Positions 1 to 41,239 of a stretch of 41,239 nucleotides of DNA are shown here, one piece after another. The DNA comes from an uncultured Desulfosporosinus sp. (GTDB taxonomy: Bacteria; Bacillota; Desulfitobacteriia; Desulfitobacteriales; Desulfitobacteriaceae), in NCBI GenBank assembly GCA_927405585.1, contig CAKMJS010000037.1, forward strand, positions 1-41,239. Direction: 5' to 3'. A model generated the notes under the pieces. That model was not told the DNA's origin. It ran no database searches and saw only the letters and a list, made by a program, of their open reading frames with translations. Numbering within the stretch: the first letter of the stretch is position 1; every line of letters begins with the position of its first letter. The position numbers were made by a program, and so were the translations under genes.

Positions 1-152
1 TATGTCGGGAACCCCGCCCTCTCACGAAGCAAGCTCTTAAGTCTTAGTTTGATCTGCGAGAGCAAGCAAGTGAGCGTTGTAACGCAAGTTCCCTAGTTTG
101 CTCGGCGTCGTAAGCACCGAGCGCTGTGTCACACAAGTCCCTGATCGCTGTG
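1..152. repeat. Degenerate direct repeats downstream of hisF
   Basis: Non-coding stretch after the his operon. Two 20-base direct copies of CGCTGTGTCAC(A/G)CAAGTCCC lie at 122-141 and 146-165, and a weaker relative is at 75-93. A short hairpin (GCTCGG/CCGAGC) lies at about 99-121. The second copy runs into hisF and supplies its stop codon. A related GCAAGTTCCCTGG sequence occurs at about 9947-9959. No clear terminator with a T-tract was found. Confidence 0.45.
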
Positions 153-917
153 TCACGCAAGTCCCCTGACTAGAATTCCCCGCTCCGCCAAATACCGCTT
201 GGCTTCCTCTATGCTGAACTCCTTATAGTGAAAAATCGAAGCAGCTAAGACGGCGTCCGCCTCCCCAAGAGTTAGCCCCTCCGCTAAATGCTCTAGCGTT
301 CCTACCCCACCACTGGCAATCACCGGCAGGGAGACCGCCCTACTCACAGCTCTAGTCAGTTCTAACTCATAACCGATTTTCGTCCCATCGCGGTCCATAG
401 AGGTTAAGAGAATTTCTCCTGCGCCGAGTGCTTCCGTTTCCGCAGCCCACTCCAAGACGTCCTTACCGGTCGCTGTTCTTCCTCCGTGAATATACACTTC
501 CCACTTGCCCGGTGCTGTTTTTCTAGCGTCAATGGCAACTACGATGCACTGGCTTCCGAAGGCATGCGCCCCTTCTTGAATCAGACCCGGAGTCTGAACC
601 GCCGAAGTGTTAAGGGCTATTTTGTCAGCTCCAGCTCTGAGCATTCGGCGTATATCCTCGATCGTCCGCAGCCCCCCTCCGATCGTGAACGGAATAAAGA
701 CTTGCTCAGCCGTTCGTCGTACTACATCGACCATTGTTTCGCGGTTATCTGATGAAGCGGTAATATCGAGGAAAATCAGTTCATCAGCGCCTTCACTGTC
801 ATAGAGGGCTGCTAGTTCTACTGGGTCCCCTGCATCACGCAACTGAACAAAGTTCGTTCCTTTAACCACTCGCCCGTCATGGACGTCTAAGCAGGGAATG
901 ATCCGCTTACTTAACAT
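153..917 (-). CDS. hisF: Imidazole glycerol phosphate synthase cyclase subunit HisF
   Basis: HisF is the cyclase half of IGP synthase. It uses ammonia delivered by HisH to convert PRFAR into imidazole glycerol phosphate and AICAR, in the cytoplasm. The 254-residue protein is normal length and shows the TIM-barrel family signatures: N-terminal RIIPCLDV with the catalytic Asp, [11 protein letters not shown], the phosphate-binding IGGGLRT, and ASGGVG near residue 200. It is the last gene of the his operon and overlaps the end of hisA by 11 bases. The last few codons (VRGLA) and the stop lie in a 20-base direct repeat, so the very C-terminus may have been re-made by repeat insertion. Confidence 0.97.
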
Positions 918-1686
918 GACCTATCCCCCCGTCCCTACTCTCCCCATTGTGAGGGTTAAAACGAGCCGCCTCTAGTGCTTCCCTCAGGGTGAAGGCTCCG
1001 CTATAGAGCGCTTTTCCGGTGATTGCCCCTTCGAGGGAGACTCCCTTGAGCGCCTCAACTTGCAAGTCTCGCAGATCTTCCAAGGTGGTAATTCCACCAG
1101 AAGCAATTACGGATAAGCCTGTTTCCTGAGCCATCTGAACGGTGCTTTCAATATTTGGTCCTTGAAGCATTCCATCCCGTGCAATATCGGTGAAAACCAC
1201 ACTCTCGACTCCCATGGCTTTCATGGCCTTCCCTAAATCAATAGCCCGCATTTCTGTTGTTTCCGCCCAGCCCTGAACCGCGACCCAGCCATCCTTAGCA
1301 TCAATGCCTACGATGACTCGTTTTCCGTAGCGTCGTGCTGCTTCAGCCACCAGCTCCGGGTTTTTGACAGCGATCGTCCCTAGAATAACCCGTTCAACCC
1401 CTAACTCTAGGAGCTCCGTGATCCGCTCCATCGTGCGGATTCCGCCCCCCACCTGAATCTTCATCGCAACGCTCCCGACAATTCGTCGGATGATCTCATC
1501 ATTAACCGGTTTCCCAGTAAAAGCTCCATTCAGATCAACAATATGTAAATACTCGGCACCTTGACTCTCAAACTCGTTGGCTAAAGCCACGGGGTTATCG
1601 GAATAAACCGTGGAATCCTCCATCCGTCCCTGTAACAGGCGTACCGCTTTCCCCTCTTTGAGGTCAATGGCTGGAAAGAGCAGCAT
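907..1686 (-). CDS. hisA: ProFAR isomerase HisA
   Basis: HisA is a TIM-barrel Amadori isomerase that converts ProFAR to PRFAR in histidine synthesis. The sequence begins [17 protein letters not shown], with the catalytic Asp in PAIDL. It also has IVDLNGA, the phosphate-binding QVGGGIRT and the second catalytic Asp in FTDIARDG, followed by IASGGI. I start it at the ATG at 1686, giving 259 residues, because GGTGA lies 6 bases upstream; an ATG two codons earlier (1692) is possible but poorly spaced. It overlaps the hisH 3' end by 23 bases and hisF by 11, which suggests translational coupling. The C-terminal tail (about 20 residues rich in Gly, Asn and charged residues) is not part of the barrel. 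Confidence 0.96.
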
Positions 1687-2293
1687 AGTCATTCACCCAC
1701 TTTCCAAAATTCGTCAGGAGTTGAAGCCCCCAGGGACTTGATTTCTCAGGGTGAAACTGTGCTCCCCAGACATTATCTTTGCCGACGACCGCTGGAAAGA
1801 CTATGCCATAATCACTACTCGCTAAAATATCACGTTTATCATTGGGTAACGCATAATACGAATGCACGAAATAAAAATAGGATTCATTGGGAATCCCTTC
1901 TAGTAACTGAGAAGGTTGTTCGAGTATTATAGTGTTCCAGCCCATATGAGGAATCTTACCACCTGGTGGGAATTTTACAACCCGACCCGCTAGGAGTCCT
2001 AAGCCAGCATGCTCTCCATGCTCTTCTCCAACTTCAAAGAGAACCTGCATCCCTAGACAGATCCCCAAAAAAGGGCTACCGGAGCGGGCAAACTCGGTGA
2101 GAGGCAGAGTCCATCCTCCACTGTTTAAGGCTTCCATCGCATCGGCAAACGCCCCGACTCCAGGAAGTATGACTCCATCCACTCCGTTAAGGTCCTCTGG
2201 AGAGGTCATTATAGTTGCCTCAAAACCGACCTTTTCTAAGGCCTTTTCAACACTTCTTAAATTGCCCCGTCCATAATCTACAATCCCTATCAC
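1664..2293 (-). CDS. hisH: IGP synthase glutaminase subunit HisH
   Basis: HisH is the class I glutamine amidotransferase subunit of IGP synthase; it releases ammonia from glutamine for HisF. It shows IGIVDYGRGNLRSV at the N-terminus, the nucleophile elbow GICLGMQ with the catalytic Cys, and the His-Glu pair in QFHPEKS near the C-terminus. I choose the GTG start at 2293 (209 residues), since AAAGGAG lies about 9 bases upstream and the family begins exactly there. The longer open frame to 2353 would add 20 atypical residues inside hisB. The start is one base after the hisB stop codon. Confidence 0.96.
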   Translation of the reverse strand: MIGIVDYGRGNLRSVEKALEKVGFEATIMTSPEDLNGVDGVILPGVGAFADAMEALNSGGWTLPLTEFARSGSPFLGICLGMQVLFEVGEEHGEHAGLGLLAGRVVKFPPGGKIPHMGWNTIILEQPSQLLEGIPNESYFYFVHSYYALPNDKRDILASSDYGIVFPAVVGKDNVWGAQFHPEKSSPWGLQLLTNFGKWVNDYAALSSH

Positions 2294-2294
2294 G

Positions 2295-2879
2295 TTATAA
2301 AACTCCTTTAGTTGAAAGTATACCACTATACCGAGTGTTCTGGCGAAGAGCAAGGCCTAGGGCTCTTCCGACCCCTTTGAAGGCCGCTTCCATAATGTGA
2401 TGCCGGTTCTTCCCAGACAGTTGTCGGACATGTAGGGTGAGTCCGCTTTGCACCGCTAAGGCTCGAAAGAATTCCTCAGCCATTTCCACCGGAAACTCGC
2501 CGACCATACCGTCTGGGCAATCCACAGACCATACAAGGTAGGCACGATTTGATATGTCTAGCGCCACTTGTACCAGGGCTTCGTCCATAGGTAGAAGCGC
2601 CTCTCCGATTCGTTCGATTCCCACCTTATCACCGCAAGCTTCCCGCAACGCCTGTCCCAGTACGATACCACAATCTTCTATTGTGTGGTGCGCATCGACT
2701 TCTAAATCCCCGCTGGCTTGAAGGATGAGATCGATATAAGCAAATCGGGCAAAAGCTGTCAGCATATGATCAAAGAAGCCAATCCCAGTCTTAACTTGGG
2801 CTTCTCCCGTTCCGTCAAGGTTCAAGCGAACGCTGATCTCTGTTTCCTTGGTTTTCCGTTCTATATACGCTTGTCGCAT
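2295..2879 (-). CDS. hisB: Imidazoleglycerol-phosphate dehydratase HisB (monofunctional)
   Basis: HisB dehydrates imidazole glycerol phosphate to imidazole acetol phosphate. At 194 residues it is the monofunctional form, without the phosphatase domain of enterobacterial HisB. Metal-binding motifs typical of the family are visible: GFFDHML, DAHHTIED and, in the second half, GKNRHHIMEA with a paired His and Glu. GAGGAG lies 8 bases before the ATG. The start overlaps the hisC 3' end by 19 bases. Confidence 0.97.
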   Translation of the reverse strand: MRQAYIERKTKETEISVRLNLDGTGEAQVKTGIGFFDHMLTAFARFAYIDLILQASGDLEVDAHHTIEDCGIVLGQALREACGDKVGIERIGEALLPMDEALVQVALDISNRAYLVWSVDCPDGMVGEFPVEMAEEFFRALAVQSGLTLHVRQLSGKNRHHIMEAAFKGVGRALGLALRQNTRYSGILSTKGVL

Positions 2880-3958
2880 GGTATAGTCTCCTCACTGATC
2901 TCACGAATCGCTCGTAAGAATCCCTCGTTTTCGTCCGGCAGCCCTGCACTAATACGCAGACATTTTCCGAGCACGGGGAGCACACCCATGTTGCGGACCA
3001 GAAATCCCCTCTTCAACAATTCCGCTGCCCATCCATCGGGGTCCACTGGCTTAAAGAGGATAAAATTTGCCCACGTCGGATAGACCACGACGTCTGGAAT
3101 TTGAGCTAATCCCACCTGCAATTTATGAGTTTCTTCCTTGATCTGTTGAATTTGCGCTTGATACTCTGCTAAGTATTCTAAGGCCAGAATCCCTGCCTTT
3201 TGACTAAACGAATTGACATTGAACGGTGGCCTTACCTTATTGATGAGAGCAATGGTCTCCGGTTGTCCTAGCAAATAACCTAAGCGGAGTCCAGCCATAC
3301 CAAAGGATTTAGAGAAAGTTCGTAGGATCACCAAGTTAGGGTTGTTTTCAAGCTCGGGAATGAGAGTTTCCTCCGAAAACTCAGCGTACGCCTCATCAAC
3401 CACTACGATTTTACCACTTTCCCGTACCAGTCGGAGAATGTCTTCTCTTGGGAACAGTGAACCGGTGGGGTTATTGGGATTACAAATAATAACCACATGC
3501 GCTTCCGGGGAAAGGGCGGCCTCTAACATTTTCTCTGTGTCTAGAGCTAGACTATCTAGCAACGGAACTTCCACAACTGTGGTGTCTGTCAAGCGTGCGT
3601 AAATCTTATACATACCGAAGGTCGGGGGATGAATAATTAAGGATTTCCCCAAGCCACCAAAGGTGAGTAAAATAAGTTGAATCAATTCATCTGATCCGTT
3701 ACCTATTAGGACTCCATTTGGAGAGATTTTCGTATACGTCCCAATGGCGCTTTTGAGGTCCCCACCCATTCCATCCGGATAGCGGTTAAACGCTAATTTC
3801 TCGGCGAACAAGGACTCCTTCATCCCCAAGGGCCAAGGAAAAGGATTTTCATTCGCGTCGAGTTTAATGCACTCGGGCAGATGCTTAGTTTCATAAGGAA
3901 TGAGCTGCTGGACTGCAGGGCGAACTAAGCTCTCGGGGTTACTTAACACCTTTCCCAT
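2861..3958 (-). CDS. hisC: Histidinol-phosphate aminotransferase HisC
   Basis: HisC is a PLP-dependent fold-type I aminotransferase. It converts imidazole acetol phosphate and glutamate to histidinol phosphate. Family features in the 365 residues: LDANENPFPWP near the N-terminus, GNGSDELI for cofactor phosphate contacts, CNPNNPTG, VDEAYAEF (Asp for the pyridine nitrogen), and FSKSFGMAGLRLGY with the Schiff-base lysine at about residue 218. It lies between hisD (49-base gap) and hisB (19-base overlap). Broader aromatic or phenylalanine aminotransfer is possible in this family, but the operon points to histidine. Confidence 0.96.
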   Translation of the reverse strand: MGKVLSNPESLVRPAVQQLIPYETKHLPECIKLDANENPFPWPLGMKESLFAEKLAFNRYPDGMGGDLKSAIGTYTKISPNGVLIGNGSDELIQLILLTFGGLGKSLIIHPPTFGMYKIYARLTDTTVVEVPLLDSLALDTEKMLEAALSPEAHVVIICNPNNPTGSLFPREDILRLVRESGKIVVVDEAYAEFSEETLIPELENNPNLVILRTFSKSFGMAGLRLGYLLGQPETIALINKVRPPFNVNSFSQKAGILALEYLAEYQAQIQQIKEETHKLQVGLAQIPDVVVYPTWANFILFKPVDPDGWAAELLKRGFLVRNMGVLPVLGKCLRISAGLPDENEGFLRAIREISEETIPCDKRI

Positions 3959-4007
3959 CGTTTACCTCTCCCTTTCCGTTTAAAACTATTTCTTAATATT
4001 GAACAAA

Positions 4008-5285
4008 TTATTTAAACCTTACTTCCACGGCCCGGGCATGTGCTTCTAATCCCTCGCTGCGGGCGAGAAGGGCAATCTGCTTAGCATCCCTTTTCAAAGC
4101 TACTTCAGAATACCCGATTACACTGACCTTCTTCATGAACGTATCAACATTCAGCGGAGAGTAAAACCGAGCCGTTCCTCCGGTCGGTAAAACGTGATTG
4201 GGTCCCGCGAAGTAATCTCCGACGGGTTCTGGGGAATACCGCCCTAGAAAGACCGCCCCGACATTTCGGACTTGCCCTAACCAGGAATAAGGGTCTTCCA
4301 CGACCAGTTCAAAATGCTCAGGTGCAATTTTATTGGCCAAATCCATGCCTTCTTGCAGGTCCGAGACCAGAATTGCAGCCCCATAACTTTCCCAAGAAGC
4401 CCTTGCAATTTCGGCGCGAGGTAGGTCTTCGAGCTGACGCTCTACCGCTAATAATGTCTGCTCGAGAAGTTGACGAGAAGGGGAGACTACTATAGCAGAG
4501 GCTAAACGATCATGTTCAGCTTGGGAAAGCAAATCAGCGGCTAATTCATCTGATCGTCCACTCTCGTCGGCTAAGATTAATATTTCACTCGGTCCAGCCA
4601 ACATATCGATATCGACGATTCCAAACACTTGTTTTTTGGCTAAGGTCACGTAGATATTTCCCGGTCCAGTGATCTTGTCCACGGGAGAGATCGTCTCCGT
4701 CCCGAACGCCAGCACCCCAATCCCTTGAGCTCCTCCGACTTTGTAGACCTCCGTCACACCCGCTTCAGCTGCCGCCACCAACACTTCAGGCAGAAGTGTG
4801 CCATCCGCCCTTGGAGGGCTGACCATCACGATTTCTTTAACTCCGGCGACAACAGCAGGTAAAGCGTTCATCAAGACCGACGATGGATAGGAAGCCGTTC
4901 CTCCGGGAACGTAAATACCTACGCGCTTGAGTGGGAGTAAAAGTTGCCCTAGAATACTCCCGTCGGGATCCGGCTCTAACCACGAAGTTCGTTTCTGCTT
5001 CTCATGATAGCGCAGGATGTTCCTCTTCGCTGTGCGCATGGCTTCTAAAAAATCCTCACTCACGTCTTGATAGGCCCCTTGAATTTCTTCGTCGGTAACC
5101 TTCAAACCGCTTAATCGCAGGTTAATATGATCAAATTCCTCGGTCAGTTGATAGACCGCTTCTTCCCCATCCTCACGGACACGCTTGAGTATGTCAGAGA
5201 CACGTTGCTCTAGGGTCGCATCGTCGCCATACGATTTCCGAGTGAGACGGTTTAAATCAATGTCTTTTACGCTTTCAATCTTCAA
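4008..5285 (-). CDS. hisD: Histidinol dehydrogenase HisD
   Basis: HisD is a zinc enzyme that carries out the last two oxidations, L-histidinol to L-histidine with two NAD. The 425-residue length is normal. Recognisable segments are YVPGGTASYPSSVLMN, GGAQGIGVLAFGTETI, DKITGPGNIYVTLAKK, MLAGPSEILI, the catalytic Glu-His in IAPEHFEL, and GPNHVLPTGGTARF. The start is TTG at 5285, supported by GAGGGG 8 bases upstream. It is the second gene of the operon, 31 bases after hisG. Confidence 0.97.
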   Translation of the reverse strand: MKIESVKDIDLNRLTRKSYGDDATLEQRVSDILKRVREDGEEAVYQLTEEFDHINLRLSGLKVTDEEIQGAYQDVSEDFLEAMRTAKRNILRYHEKQKRTSWLEPDPDGSILGQLLLPLKRVGIYVPGGTASYPSSVLMNALPAVVAGVKEIVMVSPPRADGTLLPEVLVAAAEAGVTEVYKVGGAQGIGVLAFGTETISPVDKITGPGNIYVTLAKKQVFGIVDIDMLAGPSEILILADESGRSDELAADLLSQAEHDRLASAIVVSPSRQLLEQTLLAVERQLEDLPRAEIARASWESYGAAILVSDLQEGMDLANKIAPEHFELVVEDPYSWLGQVRNVGAVFLGRYSPEPVGDYFAGPNHVLPTGGTARFYSPLNVDTFMKKVSVIGYSEVALKRDAKQIALLARSEGLEAHARAVEVRFK

Positions 5286-5316
5286 CGATTTCGCCCCTCA
5301 TTCTGTTCTGCCTTAC

Positions 5317-5997
5317 TTACTTGGCCAAGACGCCCACTTGCAAGTCTTCACGTAAACGCTCTACTAAATTCTTAATTCGCTCATATTTCATGCGATAGGC
5401 TACACGGTTAGCGATTAAGCGCGATGTTGCCTCAAGAATCGGAGCAACCTCGATCAAGTGGTTCTGTTTAAGGGTTTTACCTGTCGAAACAATATCCACA
5501 ATCATTTCTGCTAGTCCAACGCAAGGAGCAAGCTCAATATTTCCATGCAGTTTTATTGGATGAACCTGCATGCCCAGTCCACTAAAAAAAGCCTCAGCGA
5601 CACGAGGAAACTTCGTAGCCACCCGTTGATGGTTCAGCCCACTTAAATCATAGTCTCCACTCGGAAGCTTAGGCGGGACGCTCGCCTCTGGCATGGCCAC
5701 CACAAAACGACAATAACCAAATCGAAGGTCCAATAATTCCGCCACATCCTTGTTCTCTTCCAACAAAGTGTCTTTCCCTGCAATGCCAAGATCTGCCGCC
5801 CCATATTCAACGAACGTCGGAATATCCGTTGCTCGGCAAATAATGATCTTAACTTTACTCTCAGGAAGATCATAAAACAGTTTCCGAGATTGTTCCGTAA
5901 CATGGCTACATTCTATCCCCATACGACTCAACAATTGGATTGAGTCGATTAGCAACTTTCCTTTAGGTAACGCTATCGTCAAGAAATCTCGTTCCAC
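5317..5997 (-). CDS. hisG: ATP phosphoribosyltransferase HisG, short form
   Basis: HisG catalyses the first, committed step: ATP plus PRPP gives phosphoribosyl-ATP. At 226 residues it is the short form, which lacks the C-terminal ACT-like regulatory domain and needs HisZ; a hisZ gene is present at 10216-11424. Motifs: IALPKGKLL at the N-terminus, [11 protein letters not shown], and the PRPP loop in [13 protein letters not shown] near residue 170. The start is GTG at 5997 with AAAGGGG 8 bases upstream. It is the first gene of the his operon, with its own promoter (6102-6130) about 100 bases ahead. Confidence 0.97.
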
Positions 5998-6101
5998 TAG
6001 GTTAACCCCTTTCTATATCCCTGAAAACTAAAGCCAAGATGAGAGAAGAGAGATTATTTATTGTTCATCGCTTTAGTTAGTTAAAGTATTAACATATTAG
6101 T
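5998..6101 (-). promoter_or_regulatory. hisG 5' leader with inverted repeat
   Basis: Predicted untranslated leader of the his operon, about 100 nt. It contains a perfect 9-base inverted repeat, AACTAAAGC/GCTTTAGTT (6026-6034 and 6070-6078), separated by 35 bases. No run of His codons, no T-box consensus and no adjoining T-tract terminator was found, so any regulatory role is unproven. Confidence 0.35.
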
Positions 6102-6130
6102 ATTATAGCAACGACCGATTATTCTGGCAA
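6102..6130 (-). promoter_or_regulatory. Sigma-A promoter of the his operon
   Basis: On the minus strand TTGCCA (6130-6125) is followed by 17 bases and a perfect TATAAT (6107-6102). It sits about 105 bases ahead of hisG and after the terminator at 6217-6267, so the his operon is separated from the bla pair. Confidence 0.7.
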
Positions 6131-6216
6131 CCCCTTAATGCAAATAAAGCTATTAACCTTACTTCTGCGCCAGATAACGATTTCTTCCAACGGGATCTGG
6201 TTTGATAATAACTGAG

Positions 6217-6267
6217 ATCACAAAAACACCAGCAATCTATCAACTGAGACGCTGGTGCTTTTGTGAT
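6217..6267 (-). terminator. Hairpin terminator after the BlaR1-like gene
   Basis: Near-perfect 17-base inverted repeat, arms 6217-6233 and 6251-6267 (one mismatch), with A/T-rich stem bases that give a T-run on the minus strand. It starts 11 bases past the end of the BlaR1-like gene and precedes the his promoter. Confidence 0.7.
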
Positions 6268-6277
6268 TTGAATAAGG

Positions 6278-8197
6278 TCACATACTTTCGAATAGGCCCA
6301 GTGTCAAATTCTTTGCACCGACCTTGTTTGGCTCAAACCATACACCCACTATTTTGTCATTATATATTAGAAAAAAGGCATTTAACCCATACGGAGAATC
6401 AGTTGTTGCCTCGAGTCCACAGGTTAATATCGTAACTTTTTGTCCCAGATACATAGAAAAATCAAACTCATTTCGCTTAGATAGTTCATTTTTCTCCCTG
6501 AGTAATTCCCCAATCTTAACCTCGTTACGCACTGTGTCGAAACTATTGGGTAGCTGAATTTCGGCGCCTGCTAAATTACCGCCACCTGTTTCGTTGGATA
6601 TATTATATCCGTGATCTTTGAGATACTCCAGCATAAGCGCTGTGGTATTAACCTCGTTTTCTGCTGGGGGTGTCAAATTTTCATTAATCCAATTCACATC
6701 GAACCAATCGTTTTCTATCTTCCATTGAGCATTTTCTTTTACTAAGGTGATCTGACCAGTTTCATTGACGACCGAATTGCTACCGTTAGCTGATAACACA
6801 TTGATGTCTAAGTCATAATCAAAGACCAATTTGTTCTTTTCCTCGCTAACTAACTTCTTAAACTGGATATCCTTAAACTGTAAGTTGAATTTTCTATGAT
6901 AGGCTTCTTGACTTGGTAGCAGTATAACACGATTCGTTATAAATTTATTAAACCCATTTTGGGTAAAAAATATATTATATTCATCAGAGGCTTGGACTAT
7001 AGCTTCCATATCAATTGCGTCATACGAAACAGAATAAAGCTTAGACTTATACTCTTTGACAACGGCCTGTGCTTCGTTTTCCGGGTTAGTCGAACTGGTG
7101 AACACCGCGGAGGCAATTAACACGACCACTAGCAAACCTAGCACTGACCATTTAACGGAACTGCGCCTAGAATCTTTAATCATGGTTAACCTTCTCTTGA
7201 TTTGGGATTTTGAGCCAGATAAACTTGCTAACCCAGCCAAGCGGGGAGTGTTCGAGTATGTTTCGACCAGTTTAATGAGCGTATAAGCATAGTCTGTACT
7301 CTGTATCGAATCAATTCGTTTCATGGCTAAAGCGTCACAAGATATTTCCTGATCCTCCCTCATTCGGTAGAAAGCGTACCAAATTAACGGGTTAAACCAA
7401 TGGATGATCACTAAGACTTGGGTTAACCAATTTATCATGATATCTTTGCGCTTGAAATGCAATAACTCATGTGAAAATATATGCTTTAGTTGTTCTAAAC
7501 TAAATGTTTTCTCAATTCCAATAGATAACAATAACCTTGGATGGATGAAGCCCAATAAAGAAGGGCTGTTTACATGCCTCGTGCTAAGCAGTGGAATTTC
7601 ATTTTTCACTTTTAGTTGGAGTTTAAGTTGATTAAAAACCGCGATTAGCTTGGAATCAGTGACTAAATTATGTTCTATCTTATTATAGAACCGAACGTTT
7701 ACAATGACTGTAATACTCGTAAAAATCAAAATTCCTAGTAACCATATCAAAAATGCCAGTTTATAGATGAACGGCGAGATGGCAAAGGGTACAACATCCT
7801 TATTACTTTTTAGCTGCGGATCCGTTCCTAAGAAACCACTGTCGGTACTACTACCCTCCACAACGGTAGTTTGTTCAAGGTCCGATTGTTTCGTATCAAT
7901 CACCGATGCTTGTGGTTGAGTTTGTGTCGTACGGTTGGCAATGGGAGCAATAATTTGTTGCATATAAGATGAATTAATTAAATTATTTACAGAAACTGGA
8001 CTACTGGGTGTCCAGGGTAAAACCAACGCAATAATCAAAACTGACCAAAGCATATACTGGAAGTGTGCTCCCATTCTGTGTCTAAGGACATATTTCACGG
8101 CAAGCAGAAAAACAATGAGGACGCTGGCTTTGGCTGACGTTGTTAAAACCCAGTTAAAAAGACTACTATAATTTGCTTGCAATAGTGTCATCAGCAT
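6278..8197 (-). CDS. BlaR1-like M56 membrane metallopeptidase with a non-penicillin-binding C-terminal sensor
   Basis: A 639-residue integral membrane protein, the partner of the BlaI-type repressor 5 bases upstream. The N-terminal half has membrane segments at about 20-40, 45-62 and 145-168, then a peptidase M56 domain with the zinc motif HELLH at 243-247 and REDQEISCDA at about 280-289. A further segment follows at about 349-367. In the BlaR1/MecR1 paradigm, ligand binding outside activates this protease, which inactivates the repressor. The extracytoplasmic part (about 370-639) has no SxxK or KTG motif. It reads instead as an NTF2-like segment followed by a DUF4830-like segment (from about 529: LEYLKDHGY, then SMYLGQKVTI and NDKIVGVWFE). 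The ligand is therefore unlikely to be a beta-lactam; the fold names are from memory. A terminator follows directly. Confidence 0.85.
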   Translation of the reverse strand: MLMTLLQANYSSLFNWVLTTSAKASVLIVFLLAVKYVLRHRMGAHFQYMLWSVLIIALVLPWTPSSPVSVNNLINSSYMQQIIAPIANRTTQTQPQASVIDTKQSDLEQTTVVEGSSTDSGFLGTDPQLKSNKDVVPFAISPFIYKLAFLIWLLGILIFTSITVIVNVRFYNKIEHNLVTDSKLIAVFNQLKLQLKVKNEIPLLSTRHVNSPSLLGFIHPRLLLSIGIEKTFSLEQLKHIFSHELLHFKRKDIMINWLTQVLVIIHWFNPLIWYAFYRMREDQEISCDALAMKRIDSIQSTDYAYTLIKLVETYSNTPRLAGLASLSGSKSQIKRRLTMIKDSRRSSVKWSVLGLLVVVLIASAVFTSSTNPENEAQAVVKEYKSKLYSVSYDAIDMEAIVQASDEYNIFFTQNGFNKFITNRVILLPSQEAYHRKFNLQFKDIQFKKLVSEEKNKLVFDYDLDINVLSANGSNSVVNETGQITLVKENAQWKIENDWFDVNWINENLTPPAENEVNTTALMLEYLKDHGYNISNETGGGNLAGAEIQLPNSFDTVRNEVKIGELLREKNELSKRNEFDFSMYLGQKVTILTCGLEATTDSPYGLNAFFLIYNDKIVGVWFEPNKVGAKNLTLGLFESM

Positions 8198-8202
8198 CTT
8201 TT

Positions 8203-8577
8203 TCAGTCCTTTCTTGCTTCAAGGAGCTGTTTAAGTTCTTCAATGTCGTCTGGAGAGAGTTTTTCTTCTTGTAGAAACGTAACGAGCATAGGCTTTAGTG
8301 CACCACCAAAAACTCGAGTAAGAAATGACTTACTCTCTGCTCTTATACACTCTTCCTCCGCTACTAATGGATAGTAGGTATATAACCTTCCTTCTTCTTT
8401 ATAGCCGAGTGCTCCTTTTTTAACCAACCTCCCGATTAATGTCTTAACGGTGTTTGGTTTCCAGTCAGTAGTCTGTTCTAAATCCTTAACAATTTCGTTT
8501 GCAGTACATGCTGATTTCAGCCAACAGATCTTCATGACTTGCCATTCTGCATCGGAAATATTCGGTGTTTCTAACAC
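8203..8577 (-). CDS. BlaI/MecI-family winged-helix repressor
   Basis: A 124-residue repressor of the BlaI/MecI/CopY family (Penicillinase_R). It has a winged-helix N-terminal domain (ISDAEWQVMKICW, then WKPNTVKTLIGRLVKKGAL with the recognition helix, then the wing GRLYTYYPLV) and a C-terminal dimerisation helix region. I place the start at GTG 8577, because AAGGAGGT lies 8 bases upstream and this matches normal family length. The longer frame to 8652 runs back across the promoter. It is followed after 5 bases by the BlaR1-like sensor, and probably represses this two-gene operon through the palindrome at 8601-8640. Confidence 0.9.
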   Translation of the reverse strand: MLETPNISDAEWQVMKICWLKSACTANEIVKDLEQTTDWKPNTVKTLIGRLVKKGALGYKEEGRLYTYYPLVAEEECIRAESKSFLTRVFGGALKPMLVTFLQEEKLSPDDIEELKQLLEARKD

Positions 8578-8600
8578 GGTCGACACCTCCTTGCCACTAT

Positions 8601-8640
8601 GTTTACAAATGTAGTTACTAACTACATTACATGTGTAAAC
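8601..8640 (-). promoter_or_regulatory. BlaI-type nested palindromic operator
   Basis: A perfect 9-base inverted repeat ATGTAGTTA/TAACTACAT (8609-8617 and 8619-8627) is nested in an outer repeat GTTTACA/TGTAAAC (8601-8607 and 8634-8640). On the minus strand it contains TACACATGTA and TACATTTGTA, the TACA-N2-TGTA pattern typical of BlaI/MecI sites. It overlaps the -10 and spacer of the promoter. Confidence 0.8.
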
Positions 8641-8652
8641 GTCAACTGTCAA
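8624..8652 (-). promoter_or_regulatory. Promoter of the blaI-blaR1-like operon
   Basis: On the minus strand a perfect TTGACA (8652-8647), 17 bases, then TAATGT (8629-8624). It lies inside the operator, as expected for auto-repression. The gene start at 8577 is about 40 bases downstream. Confidence 0.75.
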
Positions 8653-8690
8653 GGAAAATTAATAACTAGAGCCTATTGTGATTTCCACAA

Positions 8691-8729
8691 AAAAACGGAG
8701 ATGCCCTCATTGTGAGCATTTCCGTTTTT
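8691..8729 (-). terminator. Terminator after the phosphofructokinase gene
   Basis: Inverted repeat AAAAACGGAGATGC (8691-8704) and GCATTTCCGTTTTT (8716-8729), one mismatch, with seven T residues after the stem on the minus strand. It separates pfk from the bla promoter. Confidence 0.8.
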
Positions 8730-8795
8730 CGTATCGTTTCTTTTATTTAGAATACACTCTGTAGCGTTTGGCTATTAAGTAGTGAATAAATTTCA

Positions 8796-9875
8796 TTAAT
8801 CTCCCATTTCCAGCCCTAGATTACGTGCCGCAATCAACAGTGGGTCAGTTATGAGCACTTGTTTAAGCTTATCGACCGCTTCATGGAGAGGAACTCGCAC
8901 AATCTCCCTACCTCGTAGGGCGACCATAATTCCAAATTCCGATTCGAGTACAGCATCAACCGCGGCAACACCATAGCGGGTAGAAAGCACTCGATCATAG
9001 GAATTGGGCGAGCCTCCACGCTGAAGATGCCCGAGCACTGTTACCCTTGTCTCCATACCATATTGTTCTTCGAGCTCGTTCCCTATTTTGGCGCCAATCC
9101 CCCCCAATTTAATAGGATCGAAGCGTCCTGAGACCAGTCGCTCAACTACGATATCGCCGCCTCGAGGCTTCGTTCCTTCTGCAACGACTATGATACTAAA
9201 TTTTTTACCTTGTTCTGCCCTTTTTTGGATAGCTCGTGCTACCCGATTTAGCTGATAAGGAATCTCCGGAATCAGGATAACGTCCGCTCCTCCAGCGACA
9301 CCCGCATACAAAGCTATCCATCCTGCATAGCGTCCCATGACCTCGAGAATCATGACCCGGTGATGAGATTCCGCCGTGGTATGTAATCGATCTAGTGCCT
9401 CCGTGGCAGTATCCACCGCTGTCTGAAAGCCAAAGGTTTGATCAGTTGCCATCAGGTCATTATCAATTGTTTTTGGAATTCCGATCACATTGAGTCCTAG
9501 CTTCCCCAGCTTAAGAGCAATATGTAAACTGCCGTCTCCACCAATCGCTAGTAAGGCATCGACATCACGTTCCTTTAAGTTTTTAATTACATCGCTTGAG
9601 CGGTCAAGTATTCGTGATACCCCATCTACTTTCGTTTCATACGCAAAGGGGTTGTCCCGATTGGTTGTTCCAAGAATTGTACCACCACGCGGTAAAATAC
9701 CCGAGACATCCTTCAGCGTCAAAGGTATAAAATCCCCTTCTACCGCTCCACGAAAACCATCCCTAACTCCGAGCACCTCGAGTCCATAATGGTGTGCGCT
9801 TTTGGCAACCGCCCGAATCACCGCATTAAGCCCCGGACAATCCCCGCCACCAGTAAGTACAGCAATCTTACGCAT
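8796..9875 (-). CDS. pfkA: 6-phosphofructokinase, group III-like
   Basis: Phosphorylates fructose 6-phosphate to the 1,6-bisphosphate. The 359-residue protein starts MRKIAVLTGGGDCPGLNAV. It has AIGGDGS (Gly at the position equivalent to E. coli 104, typical of ATP users), PKTIDNDL (Lys at the position equivalent to 124, typical of pyrophosphate users) with the catalytic Asp, and MGRYAGWIAL and LGHLQRGGSP for substrate binding. This Gly/Lys combination is known from group III (mixed-substrate clade) enzymes, so the donor is most likely ATP, but pyrophosphate is not excluded. AGGGG lies 8 bases before the ATG. It is a single-gene unit with a terminator at 8691-8729. Confidence 0.93.
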   Translation of the reverse strand: MRKIAVLTGGGDCPGLNAVIRAVAKSAHHYGLEVLGVRDGFRGAVEGDFIPLTLKDVSGILPRGGTILGTTNRDNPFAYETKVDGVSRILDRSSDVIKNLKERDVDALLAIGGDGSLHIALKLGKLGLNVIGIPKTIDNDLMATDQTFGFQTAVDTATEALDRLHTTAESHHRVMILEVMGRYAGWIALYAGVAGGADVILIPEIPYQLNRVARAIQKRAEQGKKFSIIVVAEGTKPRGGDIVVERLVSGRFDPIKLGGIGAKIGNELEEQYGMETRVTVLGHLQRGGSPNSYDRVLSTRYGVAAVDAVLESEFGIMVALRGREIVRVPLHEAVDKLKQVLITDPLLIAARNLGLEMGD

Positions 9876-10098
9876 CTACAACACCCCTTAATCTTAACAC
9901 TTTTTTCATTATACTCTTGTGCCTCTTGCTTGACGCAAACAACGCAGCAAGTTCCCTGGTCGTTCCTTGCTATCGTTCCAAATCTCCATGGACCCAGCTA
10001 GAGGAAGTTTCAATGTTAATTTCATGCTTCCTCTTATCTTCCCAGCCGGAGGGTCTGCGATACACGGCGAGAAGCCTTTACGTGAGTCGTAGCCAAAC
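9876..10098. other. Gap upstream of pfk: promoter candidate and repeat-like sequence
   Basis: No gene. On the minus strand a perfect TATAAT (9913-9908) lies about 35 bases before the pfk start, with a poor -35 (TTGCGT, 9938-9933, 19-base spacing). The part around 9941-9959 resembles the direct repeats found downstream of hisF. The rest (about 9960-10098) shows nothing I can name. Confidence 0.35.
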
Positions 10099-10100
10099 TG

Positions 10101-10215
10101 CGGCTTTAATCCACTCTCTCAAAGTAGGGCGGAACACAAGGACGTGTTCCGACGGCCATGCGACAAGGATGTCGCTTTGGACGGGTCCCTACCCGCTTAC
10201 ATAAGGATTAAAGCC
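10101..10215 (+). ncRNA. Nested multi-hairpin element with two CsrA-type GGA loops
   Basis: An outer perfect 11-base stem (GGCTTTAATCC 10102-10112 with GGATTAAAGCC 10205-10215) encloses a second stem (GTAGGG 10124-10129 with CCCTAC 10187-10192). Inside that are two hairpins: CGGAACAC/GTGTTCCG (10130-10137 and 10144-10151, loop AAGGAC) and GCGACA/TGTCGC (10160-10165 and 10170-10175, loop AGGA). Read on the plus strand, both loops fit the CsrA core ACARGGAUGU, the second exactly and the first with one change. The element begins right at the hisZ stop codon. It may be a structured RNA or a mobile hairpin repeat; its transcription is not shown by the sequence. Confidence 0.45.
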
Positions 10216-11424
10216 CTAGCTTGGCACGACAATCGTATGGCTGAACAAGTGTCTCGCTGACCCTCCCACTTCCTCCCCAACGCACAAAACCTCATAAATA
10301 TTCTTGCTCATCGCCATTTTCTGGGCAACTTCACCATCTATCGCTCCTAGGGCCATTTCCACTCGTTTTCCCTGGGCCCTCAATTCCTGGCACTTCTGAA
10401 TAATCTGCTTTGCATCAGCTCCATAAACCAAGACATCCGCTCCCGCCATAGGAACAAGTGGGAATTGTTCTAACAGAGTTCCAAGGTGGATCGCAAAGCC
10501 AGTTGCTGGTTGTGGCACCCCAAAATCAGCATATAAGGCATCGTAACGTCCTCCCTCCACCACCGGAAAACCAACTCCCGGAACATATCCTTCAAAAACT
10601 GCCCCCGTATAATACGAAAAACCACGAAGTATACCTAAATCTAACGACACATTCGATTGCACCCCAAAGTTGTGTAAATACCGATATGTTCGTCTCAAAC
10701 TTTCGACCGCTTCACGAATCGCTGGTCGCTCACTCCAGCCGAGGACTTCATCGAGAATCTCCTCACCCCCATGAAAATGGGGTAAATGGAGTAAAAGCTC
10801 TTGAACCTTTCCTGGTAACCCACTTTGCCTGACTAAACTTTCCACACCCACCATATCTTTGCGTGCTAAAGCTTCTTCCAACTTGACTTGAATCCCCTCA
10901 TCGACTCCAGCTTCCAACATAAGCCCGGCAAATATGCCCATATGTCCAAGATTAAACTGATAGTTTTTTAAGCCCAAACCGGCAATGGCTTCCACCGCGA
11001 GCGCGATTACTTCAGCATCCGCTAATTCATGGTCAGAACCCACGAGTTCTACACCCACTTGGCGGAACTCTCTATGTCGAACGGTGGTGTTTCGATAGAC
11101 ATCGGCACCATAACACAAGCGAAGGGGGAATTCCCCACCACGCATTCGTGTGCTCACAAGCCGTGCGATCGGTATGGTCAGTTCAGGACGTAGTGCTAGA
11201 ATATGCCCCTTACGATCAAAGAATTTGTATAATGCATCGTCTTGCTCAACGTCTGGCTGGACGCATGCCGAAAACTCCAAGGTTGGAGTTAAGACTTTCT
11301 GATAAGACCATTGCCGAAAAAGCGCCAGAATATCTTGCTCTAAGCGCTCTTGCACAGCGATTTCCTCCGGTAATAAATCACGCATTCCTTCTGGTATGCG
11401 TTGTCCTAGATTCGTTCTTAACAT
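10216..11424 (-). CDS. hisZ: ATP phosphoribosyltransferase regulatory subunit HisZ
   Basis: HisZ is a catalytically inactive class II histidyl-tRNA synthetase paralogue. It assembles with short-form HisG, is needed for its activity and senses histidine. The 402-residue protein has the motif 2 region (YGADVYRNTT, REFRQVGVELVG) and a late GGRYDALYADFG motif, and ends in a small tail rather than a full anticodon-binding domain. True HisRS is longer and has the HisA and HisB signature motifs intact. It is 30 bases downstream of yerC and is separated from hisG by pfk and the bla pair, so HisG and HisZ are made from different transcripts. Confidence 0.93.
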   Translation of the reverse strand: MLRTNLGQRIPEGMRDLLPEEIAVQERLEQDILALFRQWSYQKVLTPTLEFSACVQPDVEQDDALYKFFDRKGHILALRPELTIPIARLVSTRMRGGEFPLRLCYGADVYRNTTVRHREFRQVGVELVGSDHELADAEVIALAVEAIAGLGLKNYQFNLGHMGIFAGLMLEAGVDEGIQVKLEEALARKDMVGVESLVRQSGLPGKVQELLLHLPHFHGGEEILDEVLGWSERPAIREAVESLRRTYRYLHNFGVQSNVSLDLGILRGFSYYTGAVFEGYVPGVGFPVVEGGRYDALYADFGVPQPATGFAIHLGTLLEQFPLVPMAGADVLVYGADAKQIIQKCQELRAQGKRVEMALGAIDGEVAQKMAMSKNIYEVLCVGEEVGGSARHLFSHTIVVPS

Positions 11425-11454
11425 GATGGATCTCCTTCACTGTTCTTAATTTTC

Positions 11455-11757
11455 TCAATCATTTTGCTCTTTTAAACGGCGCAAAATCATTTGATAACCA
11501 TCCGCTCCAAAATTCAAGCAACGCTTGACTCGGCTAATCGTCGCTGTACTGACTCCAGTCACGTCACCAATCGCGGTATAGGTTTCATTATTTTGCAACA
11601 TTTTAGCTACTTCTAAACGCTGAGCAAACGCTTTAATTTCCGCAACCGTCGCAATGTCTTCAAAGAATCGATAACACTCTTCTTTATCTCTTAGCAATAA
11701 AACGGCTTCAAATAAGGCATCCGTTAACGGATTCTGTAAACGTTCATCGCTCGACAT
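11455..11757 (-). CDS. yerC: YerC/YecD family TrpR-like regulator
   Basis: A 100-residue DNA-binding protein of the TrpR-related YerC/YecD family. It has an all-helical fold with the helix-turn-helix in the second half (TYTAIGDVTGVSTATISRVKRCL), preceded by a dimerisation region (CYRFFEDIATVAEIKAFAQRLEV). AGGAGGGG lies 6 bases before the ATG. It is directly upstream of hisZ in the same direction, an arrangement that suggests it regulates histidine synthesis; its ligand is not known from sequence. Confidence 0.88.
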   Translation of the reverse strand: MSSDERLQNPLTDALFEAVLLLRDKEECYRFFEDIATVAEIKAFAQRLEVAKMLQNNETYTAIGDVTGVSTATISRVKRCLNFGADGYQMILRRLKEQND

Positions 11758-11793
11758 ATCTTACCCCTCCTGAATAAATCGCTTTCTTCCTTT

Positions 11794-11822
11794 AATCTAT
11801 TAAAGCACTGTTCTATTGTCAA
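11794..11822 (-). promoter_or_regulatory. Promoter of yerC-hisZ
   Basis: Minus-strand TTGACA (11822-11817), 17 bases, TAGATT (11799-11794), about 40 bases before yerC. Confidence 0.65.
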
Positions 11823-11877
11823 GCTTTTTATTTCGTATTTCAAAGACCTCGCAAGTATGCAGGGGTGATTCTGGACA

Positions 11878-11910
11878 CAAAAAAAGGGGTTGTCGTTCAT
11901 TACAACCCCT
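11878..11910 (-). terminator. Terminator upstream of yerC
   Basis: Perfect 9-base stem AGGGGTTGT/ACAACCCCT (11885-11893 and 11902-11910), followed on the minus strand by about eight T residues. It ends the transcript of the PNPOx-like and YhaM-like genes. Confidence 0.85.
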
Positions 11911-12060
11911 AGAAAGCCTTATATCCCATTCCCTAGTGAATGTTTGTTAGAAATTTAACAGTCACTATCGTCCCGGTCAAATCAGATTCAAAGTTAATAA
12001 ATGCATGAAATGGATAATCCCTCTAAAAATATTTCTAATAATTATTACAAAAACTATGGT

Positions 12061-12519
12061 TTAATAACCTGATTTTTTACCCGTCATGGTGCTAACGACT
12101 AACTTAAAAATAGTAATTCCTGCTAATCCAGCCTCCTCAACCATCTTTAAATCATCACCATACTGCTGCATGATAATTTGTAGGGCTTTTCGCTTCCCCT
12201 CTAAATCCTCGATGAATTCAACCTCCCCGAACCCAATCACACTCTGATACCGCATCGACCAGTTACACCCTTGGTCGCTCGGAATAACCTCGGTATCAAT
12301 CTCCACTTCGAAACAAGCCTTAGGGTTTTCTCGAAGGATTAATAATTTCAGACCTTCTAGTCCAGAATGGAAATATAACACTCGGTCCACATAGCCGAAA
12401 CTCATTGGAATAATGTAAGCCATACTTTCATAGGATACGCCTAATCGACACACCTGCGCTTTTTTGATGATCTCATCCATGGCTTTCTGATCAGTGATTT
12501 CCTTATCTTTTCTACGCAT
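12061..12519 (-). CDS. Pyridoxamine 5'-phosphate oxidase-like flavin-binding protein (NimA type)
   Basis: A 152-residue member of the PNPOx-like split-barrel superfamily, close to the NimA/nitroimidazole resistance-type proteins. The start MRRKDKEI, AQVCRLGVSYESMAYIIPMSFGY, LYFHSGLEGLKLLILRENPKACFEVE and the MRYQSVIGFGEVEFIED strand are typical. Such proteins bind FMN or haem and reduce small molecules; the substrate here is unknown. I start at ATG 12519, with AGAGAGG 7 bases upstream, rather than the longer frame to 12552. It lies 52 bases after the YhaM-like gene and shares its terminator. Confidence 0.85.
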   Translation of the reverse strand: MRRKDKEITDQKAMDEIIKKAQVCRLGVSYESMAYIIPMSFGYVDRVLYFHSGLEGLKLLILRENPKACFEVEIDTEVIPSDQGCNWSMRYQSVIGFGEVEFIEDLEGKRKALQIIMQQYGDDLKMVEEAGLAGITIFKLVVSTMTGKKSGY

Positions 12520-12571
12520 AATTTTACCTCTCTTCAATGGTTTTGTATCCAATCCAAAGACCTTACTAAAA

Positions 12572-13501
12572 TTATTTCAGATAAAGACAACGTTCCATAC
12601 TGGGGATATAGGGGGACCATTCATCCTCCGGATGGTTCTCTTTTGCTTGCTCAAAGTGGAAAAGCTCTGCATCCATAACATCGGCATAATGGATCACCAA
12701 CGCTTCCATTAGCTTGGGTCTTTTAGGGGATTGCCATTCATATTTGCCATGATGACTTGTTAGGATATGCAGTAACTTAGAACGCAACTCACGTGGGAAA
12801 TCTGGAACTTTGGCGATCTCTTCCGATAGAAGTTCAATTCCTAGGATAATGTGCCCCAGGAGTCGCCCTTCAGTGGTCACTTTAATACCTCGAGTGTACG
12901 AGTACTCCCCGATCTTGCCAATATCATGCAAAAGCGCGCCCGTCAGGACTAAATCACAGTCCATATTTGGGTAATTCCCTGCAATCCCCACTGCAATTTC
13001 GGCCACTCTAACACTGTGCTCCCAAAGCCCACGCAGATAGGCTTGATGGATTTTCATGGCCGCAGGCGCTTGCCGATAGGCCTCTCCCCATACTGGGTGA
13101 CTTAGAAACTGTTCGAGGAGAGCTTTCAGTTTAGGTTGTTTAATTTTATCTACCAGAGACTTTAAGCGATTTTCCAACTCCTGAGCGGTGACCGAAGAAC
13201 TCGGCAAAAGGTCGGATAAATCCACTTCTTCCTTGGGCATCATTCGGATTGTTTCAATCGTCAAATCCAGTGCTCCGCGATATTCGGAAACAACCCCTTT
13301 AACACGAAAAATATCCTGGTCATTGAGCCAGCCAAGGACTTGTGGATCGAAGTTCCACATTTTTCCTTGAATCATCCCTGAACGGTCTTGGCAGGTTATG
13401 GAGAGGTAGGCTCCAGGCTTTTGCCGAAAGGGAACTTCTTTCCATTCATTGACGAGGACTGTTCCCTCAAACCGTTCTCCAGCTTTACAATCTTTTAGCA
13501 T
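12572..13501 (-). CDS. yhaM: YhaM-type 3'-5' exoribonuclease (OB fold plus HD domain)
   Basis: A 309-residue protein with an N-terminal OB-fold nucleic-acid binding domain (about 1-90, with YLSITCQDRSGMIQGKMW) and a C-terminal HD metal-dependent domain (HSVRVAEIA, then GALLHDIGKIGE with the HD pair, HIILGIELL, ILTSHHGKYEW). This layout matches YhaM, a Mn-dependent 3'-5' exonuclease on RNA and ssDNA in Firmicutes. The ATG at 13501 is preferred because AAAGGAAG lies about 10 bases upstream; a GTG 7 codons earlier would overlap that ribosome binding site. Confidence 0.9.
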   Translation of the reverse strand: MLKDCKAGERFEGTVLVNEWKEVPFRQKPGAYLSITCQDRSGMIQGKMWNFDPQVLGWLNDQDIFRVKGVVSEYRGALDLTIETIRMMPKEEVDLSDLLPSSSVTAQELENRLKSLVDKIKQPKLKALLEQFLSHPVWGEAYRQAPAAMKIHQAYLRGLWEHSVRVAEIAVGIAGNYPNMDCDLVLTGALLHDIGKIGEYSYTRGIKVTTEGRLLGHIILGIELLSEEIAKVPDFPRELRSKLLHILTSHHGKYEWQSPKRPKLMEALVIHYADVMDAELFHFEQAKENHPEDEWSPYIPSMERCLYLK

Positions 13502-13693
13502 ATAATAAATACTTCCTTTCACATGACAACCTTGTTAGTTCTAGTTTAACAGAGCAGGAGGACATTTAAGTGAACTCGATGAATTGCAGGTTCAGTCATA
13601 TTTCGACGTTTGCATACCTACCCCATATTTCAGTCATTCTTGGGGATATTAAATATAGGTATACAAGCACTAAATTAATAAGGTGTGGTAACT
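13502..13693. other. Divergent intergenic region
   Basis: Separates the YhaM-like gene from the YetF-like gene. It contains AGGAGGACATTTAAGTG at about 13556-13572, but the frame that follows runs into the YetF-like gene in another phase and looks non-coding. No certain promoter was identified. Confidence 0.3.
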
Positions 13694-14422
13694 ATGGAAC
13701 TCATAAAGGAACTTCTCATCGTAACAGGCAGAATTATCACGATCTTCCCCTTACTCTTAGTGGTTGGCTTATATATGGGAAAACGCGCCATAGGAGAACT
13801 TCCTGTCTTCGATTTTCTAATCATTATTTCTTTAGGGGCAATAGCGGGTGCGGATCTAGCCGATCCTAGTATTTCTCATATACACACCGCATACGCAGTT
13901 ATTGCTATTGGTTTTTTCCATAAAACCATAACGAAATTAATCATAAAGTACAGAAAATTCGGGCACATGATCAGCTTTGATCCCACCGTTGTCATTCAAG
14001 ACGGACAGTTTATCATGCCTAATCTAAAAAGGCTCCGCTATTCCATTGATAATGTTCTTCAAATGCTGCGTGAAAAAGAAATCTTTGATCTAAGCGATGT
14101 ACGAATCGGTATTATTGAAGCAAATGGATATTTATCGGTTTTACGACAAGATAATAAAGCCCCTATTACCCTTGAGGACATGAATTTGACGAAAAAAAGT
14201 TGTTCTCTGTCCTACCCCATAATCGTCGATGGGGAGATCTATGGAAATGTCTTAAAGAAACTCGGGCTTACAAATGATTGGCTCCAGCAGCAATTACAAA
14301 ACCTAAATATCAAAACTACCTCGGATGTCTTCTTTGCCTCCGTCAATACAAATAATGAACTCCATGTTTCTCTAAAAAGCTACATGGAAGATAAGCAGAA
14401 CATTACTCCAATTTCAAACTAA
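13694..14422 (+). CDS. YetF/DUF421 family membrane protein
   Basis: A 242-residue member of the DUF421/YetF family, found widely in sporulating Firmicutes. Three N-terminal membrane helices (about 10-30, 38-55 and 62-78) are followed by two small cytosolic domains. VVIQDGQFIMPNLKRLRYSIDNVLQMLREKEIFDLSDVRIGIIEANGYLSVL is the family core (the single segment is at about residues 97-148). The molecular function is not established. The start is ATG 13694, 8 bases after AAGGTG; GTG at 13685 is less well placed. The gene is alone on the plus strand and converges on the WYL cluster. Confidence 0.88.
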   Translation: MELIKELLIVTGRIITIFPLLLVVGLYMGKRAIGELPVFDFLIIISLGAIAGADLADPSISHIHTAYAVIAIGFFHKTITKLIIKYRKFGHMISFDPTVVIQDGQFIMPNLKRLRYSIDNVLQMLREKEIFDLSDVRIGIIEANGYLSVLRQDNKAPITLEDMNLTKKSCSLSYPIIVDGEIYGNVLKKLGLTNDWLQQQLQNLNIKTTSDVFFASVNTNNELHVSLKSYMEDKQNITPISN

Positions 14423-14427
14423 AGAGC

Positions 14428-14452
14428 TGGGTAATTCTTGAATTGCCCCTAC
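14428..14452. repeat. Palindromic repeat, partial copy 1
   Basis: A degenerate copy of the 28-base palindrome GTAGGGGCAATTCA/TGAATTGCCCCTAC, intact only in its right half (TTGAATTGCCCCTAC). It lies between the convergent YetF-like and WYL genes and touches the WYL stop codon. Confidence 0.6.
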
Positions 14453-15417
14453 TAACGATAATTTTCCAGCGTTTCACGAATTCGCTTCAGAATATGGTCT
14501 CGAAACTCTTGCGGCTCTAGAATCTCCGCCGCAGATCCGAACCCCAGTACCCATGTAATAAATTCATTGACCCCGATAATATCATCTTGAAAGAGAATCG
14601 ATCCATCCTCTTGAGTTATTATCTCACTTGATCGATGCGCTACGTCTTTACGAACCTTGGCAACGGTCTGTGAACGATTGAGAAAGCGTACTTTGACACG
14701 GGTCAATTCTCCATATTCCATCCCCCACCGCGGTCCGAACCAATCCTTCAGAGAAAAATCGTCGGGGTAAACAAACGGCTCACTGGTTTCTCGCACTTCC
14801 TGGATGTTATTTAGATGATAAGTTTTGATAATACCCCCCTGACGAGCAGCCAAATACCAACACCGCAAACGCGAATAATAGACAATACCCAGAGGGTCGA
14901 CGGTGATGGTTCGGGCATTAAACAAAATCGTTACACGTCGATTAGCCCGAATCGCTTTTTCGATAATTTGAAATATCTTACCCTGAATCGGCGCTAACGG
15001 TGTGAGTTCCCCTTTGACATAGCGATAGATCTCTTCCTCCCCCAAGTTAAATCCAGACAAAATCTTTCGTCTCAACCCTTCTTTCAGAGTATTGTCCTCT
15101 TGAAGATAATCAAGGGTTGTCAGTACCCCTACAGCTTCACGAACGTTCAGATGAACGGGTGTGTAACGTTTTTGGTTTGCCGCCATAAACCACTTGACCT
15201 CCGGCAAAAATAAATCCTCGTCCCCTTCACCCTTACCTTCATCACAATCCGTGTACAAGGGAATGGGATTTTCAATGGAGGAAACCAACACCTTCAAATC
15301 CTGTTTCATCGTCCCCCAGGGTACACCGCACCCCTCCGCTAAAGCTCGCCCTGATATCCCCTCAGGGTGAGCCTCAATTAAAGCCATAATTTTTCCCATG
15401 CGCTTAATGGAGTCCAT
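14452..15417 (-). CDS. WYL-domain transcriptional regulator (downstream copy)
   Basis: A 321-residue regulator with an N-terminal helix-turn-helix (about 1-55: GISGRALAEGCGVPWGTMKQDL) and a WYL ligand-binding domain (about 165-235, VTILFNA then DPLGIVYYSRLRCWYLAARQ, with CWYL as the motif) plus the usual C-terminal extension (VLGFGSAAEILEP). WYL proteins are sensors that often bind oligonucleotides or nucleotides and act as repressors or activators. The start at ATG 15417 is set by GGAGGTG 6 bases upstream. It overlaps the neighbouring WYL gene by 14 bases, so the two are co-translated and may form a heteromer. Confidence 0.88.
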   Translation of the reverse strand: MDSIKRMGKIMALIEAHPEGISGRALAEGCGVPWGTMKQDLKVLVSSIENPIPLYTDCDEGKGEGDEDLFLPEVKWFMAANQKRYTPVHLNVREAVGVLTTLDYLQEDNTLKEGLRRKILSGFNLGEEEIYRYVKGELTPLAPIQGKIFQIIEKAIRANRRVTILFNARTITVDPLGIVYYSRLRCWYLAARQGGIIKTYHLNNIQEVRETSEPFVYPDDFSLKDWFGPRWGMEYGELTRVKVRFLNRSQTVAKVRKDVAHRSSEIITQEDGSILFQDDIIGVNEFITWVLGFGSAAEILEPQEFRDHILKRIRETLENYR

Positions 15418-16615
15418 GCACTTCACCTCCATACATTTGGAGGAGTCGGGAAAATTCATCCGTCATCTTTTTCCTAAGTGCCGGAGGCTCAATAACCTCA
15501 GCCCCTGCACCAAACCCGCGCAGCCAAACCGCCAATTCGTCGAGCCCCTCCACCTGATCGGTCATCAATAGGCCTTCTTTATCCTCTGTCAAGGTACAGG
15601 TTTCTCGTTTAGCGAGTTCTGCTCTGACACGGTTTAAGGTTGAGAAATGCTTATAAAAACGTATTTTTATCGGTACCGGTGATTGCTCCCGGTAAACTCC
15701 CCAAGCATATTGATACCAGGTTTTTAAGTCGAACCCTTCGACTGGGGAAAACGTCTCGCCCAACCGTGTGACATCTAAAATACGGTTCATCAAATAGGTT
15801 TTGACTTTTTGATCCTCTTCATCCTGAGCAATGAGATACCAGTTATCAAGAACCCAGTAATATACAATCCCCAAAGGGTTTAGTCTGAGTTGTCGCGCAG
15901 GCTCCTCTTCTTTTCGGTAGAGGATGCTGACTCTGCTTTTACTCCGAGCTGCTTCTTCAAGGTTAACACAACACTGACTGTGGTGTACATCTTGGGTCGG
16001 CGTTCTCCCGTGAACTAACATGGTTTCGCGAGATTGAGCATTCTCTCCGATCCATAGTTTAAGTTTAGCTTCGACGGATTTGATTTCTTCAGGAATAGGT
16101 GCTAGGGCGCCTGCCACCTTTAGGGCCTCGAAAAGCAGGGTTTTTTCTTGCTCAGATAACTCAAGGGGGGGTAGTATGTGTTCTAAGCAGACAACATATT
16201 CCTCCCTCCTTCGTTCGATGAGGTTGTTCTTCTCTAGGTCTTTCATAGCCCGTTCAAGTGTTTTACTGCTGACCTCTTCTTCATCCCGTCGATTAAAGCG
16301 CTTGTATATCTCTGCAAGGCTTAGCCCTTGAGGGGTAGACGTTAAAATCCGTAAGATTTCCATTTGCCTGAGAGTCGATGCTTTAACCGGCTGAACCCCA
16401 TTCCAACCACTCACCTGCAGATAGAGTGTTCCCTGTTCATCTTGCTTAAACTGAAACCCGTTATCCTTTATCTCCTGAAAATCTCTTTGTACTGTGATGG
16501 GATTCACTCCAAGTGTTTTCGCTAGGCTTGAGCAGGTATGTACCCACGGTTCTGTGGCAATTCTTTTGATCAGTTCACGTTGACGAGTTAACTTATCCAG
16601 ACTTGTTCCCCCCAA
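15404..16615 (-). CDS. WYL-domain transcriptional regulator (upstream copy)
   Basis: A 403-residue protein with an N-terminal helix-turn-helix (about 10-50), a second winged-helix segment (about 80-145: ILRILTSTPQGLSLAEIYKR, then TLERAMKDLEKNNLIERR), a WYL domain (about 225-300: VSILYRKEEE, NPLGIVYYWVLDNWYLIAQD) and a C-terminal extension (WLRGFGAGAEVIEPPAL) shared with its neighbour. The frame opens with TTG at 16615 but no clean ribosome binding site precedes it; a CTG five codons later follows GGGGGG at 7 bases, so the exact start is uncertain. The gene follows the thioesterase gene by 4 bases. Confidence 0.85.
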   Translation of the reverse strand: MGGTSLDKLTRQRELIKRIATEPWVHTCSSLAKTLGVNPITVQRDFQEIKDNGFQFKQDEQGTLYLQVSGWNGVQPVKASTLRQMEILRILTSTPQGLSLAEIYKRFNRRDEEEVSSKTLERAMKDLEKNNLIERRREEYVVCLEHILPPLELSEQEKTLLFEALKVAGALAPIPEEIKSVEAKLKLWIGENAQSRETMLVHGRTPTQDVHHSQCCVNLEEAARSKSRVSILYRKEEEPARQLRLNPLGIVYYWVLDNWYLIAQDEEDQKVKTYLMNRILDVTRLGETFSPVEGFDLKTWYQYAWGVYREQSPVPIKIRFYKHFSTLNRVRAELAKRETCTLTEDKEGLLMTDQVEGLDELAVWLRGFGAGAEVIEPPALRKKMTDEFSRLLQMYGGEVHGLH

Positions 16616-16619
16616 TCAC

Positions 16620-17450
16620 TTATCGCTTAACCCACACTGTCTTGGCTATCGCAAGTTCTTGACCCGAATCGTCTCCTAGTATAACGTGTCTGCACACTGA
16701 TCTAAGTAGATCCAAGCTCTCTATCTGACATTTCGAACGAATGCTCGATCCGTACGTGGTTTCTTTTTTATATTGGATTTCTAAGGAAGCAAGTTGGTTA
16801 TTTCGGTAGATGTCGTGAGGAACAACTTCGAGCATCCACTGCAGATAGTTGGCATTATTGACATGACCATTAGTATCAATATCACTGCGTCTGACCGAAA
16901 ATTCCTGTGCACCCTCCGTTGTCCGTGCTCCTACTCCTACCTCTGTTCCCTTTTCTGCTCTTGTTCCTGCTCCCGTTCCCGTTTCTAGCCCTTGGAGTGG
17001 CTCAAAGGAGTCATCAATCGCTCGCACGGGATCTAGACCATAGACCTCTCCGAACTCCGAAGAAATTCTGGACGGTCGTTTCGTGGCAACATTATAAAAT
17101 ATCCACAGAGAAGTGGCCCTCCCAATAATCTCTTGGTTCATGTTCCTAATCAGGAATTCCCGCCTTCCATAAAAGCGTTCAAAACTAGAGGGCCAGGTTT
17201 CAATAATCACTTTCTCTCCGAGTAATGGATACTGTTCCATCTGGAGATGCCAACGATTGAGTACCCAAGCAAGTCCTTCTACTTTCACTTGCGAGAGTCC
17301 ATATCCAACTGACTCAGAATGAGCAATCGCCGCATCTTCTAAATAATAAAGCAGCGTCAGCGGCGTAGCCTGCTCTTTTGGGTTGACTTCATGATAATGG
17401 ACCATGAACTCCATTCTATAGTTCTGTTCCCGCAAGGTTATCCCACCCAT
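16620..17450 (-). CDS. Acyl-ACP thioesterase with a repetitive insert
   Basis: A 276-residue double hot-dog-fold protein of the acyl-ACP thioesterase family, which releases fatty acids from acyl carrier protein. The first hot dog is about 10-150 (MVHYHEVNPKEQATPLTLLYYLEDAA, GLAWVLNRWHL, ETWPSSFERFYGRREFLI). The second is about 185-275, with the catalytic-type SDIDTNGHVNNANYLQWMLE (Asp, Asn, His). Between them, about residues 154-181 form a Gly/Thr/Glu/Ala-rich low-complexity stretch encoded by a GGAAC/AAGAG-type simple repeat, which is not usual for the family. A TTG at 17435, 6 bases after GGTGGG, may be the true start instead of ATG 17450. Confidence 0.85.
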   Translation of the reverse strand: MGGITLREQNYRMEFMVHYHEVNPKEQATPLTLLYYLEDAAIAHSESVGYGLSQVKVEGLAWVLNRWHLQMEQYPLLGEKVIIETWPSSFERFYGRREFLIRNMNQEIIGRATSLWIFYNVATKRPSRISSEFGEVYGLDPVRAIDDSFEPLQGLETGTGAGTRAEKGTEVGVGARTTEGAQEFSVRRSDIDTNGHVNNANYLQWMLEVVPHDIYRNNQLASLEIQYKKETTYGSSIRSKCQIESLDLLRSVCRHVILGDDSGQELAIAKTVWVKR

Positions 17451-17481
17451 TCCAAAGTGTAATTATAAGTTTAAATAGCGG

Positions 17482-19296
17482 TTAGGCTTCGGATACTTTT
17501 GTGATTTGAGATTTGAATTGTGTTTCATATAAATGTTGATAAAGACCTTCTTTATTGATCAATTCCTCGTGTTTGCCATGTTCTGCAACCTTCCCATTTT
17601 CGAGGACTAGAATTTGATCTGAGGCGAGAACGGTTGACAGTCTATGCGCAATGACAAAGCTCGTACGATTGCTTAATAGAGGTACCATTGCCTTTTGAAT
17701 GTACTCCTCCGAGACGGAATCTAGAGAGGAGGTGGCCTCGTCAAGAATAATGATTCTTGGGTTCTTTAAGATGACCCGCGCAATAGAAACTCTTTGTTTT
17801 TCTCCACCGGAAAGCTTTATCCCTCTATTTCCAACCACTGTTTTATAGTTCTCCGGCAAATTCATAATGAAATCATGAATATAGGCCGCCTTACACGCCT
17901 TGATGATTTCTTCCTCTGTGGCGTCACTTTTTCCGTATCTTAAGTTTTCTTCGATGGTGTCATTAAAAAGATACGGTTCTTGCATCACAATTCCAATCTG
18001 TTTCCGTAGCGATTCCAAGGTGACTGCGCGAATATCCTGATCATCAATTTTTATGATCCCCTCGATTACATCGTATAAGCGGGGTATTAAATTTGTAATG
18101 GTGGTTTTTCCCGCTCCGCTGGGACCAACCAAAGCGACCATAGTGCCGGGCTCTACTGAAAAGCTGATATCTTCTAAAACTTTAATTTCGCCGTTATAAG
18201 CAAAACTTACTTTTATAAACTCAACCTTGCCTTTGATGGTCTCTAAGCGAATGGCTTCACGGTGATCCTCTATCTCTTCTTTCTGATCAAAATACTCAAA
18301 GATTCGCTGAAATAAAGCCAAAGACCTTGTCACATCAATATGAATATTGGACAGCTGTGAGACGGGCGAATAAAGTCGACCTAGCAACGCTACAAAGGCA
18401 ATGATGCTTCCGATGGTTATTTCGCCTTGAATAAATAAATAGCCTCCATAGAAATAAATAAGCATCGGTCCGATGGAGATAAAGGTGGTTATCGTCATCC
18501 TAAACCATCGACCGACAAGCGACTCCCTGATTTGCAGGCTGGCAACTTCTACATTGGTATGTTCAAATTTCTCGTATTCTTCTTTTTCTTTGGTAAATAT
18601 CTTGGTAAGTACGGCTCCACTGATACTAAAGGTTTCTTGGATGATTTGATTCAGATCACTTATCTTTTCTTGACTCTGAGTTGCGATTTTCCATTTTAAC
18701 TTACCGACCTTCCTCGTTGGAATGATAAAGGTGGGTAAGATAATCATCCCTACGAGGGCAAGTTTCCAGTTCATAGTAACTAAGACGATCGCCGTAGAAA
18801 TCAAAACAAAGATACTACTCAAAGCATTTACGACCGTCGAGTTAAAGATTTCTTGAATTCCGTCAATGTCACTCGTTAATCTCGTAGTGATTTCTCCAGG
18901 CTTGGCCGAAGAATAAAAGTGCAAGGACATACGTTGCAAATGGGAGTACATTTGATTTTTCATGGTCAACATGATGTGTTTGGAAATCCAAATACTTAAA
19001 TAAGACTGGGCTACTTGAAGAAGTCCAAGTATAATCGTGATCGCGATGGATACGAAGATAAACAGACTTAACAACTTTAGATCCTTCTGGGGTAAAGCTT
19101 TATCAATAATATTTTTAATTAAAATCGGTGGTACAAGACCTAAGCTCGACGTCACGATAATACAGCCGATTACGAGCAGCATACGCGTCCAATAGGGAAT
19201 AAAATAACTCAATATTCTGGAGAGCATTTTCTTCGTGACCTTAGGCATTTCTATGGTTTCATCTGCAAATCTCAATTTGCCAATTCCTTGTTTCAT
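17482..19296 (-). CDS. ABC exporter, fused membrane and ATPase domains (MsbA/LmrA type)
   Basis: A 604-residue half-transporter that would work as a homodimer. The N-terminal type I exporter membrane domain (about 35-330, six helices) is followed by an ATPase domain (about 360-595) with Walker A GPSGAGKTT, Q-loop VMQEPYLF, signature LSGGEKQR, Walker B IIILDEATSSLD and the switch His in IAHRLST. All catalytic residues are intact. The substrate cannot be read from sequence; lipids or drugs are usual. AGGAG lies 8 bases before the ATG. It is 31 bases upstream of the thioesterase gene on the same strand, so the ABC, thioesterase and WYL genes may form one operon. Confidence 0.9.
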   Translation of the reverse strand: MKQGIGKLRFADETIEMPKVTKKMLSRILSYFIPYWTRMLLVIGCIIVTSSLGLVPPILIKNIIDKALPQKDLKLLSLFIFVSIAITIILGLLQVAQSYLSIWISKHIMLTMKNQMYSHLQRMSLHFYSSAKPGEITTRLTSDIDGIQEIFNSTVVNALSSIFVLISTAIVLVTMNWKLALVGMIILPTFIIPTRKVGKLKWKIATQSQEKISDLNQIIQETFSISGAVLTKIFTKEKEEYEKFEHTNVEVASLQIRESLVGRWFRMTITTFISIGPMLIYFYGGYLFIQGEITIGSIIAFVALLGRLYSPVSQLSNIHIDVTRSLALFQRIFEYFDQKEEIEDHREAIRLETIKGKVEFIKVSFAYNGEIKVLEDISFSVEPGTMVALVGPSGAGKTTITNLIPRLYDVIEGIIKIDDQDIRAVTLESLRKQIGIVMQEPYLFNDTIEENLRYGKSDATEEEIIKACKAAYIHDFIMNLPENYKTVVGNRGIKLSGGEKQRVSIARVILKNPRIIILDEATSSLDSVSEEYIQKAMVPLLSNRTSFVIAHRLSTVLASDQILVLENGKVAEHGKHEELINKEGLYQHLYETQFKSQITKVSEA

Positions 19297-19337
19297 GGTA
19301 TCAACTCCTATAACTCTGGCGCCTGCTAACCCTCAAT

Positions 19338-19346
19338 ATTATATCA
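19338..19346 (-). promoter_or_regulatory. Extended -10 promoter candidate for the ABC exporter
   Basis: Minus-strand TGATATAAT, an extended -10 element with perfect TATAAT, about 40 bases before the ABC gene. No recognisable -35 is present. Confidence 0.45.
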
Positions 19347-19426
19347 TAGTTTCCATCGGACGACTCTGCACGTATATGTAGCGCATCGCCACGTTAATAA
19401 AGACCATAACATCCGATCGAATAACG

Positions 19427-19464
19427 ACACAGAAAAAAGGACACTTAATGTCCTTATTCTGTGT
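19427..19464 (-). terminator. Terminator after the tetraheme cytochrome gene
   Basis: Inverted repeat with arms ACACAGAAAAAAGGACA (19427-19443) and TGTCCTTATTCTGTGT (19449-19464). The stem is broken by a short A/T mismatch, with six T residues on the minus strand inside the descending arm. It lies 22 bases after the cytochrome gene. Confidence 0.65.
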
Positions 19465-19485
19465 GTCATTCGGTTGCGCCTTAAC

Positions 19486-19950
19486 TTAATCTATTTCAAA
19501 CTTAGCATCCACTCCCAGGCCGTTTTCATGTCCCGTATCTCTGTGGCAATTGTTGCACCCTTCTCCGTTTTTAATCATTTTGGCGTGGTTCTTTGGCATG
19601 CTTGACGCTTTGCTCTCAGGCTTGTAATCCCCTGTATGGCAGTTAATGCAATTGGTGTCGTAATAAACAGCCTTCATCGCAAAGTAATCTCCCTTGAAAT
19701 GAATACCAAGATCCCTTACTCCGCGAGATAGAGTATCTAACCTGCGAAAGGGCCCTCTGGTTTCGTGACAGTCTCTGCAATCAATCTTTTGGTGAGGGTA
19801 GTTCTTCCATGATTCATGATAGCCTTTAATTTCATGGCATTTTATGCACCCTGACGGACCAGTAAACCACATATAGGTGAATCGATACGGAATGTAGACA
19901 GCTAGACTCACTAGTACAAGGATGATAATGCCTTTGTAATGAGATTTCAT
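19486..19950 (-). CDS. Membrane-anchored tetraheme c-type cytochrome (NapC/NrfH type)
   Basis: A 154-residue quinol-oxidising type cytochrome. One N-terminal membrane anchor (about 7-28) is followed by four CxxCH haem-binding motifs at residues 35-39, 58-62, 101-105 and 132-136, outside the membrane. Size and spacing fit the NrfH/NapC family, which takes electrons from menaquinol and passes them to a periplasmic or surface reductase. No nrfA or other reductase gene is adjacent, so the partner is unknown. It is a single-gene unit with its own terminator, and is divergent from feoA. Confidence 0.9.
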   Translation of the reverse strand: MKSHYKGIIILVLVSLAVYIPYRFTYMWFTGPSGCIKCHEIKGYHESWKNYPHQKIDCRDCHETRGPFRRLDTLSRGVRDLGIHFKGDYFAMKAVYYDTNCINCHTGDYKPESKASSMPKNHAKMIKNGEGCNNCHRDTGHENGLGVDAKFEID

Positions 19951-20183
19951 TTGTTTCCCCTTTTAACAAGTGTATTGCACTGGAAATAGGATGCTCAATT
20001 TATTGTAATAAATTCTCTACCTGTACTTCCCTTTTGTATACTTGTAGGAAGTATAAGCATGTGGGTAGCAAAATAATCTCCCCGACATAACATATTCAAA
20101 ATTGACTTTACCGAAAGTTAGCCATGGCTAACCTACCGCTTACACCGTGAGTTAGCTTAAACAACTAAAAGGGGGTACATAAT
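19951..20183. other. Divergent control region between the cytochrome gene and feoA
   Basis: Besides the feo operator (20117-20132) it contains a perfect 7-base inverted repeat TATACTT/AAGTATA (20037-20043 and 20049-20055). A possible -35 TTGACT lies at 20102-20107, placing the operator over the expected -10 region, but no good -10 is visible. A half-site GTTAGC recurs at 20151-20156. Confidence 0.4.
20117..20132 (+). promoter_or_regulatory. Palindromic operator for a DtxR-type regulator upstream of feoA
   Basis: A perfect 16-base palindrome GTTAGCCA/TGGCTAAC, resembling DtxR/IdeR half-sites (GGTTAG/CTAACC) but with a wider centre. It lies about 50 bases before feoA. The DtxR-family gene at 22609-23028 is the natural candidate to bind it with Fe(II). 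Confidence 0.6.
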
Positions 20184-20450
20184 GTGAAGGGCGCAGAACG
20201 AATTGATGCGTTAGCAGATTTATCTCCAGGTTCTGTCTGTCAGATCGTATCCTTGGAATTGAGCGGACTACTTCGGCGACGGATTCTCGACTTGGGAATC
20301 GTCCCTGGAACGTTGATCCGATGTATTCGTAGAGGTCCTTCCGGTGACCCAACCGCATATCTCGTGAGAGAGACCCTCATCGCCTTGAGGAGTGAAGATG
20401 CTGCTCAAATCTCAGTTAGAACGCTATTGAATGGAGAGGAATGTATATGA
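20184..20450 (+). CDS. feoA: Ferrous iron transport protein FeoA
   Basis: An 88-residue SH3-like cytoplasmic accessory protein of the Feo ferrous iron uptake system. Typical residues are LADLSPGSVCQIVSLE, RRRILDLGIVPGT and the C-terminal TLIALRSEDAAQISV strand. The start is GTG at 20184, 8 bases after AAAAGGGGG. The stop overlaps the feoB ATG (ATGA), so translation is coupled. The operator at 20117-20132 suggests iron-dependent repression. Confidence 0.93.
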   Translation: MKGAERIDALADLSPGSVCQIVSLELSGLLRRRILDLGIVPGTLIRCIRRGPSGDPTAYLVRETLIALRSEDAAQISVRTLLNGEECI

Positions 20451-21220
20451 ATCTTTCTGCGAAGCAAAAGAGATCCTTATGGCAGGATCACTTTGGAATT
20501 ACCATAGCAGCTGGCCAATACGGAGTTGCTTTAGCCGGAAATCCAAACGTTGGGAAGAGTACGATTTTTAATGCTCTGACTGGGCTACATCAGCATACAG
20601 GCAATTGGCCTGGAAAAACGGTGGATAATGCTCAAGGGGGCTTCCAATATCAGCAGAAATCGTTTTTAATGGTCGATTTACCGGGTACTTATTCCTTATT
20701 AGCCCATACTGTGGAGGAACAAATTGCGCGGGACTTTCTGTGCTTCGCTTCTCCCGATGTGACGGTGGTCGTCCTTGATGCAACTTGCCTAGAAAGAAAT
20801 CTCAACTTGGCCCTTCAAGTCTTTGAAATAACGCCCAACGTCATTGTTTGCCTTAATCTTATGGATGAGGCTCAGAAGAAACGTTTAAAGATCGATGTGC
20901 AGTCCTTAGAGCGGGAATTAGGAGTCCCAGTCGTTGCTACCGCTGCTCGCCAAGGCGAAGGACTTATAGAACTCCAAGAAAAAATCCTTCAAGTTGCATC
21001 TGGGGCCTTGCCAACTAACCCCCGTCAAATTCTCTATTCCCCTGAAGTGGAAAAGGCCGTGGAACACCTGCTGCCCATGGTGGGCTCTATTGCCAATAAT
21101 ACCTTGTCTCCCCGCTGGTTGGCCTTGCGCTTGTTGGACGGAGACAGGAGTTTTTTAGATAGTTTAAGCAGTTTTCTTGGTGTTAACTCCTGCTGGGAGG
21201 GGGCAAGATGTGCGCAATGA
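20447..21220 (+). CDS. feoB: FeoB, separate GTPase subunit (N-terminal part)
   Basis: A 257-residue protein corresponding to the soluble G domain and the start of the helical GDI spacer of FeoB. G motifs (numbered from the ATG at 20441): G1 GNPNVGKS at 33-40, the switch I Thr in TGNWPGKTV, G3 DLPG at 79-82, G4 NLMD at 139-142 and G5 ATAARQGEG. Full-length FeoB continues into membrane helices; here the frame stops at 21220 inside the GDI region (after WLALRLLDGD and about 30 more residues). The membrane part follows in the -1 frame as an overlapping gene. I start at ATG 20447, which overlaps the feoA stop and has GAGAGG 7 bases upstream. Confidence 0.88.
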   Translation: MNLSAKQKRSLWQDHFGITIAAGQYGVALAGNPNVGKSTIFNALTGLHQHTGNWPGKTVDNAQGGFQYQQKSFLMVDLPGTYSLLAHTVEEQIARDFLCFASPDVTVVVLDATCLERNLNLALQVFEITPNVIVCLNLMDEAQKKRLKIDVQSLERELGVPVVATAARQGEGLIELQEKILQVASGALPTNPRQILYSPEVEKAVEHLLPMVGSIANNTLSPRWLALRLLDGDRSFLDSLSSFLGVNSCWEGARCAQ

Positions 21221-22608
21221 TGCCTACACGAAGTCTAAGCGAAGTTTGGAGTGAGGCCGAAATTGTCCGAAGGTCTTATCCCAATTCTTTTAGCGATCAA
21301 ATGGTCGCTGATATCTATGGAAATGTTGAACAGATCACCAATAATGTTCTCACTAAGCAAGGGAGTAAACGCTATCTTTTCGATCAAAAGCTAGATGATC
21401 TTGTCACGTCCAAGCGGTTTGGCTATCCGCTCATGCTCCTTTTATTAGTTATCGTCTTTTGGATAACCATGGCAGGCGCCAATGTTCCATCCCGCCTCCT
21501 TGCCTCTGGACTCTTTGCGTTCCAGGATCAGCTCACCCTTTGGTTCCAATGGATTGGCACACCCAGTTGGGTCCATGGAGTTCTTGTCTTAGGAGTATAC
21601 CGTACGTTGGCTTGGGTGATCGCCGTGATGTTGCCTCCGATGGCTATCTTCTTCCCTTTGTTTACCCTTTTAGAAGACTCAGGGTATCTCCCTCGCATAG
21701 CCTTTAACTTAGATCATATTTTCAAAAAAGCCAAAGCCTGTGGCAAACAGAGCCTGACAATGTGTATGGGGTTCGGGTGTAATGCCGCAGGAGTTACTGC
21801 CTGCCGAATTATTGACTCTCCACGTGAACGCTTAATCGCGATCTTAACTAACAGCTTTGTCCCTTGTAATGGCAGATTTCCAACTTTAATTGTTGTCTCC
21901 TCTATTTTCATAGGTGGGGCAGTTGCCCCTTATACTGGATTAGTTAACGCACTAGTCATTAGCGGGTTAATTCTGCTCGGAATAGCCACTACCTTACTCA
22001 TTTCGTGGCTTCTCTCCCTAACCATTTTAAAAGGTGAACCTTCGTCTCTCGTATTAGAATTACCCTCGTATCGTCGCCCTCAGCTGGGATCCGTTATCTA
22101 TCGCTCCATCCTTGATCGCACTCTATTTGTCTTGAGACGCGCAGTCTTAATTGCAGCTCCTGCAGGCGGGGTGATCTGGATTCTGGGGAATATTTATATT
22201 GGGCAACAGAGCCTTCTCACCTCTCTTGGTCAGGCTCTAAATCCCTTCGGGCAGCTATTTGGCTTAGATGGGTTTATCCTGATGGCGTTTATTCTGGGAC
22301 TGGCGGCTAACGAGATCGTCCTACCAATTCTCTTAATGAGTTATCTCTCGACAGGGTATCTTCAAGATTTTACGAGTTTAGAGGGACTTAGGAGTGTCTT
22401 AGTTAGTAACGGCTGGACCTGGTTGACGGCGATCAACATGATGTTGTTTTCCTTGTTACATTGGCCCTGTTCGACTACGTTGCTGACCACCTATAAGGAA
22501 ACAGGTAGCAAAAAATGGGTGTTGCTCTCCTTTCTAATTCCGACGATGACTGGGTTGTCTGTCATTTTTATTTTCACTCAATGCGTTCGGTTTTTAGGCC
22601 TAGTATAA
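21208..22608 (+). CDS. feoB: FeoB, separate membrane permease subunit (C-terminal part)
   Basis: A 466-residue membrane protein beginning with the end of the FeoB GDI domain (ADIYGNVEQITNNVL) and then the FeoB core with two Gate-type domains, about eight to ten helices. The metal-path motifs are present in variant form: MGFGCNAAGVTACR (the usual form is GFGCNVPA) and VPCNGRFPT (the usual form is SCxxRLP). The ATG at 21208 lies 7 bases after GGGAGG and overlaps the upstream frame by 13 bases, which looks like a working translation start. This favours a naturally split FeoB over a recent frameshift, though a sequencing or evolutionary frameshift cannot be excluded. Confidence 0.87.
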   Translation: MCAMMPTRSLSEVWSEAEIVRRSYPNSFSDQMVADIYGNVEQITNNVLTKQGSKRYLFDQKLDDLVTSKRFGYPLMLLLLVIVFWITMAGANVPSRLLASGLFAFQDQLTLWFQWIGTPSWVHGVLVLGVYRTLAWVIAVMLPPMAIFFPLFTLLEDSGYLPRIAFNLDHIFKKAKACGKQSLTMCMGFGCNAAGVTACRIIDSPRERLIAILTNSFVPCNGRFPTLIVVSSIFIGGAVAPYTGLVNALVISGLILLGIATTLLISWLLSLTILKGEPSSLVLELPSYRRPQLGSVIYRSILDRTLFVLRRAVLIAAPAGGVIWILGNIYIGQQSLLTSLGQALNPFGQLFGLDGFILMAFILGLAANEIVLPILLMSYLSTGYLQDFTSLEGLRSVLVSNGWTWLTAINMMLFSLLHWPCSTTLLTTYKETGSKKWVLLSFLIPTMTGLSVIFIFTQCVRFLGLV

Positions 22609-23028
22609 TTAGCGATCGGACAAAATGTGTTCTAGTAAAACTTTATGCCACTCCGGGTTATTATTCAGGAACATGACAATTGCTTTAATCGAGCGAATGG
22701 TGGCGTCTGATAGATAATGCTCCATAGCCTCAGCTTCTGCAGCAATATCGCAGTCAGTTTGGATCAAAATCAGAAATTCCTGTAACACTTGGTTGCGCTT
22801 TACTAAGAAATCACCAAGTTCTTTCCCCTTCTCTGTGAGGGTGATCTCTCCATAGCGTTGATAGGAAATAAACTCGCCCTTTTTGAGTTTACGCAGGGCT
22901 TTGGTAACCGAAGGCAGGGAAACCTCCAGTTTATGACTGAGATCAGTCACGCGAACAGAATCCGAGGAGAGAGAAAATCGATATAACTCTTCCAAATAGT
23001 CTTCTAAACTAGGGGTGAGAATCTTCAT
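22609..23028 (-). CDS. DtxR/MntR-family metal-dependent regulator
   Basis: A 139-residue protein with the DtxR-family winged helix (LTPSLEDYLEELYRF, VRVTDLSHKLEVSLPSVTKALRKL, ITLTEKGKELGDFLVKRNQVLQEFL) and the metal-binding dimerisation helices (AEAEAMEHYLSDATI). It has no SH3-like third domain, as in MntR. It is convergent with feoB with no intergenic base (22608/22609), and likely regulates feoAB with Fe(II), or Mn(II). ATG 23028 is preferred (AAGGAG 5 bases upstream) over GTG 23034. Confidence 0.88.
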   Translation of the reverse strand: MKILTPSLEDYLEELYRFSLSSDSVRVTDLSHKLEVSLPSVTKALRKLKKGEFISYQRYGEITLTEKGKELGDFLVKRNQVLQEFLILIQTDCDIAAEAEAMEHYLSDATIRSIKAIVMFLNNNPEWHKVLLEHILSDR

Positions 23029-23118
23029 CGCCACTCCTTAAAGTGATTTGAGGATTAGGAGTACTTGTAATAATATTGTACGTCTCAATTTTTCCTCTAG
23101 ACCCTCTTCCAAAATCCA

Positions 23119-23147
23119 TTGACAGACAAATTTTTCTATGCTAGTCT
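23119..23147 (+). promoter_or_regulatory. Promoter ahead of the cobalamin riboswitch
   Basis: TTGACA (23119-23124), 17 bases, TAGTCT (23142-23147). Transcription would begin about 25 bases before the riboswitch. Confidence 0.6.
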
Positions 23148-23178
23148 TTAAATAATTATGATTAATTGAATGCCTAAA

Positions 23179-23349
23179 AAAACGAGTACACTTTCCTTTA
23201 AGTCAAAGGAAGTGTTTAAAAGGGAAGTCAGTTTAACTCTGACGCGGTCCCGCCACTGTGATAGGGAGTAGCCTTACAAGATGTCACTGGATTTTATCTG
23301 GGAAGACGTAAGACTACGATGAACTAAAGTCAGGAAACCTGCTCGTTTT
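23179..23349 (+). promoter_or_regulatory. Cobalamin riboswitch controlling cbiMNQO
   Basis: Closing stem AAAACGAG (23179-23186) with CTCGTTTT (23342-23349). Inside lies the conserved B12-box region GACGCGGTCCCGCCACTGTGAT (CGCCACTG at 23251-23258) and the downstream AAGTCAGGAAACCTGC. These are the hallmarks of the adenosylcobalamin-sensing element. It is followed by an intrinsic terminator (23419-23455) before cbiM, so B12 should stop transcription of the cobalt transporter. Confidence 0.93.
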
Positions 23350-23418
23350 GAACTTCACCTTGAGCACCCACGACGGATGGGTAGTAGGTAAGAATAACTA
23401 TGTTCTGTAGACATATTT

Positions 23419-23455
23419 ATAACCTCCTGCCTTGAGTGCAGGAGGTTATTTTATT
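23419..23455 (+). terminator. Riboswitch-controlled terminator before cbiM
   Basis: Perfect 12-base stem ATAACCTCCTGC/GCAGGAGGTTAT (23419-23430 and 23438-23449), 7-base loop, then a T-rich tail. It lies 70 bases after the riboswitch and 29 bases before the cbiM start. Confidence 0.88.
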
Positions 23456-23483
23456 CTTATATAAGTTGAGGAGTGGTAATCCT

Positions 23484-24269
23484 ATGACCCTGAGTAAGTT
23501 TCAGAAGATTAGTTTATTAATAGCCTACGTTCTTGCGGTCTATTTGTTTTTCCCCGAGAATGCCTATGCAATGCATATTATGGAAGGCTTCTTGCCTTTT
23601 AACTGGGCCGCTTTCTGGTGGCTAGCGACGATTCCATTTGTGTTTGCCGGGGTACGCTCCATTAAAAAAACCGTCACGCTTCACCCTAGTTTAAAGATGT
23701 TGCTCGGTATGGCAGGAGCCTTTGCTTTTGTTTTGTCAGCCTTGAAAATCCCCTCGGTAACCGGGAGTAGCTCCCATCCTACTGGCGTGGGACTCGGTAC
23801 GATTCTATTCGGGCCCACCGCGATGACCGTCTTAGGGATGATTGTCTTACTCTTCCAAGCTGTGCTTCTCGCTCATGGCGGGATAACGACTCTCGGAGCA
23901 AACACGTTTTCCATGGGGGTTGTGGGTCCTTTTGTCTCCTACGGTATTTATAAGGGTGTCAAGAAACTAGGGGCTCCGCTATGGCTCTCAGTCTTCTTGG
24001 CTGCAACGATAGGGAATCTTATGACCTACGTTACCACCGCCATTCAGTTGGGATTAGCGTTCCCTGCAGCAATAGGGGGCGTAACAGCTTCCATCCTTAA
24101 ATTCCTAAGTATTTTCGCGTTCACTCAGGTTCCCTTAGCCATTAGTGAAGGGATCTTGACCGTCATGGTAATTAACGTCCTTAGCGCTTACAGTCAAAAA
24201 GAATTGCAAATCCTATCGATATTTACAGGCAAAGAATTACCTACCAACAAACGGAGGGTAAAACCATGA
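23484..24269 (+). CDS. cbiM: Cobalt ECF transporter substrate-binding membrane protein CbiM
   Basis: The S-component of the CbiMNQO cobalt importer. The 261 residues include a signal peptide (about 1-28, ending ENAYA) after which the mature chain begins MHIMEGFLP; this N-terminus with its His residue coordinates the metal. About six membrane helices follow, with the conserved [17 protein letters not shown] and [22 protein letters not shown] loops. I place the start at ATG 23484 (GAGGAG upstream); the open frame to 23436 begins inside the terminator hairpin and is not used. First gene of a B12-regulated operon. Confidence 0.95.
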
Positions 24270-24562
24270 AACTGAGGACTAAGAATGGTCTCTTACTGCT
24301 GCTTGTCATTGGACTAGCCTTTGCTCCGCTTTATATCGCCCGTACCGCTGAATTCGAAGGTGCTGATACTCAAGCCTCGGCTGCGATCAGCACGCTCGAT
24401 GCCGATTATAAGCCTTGGTTTACACCCTTTTGGGAACCACCCAGTGGAGAAGTTGAATCCTTCTTCTTTGCCCTGCAAGCAGCTGTTGGGAGTGGTTTCG
24501 TCTTTTATTTTTTAGGGTATGCCAAGGGTAAACACAGTGCAAGTAAGAGGGATCAGCCGTGA
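24266..24562 (+). CDS. cbiN: Cobalt transport accessory protein CbiN
   Basis: A 98-residue protein with two membrane helices (about 8-24 and 72-88) around an extracytoplasmic loop containing EFEGADTQA and [19 protein letters not shown], as is typical of CbiN. CbiN helps CbiM load Co(II). The start overlaps the cbiM stop (ATGA) and the end overlaps the cbiQ start (GTGA). Confidence 0.94.
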
Positions 24563-25332
24563 TCAATATTGATTCTTATGCCTATAGCAATAATCTAAAG
24601 ACAATTCATCCAGGGGAAAAGTCACTTTTTGCTGTGATTACCATGACCGTTTGTCTAACCTCTCCTACTTACATCACTCCGTTGCTCGTCCTAGCTCTAA
24701 TGGCTGGGGTCATCATCTTGAAAGCAGGCATTCCCTCCAGAATTTTTATTAAGCTAATGCTTGTTCCCCTTTCATTTCTTTTGATCAGCGTTTTAACGAT
24801 CGCTTTTTCCGTCTCGACCAATCCTTCGGGTTTTTGGCTCGCTCACACCCTATATGGTCTAACCATAGGAATACGCTACCCCGATCTGATCACAGCGGCT
24901 CAGCTCTTCTTAAGATCTTTGGGAGCTGTTTCCTGCCTCTATTTTTTAGCCCTCACCACACCTATGACGGAAATCATCACAGTTCTCCACCGCTTGAAAG
25001 TTCCGGCCATTATCACGGAATTAATGGTGCTGGTGTATCGGTTTATCTTTGTCTTAATGGAAACAGCCATCACCATCCACAGAGCTCAAGCGTCTCGTTC
25101 AGGGTATGTATCCCTGAAAGTTTCCTATCGATCTCTGAGTCGGCTCTTCTCCTCACTCTTAGGGAAAGTCTTTGTGAAGTCTCAGGAACTCTACAATGCT
25201 ATGGCAGCTCGTTGTTACACGGGAGAAATTAAAGTTCTTACAAAGAAGTATCCTGTTAGCTTAAAAAATTATTTTCTAATAACTGGACTTGGACTTCCTT
25301 TGATCTTGTTTAATATGCTTTGGAGGAGATAA
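24559..25332 (+). CDS. cbiQ: Cobalt ECF transporter T component CbiQ
   Basis: A 257-residue transmembrane coupling protein linking CbiM to the ATPase. It has five to six helices and the two cytoplasmic Ala-Arg coupling motifs, the first in IHRAQASRSGY (about 180) and the second in YNAMAARCYTGE (about 215). The start is GTG at 24559, overlapping the cbiN stop by 4 bases. Confidence 0.93.
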   Translation: MINIDSYAYSNNLKTIHPGEKSLFAVITMTVCLTSPTYITPLLVLALMAGVIILKAGIPSRIFIKLMLVPLSFLLISVLTIAFSVSTNPSGFWLAHTLYGLTIGIRYPDLITAAQLFLRSLGAVSCLYFLALTTPMTEIITVLHRLKVPAIITELMVLVYRFIFVLMETAITIHRAQASRSGYVSLKVSYRSLSRLFSSLLGKVFVKSQELYNAMAARCYTGEIKVLTKKYPVSLKNYFLITGLGLPLILFNMLWRR

Positions 25333-25334
25333 AT

Positions 25335-26195
25335 TTGCCGGAAGTAATACTTGAAGCAGTGGATTTAGATTATTTTTATCCAGATGGCACCAATGCCTTG
25401 CGTAACATTAATTTACAAGTTGAAAAAGGTGAAAAGCTGACGATTCTTGGCTCAAACGGAGCGGGAAAATCAACTTTATTCATGCAATTCAACGGACTTT
25501 ATCGCCCGACTACAGGGTGTATCCAGTATCAAGGACATGCCATTTCCTATAAAAATAAGGCTCTGATAGAATTACGTAAAAAAGTGGGGATCGTCTTTCA
25601 AGATCCAGATAGTCAGCTGTTTTCCTCGAGTGTTTATCAGGATATTTCGTTTGGTCCTCTTAATCTTGGACTTTCAGAACATGAAGTCAAGGCTAGAGTT
25701 AAACAAGCCTTGTTCGATACGGAAACCACTGACCTAGAAGACAAGCCCACTCACTTGTTAAGTTACGGGCAGAAAAAAAGGGTTTCGATCGCGGGCGTTT
25801 TAGCGATGGAACCCGAAGTCATCATTTTTGATGAACCAACCGCCGGGCTCGATCCTCGTCACGCTCGTGAGTTTATGCAACTTTTGAAAAAATTGAGCAC
25901 TGAAGGTAAAACAATTATCATTTCTACCCATGACGTGGATTTAGCATATTCCTGGTCAGATCGTTTAGCTATTATGTCGAGTGGAGAGATCATTGCTCAC
26001 GGTGAACCTGGCGAACTATTCCTGCAACCTGAACTGATTGAACGTGCCGATTTGGCCCTACCGTGGCTGATAGATATGTATTGTAGTTTGGTAGAAAAAG
26101 GCTGGTTACCACCCTCTACCCCTTTACCTAAAACCAAAGCCGATTTACTGATGATTATCCCCCTAGTCCCGATAACCATCAAGCCTATGCTCTAG
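25335..26195 (+). CDS. cbiO: Cobalt ECF transporter ATPase CbiO
   Basis: A 286-residue ABC ATPase that powers CbiMNQ. Walker A GSNGAGKST, Q-loop VFQDPDSQLF, signature LSYGQKKR, Walker B VIIFDEPTAGLD and the switch His in ISTHDVDLA are all intact, with a C-terminal extension typical of ECF ATPases. I place the start at TTG 25335, 6 bases after GGAGGAG; the frame can be extended to a TTG at 25320, but that would lie inside the ribosome binding site and overlap cbiQ. Confidence 0.93.
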   Translation: MPEVILEAVDLDYFYPDGTNALRNINLQVEKGEKLTILGSNGAGKSTLFMQFNGLYRPTTGCIQYQGHAISYKNKALIELRKKVGIVFQDPDSQLFSSSVYQDISFGPLNLGLSEHEVKARVKQALFDTETTDLEDKPTHLLSYGQKKRVSIAGVLAMEPEVIIFDEPTAGLDPRHAREFMQLLKKLSTEGKTIIISTHDVDLAYSWSDRLAIMSSGEIIAHGEPGELFLQPELIERADLALPWLIDMYCSLVEKGWLPPSTPLPKTKADLLMIIPLVPITIKPML

Positions 26196-26200
26196 GAGCC

Positions 26201-26228
26201 GTAGGGGCAATCCACGAATTGCCCACCC
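26201..26228. repeat. Palindromic repeat, degenerate copy 2
   Basis: GTAGGGGCAAT followed by GAATTGCCCACC, a mutated copy of the 28-base palindrome, just after cbiO. Confidence 0.6.
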
Positions 26229-26286
26229 ATTAGTCCCCCTAACCCTTATGAACCTCAAGCCTATACACCTTGAAACTTATCATTCT

Positions 26287-26346
26287 GACACAAAAGAAGA
26301 GGCTTATTCCCCCCATGTAGGAGGAGTAAGCCTCTTCTTTTGTGTC
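26287..26346. terminator. Long bidirectional terminator between cbiO and the Fur-family gene
   Basis: A 24-base inverted repeat (26287-26310 and 26323-26346; one mismatch, core AAAGAAGAGGCTTA/TAAGCCTCTTCTTT) with a 12-base loop. A/T-rich outer stem sequences give T-runs in both directions, fitting its place between convergent genes. Confidence 0.85.
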
Positions 26347-26368
26347 TTTCGTGTCTTTCGTGTCTTTC
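26342..26368. repeat. Three tandem copies of GTGTCTTTC
   Basis: Three exact 9-base copies; the first is inside the right arm of the terminator hairpin. This looks like slippage expansion of the stem end. Confidence 0.85.
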
Positions 26369-26404
26369 GTCCAATTCCTATCCTACCAGCCCTAAGTATT
26401 TCAA

Positions 26405-26839
26405 TTACACCTTTTTGCAGTTATGACAATATCCGTAGATCTCTAACTTATGTCCCGTCACGTCGAAATCTATTTTCTTTTTAAGGCTCTCTTGAAGTTC
26501 ACCCATAGGGCAATCTTCTATAGAAATCACCTTGTGACAACCAACGCAGAACAAATGATGTTTATGCTCATGATGATTGAGTTCATACCGAGCTTTGCCA
26601 TCGTCCATTGTCGACTTAATTACTAAATTTTTAGAAACAAATATATCCAAAGTCCTATAGACCGTGGACAAATTTATTAAAGCAGTGTTTTCCTTTAACG
26701 ATATATAGAGTTCCTCAGCGGTTATAGGATCTTCAGACTGTTCTAGCAGAAGTAGGATGGCATTCCTGTGCTTAGTGCTTTTCATCCCTTCACGTTTTAA
26801 GATTTCCGTATAGTTAGTATTTTCTTCCAACGAGATCAT
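26405..26839 (-). CDS. Fur-family regulator, probably Zur
   Basis: A 144-residue Fur-superfamily protein. The winged helix lies in about 10-85 (TKHRNAILLLLEQSEDPITAEELY, LINLSTVYRTLDIFVSKNLV), then the metal site YELNHHEHKHHLFCVGC. Structural zinc cysteines are at 98/101 and 138/141. It is divergent from znuACB, so zinc sensing (Zur) is the best inference; Fur or PerR roles cannot be excluded from sequence alone. The ATG at 26839 has GAGGG directly abutting it; a TTG three codons later (26830) is 9 bases from GAGGG and may be the true start. A 7-base tandem repeat lies 11 bases upstream. Confidence 0.88.
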   Translation of the reverse strand: MISLEENTNYTEILKREGMKSTKHRNAILLLLEQSEDPITAEELYISLKENTALINLSTVYRTLDIFVSKNLVIKSTMDDGKARYELNHHEHKHHLFCVGCHKVISIEDCPMGELQESLKKKIDFDVTGHKLEIYGYCHNCKKV

Positions 26840-26849
26840 CCCTCAACTC

Positions 26850-26898
26850 TTATTGCTTATTGCTTATTGCTTATTGCTTATTGCTTATTGCTTATTGG
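26850..26898. repeat. Tandem heptamer repeat TTATTGC upstream of the Fur-family gene
   Basis: Six exact copies of TTATTGC (GCAATAA on the gene strand) plus a seventh with one change, 49 bases in all. They lie immediately 5' of the regulator's ribosome binding site. No other copy of this array is present in the window. Confidence 0.95.
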
Positions 26899-27058
26899 TT
26901 AGTACTTAGTACTTTGTTAATACTTTATTATCTCCATTTTAATCGTTTTAAATTTTTTAGCAACGTTTTAGTTACTAAAACTTGTCGAGCAATTAATTAA
27001 CTTGTACCACAAGGTCTAGCTTTTACTTGTATTTGATGATTAAGAAGGAAAGTAATGG
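26899..27058. other. Divergent control region between the Fur-family gene and znuA
   Basis: AT-rich non-coding DNA. It holds AGTACT-T-AGTACT (26901-26913) and a perfect 17-base palindrome GTTTTAGT-T-ACTAAAAC (26965-26981), which is a candidate operator for the regulator's own promoter. No certain promoter was identified on the minus strand. Confidence 0.4.
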
Positions 27059-27086
27059 TTTACAATTAGAGATAATAGAGTATAAT
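27059..27086 (+). promoter_or_regulatory. Promoter of znuACB
   Basis: TTTACA (27059-27064), 16 bases, perfect TATAAT (27081-27086), about 70 bases before znuA. Confidence 0.7.
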
Positions 27087-27098
27087 TTATTTATGAGA

Positions 27099-27119
27099 TG
27101 CAAATGCAAGGCGTTTGCA
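27099..27119 (+). promoter_or_regulatory. Candidate Zur operator at znuA
   Basis: Inverted repeat TGCAAATGC-AAG-GCGTTTGCA, 8 of 9 positions paired, 12 bases downstream of the -10, over the likely transcription start. Size and place fit a Zur/Fur box, but it does not match the Bacillus consensus that I know. Confidence 0.55.
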
Positions 27120-27154
27120 AGTAAGTTCAACTCGAGATGAAATGAGGTAATTTT

Positions 27155-28072
27155 ATGAATTCAAAATTTATTAAACGTCTTGGCCTAGTCCTATTAAGCT
27201 TATTAATCTTAAGTGGGTGTGGGGCTAACAATGAATCGCAGGCCACGGTTAGTCCAACAGAAAAACCATCTTCAACGATGACGATAGCTACCACCTTCTA
27301 TCCAATGTATATCTTTGCATTGAACGTTGCTAAGGATATCCCTAATGTAACCGTGATCAATATGACACAGCCTTCGGCAGGATGCCTTCATGATTATGCT
27401 GCAACCCCTCAGGACATGAAAAATCTAGAAGAAGCAAGCGTCCTGATCACCAACGGAGCAGACATGGAATCCTTCATGGATAAGATTACGAGCCAAATGC
27501 CGAATCTAAAGATCATTGAGTCCAGTAAAGGTATCGAACTCATTAAAGGCGATGGAGATGAGGGCGATAATCCTCATGTTTGGGTAAGTATCTCGAATGC
27601 CATGACTGAGGTACAAACCATCGGAGATCAACTTGCAATCTTAGACCCCTCTAATGCCATGAAATATCAAGAGAACACGAAGGCGTATATCAAAAAGCTC
27701 GAGGCGCAAAGAGCGAAAATGCATTTAGCCTTAGACGGCATAAAAAACCGTGATATTGTCACGTTTCATGAGGCATTCCCCTATTTCGCTCAAGAATTCA
27801 ACTTTAACATAGCTGCAGTCATCGAACGTGAACCAGGTTCGGCTCCCAATGCCAAAGAATTGAGTGAAACGATCGACACCGTCAAGAACCTCAAAATAAC
27901 CGCTCTCTTTGCAGAACCACAGTATGATGCTAAAGCAGCAGCAACCATTGCGTCAGCAACCGGTGCTAAAGTTTATACTCTTGACCCCGTTGTCATGGGA
28001 CCCATGGAAGCAGATGCCTATATCAATATTATGGATAGCAATCTTAAAACCTTGCAAGAGGCACTAAAATGA
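27155..28072 (+). CDS. znuA: Zinc ABC transporter substrate-binding lipoprotein ZnuA
   Basis: A 305-residue cluster A-I metal-binding lipoprotein. It has a signal peptide with lipobox LILSGC (Cys at about 22), then the ZnuA/TroA fold. Metal ligands are visible in GCLHDYAAT, NPHVWVS and TFHEAFPYF, with the fourth carboxylate in FAEPQYD. The usual His-rich loop of Gram-negative ZnuA is missing; instead there is a short acidic GDGDEGDN stretch just before the second His. It binds Zn(II), or possibly Mn(II), outside the cell for ZnuBC. The stop overlaps the znuC ATG. Confidence 0.92.
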   Translation: MNSKFIKRLGLVLLSLLILSGCGANNESQATVSPTEKPSSTMTIATTFYPMYIFALNVAKDIPNVTVINMTQPSAGCLHDYAATPQDMKNLEEASVLITNGADMESFMDKITSQMPNLKIIESSKGIELIKGDGDEGDNPHVWVSISNAMTEVQTIGDQLAILDPSNAMKYQENTKAYIKKLEAQRAKMHLALDGIKNRDIVTFHEAFPYFAQEFNFNIAAVIEREPGSAPNAKELSETIDTVKNLKITALFAEPQYDAKAAATIASATGAKVYTLDPVVMGPMEADAYINIMDSNLKTLQEALK

Positions 28073-28902
28073 GGATGAACATGCTACAACCCAAATGCAC
28101 GCATAGTTGTCAATGGTCCTCCTGCCAGTGTGGTCTATGTTGCACTAAAATCACAAACTTTGGTGTTTCACGCGGTGGTACACAAATATTAAAGGATGTC
28201 AATCTCCATATTCACTGTGGAGATTTGACTGCAATTATTGGTCCGAACGGCGCTGGAAAAAGCACTCTGCTGAAGGCTATCTTAGGCGAGATTCCACATA
28301 CTGGAGAACTTCAATTTCTAGATGCTAACAACGAAGGAACCTCAAAACTATCGATGGGTTACGTCCCTCAAAAGCTTGATCTCGATTCCAGTTCTCCAAC
28401 CAGTGTGCTGGACTTATTTGCTGCGGCCCACACGAGGCTGCCGATCTGGTTCTCCTATCCTAAAAAAACTCGTGAGCGTGTTCGAGAAACTCTAGCCCGT
28501 ACTAAGGCAGAACACTTAATAGATAAACGCTTAGGCGCCTTATCTGGTGGTGAGTTACAACGGGTTTTACTCGCCCTCGCTCTTGATCCAATTCCACACC
28601 TCTTGCTTCTCGATGAGCCCGTATCTGGTATTGACCAAAGAGGCTTAGAATTGTTTTACCAGACAGTTTCCATTCTGCGAAAAAACTACGACTTATCCAT
28701 AATCTTGGTTTCTCATGACCTCAATTTGGTCGCCGAGTATGCGGATCGTATAGCCTTTATTAATAATAAGACCCTCGAATGCAGTGGAACTCCCCAAGAA
28801 GTGTTCAGTAATGAAAAAGTAATCCAAACCTTTGGTTTAGATTGGTCGAAACGTTATCTACGAGACGAGAAGGATAGGGTGGATAATGCAATTATGGTAT
28901 AG
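28069..28902 (+). CDS. znuC: Zinc ABC transporter ATPase ZnuC with Cys-rich N-terminal extension
   Basis: A 277-residue ABC ATPase: Walker A GPNGAGKST, Q-loop YVPQKL, signature LSGGELQR, Walker B LLLLDEPVSG and the switch His in VSHDLNL. Before the ATPase fold there is an extra 25-residue tail with Cys at 10, 14, 19, 21, 24 and 25 and His at 12 (CTHSC, CQCGLCC), which looks like a metal-binding site. ATG codons at residues 3 and 5 are possible starts; all keep the Cys tail. It overlaps znuA by 4 bases and znuB by 17. Confidence 0.91.
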   Translation: MRMNMLQPKCTHSCQWSSCQCGLCCTKITNFGVSRGGTQILKDVNLHIHCGDLTAIIGPNGAGKSTLLKAILGEIPHTGELQFLDANNEGTSKLSMGYVPQKLDLDSSSPTSVLDLFAAAHTRLPIWFSYPKKTRERVRETLARTKAEHLIDKRLGALSGGELQRVLLALALDPIPHLLLLDEPVSGIDQRGLELFYQTVSILRKNYDLSIILVSHDLNLVAEYADRIAFINNKTLECSGTPQEVFSNEKVIQTFGLDWSKRYLRDEKDRVDNAIMV

Positions 28903-29725
28903 TCTGCTGGACTTAATACTACCCTTTGGCTGGTTAGATCATGCGTTTATGAAGAACGCTCTACTGGGTGTTTTATTAGTGACACCCATTTTCGGCTTAT
29001 TAGGCACTATGATCGTCAATAACCGCATGGCCTTCTTTTCTGATTCGCTGGGTCATTCTGCCCTGACTGGGATTGCGATCGGGGTCATCTTAGGCATCAA
29101 AAATCCTATCTGGTCTATGCTCTTTTTTTCAGTGTTGATTACCATCGCCATTCTAGTGGTTAAAGAAGCCAATACGGCGTCTACCGATACAATCATTGGC
29201 GTGTTTTCGTCGACTGCGGTAGCCCTCGGCATCGTTATACTCTCTCGCAACGGTGGTTTTAGCAAATACTCCGTGTATCTAATTGGTGATTTGTTGAGTA
29301 TTAACCCCACTGATTTGTTGACCCTCAGCCTTGTCTTTGTCCTAGTGATAGCCTTATGGGCAGTAATTTTTAATCGACTTCTTCTGGCAAGTATGAACCC
29401 CTCTCTAGCACGCAGTCGAGGGATCAAGGTCCGACTTTATGAATACTTATTTACTATGATGATGGCCGTTATTGTAACCCTTTCGATTCAATGGGTTGGA
29501 ATACTAATCATAAGTTCCCTACTTATTTTGCCAGCTGCTGCCTCGCGAAATATTGCTAAGAATATGAGGCAATACCACATTTACTCGGTTCTAATCGCTC
29601 TTATCTCCGGCGTATCGGGGCTGATCTTATCGTATTATTGGGGGACAGCTACCGGGGCAACAATTGTCCTCATCACATCGGCATTTTTTGCAGGAACTTT
29701 TATCGTCAAGTTACGATATAAATGA
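28886..29725 (+). CDS. znuB: Zinc ABC transporter permease ZnuB
   Basis: A 279-residue integral membrane protein of the ABC-3 family with about eight helices. Family segments: NNRMAFFSDSLGHSALTGIAIG near the N-terminus, GDLLSINPTDL in the middle and SLLILPAAASRNIAKN near the C-terminus. It forms the membrane channel for ZnuA-delivered zinc. The start overlaps znuC by 17 bases, and a strong terminator follows. Confidence 0.93.
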   Translation: MQLWYSLLDLILPFGWLDHAFMKNALLGVLLVTPIFGLLGTMIVNNRMAFFSDSLGHSALTGIAIGVILGIKNPIWSMLFFSVLITIAILVVKEANTASTDTIIGVFSSTAVALGIVILSRNGGFSKYSVYLIGDLLSINPTDLLTLSLVFVLVIALWAVIFNRLLLASMNPSLARSRGIKVRLYEYLFTMMMAVIVTLSIQWVGILIISSLLILPAAASRNIAKNMRQYHIYSVLIALISGVSGLILSYYWGTATGATIVLITSAFFAGTFIVKLRYK

Positions 29726-29762
29726 GGTTCTTGGTAACATTTCTTTCTCTGCTCTGAGATTT

Positions 29763-29801
29763 AAAGCACTACTTTAATGACATTAAAGTAAGTGCTTTTT
29801 T
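29763..29801 (+). terminator. Terminator of znuACB
   Basis: Stem AAAGCACTACTTTAATG (29763-29779) with CATTAAAGTAAGTGCTTT (29781-29798), almost fully paired, followed by T residues. It lies 37 bases after znuB. Confidence 0.88.
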
Positions 29802-29941
29802 GTCCGTAACAGCTCGGTTGTCTTCCGAAGGATAGAATAATCAAACCTCCTATTGAAAACACTAACAACTGTGAATGTTAATCGTTTTCTTTGTTTCATG
29901 GCACAGTCAACTTATGACTCAGAACAGAAAAGGGAGTTGCT

Positions 29942-30424
29942 ATGAATAGAGATATTCTAATTTTAATTGCTGCATGGATTATTACTACTATTATACTTGT
30001 ATGCTATATTCCGAAAGAAAAAATTCGTGAAGCTCAACTTGTTTTCCTTTTTATATTATTAATAACATGGTTGATCGGTCTCTTGGTCGTAGAATTTGGA
30101 TTAATCGAATATCCCGTTGAATTCTTTCAGCATGCAACACAGACAAGTTTTACGTTTGAATACTTTATTTTTCCTGCTTTATGCGCTGTGTTCAATATCA
30201 ATTATCCCGAAAACAAAAGTATATTTAAGCAAGTTATGCATTACGTCAACTTCTGTTCAGTCATGACTTTAATCGAAGTCATCTGTGAAAGGTTTACTAA
30301 TATCATTACTTACCTGCACTGGACCTGGTATTTAACTTGGATTACTCTTTTTATAACGTTTTATCTTTCTCGACAGTATTACCGTTGGTTCTTTAAGCTG
30401 AAGAATGATTCCCAAGGAACTTAA
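29942..30424 (+). CDS. CBO0543-family small polytopic membrane protein
   Basis: A 160-residue membrane protein with about five helices (about 5-22, 32-52, 70-88, 98-113 and 122-143). It carries the segment VEFGLIEYPVEFF and FEYFIFPALCAVFNINYP, which I recognise from the clostridial/bacillar CBO0543 family of unknown function. AAAAGGGAG lies just upstream of the ATG. It is a single gene after the znu terminator, with no operon partner visible. A second, more distant protein of similar architecture lies at 32604-33107. Confidence 0.7.
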   Translation: MNRDILILIAAWIITTIILVCYIPKEKIREAQLVFLFILLITWLIGLLVVEFGLIEYPVEFFQHATQTSFTFEYFIFPALCAVFNINYPENKSIFKQVMHYVNFCSVMTLIEVICERFTNIITYLHWTWYLTWITLFITFYLSRQYYRWFFKLKNDSQGT

Positions 30425-30551
30425 TCTCTAACCATAATCTAATTTTCTGCTTAACTTTTCTTAGCGAGTTATTTTAAGGATAGAACCGTACAAATAACAT
30501 AAACTACACTACAGTAGGCTTTATTGATATTTGCACGGAGGTGGACCTTCG

Positions 30552-31256
30552 ATGAATCATACAGAAAATCGGAAATCGGCGTCCGTAGCAGTTCATCCTG
30601 AATTACGACGCACCTTACTTTCCAGACCGACCCAAGAATCCTTACGCACTATTATCCAATACCAACTCTTTGATCAGCCTCGTCAACCTCTCACAAACGA
30701 TATCCTTTGCTTGCTACCCTATTGGGAACTGCAGGCCTGCGAAGGAAACGGAGTTTTAGCAACCTTGATTCAACACATGGTACAACGCTCGCCCCGCTTA
30801 GTGAAAAACGACAAGATAATAGAAGCTAACCTTCTGCGCATTCGAATCTTGGCCTCAACGCCTGGAATCTTCTCCTTTCCACCGCTTGAAATTCAAGAAC
30901 ACCTCCTTGATTTTCTGAGTATGTCAGATATCTTAGCAGACCTTCCTCAATTTGAAGTGGTGTCCTTTTCAGCTTCAGAAATTTCCCCTCTAGCGTCTGA
31001 CTTAACACGTTTTCGACTTACTCCTCACAGTCGTCGCTATATTCAGAACTTATTTCATACTCTTCGACGTGAAGCCGTCCTTACAGTTCTGGCTCATATT
31101 GCCAAGCACTATCCCCTCATACCAACCTGCCGAAAAGCCTATGCGCTGATGCTTTCCCTCGATAATCCAGACACTTGGGGAACACATCCCTTTTGTATAC
31201 GTCTCATCGCGAATCGCTTTTGGGACAATAAATTAATGGAAACTACAGAAGCGTAA
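30552..31256 (+). CDS. Conserved-looking protein of unknown function
   Basis: I do not recognise this 234-residue protein. It is soluble-looking, with no signal peptide or membrane helix, and seems mainly alpha-helical with many Leu, Arg and His residues. The best-defined segments are VHPELRRTLLSRPTQESLRTIIQYQLF near the N-terminus (single block, residues about 15-41) and YIQNLFHTLRREAVLTVL. The start is ATG 30552, because GGAGGTGG lies 7 bases upstream; the frame opens 7 codons earlier with TTG inside that site. It is convergent with the CotJC-like gene, 24 bases apart. Codon use resembles the neighbours. Confidence 0.7.
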   Translation: MNHTENRKSASVAVHPELRRTLLSRPTQESLRTIIQYQLFDQPRQPLTNDILCLLPYWELQACEGNGVLATLIQHMVQRSPRLVKNDKIIEANLLRIRILASTPGIFSFPPLEIQEHLLDFLSMSDILADLPQFEVVSFSASEISPLASDLTRFRLTPHSRRYIQNLFHTLRREAVLTVLAHIAKHYPLIPTCRKAYALMLSLDNPDTWGTHPFCIRLIANRFWDNKLMETTEA

Positions 31257-31280
31257 GGGGGAGAAGGACCGGCACGCTTC

Positions 31281-31835
31281 TTATTCTAAGACCTGCAAGC
31301 TCATTTTATAATCATAAATCAACTCGTTAAAATCCTCAGGCGAGCCGTTATCACGGATAAGTATTTGTGCTCTTTGTAGCAATCGCTTATGTACCTCTTC
31401 CCTACTGATTAGAAATTTGATCATCCGCTTCATGTTTGGGTCACAGGTCAGTTCTAAATGCTGTTGATACAACTGACCTGCCCGGGTTTCTGCCTGCACA
31501 TTTACTTGCAGGATAGTGAACCAGTCAACGCTTTGATCAATATAGTTAATCACCCATGGAGCGCCTTGAGAATTTATACAGGTCAGCGGCGACCCACCTA
31601 ACTTCATTATCGCCACCGCAATTATTTCCATATGCCCTAATTCCTCTGCAGCGAATAACCCAAGGAGTTCTCGCACATAACGATTTGGTATATTAGAACG
31701 ATGATTTAAGTACTGTATGGAGGATGATAATTCGCTATTTCTTCCTGCATAGTGTTCCAGTAATACTCTAGCAAACATTGGATCTTGGCATTCAACATGG
31801 ATCGGATAGAATAAATGCTTGCGGAAATTAAACAT
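31281..31835 (-). CDS. CotJC-like spore-coat/manganese catalase-family protein
   Basis: A 184-residue ferritin-like di-metal protein of the CotJC/manganese catalase family. It shares FYPIHVECQDPMFARVLLEHYAG (residues about 9-31), LSSSIQYLNHRSNIPN, AAEELGHMEIIAVAIMKLGG (metal Glu and His) and a second pair in SREEVHKRLL. CotJC is an inner spore-coat protein, normally made in a cotJA-cotJB-cotJC operon under the mother-cell sigma factor; here neither cotJA nor cotJB is beside it. This supports a spore-forming host. Other spore ferritin-like proteins are possible. Confidence 0.8.
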   Translation of the reverse strand: MFNFRKHLFYPIHVECQDPMFARVLLEHYAGRNSELSSSIQYLNHRSNIPNRYVRELLGLFAAEELGHMEIIAVAIMKLGGSPLTCINSQGAPWVINYIDQSVDWFTILQVNVQAETRAGQLYQQHLELTCDPNMKRMIKFLISREEVHKRLLQRAQILIRDNGSPEDFNELIYDYKMSLQVLE

Positions 31836-31990
31836 TTTTATCCCCCCTTTAGATAGAGCACTCTACCTATATCATATGGAGGAGAGTTCCAACGGTCACA
31901 AACAACAAATACAACATTTTACAGGTATGTCTATGGACATATTACAAAAACTAAACCTGTACAAAATACATTACGTAAGGAGTTTTTTAT
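31836..31990. other. Divergent intergenic region upstream of the CotJC-like gene
   Basis: No gene supported. A weak sigma-A-like pair TTTACA...TATTAC (about 31918-31945) precedes the 42-residue ORF. A longer frame reading through this region (to 32016) overlaps the CotJC-like start and has no convincing composition. Confidence 0.3.
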
Positions 31991-32119
31991 ATGAGGATGA
32001 GAATGAAAAAGGTTGATCCCGGACCTTTCAGTTTCCTTCAACCCGGATGGTTTGCACTCCATACTGTCCTGATTACTGGAGTAACCATGCTAGGTAAAGC
32101 TTGGGAAAGAAGAAGCTGA
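31991..32119 (+). CDS. Small 42-residue membrane-type protein
   Basis: A short frame with a good ribosome binding site (AAGGAG, 8 bases upstream). It encodes a basic N-terminus (MRMRMKK), then FSFLQPGWFALH and one hydrophobic helix (about 20-36), ending KAWERRS. The PGWFALH-then-helix pattern resembles small single-pass proteins seen in related clostridia, but I cannot name a family. A strong terminator lies 42 bases downstream, so it looks like its own short transcript. Confidence 0.6.
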   Translation: MRMRMKKVDPGPFSFLQPGWFALHTVLITGVTMLGKAWERRS

Positions 32120-32160
32120 TAGATAGCCGCGATTCTAGTAAGCGGTAACCAATGGTCATG

Positions 32161-32203
32161 CAAAGTCAGAAACCCACTGTTATAAATGGGTTTCTGACTT
32201 TTG
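32161..32203 (+). terminator. Terminator after the 42-residue ORF
   Basis: Sixteen-base arms CAAAGTCAGAAACCCA (32161-32176) and TGGGTTTCTGACTTTTG (32187-32203), paired except for one bulged T, with a 10-base loop and T-rich 3' arm. Confidence 0.8.
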
Positions 32204-32265
32204 TCATCACTCTCTTTCACACTTTTTTCTAGTGTGCATAAGCTATCCGGAGGAAGTGATGAAAA

Positions 32266-32439
32266 GTGTTGTTACGTTGCCCAAATTGTCAGAGCATAGA
32301 CCACTTCAGCAAGTGGATTCAATACACTGCTGAAATTTTAAGAATCAACATAATTACTGCTGCCTATAGTTCCACATATGTCTGTCCACTTTGTTCTACA
32401 CTCTCCCCATGCAAAGTCTTACCACGCATTAATCATTAA
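32266..32439 (+). CDS. Possible 57-residue protein with two zinc-ribbon-like CxxC motifs
   Basis: Frame GTG 32266 to TAA 32437-32439. It begins MLLRCPNCQS and ends with YVCPLCSTLSPCK, giving two CPxC knuckles about 35 residues apart, as in small zinc-ribbon or rubredoxin-like proteins. GGAGGAAG lies 9-12 bases upstream, a little far. A competing ATG at 32259 in another frame gives only 24 residues. No homologue is recognised. The paired CPxC motifs make it more likely than chance. Confidence 0.45.
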   Translation: MLLRCPNCQSIDHFSKWIQYTAEILRINIITAAYSSTYVCPLCSTLSPCKVLPRINH

Positions 32440-32446
32440 ACAAAGG

Positions 32447-32489
32447 ACGGAGAATCACTCCCACTTTTTAGGAGTGGGAGTCTGTCAAT
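32447..32489 (+). mobile_element. Solo IS200/IS605-like right-end hairpin
   Basis: GAGAATC, then a perfect 9-base stem ACTCCCACT/AGTGGGAGT with loop TTTTAGG, then CTGTCAATT. This layout (AGAATC, hairpin with a TTAGG-like loop, tail ending TCAA) is that of IS200/IS605-group right ends. No transposase or tnpB is present, and no T-tract follows, so it is not a simple terminator. Likely a remnant or a passive copy. Confidence 0.4.
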
Positions 32490-32603
32490 TGGTATGAGTC
32501 TTGATATGAAAGAGACTTCCCCGAAATTCAAAGGAATTTAACGGCGGCGAGTCTCCCAAATAGTGGCTCAAGTAGGTCAAGAACCTTTTTACCATGCTGA
32601 TTC
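32490..32603. other. Non-coding region with a folded segment
   Basis: GAGACT (32512-32517) and AGTCTC (32550-32555) enclose GAAATTC/GAATTT arms, so the segment can form a two-step hairpin. No gene or known riboswitch was recognised. Confidence 0.3.
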
Positions 32604-33107
32604 TTACTTGTCTTTTAACCTTGAAAATGAATCATATAACATAGATTCTTTTGCACCTAACTCATTTACTCGATGCAGATACTTAAATACATAAAGTAAT
32701 AAAACGTGGGAAAAAATTGCAAACATAAAGGTCTCCATGATACTCCACCCACGAAGGAATATTTGATTAAGCACCAAGGCTATATAATTCATTGCTGTAG
32801 CCCATAAAGTAAAAAATAATACAAACCATACCTGATAGCGCGGAAAACGCCATAGTAGATAGCCAAACATTAATGTGACTGCAAACCAGCTTAGCGTAAA
32901 AAATACAGGTATATTATAAATCATTATTAAATCAGACTTAAAAATCCATCGTTTAAATATATTTACTGCAAATATTTGTACTATCCAGGTGTATACGAAA
33001 CCTCCTAAAAAGGCGAAGGGCATAACCCTTCTGATGTAGTTTAGGGGTACTAAGAATAGAACAAGGGACCAGTAGGCGACAGCCTGAGTAACCCAATAAA
33101 GCTCCAT
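32604..33107 (-). CDS. Small polytopic membrane protein, CBO0543-like architecture
   Basis: A 167-residue protein with about five membrane helices (about 8-24, 30-48, 62-84, 92-112 and 120-138), rich in Trp, Phe and Tyr, with NIPVFFTLSWFAVTLMFGYLL as the most family-like segment. Overall plan and size resemble the CBO0543-type protein at 29942-30424, but identity looks low and the assignment is tentative. ATG 33107 is chosen, since GGGAGG lies 8 bases upstream; the frame opens at a GTG three codons earlier within that site. Confidence 0.65.
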   Translation of the reverse strand: MELYWVTQAVAYWSLVLFLVPLNYIRRVMPFAFLGGFVYTWIVQIFAVNIFKRWIFKSDLIMIYNIPVFFTLSWFAVTLMFGYLLWRFPRYQVWFVLFFTLWATAMNYIALVLNQIFLRGWSIMETFMFAIFSHVLLLYVFKYLHRVNELGAKESMLYDSFSRLKDK

Positions 33108-33236
33108 ATCGAACACCTCCCCCCATTATTATGTTTATTTATATTCTTTTTATGCTGACAAAGGTTTTTATTGTTTGTCTATATGATGACATAAAAAAGG
33201 CCTCAACCCTTCCGGTGAGAACCGAGTAAATCAAAC

Positions 33237-33263
33237 AAAAAAAATCCCCTCACTAGGAGGGGA
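33237..33263 (-). terminator. Terminator of small unit A
   Basis: Stem TCCCCTC/GAGGGGA (33245-33251 and 33257-33263), loop ACTAG, followed on the minus strand by eight T residues (33244-33237). Confidence 0.85.
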
Positions 33264-33305
33264 AATGAAGAAGGAAAAGAAATGAGAAAAAGATTGGTAT
33301 ATTAA

Positions 33306-33320
33306 CCGTTAAATTAACGG
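33306..33320. repeat. 15-base palindrome in unit A, shared in degenerate form with unit B
   Basis: CCGTTAA-A-TTAACGG is perfect here. A related CCGCTGAATTAACGG is in the second unit at about 33754-33768. Confidence 0.6.
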
Positions 33321-33358
33321 GTAATTAGCTGTTGAATTGATATTTAATCTAAGTACTC

Positions 33359-33436
33359 TTACTCTTCAGCAGTTGCCAAAGCTCTGATCAATGTGGGAAT
33401 TAGCCCGATTATTAATAAAACGACGATCAATTCCAT
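33359..33436 (-). CDS. Possible 25-residue hydrophobic peptide (unit A)
   Basis: Begins MELIVVLLIIGLIP and ends RALATAEE: one membrane-spanning helix with an acidic C-terminal end. AGAAGGAGATGA lies upstream but 13 bases away, longer than ideal. It sits in a self-contained transcription unit: PhoP-like boxes and a -10 element upstream (33495-33548) and a strong terminator downstream (33237-33263). It is slightly reminiscent of KdpF-size peptides but not recognisably one. The second unit (33671-33890) has no matching reading frame. Confidence 0.4.
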   Translation of the reverse strand: MELIVVLLIIGLIPTLIRALATAEE

Positions 33437-33494
33437 TAGCTCGACTCATCTCCTTCTGAAAGCTTACTCTCTGCTGAACACTTTCACTGTCTTT

Positions 33495-33548
33495 AGTATA
33501 GGCTAAACCTGTTACCGTTCAGTGTCTATTATGTGAAGAATATGTGAA
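33495..33548 (-). promoter_or_regulatory. Four PhoP-like boxes plus -10, unit A
   Basis: On the minus strand TTCACA, TTCACA, GACACT and GTAACA start exactly every 11 bases (33548, 33537, 33526 and 33515), then 9 bases on is TATACT (33500-33495). Direct repeats of TT(A/C)ACA with 5-base gaps are the known layout of Gram-positive PhoP (OmpR-family) activator sites. Confidence 0.6.
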
Positions 33549-33670
33549 ACTTATAGTAGTAAAATGATTGATCCTGAGTTGAAGTACAGATAGACCCCCG
33601 CGTCCGGCGGTCTATTGCCCAATGTCCCAACCATCCTAAGAATAGAAGGAACAAGAAAGACTTTCGAATG

Positions 33671-33705
33671 AAAAAATGGTCCCTCCGTTCATTAAGCGAA
33701 GGGAC
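33671..33705 (-). terminator. Terminator of small unit B
   Basis: Stem GTCCCTCCG (33679-33687) with CGAAGGGAC (33697-33705), 8 pairs plus one G-U pair, followed on the minus strand by six T residues. Confidence 0.8.
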
Positions 33706-33836
33706 AGATCACTTTACTAGATGAAGAAGACTAAAAGTGTGCTTTATGTTAACCGCTGAATTAACGGTAACAAGCTAGGTATGTTCTATTGGCCCTGTTG
33801 TATCGCTTGAATCGGTATGTTGTATCTGTTGTATTT
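33671..33836 (-). ncRNA. Possible small RNA, unit B
   Basis: Between the PhoP-like promoter at 33837-33890 and the terminator at 33671-33705 the transcript would be about 160 nt. It contains no ATG-led frame with a ribosome binding site. It has repeated unstructured ATACAACA segments (three copies, about 33797-33836) and a degenerate copy of the unit A palindrome. A non-coding RNA is the simplest reading. Confidence 0.4.
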
Positions 33837-33890
33837 ATAATAGGCTAAACCTGTTACCATTCTGTGACCGTTATAAGAACAGTATGTGAA
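33837..33890 (-). promoter_or_regulatory. Four PhoP-like boxes plus -10, unit B
   Basis: On the minus strand TTCACA, TTCTTA, GTCACA and GTAACA start every 11 bases (33890, 33879, 33868 and 33857). After the same 9-base gap (GGTTTAGCC) comes TATTAT (33842-33837). The arrangement and the last 25 bases match unit A, so the two promoters are duplicates. Confidence 0.6.
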
Positions 33891-33932
33891 ACCTAATAAT
33901 TGAAAAAGACTCAAGTATGACACTAAGACAGT

Positions 33933-33979
33933 GAAAAAAGAGGCTTCTCAAAAATTCAGGTGAATTATGAGAAGCCTCT
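33933..33979 (-). terminator. Terminator of the purine operon
   Basis: Perfect 12-base stem AGAGGCTTCTCA/TGAGAAGCCTCT (33939-33950 and 33968-33979), followed on the minus strand by six T residues. It lies 63 bases after purD. Confidence 0.85.
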
Positions 33980-34042
33980 AATCATTTGAAATCTATGTTG
34001 TTAAAATGTTACCCTACCGATATTTTAATCGACAAGAACCCT

Positions 34043-35314
34043 TTACTGACCAGTCTCAAGCCCTTTTACGCCAATATCCCGCCGGAAATGGGCATTCGGA
34101 AACTGGATTTGATCCACGAGAGCATAAGCCTTTTCCCTAGCTTCATGGATTGTTGTTCCTTCAGCCGTGACCCCTAACACCCGTCCACCGGTACTGACAA
34201 GCTGTCCTTCGCTGATACCCGTTCCGGCATGAAAGATAACCTTATCTTGGTCCTTAAGTTCTGGCAAGTGGATTGGAACCCCCATAGTGTAAGCTAACGG
34301 ATAACCCGGCGCTGCCATCACAACACAAACTGCGACGTCTTCTTTCCACTCCAGACGAGCCTCCGATAAGCGTCCCTCTGTACACGCCCAAAGGATGGGC
34401 AAGAGATCGGATTTTAGAAGTTTCATCACCACTTGTGTTTCTGGGTCGCCAAACCGGACGTTGTATTCCAGAAGTTTCGGTCCCTGCGCCGTTAGCATCA
34501 GCCCTAAGAATAGAATACCTTGAAATGGAGTCCCACGTTCACGCATCACCTTTAAGGTTGGGTCAACGAGGTCACGCATTACAATCGCTTCAATCTCAGA
34601 CGTCCAAATTGGGGGAGGGCTATAAGTTCCCATTCCTCCAGTATTCAGTCCTTGGTCGCCCTCTAGGGCCCGCTTGTGATCCTGAACTGGAACCATAGGG
34701 TACGCCGTTTCTCCATCTGAAAAGCAGAGCAAGCTAACCTCTTGCCCTTCCAGGAATTCTTCAATGACAAGCTTTTTGCCAGCGCTTCCAAAACCGCCCT
34801 CCATGATTTCATCGACAGCCCGAAGTGCCGTTTCTAAATCCAGCGCAACGATAACACCCTTACCTGCGGCTAAGCCATCTGCCTTTAGAACGCAGGGGGC
34901 TCCAATGGTTTTGACATAGCTCTTCGCTTGTTCAGAAGCTTCAAACATCTTCCACTCCGCCGTCGGAATCTTGGCGCTTTCCATAATGACTTTGGCAAAG
35001 GACTTGCTTCCTTCCAGCTGGGCAGCAGCCTGAGTTGGCCCGAAAATCCGCAAACCCTCCTTCTGAAAGGCATCTACAATCCCTAAACTTAAGGGATCTT
35101 CTGGACCAACAAGCGTTAAATCGATCTTCTCTTTAAGAGCAAACTCCACCAACGCAGCAATCTCCTGAGCCGGAATATGCACATTCCACAACGCGGTCCC
35201 AGCATTCCCCGGTGCAACAAAGAGACGTTCTAGGTCTGAGCTTTGCGCCAACTTCCAGGCCAGAGCATGTTCCCGTCCGCCGTTACCTACGATTAATACT
35301 CGCTTCTTACCCAC
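34043..35314 (-). CDS. purD: Phosphoribosylamine-glycine ligase PurD
   Basis: PurD (GARS) joins phosphoribosylamine and glycine with ATP to give GAR. The 423-residue ATP-grasp protein starts near VLIVGNGGREHALAWKL. It has GPEDPLSLGIVD, CVLKADGLAAGKGVIV, EEFLEGQEVSLLCFSDG, GGMGTYSPPP, the metal-binding EYNVRFGDPETQ, and GYPLAYTMG near the end. I place the start at GTG 35314, with GAGGT 6 bases upstream; the open frame to 35395 adds 27 residues that partly read a palindromic repeat. Last gene of the operon. Confidence 0.95.
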   Translation of the reverse strand: MGKKRVLIVGNGGREHALAWKLAQSSDLERLFVAPGNAGTALWNVHIPAQEIAALVEFALKEKIDLTLVGPEDPLSLGIVDAFQKEGLRIFGPTQAAAQLEGSKSFAKVIMESAKIPTAEWKMFEASEQAKSYVKTIGAPCVLKADGLAAGKGVIVALDLETALRAVDEIMEGGFGSAGKKLVIEEFLEGQEVSLLCFSDGETAYPMVPVQDHKRALEGDQGLNTGGMGTYSPPPIWTSEIEAIVMRDLVDPTLKVMRERGTPFQGILFLGLMLTAQGPKLLEYNVRFGDPETQVVMKLLKSDLLPILWACTEGRLSEARLEWKEDVAVCVVMAAPGYPLAYTMGVPIHLPELKDQDKVIFHAGTGISEGQLVSTGGRVLGVTAEGTTIHEAREKAYALVDQIQFPNAHFRRDIGVKGLETGQ

Positions 35315-35380
35315 TTCTACACCTCGTCTCCTCGATAATAAGTAGATCATAAAACTGCAATGCATCGCGTTTAAAACAGT

Positions 35381-35408
35381 GTAGGGGCAATTCATGAATT
35401 GCCCTTAC
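35381..35408. repeat. Palindromic repeat, copy 3
   Basis: GTAGGGGCAATTCA/TGAATTGCCCTTAC, one change from a perfect palindrome, between purH and purD. TTACGACGT-type sequence follows twice up to about 35432. Confidence 0.75.
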
Positions 35409-35443
35409 GACGTTTCCTTACGACGTGCCCTTACGCAGTTTAA

Positions 35444-36988
35444 TTAATGTTGAAAATGCCGGCGATGCGTGAAAACCATGATAAGGTTGTGATGATTTGC
35501 TGCCTCAATGACCGCAGCATCCTTGAGAGAACCGCCGGGTTGTACGATTGCCCGGATCCCGGCCTTGGCAGCCGCCTCAATAGAATCAGGGAATGGGAAG
35601 AACGCGTCAGAGGCCATATAAGCCCCTTTAACGTTATCTCCCGCTTGGTCAAGGGCTAGTTTGACAGACCCTACCCGATTCATTTGACCAGCCCCAATGC
35701 CTAAGGTTTGTCCATGGTTTGTGACTACAATGGCATTGGACTTAACATGTTTTACAACTCGCCAAGCAAAATCAAGTGCCAGAAGATCCTCTTCTGTCGG
35801 TTTAAGATCGGTCACGACATCCCATTCGCTGACCAACGTTGTCCCACCATCAACCTCCTGCACCAGATATCCTCCATCAATACTTCTAAAGGCCCAGCCC
35901 GAACTTGGTTTTCCAGCGTCTCCTCTACCCACCACAAAAAGCCGCAGATTTACTTTTTCGCTGAGGATTTCCCGAGCCTCTGGACTAAATTCTGGCGCAA
36001 TAATCACTTCGTAGAAACGCTCTTTGAGCGCTTTGGCACAGTTTGTATCGACAACTCGGTTAAAGGCGACAATCCCACCAAAAGCGGAGATCGGATCGGC
36101 AGCATAAGCCTTCTCATAAGCCTCTAACGGGGTTTTGCCCAGAGCAACACCACAAGGATTCGTGTGCTTAATAATGGTCACGGCGCACGTTTCAAATTCG
36201 CGAACAATCTTCCACGCAGCATCCATGTCGACCCAGTTATTATAGGAAAGTTCTTTGCCTTGAATTTGCTTTCCACTAGCGAGGGTTCCTCCTCCAGCTT
36301 CCGAATTAACAAAAAATGCTGCCCGTTGCTGAGGGTTTTCTCCATAACGTAAATCTTGTACTTTTTGAGCCGTTAAGCGAAGAGTTTTTGGGAAACTAGC
36401 AATCGGTTCTAGCTGACATTCTAAGTACCCGGCAATCAGTCGGTCATATTCTGCCGTATGAGCAAAGGCCTCAGCGGCTAAGCAGCGGCGCAGGCCCGCG
36501 GAAACAGTTCCCTCTTCGCGCAGCGCGTTTGAAACCTTCCCATAGTCTTCCGGATTAACCACCACTGTAACCCGCCCGTGATTTTTCGCCGCAGCACGCA
36601 CCATGGTCGGTCCGCCTACATCAATATTTTCAATCGCTTCTTCAAAACTCACGCCGGGCTTGGCAATGGTCTCTCGAAACGGATAGAGATTGACAACCAC
36701 TAAATCAATAAAACTAATCCCATTTTGCTCCATCTGCTCCCGATGATTCGCGCTATCCATTGCTAAAATTCCACCGTGAATTAAAGGGTGGAGCGTTTTC
36801 ACTCGTCCATCCAATACTTCTGGAAACCCTGTGATCTCACTTACATATTTAACGGGAATGTCCGCTTCATCTAGGGCTTTGTACGTTCCACCGGTGGAAA
36901 TCAATTCAAACCCTAACTTCACGAGCTCACCAGCAAAAGCAACAATTCCCGTCTTGTCCGAAACGCTTATTAAGGCTCTTCTCTTCAT
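35444..36988 (-). CDS. purH: Bifunctional AICAR transformylase/IMP cyclohydrolase PurH
   Basis: PurH does the last two steps to IMP: formylation of AICAR with 10-formyl-THF, then ring closure. The 514-residue protein has the N-terminal MGS-like cyclohydrolase domain (about 1-195: RRALISVSDKTGIVAFA, ISTGGTYKAL, TGFPEVLDGRVKTLHP) and the C-terminal transformylase with the catalytic IKHTNPCGVA (Lys-His), DPISAFGGIVAFNR, and DAFFPFPDSIEAAA. ATG 36988 is used (GGAGG 9 bases upstream), one base after the purN stop; GTG 36997 would overlap the binding site. Confidence 0.96.
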   Translation of the reverse strand: MKRRALISVSDKTGIVAFAGELVKLGFELISTGGTYKALDEADIPVKYVSEITGFPEVLDGRVKTLHPLIHGGILAMDSANHREQMEQNGISFIDLVVVNLYPFRETIAKPGVSFEEAIENIDVGGPTMVRAAAKNHGRVTVVVNPEDYGKVSNALREEGTVSAGLRRCLAAEAFAHTAEYDRLIAGYLECQLEPIASFPKTLRLTAQKVQDLRYGENPQQRAAFFVNSEAGGGTLASGKQIQGKELSYNNWVDMDAAWKIVREFETCAVTIIKHTNPCGVALGKTPLEAYEKAYAADPISAFGGIVAFNRVVDTNCAKALKERFYEVIIAPEFSPEAREILSEKVNLRLFVVGRGDAGKPSSGWAFRSIDGGYLVQEVDGGTTLVSEWDVVTDLKPTEEDLLALDFAWRVVKHVKSNAIVVTNHGQTLGIGAGQMNRVGSVKLALDQAGDNVKGAYMASDAFFPFPDSIEAAAKAGIRAIVQPGGSLKDAAVIEAANHHNLIMVFTHRRHFQH

Positions 36989-36989
36989 C

Positions 36990-37604
36990 CTAAACACCCT
37001 CCTGTTGCAAAATCTGAACCCGCCGTCCGGTCCGTTCGACCTTCCCTAATACCAGCCTTCGGACAGCCTCTGGATAGAGACGATGCTCCACCTCTAGAAT
37101 CCTCTGCGCTAAGCTCTCTTCGGTATCCTCTGGCAACACAGGCACTGCTTGCTGCAATATGATCGGTCCACTGTCTAACCCCTCATCGACTAAATGAACC
37201 GTACACCCACTCACTTTGACCCCATACTCCAGGGCCTGACGCTGAGCATGGAGCCCAGGAAAGGCTGGCAGCAAAGAGGGATGGATATTCATGACCGGAA
37301 AATTAGCCTGACGAATAAACTCGGGACCTAATACTTTCATATAGCCTGCTAGAAGTAAAAGTTCCACGCGATTCTCGCGCATCCAGATCAGGATATCCTC
37401 CTCTTGAGCTTGACGATGAGGGTAATCATGCACTTGGAAGACACGGGTAGGGATTCCTACCGCTTGAGCTCGCGCCAATGCTACGGTCCCTGGTTGATCT
37501 GACCCCACACCCACAATCTCGATCGGGAGATCCCCATGACGACTAGCGTCGATCAAGGCCTGTAAATTACTCCCACGCCCCGAAGCCAGAACTGCGGTCC
37601 TCAA
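36990..37604 (-). CDS. purN: Phosphoribosylglycinamide formyltransferase PurN
   Basis: PurN is the 10-formyl-THF-dependent GAR transformylase. The 204 residues show [16 protein letters not shown] at the N-terminus, [12 protein letters not shown], the catalytic Asn-His in [13 protein letters not shown], and the Asp in [11 protein letters not shown]. The start is TTG, overlapping the purM stop by 4 bases (TTGA), with AAGGGG upstream. Confidence 0.95.
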
Positions 37605-38614
37605 TAGGCCACCCCTTCTCTAGCAACGACACTACCCATCACAAAGCAGGTTTCTCCCAACTCTTCGAGCTTTTGGCACACCTTGTCCGCATCCTCTGGG
37701 TGGACAATCAGCACGAACCCAACGCCCATGTTAAAGGTCCTGTACATTTCTGGCCAAGCAACATCGCCAAGACGTTGTAGCAAGGTGAAAATAGGTGGTT
37801 GTCCCCAAGTTGACGTATCAATCTGAACCCCCAGACCTGGAGGTAAAACGCGGGGAATGTTGTCCGTTAATCCTCCCCCCGTAATATGAGCCATGCCCAG
37901 GATTTCTCCCTCTGGAAGGAGCGGTAAAATCGACTTAACATAAATCTTAGTCGGTCGGAGCAAGGCTTCCCCGAGTGTTTCACCCAACTCCGAAAACATC
38001 GTATCTAAAGGATAGCTTTCAAATATTTTGCGCGCTAAGGAATACCCATTACTATGAAGTCCCGAGGATGCTAAGCCAATCAGCGCATCCCCAACCTGGA
38101 TTTTCGAGCCATCAATCAACTGATTTCGATTTACAACGCCTACTGAGAAACCGGCAATATCGTATTCATCCTCAGCATAGAACCCTGGCATTTCCGCAGT
38201 TTCCCCCCCGATCAGCGCGCACCCCGCCATTTCACACCCTTTAGCAACCCCGCCGACCACTTCGGCAACCCGTCCAGGCTCTACTTTACCAACGGCCAGA
38301 TAATCTAGGAAAAATAGCGGTTCTGCGCCTTGAACTAAGATATCATTGACACACATCGCCACGGCATCTTGTCCAATGCTATCATGCTTATTCATCTGGA
38401 AGGCAAGTCGTAGCTTAGTTCCTACTCCATCCGTTCCGGAGACCAGAACTGGTTCAGGATATTTCTGCAGATCCAGTTTGAATAGTCCCCCAAAGCCTCC
38501 AAGCCCGCCGAGGACTTCCGGACGTAGCGTCCGGGCGACCGCTGGTTTGATGCGCTCCACTACTTCATTACCTGCTTGAATGTCGACGCCCGCGTCTCGG
38601 TAAGAGTATCCCAA
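37601..38614 (-). CDS. purM: Phosphoribosylformylglycinamidine cyclo-ligase PurM
   Basis: PurM (AIR synthetase) closes the imidazole ring using ATP. The sequence begins [21 protein letters not shown] and has [61 protein letters not shown] and [13 protein letters not shown] (all typical; the longest block starts at about residue 4). I start at TTG 38614 (337 residues), since GGAGG lies 7 bases upstream; ATG 38632 would overlap the purF stop and lie ahead of the binding site. Confidence 0.94.
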
Positions 38615-38625
38615 CGTTTTTCCTC

Positions 38626-40038
38626 CTAGCATTTCTTTAGTTCGAAATCGTTCTTACCCCGGTTCATGCTCGAAATTGGGATAGGATACAAGCCATTAAA
38701 ACAAGCCAAACATACAGCATCCGTACCAAGTGCCCGTATTAAACCCTCTTCAGAAATATAATGCAGCGAATCTGCCCCGATAAACTTCCGAATCCCTTCG
38801 ATATCCAATTGATTGGCGATCAGTTTTTCCCGTTCCGCCGTGTCAATCCCATAGTAGCACGGATAGGCTACCGGAGGAGAACTGATTAAGAAGTGCACTT
38901 CTTTGGCTCCTGCTTTCTTGACCATATCCACTAGTTTGCAACTGGTTGTTCCGCGAACAATCGAATCATCGATCATCACAACACGTTTATCTTTCAGGAC
39001 GCTCGTATTCGCATTGAGCTTGAGACGAACCCCCACTTCTCTCATGGCCTGAGTCGGTTGAATAAAGGTACGACCGACATAACGGTTTTTAATGAGCCCT
39101 TCTCCAAACGGTATCCCGAGAGCAGTGGCATACCCCAAGGCCGATGCCGTCCCAGAGTCTGGAACAGCAATCACTAGGTCCGCCTCGATCGGGCATTCAC
39201 GGGCTAGTTCTATACCCATTTGACGTCGGCTCGCCGAAACGTTTAATTGATCCATCGTGCTGTCCGGTCGGGCAAAATAAATGTATTCAAAGGCACAAGA
39301 TGAACGAGCGGTCTTAGTTAGCCCTTGTCGTGAATGTAGCCCCTCCTCATCGATGACCACAATCTCACCAGGCTCTACATCTCTGATAAACTCTGCACCA
39401 ATGGTATCCAGAGCACAGCTTTCTGAAGCGAGACAGTACCGATCTCCAACTCGTCCAATACACAGCGGACGAACACCATGAGGATCTCTGAGCCCAAAAA
39501 GCTTATCCTCGGCCAAGATCACTAGGGCATACGCGCCCCGTAGATCCATCATGGTTTTAACGAGCGCGTCTTCCAAGGAATCCCGCCGATAGCGAGTAAT
39601 AAGATTGATAATGACTTCGCTATCAATCGTCGTTTGGAAGACCGCTCCGTTTTTCCCCAGTTCTTCTCTAAGTTCTAAAGCATTGGTTAAATTTCCATTA
39701 TGCGCTAATGCCATCATGCCTTTTTGATAGTGCACTACCAATGGCTGAGCATTCGCGAGGAGGCTAGATCCTGTGGTGGAGTAACGAACGTGTCCAATTG
39801 CCATTTTCCCCATCATGCTTTCCACAACACTGTCAGAGAATACCTCGGACACCAAACCCATTCCTTTATGCAAAGCAATGCTTCGTCCATCGGAAACCGC
39901 GATTCCTGCGCTTTCCTGCCCACGATGCTGTAAGGCATAAAGCCCGTAATACGTTAAGCGGGCTACCTCCTGATCAGGAGCGTATATTCCAAAGACGCCA
40001 CATTCCTCTTTTGGCTTGTCCTCTCCAAATTCAAACAT
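38626..40038 (-). CDS. purF: Amidophosphoribosyltransferase PurF, iron-sulfur type
   Basis: PurF makes phosphoribosylamine from PRPP and glutamine, the first step of the pathway. The 470-residue protein has a 12-residue propeptide ending KPKEE, then the N-terminal nucleophile Cys13 (CGVFGIYA). The glutaminase domain (about 13-240) includes GHVRYSTTG and AHNGNLTN. The PRTase domain includes the PRPP loop [14 protein letters not shown]. The extra cysteines ([28 protein letters not shown]) match the 4Fe-4S, oxygen-sensitive Bacillus type. It lies 21 bases after purC and 11 before purM. Confidence 0.96.
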
Positions 40039-40059
40039 TTTCGCCCTCCCTATCCCATC

Positions 40060-40773
40060 CTATGCGAGGACCTTTTTCACCCGACGAAAGACTTCTTGAT
40101 ACGCTTCTTCAACTTTTCCGAGATCCCGTCGGAAGCGGTCCTTGTCTAGCTTTTCTCGCGTTTCCATATCCCAATAACGGCAAGTATCTGGAGAGATTTC
40201 ATCGCCTAAGTATACTTTTCCATCCGCAACACCAAATTCTAGTTTAAAATCAATCAGGTCGATACCCGCCTTGACTAAAATGGTCCGCAATATTTCATTG
40301 ATTTTTAGTCCTAAGTCTTGGATTTCCTGAGTATCCGAAGCATTAGCCCAGCCCATCGCCGCCACATGCGAGGCATTAACCATCGGATCTCCTAGTTCAT
40401 CATCTTTATAGTATAATTCCACAACAGGTTGAGAGAGAATAAAGCCCTCCTCCACCCCAAGACGCTTCGCTAAGCTTCCTGCTACAATATTACGTACAAC
40501 AACCTCGAGCGGTATCATGTCTAAGCTACGCACTAGCATATCCCGATCGCTTAAAAGCTTCACAAAATGGGTCGGAATACCCGCTTTTTCTATCTCTTCA
40601 AAGAAGAGCGCCGATAACTGGTTATTAACCTCTCCTTTATCTACGATTTGACCTTTTTTCTCTCCATTAAAAGCAGTCGCATCATCCTTATAGGCTACCC
40701 AAAAATACTCGCTTTGATCTGTCGCATAAACTCTTTTTGCTTTACCCTCATACCGTAATTCTAACTTTTCCAT
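40060..40773 (-). CDS. purC: SAICAR synthase PurC
   Basis: PurC condenses CAIR with aspartate using ATP. The 237-residue protein has [56 protein letters not shown] and [14 protein letters not shown], all typical. A ribosome binding site of AGGTAGG type precedes the ATG. purB ends about 400 bases upstream across a repeat-rich gap, whereas the downstream pur genes are tightly packed. Confidence 0.96.
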
Positions 40774-41137
40774 AAATCTTACCTACCTTTCATTAATCGA
40801 TGCAAGTTCTAGGGGACGGTTCTCCTGTACTTCTCCTGTAGGGGCAATTCATGAATTGCCCCTACGAAACTGGTGGACGGTTCTCTGCAAGTAGGGACGG
40901 TTCTTACTTGCATGCTTGAATCCTCAGGATGGTTTCTCACAATTCCACGTCGTAACCAAGCCAGGAAATGAAATTATATTGCAAAGAGAACCATCAAGCG
41001 GGAAGAGCGTGTCGATTGCGTGAAGACGCACATTGGTCGCAAATGCAGATAGCACAAGGGTTATGTGCGTTAGCTTCGTAAACAAACGAGCCGCTCTGGA
41101 TCTTTGGTGAACGTGCAATATGATTTTATTCCCATAG
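40774..41137. repeat. Repeat-rich gap between purB and purC
   Basis: Contains three copies of GGACGGTTCT (40814-40823, 40875-40884 and 40894-40904), a hairpin GCAAGTA/TACTTGC around the third, and the 28-base palindrome at 40838-40865. GGGACGGTTCT-type sequences are common intergenic repeats in Firmicutes and may be REP-like. From about 40920 to 41118 there is about 200 bases of unassigned sequence with a 64-codon frame on the minus strand that I do not believe is a gene. No clear promoter for purC was found. Confidence 0.6.
40838..40865. repeat. Palindromic repeat, perfect copy 4
   Basis: A perfect 28-base palindrome GTAGGGGCAATTCA/TGAATTGCCCCTAC, lying between purB and purC. Confidence 0.9.
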
Positions 41138-41179
41138 TCATAGCCTCAGAAAAATATCCTTGACATGCTTAGTATGGTA

Positions 41180-41239
41180 TTAATAATCAAACAAGGCAGC
41201 AATTTCTTCTTCATCTATGTATTCCCGGACGCTCGAATC
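41180..41239 (-). CDS. purB: Adenylosuccinate lyase PurB, 3' end, cut by the window edge and by an in-frame stop
   Basis: The last 19 codons before a TAA read SSVREYIDEEEIAALFDY. After this stop the same frame goes on YHTKHVKDIFLRL to a TGA at 41138-41140. Joined, FDY-x-YHTKHVKDIF matches the usual C-terminal end of PurB (FDYxYHxKHVDxIFxR), so the TAA seems to interrupt a conserved tail 14 codons from the old end. The place directly upstream of purC fits the Bacillus-type purB-purC order. The gene body is outside the window, so the identification rests on this short tail and the context. Confidence 0.6.
   Translation of the reverse strand, partial: DSSVREYIDEEEIAALFDY

Follow-up and report, generated by a model that had tools for sequence, protein, structure and literature searches.

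Two tandem units of a Desulfosporosinus contig belong to a multicopy family of predicted small RNAs behind OmpR-type direct-repeat promoters

Two tandem units, A and B, on the minus strand of a contig of an uncultured Desulfosporosinus sp. (CAKMJS010000037.1 of assembly GCA_927405585.1; the whole stretch analysed, 41,239 nucleotides, is referred to as the window) belong to a gene family that is repeated around the chromosomes of this genus and that is apparently unreported so far. We think it reasonably probable that this is a multicopy family of small RNAs (sRNAs), essentially of Desulfosporosinus, which is activated by a regulator of the OmpR/PhoB type and blocks translation, type A carrying in addition a peptide. 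In this proposal, which is read from the sequence, a membrane sensor would switch on transcription of the RNAs through an OmpR/PhoB-family response regulator, probably one other than PhoP, and envelope stress may be what it serves. Each RNA would carry a hairpin at its 5' end, a single-stranded linker rich in pyrimidines and an intrinsic terminator. The linker, with its complementarity to a Shine-Dalgarno sequence and in many copies also to the start codon, would most likely block the initiation of translation of target mRNAs. The unit A form would also encode a conserved single-span membrane peptide of 25-30 residues and is therefore a candidate dual-function RNA, and unit B is the copy linked to purD, whose 3' half has diverged. 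The features of the window are collected in Table 1.

Table 1. Features of units A and B and of their neighbourhood (positions in the window)
Feature	Position	Strand	Description and basis
Unit A	33237..33490	-	predicted RNA of ~250 nt: peptide frame and sRNA core
Promoter A	33495..33548	-	four boxes, 11-base steps, 9-base gap, -10 TATACT; read directly
Peptide Shine-Dalgarno, likely	33450..33455	-	AAGGAG, 13 nt 5' of ATG
Unit A peptide	33359..33436 (including stop)	-	25-residue membrane peptide MELIVVLLIIGLIPTLIRALATAEE
Unit A 5' hairpin of sRNA core	33298..33326	-	encloses perfect palindrome 33306-33320
Unit A linker	33264..33297	-	G-poor, has CUCAUUUCUUUUCCUUCUUC, i.e. anti-AUG plus anti-Shine-Dalgarno
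Unit A terminator	33237..33263	-	CCCCTC-CTAGT-GAGGGG and T-run; stem 33263-33245 found by terminator scan
Unit B	33671..33830	-	predicted non-coding RNA of ~155-160 nt, purD-linked copy
Promoter B	33837..33890	-	four boxes, 11-base steps, 9-base gap, -10 TATTAT; read directly
Unit B 5' hairpin stem	33753..33767	-	degenerate palindrome; fold, window-free core profile
Unit B terminator	33671..33705	-	GTCCC...GGGAC and T-run; centroid fold
purD	34043..35395	-	upstream neighbour; recognised by eye from sequence and purine-gene neighbours

The two minus-strand promoters with four boxes at 11-base steps, as given in a preliminary description of this stretch, are confirmed by direct reading of the sequence. 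The boxes are TTCACA / TTCACA / GACACT / GTAACA in promoter A and TTCACA / TTCTTA / GTCACA / GTAACA in promoter B, in both cases followed by the identical 9-base gap GGTTTAGCC and a -10 element, as had been described. Most of the boxes are indeed TTCACA-like; this does not extend to GACACT (box 3 of A) and TTCTTA (box 2 of B), which are poor boxes. The two promoters are identical at 49 of 61 positions, and the next-best 61-mer matches to promoter A in the window reach 32 positions (minus strand) and 31 positions (plus strand). When the two window rows are taken out of the promoter alignment and the profile is built from the remaining 15, promoters A (E 9e-15) and B (E 1.7e-12) are its sole significant matches within the window, the next match having an E of 2.6. 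With the window row likewise left out, a core profile gives E values of 1.8e-18 for unit A and 5.3e-7 for the hairpin part of unit B, and the match that ranks after these has an E of 0.51.

The palindromic segment that was said to be shared is present in both units, as the perfect palindrome CCGTTAATTTAACGG in unit A and as a degenerate copy in unit B, and T-tailed terminators are found after both promoters, in agreement with the same description. The unit B terminator (about 33705-33676) occurs in the centroid fold, is absent from the minimum-free-energy fold and was missed by the terminator scan because its loop has 9 bases, the scan maximum being 8. Unit B was described as lacking a frame, and none is seen by eye. 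Its 3' half is diverged, with a linker without CCUCC, a second terminator type and a poor fit to the family; a related 3' module is also found in G009:C284, G009:C164 and G011:C11. Downstream of unit A (32604-33116, minus strand) is a hypothetical membrane protein of ~167-170 residues with no Pfam or NCBIfam match. Elsewhere in the window Rfam identifies a cobalamin riboswitch (23167-23360) and a TwoAYGGAY RNA (10079-10237). For units A and B, Rfam gives no match at E<=1, and a search of 11 further loci at the gathering cut-off gives nothing except two riboswitches.

The spread of the family was followed with a sequence-only promoter model (R1) and a core model with 16 pairs (R2). A DNA search with the whole region matches 12 of 21 genomes, all of one genus and at many places in each. 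Both models match all 29 Desulfosporosinus genomes, R1 with 1-27 sites each among the matches listed and R2 with 1-9 cores each; the units had been described as a pair, which is correct for the tandem duplication of small units and understates a dispersed family of this size. The four-box spacing and the peptide are kept in these relatives, the 11-base steps and the peptide frame recurring in the genus genomes searched. An R1 promoter followed by a core is found after a purD-like gene end in 13 of the 29 genomes, the window genome included (the gene names purD, phoP, phoU, kdpDE and HtrA are assigned by eye throughout). Across 73 genomes of the order (22 genera), R2 matches the genus only and R1 matches the genus and one site in G051, giving one promoter match and zero core matches in the 44 non-genus genomes. 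Inspected by eye, the sequence after the G051 site has a new hairpin, a stretch rich in pyrimidines and a CCCCTC...GAGGGG terminator, and therefore a second genus may possess a divergent relative. A 44-bit promoter pattern finds 16 stretches in 84,980 species, 16/16 of them in Desulfosporosinus; as this pattern is strict, catching 19 of 150 known sites, it carries little information on distant relatives. In the open-licence PMC literature on Desulfosporosinus and Desulfitobacterium, no title or abstract start concerns these RNAs.

Promoter and core mostly occur together. Among the R1 matches listed, a promoter is located within 250 nt upstream and on the same strand for 65 of 100 R2 matches, against 3 of 100 in the downstream direction, and 35 of the 100 have no listed promoter; inspection by eye of 20 of these 35 shows a weak R1-like promoter in 4, another four-box class in 4 and no clear box promoter in 12. 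The fetched loci contain at least 150 distinct promoter sites, 75 of which are followed by a core (at least 20 bits, within 600 nt), the rest being 20 peptide-frame loci without such a core, 38 sites with a longer frame and 17 with none of these, and a promoter-core combination of this kind is present in these loci for all 29 genomes. Some copies in G002 lack a promoter and have an apparent peptide remnant. In the window genome, contig C158 has two more sRNA copies beside pst, phoU-like and phoP-like genes: G000:C158:7586-7754 (L221) is convergent to pstB, ~0.5 kb past the pstB 3' end, and the second (L222, about 511-601) has no promoter among the R1 matches listed. An sRNA promoter is also seen ~1.7 kb upstream of kdpDE-like genes (L250), and another fetched stretch with an sRNA promoter (L253) also holds a KdpE-like regulator.

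The core consensus begins with a 5' hairpin, ATTACCCGTTAATTTAACGGTTAAT or its GC form, and a spacer; the G-poor linker comes next, and the terminator CCCCTC-CTAGY-GAGGGG with a T-run ends the core. The first alignment, of 22 cores, was poor around insertions, with 5 alifold pairs that were all in the terminator, and it was replaced by one of 15 sequences, leaving out unit B, L012:1296, L015, L022, L024, L029 and L032. R2 still matches the left-out unit B (39.8 bits), L012:1296, L015, L029 and L032, and the cores of L022 and L024 (G006, G010) are absent from its matches; unit A, which scores 98.7 bits, is itself one row of R2. Counted over 76 matches in 70 chosen loci, in an alignment to R2 that leans toward the model, both-sided changes occur at 13 of the 16 pairs, with 81 such cells vs 34.4 in shuffles (0/500 as high), and the covariation is 0.235, the slid controls reaching no more than 0.091; on all measures the alignment exceeds the whole set of 500 shuffles and of slid controls. 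Pairing is often lost at the outermost position of each helix and at the outer positions of the hairpin (49, 31, 27 and 36 of 76 rows unpaired at four pairs). In 74 sequence-profile cores the inner stem agrees with these results, and its most variable pair is CG in 35, TA in 23, TG in 11, CA in 2 and other in 3; U-G is tolerated and C-A is avoided, a pattern that fits an RNA of this strand.

The linker could be parsed in 65 of 79 cores. CCTCC or CCTTC is present in 58 of these 65 (shuffles 15.3), and 42 have TCAT with a C-rich motif after it (shuffles 5.6). The shuffle controls, here as for the pairs, are not probabilities because the genomes within the genus are related, which inflates such contrasts. 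Such an anti-Shine-Dalgarno and anti-start linker between stem-loops is present in unit A (CUCAU, CCUUC) and not clearly in unit B. The linkers have 5% G and a mean unpaired probability of 0.75, vs 0.60 across the whole core, and the complement of the consensus linker resembles a ribosome site, being GAAGGAGGA, a short spacer and ATGAG. When a 20-mer of the unit A linker is compared with the window genome, allowing up to 3 mismatches, only the antisense of the linker itself is found, and therefore targets, if any, would depend on shorter pairing. Several leaders of protein genes start, by eye, with a degenerate form of the hairpin, but counting by regular expression does not separate them from shuffles (4/38 vs 3.4), and leader hairpins were therefore rejected.

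The frame of the 25-residue membrane peptide proposed for unit A is present, and its class recurs in 23 of the 29 genomes (typical sequence MKLII.LLLIGMIPSLLRMLPTNEYSD); in G004 and G021 a second peptide class is the only one seen. Altogether 33 small hydrophobic frames are found after the promoter, in 25 of the 29 genomes, these frames being selected by length, hydrophobicity and charge with no shuffled control. For 20 distinct unit A-class sequences, taken from 24 of the 33 frames and compared over their first 20 codons, pN/pS is 0.33; variability by codon position is 0.21/0.07/0.31, with the second position being the least variable; as judged from these codon comparisons, the peptide shows purifying selection. 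Pfam and NCBIfam give no family above cut-off for the peptides. The second peptide class (MKLVIFLMLIGIDCVILIKSIVRSDQYLN type) is located after the same promoter in L096, L056, L136, L137, L144 and L165, mostly without a recognisable core. In L264 a unit A-class peptide and a core occur with no recognisable box promoter, and in L242 (3672-6966) a TTCACA-class promoter occurs with another small membrane peptide (MKYITLYLICLALMLAYNYAAIYIRRD), which is positioned between an apparent truncated HtrA gene and a regulator/kinase pair.

The promoters are of the OmpR-family type, as had been recognised before, with direct repeats at 11-bp steps immediately upstream of the -10 element. The domains of 20 longer-frame proteins encoded behind TTCACA promoters, including the full sulfatase of the window genome, are of the envelope type in 7 (an LtaS-like sulfatase, which is the one of the window genome, two CWB2, LysM, a PpiC foldase, GT2 and GtrA), this share being a plain count without enrichment statistics. 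Four of the 20 have other domains (DUF2680, NAD-binding, pro-kumamolisin and FAD-binding) and nine have none; many of these remaining proteins start, by eye, like exported ones. These genes suggest, with moderate confidence, that the sensor system is envelope-related. The regulator itself was sought by scanning the fetched flanks of 17 OmpR-type (PF00486) loci of the window genome with the promoter and core profiles, and no TTCACA-class motif is found there, the best promoter score being 2.3 bits. CssR was rejected as a candidate regulator, as no comparable box is found in the available parts of the CssR literature.

A second box class has the same spacing. Four TTTCAG boxes, again in 11-bp steps, precede 4 of the 20 inspected cores without a listed promoter. 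The TTTCAG-N5 repeat pattern has 120 matches (some overlapping) in 24 of the 29 genus genomes, with zero for the reversed control and none in the window genome. In G021, G008 and G032 the boxes are directly upstream of a response-regulator gene, and the helix of this regulator in G021 and G032, ENIVEVYIRSLR, is similar to the CiaR helix VVEVYVSKVRKKL given in the available text of PMC3091779. In L278, L297 and L303 (about 1500-2300) four or more TTTCAG repeats precede a response regulator, with an accA-like gene adjoining, and in L278 and L297 an apparent kinase accompanies the regulator. Elsewhere the genes behind TTTCAG repeats are those of secreted proteins and of a PpiC-like foldase, and a few sRNA copies also follow such repeats. 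A clear same-strand downstream core is found in 3 of 30 fetched TTTCAG loci (L280, L283 and L288, already among the four cores mentioned above), and L299 and L302 hold a core in another arrangement.

The preliminary description had connected the units with PhoP and phosphate, and the reading of A and B as PhoP-activated phosphate-starvation RNAs agrees with the geometry of the Pho-type sites of the genus, which also have four boxes, 11-bp steps and a similar gap to the -10 element, as well as with the position of the sRNA copy near pstB on a contig with pst, phoU-like and phoP-like genes. The letters are nevertheless different. The Pho-type site is TTAACn-N5-TTTACA-N5-TTCAT-N6-TTTACA (pstS of the genus, phoP-like and phoU-like genes of the window genome), with TTCTT replacing TTCAT at the phoU-like gene, and a weaker, irregular version upstream of pstS of the window genome. 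In a leave-one-out assignment, 150/150 sRNA-class and 54/55 Pho-class sites fall on their own sides, the 55 Pho-type sites being box-score picks in pstS-family loci and one window-genome contig rather than mapped promoters; the single misplaced site appears to have been picked by chance. When the scored sites are left in the matrices, the phoP-like site of the window genome scores 47.2 (Pho) vs 9.3 (sRNA), and promoters A and B score 45.7 and 39.4 (sRNA) vs -4.8 and -12.9 (Pho). R1 has no match in 30 pstS-family loci (E up to 5, default filters), and none of the 20 scanned proteins is recognised as a phosphate-uptake protein. PhoP was dropped as the leading regulator once the Pho-type sites of the genus had been collected, and we regard its role here as unlikely.

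A passive, dispersed REP/MITE-like repeat that happens to hold a promoter and a terminator is a very unlikely explanation of the copies. Such a repeat would agree with the many dispersed and tandem copies, with the cores that lack a listed promoter (35 of 100) and with the promoter-less copies of G002, but it is at odds with the compensatory changes fitting an RNA of one strand, the purifying selection on the peptide, the recurrent purD-linked position and the presence of the same promoter before unrelated protein genes. The core could also be chiefly a cis element, the RNA being the mRNA of the peptide, the linker regulating its own message and the short units being decayed copies. The frequent occurrence of the peptide after the promoter is in line with this, as is the predicted minimum-free-energy fold of unit A, in which linker and Shine-Dalgarno region of the peptide are base-paired (z -2.0, 7/200 shuffles as low). 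Against it, 51 of 100 core matches are within 60 nt of the promoter and have no space for a peptide, yet these short cores, including most of the purD-linked set, keep the hairpin, linker and terminator; we consider this reading improbable. Somewhat less doubtful, and still a tentative alternative, is that the family is an interchangeable output module of several OmpR-type systems, the RNA of the peptide form serving as a silent sRNA or else as the mRNA of the peptide. The promoters of the copies would then be of the TTCACA class or, in four other genomes, of the TTTCAG class, which also precedes the gene of an OmpR-type regulator with a CiaR-like helix; the anti-Shine-Dalgarno linker is predicted to fold onto the peptide's own ribosome site, and therefore each RNA would be in one of the two forms.

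If the favoured reading, a family of translation-blocking sRNAs, is correct, then multicopy anti-Shine-Dalgarno sRNAs under OmpR-type sensors would have arisen once more, in strict anaerobes that are far from Streptococcus and Listeria, and no match to described RNA families is found for them. Why many copies are kept would be testable across 29 genomes with 1-9 core copies, and in the peptide-coding form the same RNA would be combined with a membrane micropeptide that is conserved. The cleanly separate box classes, having identical geometry within one genus, would also provide a test bed for the separation of targets between OmpR-family paralogues.

The anatomy of the family resembles that of the csRNAs of Streptococcus, which belong to the CiaRH system (PMC3091779, PMC4211561). 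As far as these are described in the available text, the likeness includes several related sRNAs per genome, some of them in tandem, a genus-wide spread, promoters whose direct repeats have an 11-bp step and lie upstream of the -10 element and, in many members, an unpaired region that is flanked by two stem-loops and is complementary to the Shine-Dalgarno sequence and the start codon. The promoter letters differ: the CiaR repeat, NTTAAG-N5-TTTAAG in the accessible part of PMC3091779, is absent here, where the boxes are four in number and mostly TTMACA/TTCACA-like/KTCAY/GTAACA. The peptide-coding form in the Desulfosporosinus family is another difference, as is the absence of an Rfam match, a comparison that does not presuppose a csRNA model in Rfam. 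The LhrC sRNAs of Listeria are described, in the available text of PMC4132741, as multicopy, LisRK-dependent and induced by cell-envelope stress; their CU-rich motifs, which are in loop A, in the linker and in the loop of the terminator, pair with the Shine-Dalgarno region. No LisR consensus was known according to the same text. The Desulfosporosinus family likewise has up to nine core matches per genome (some genomes have a single one) and a CU-rich anti-Shine-Dalgarno motif in most of the parsed linkers. It differs from LhrC, as far as the source describes it, in that the motif is mainly in the linker, and in its peptide form, none being described there for LhrC.

The likeness to Pho-box promoters concerns the OmpR-family geometry, with the 11-bp step and the boxes reaching the -35 position, whereas the letters are distinct from those of Pho-type sites of the same genus. 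SR1 of Bacillus is a dual-function RNA, which base-pairs and also encodes a small peptide, SR1P. The Desulfosporosinus family differs in sequence and taxon, and here the dual role is predicted and the peptide is a membrane peptide. Since the anatomy is shared with the csRNAs and LhrC, and the box letters and an Rfam match are not, the family would work like these RNAs and not be a member of either.
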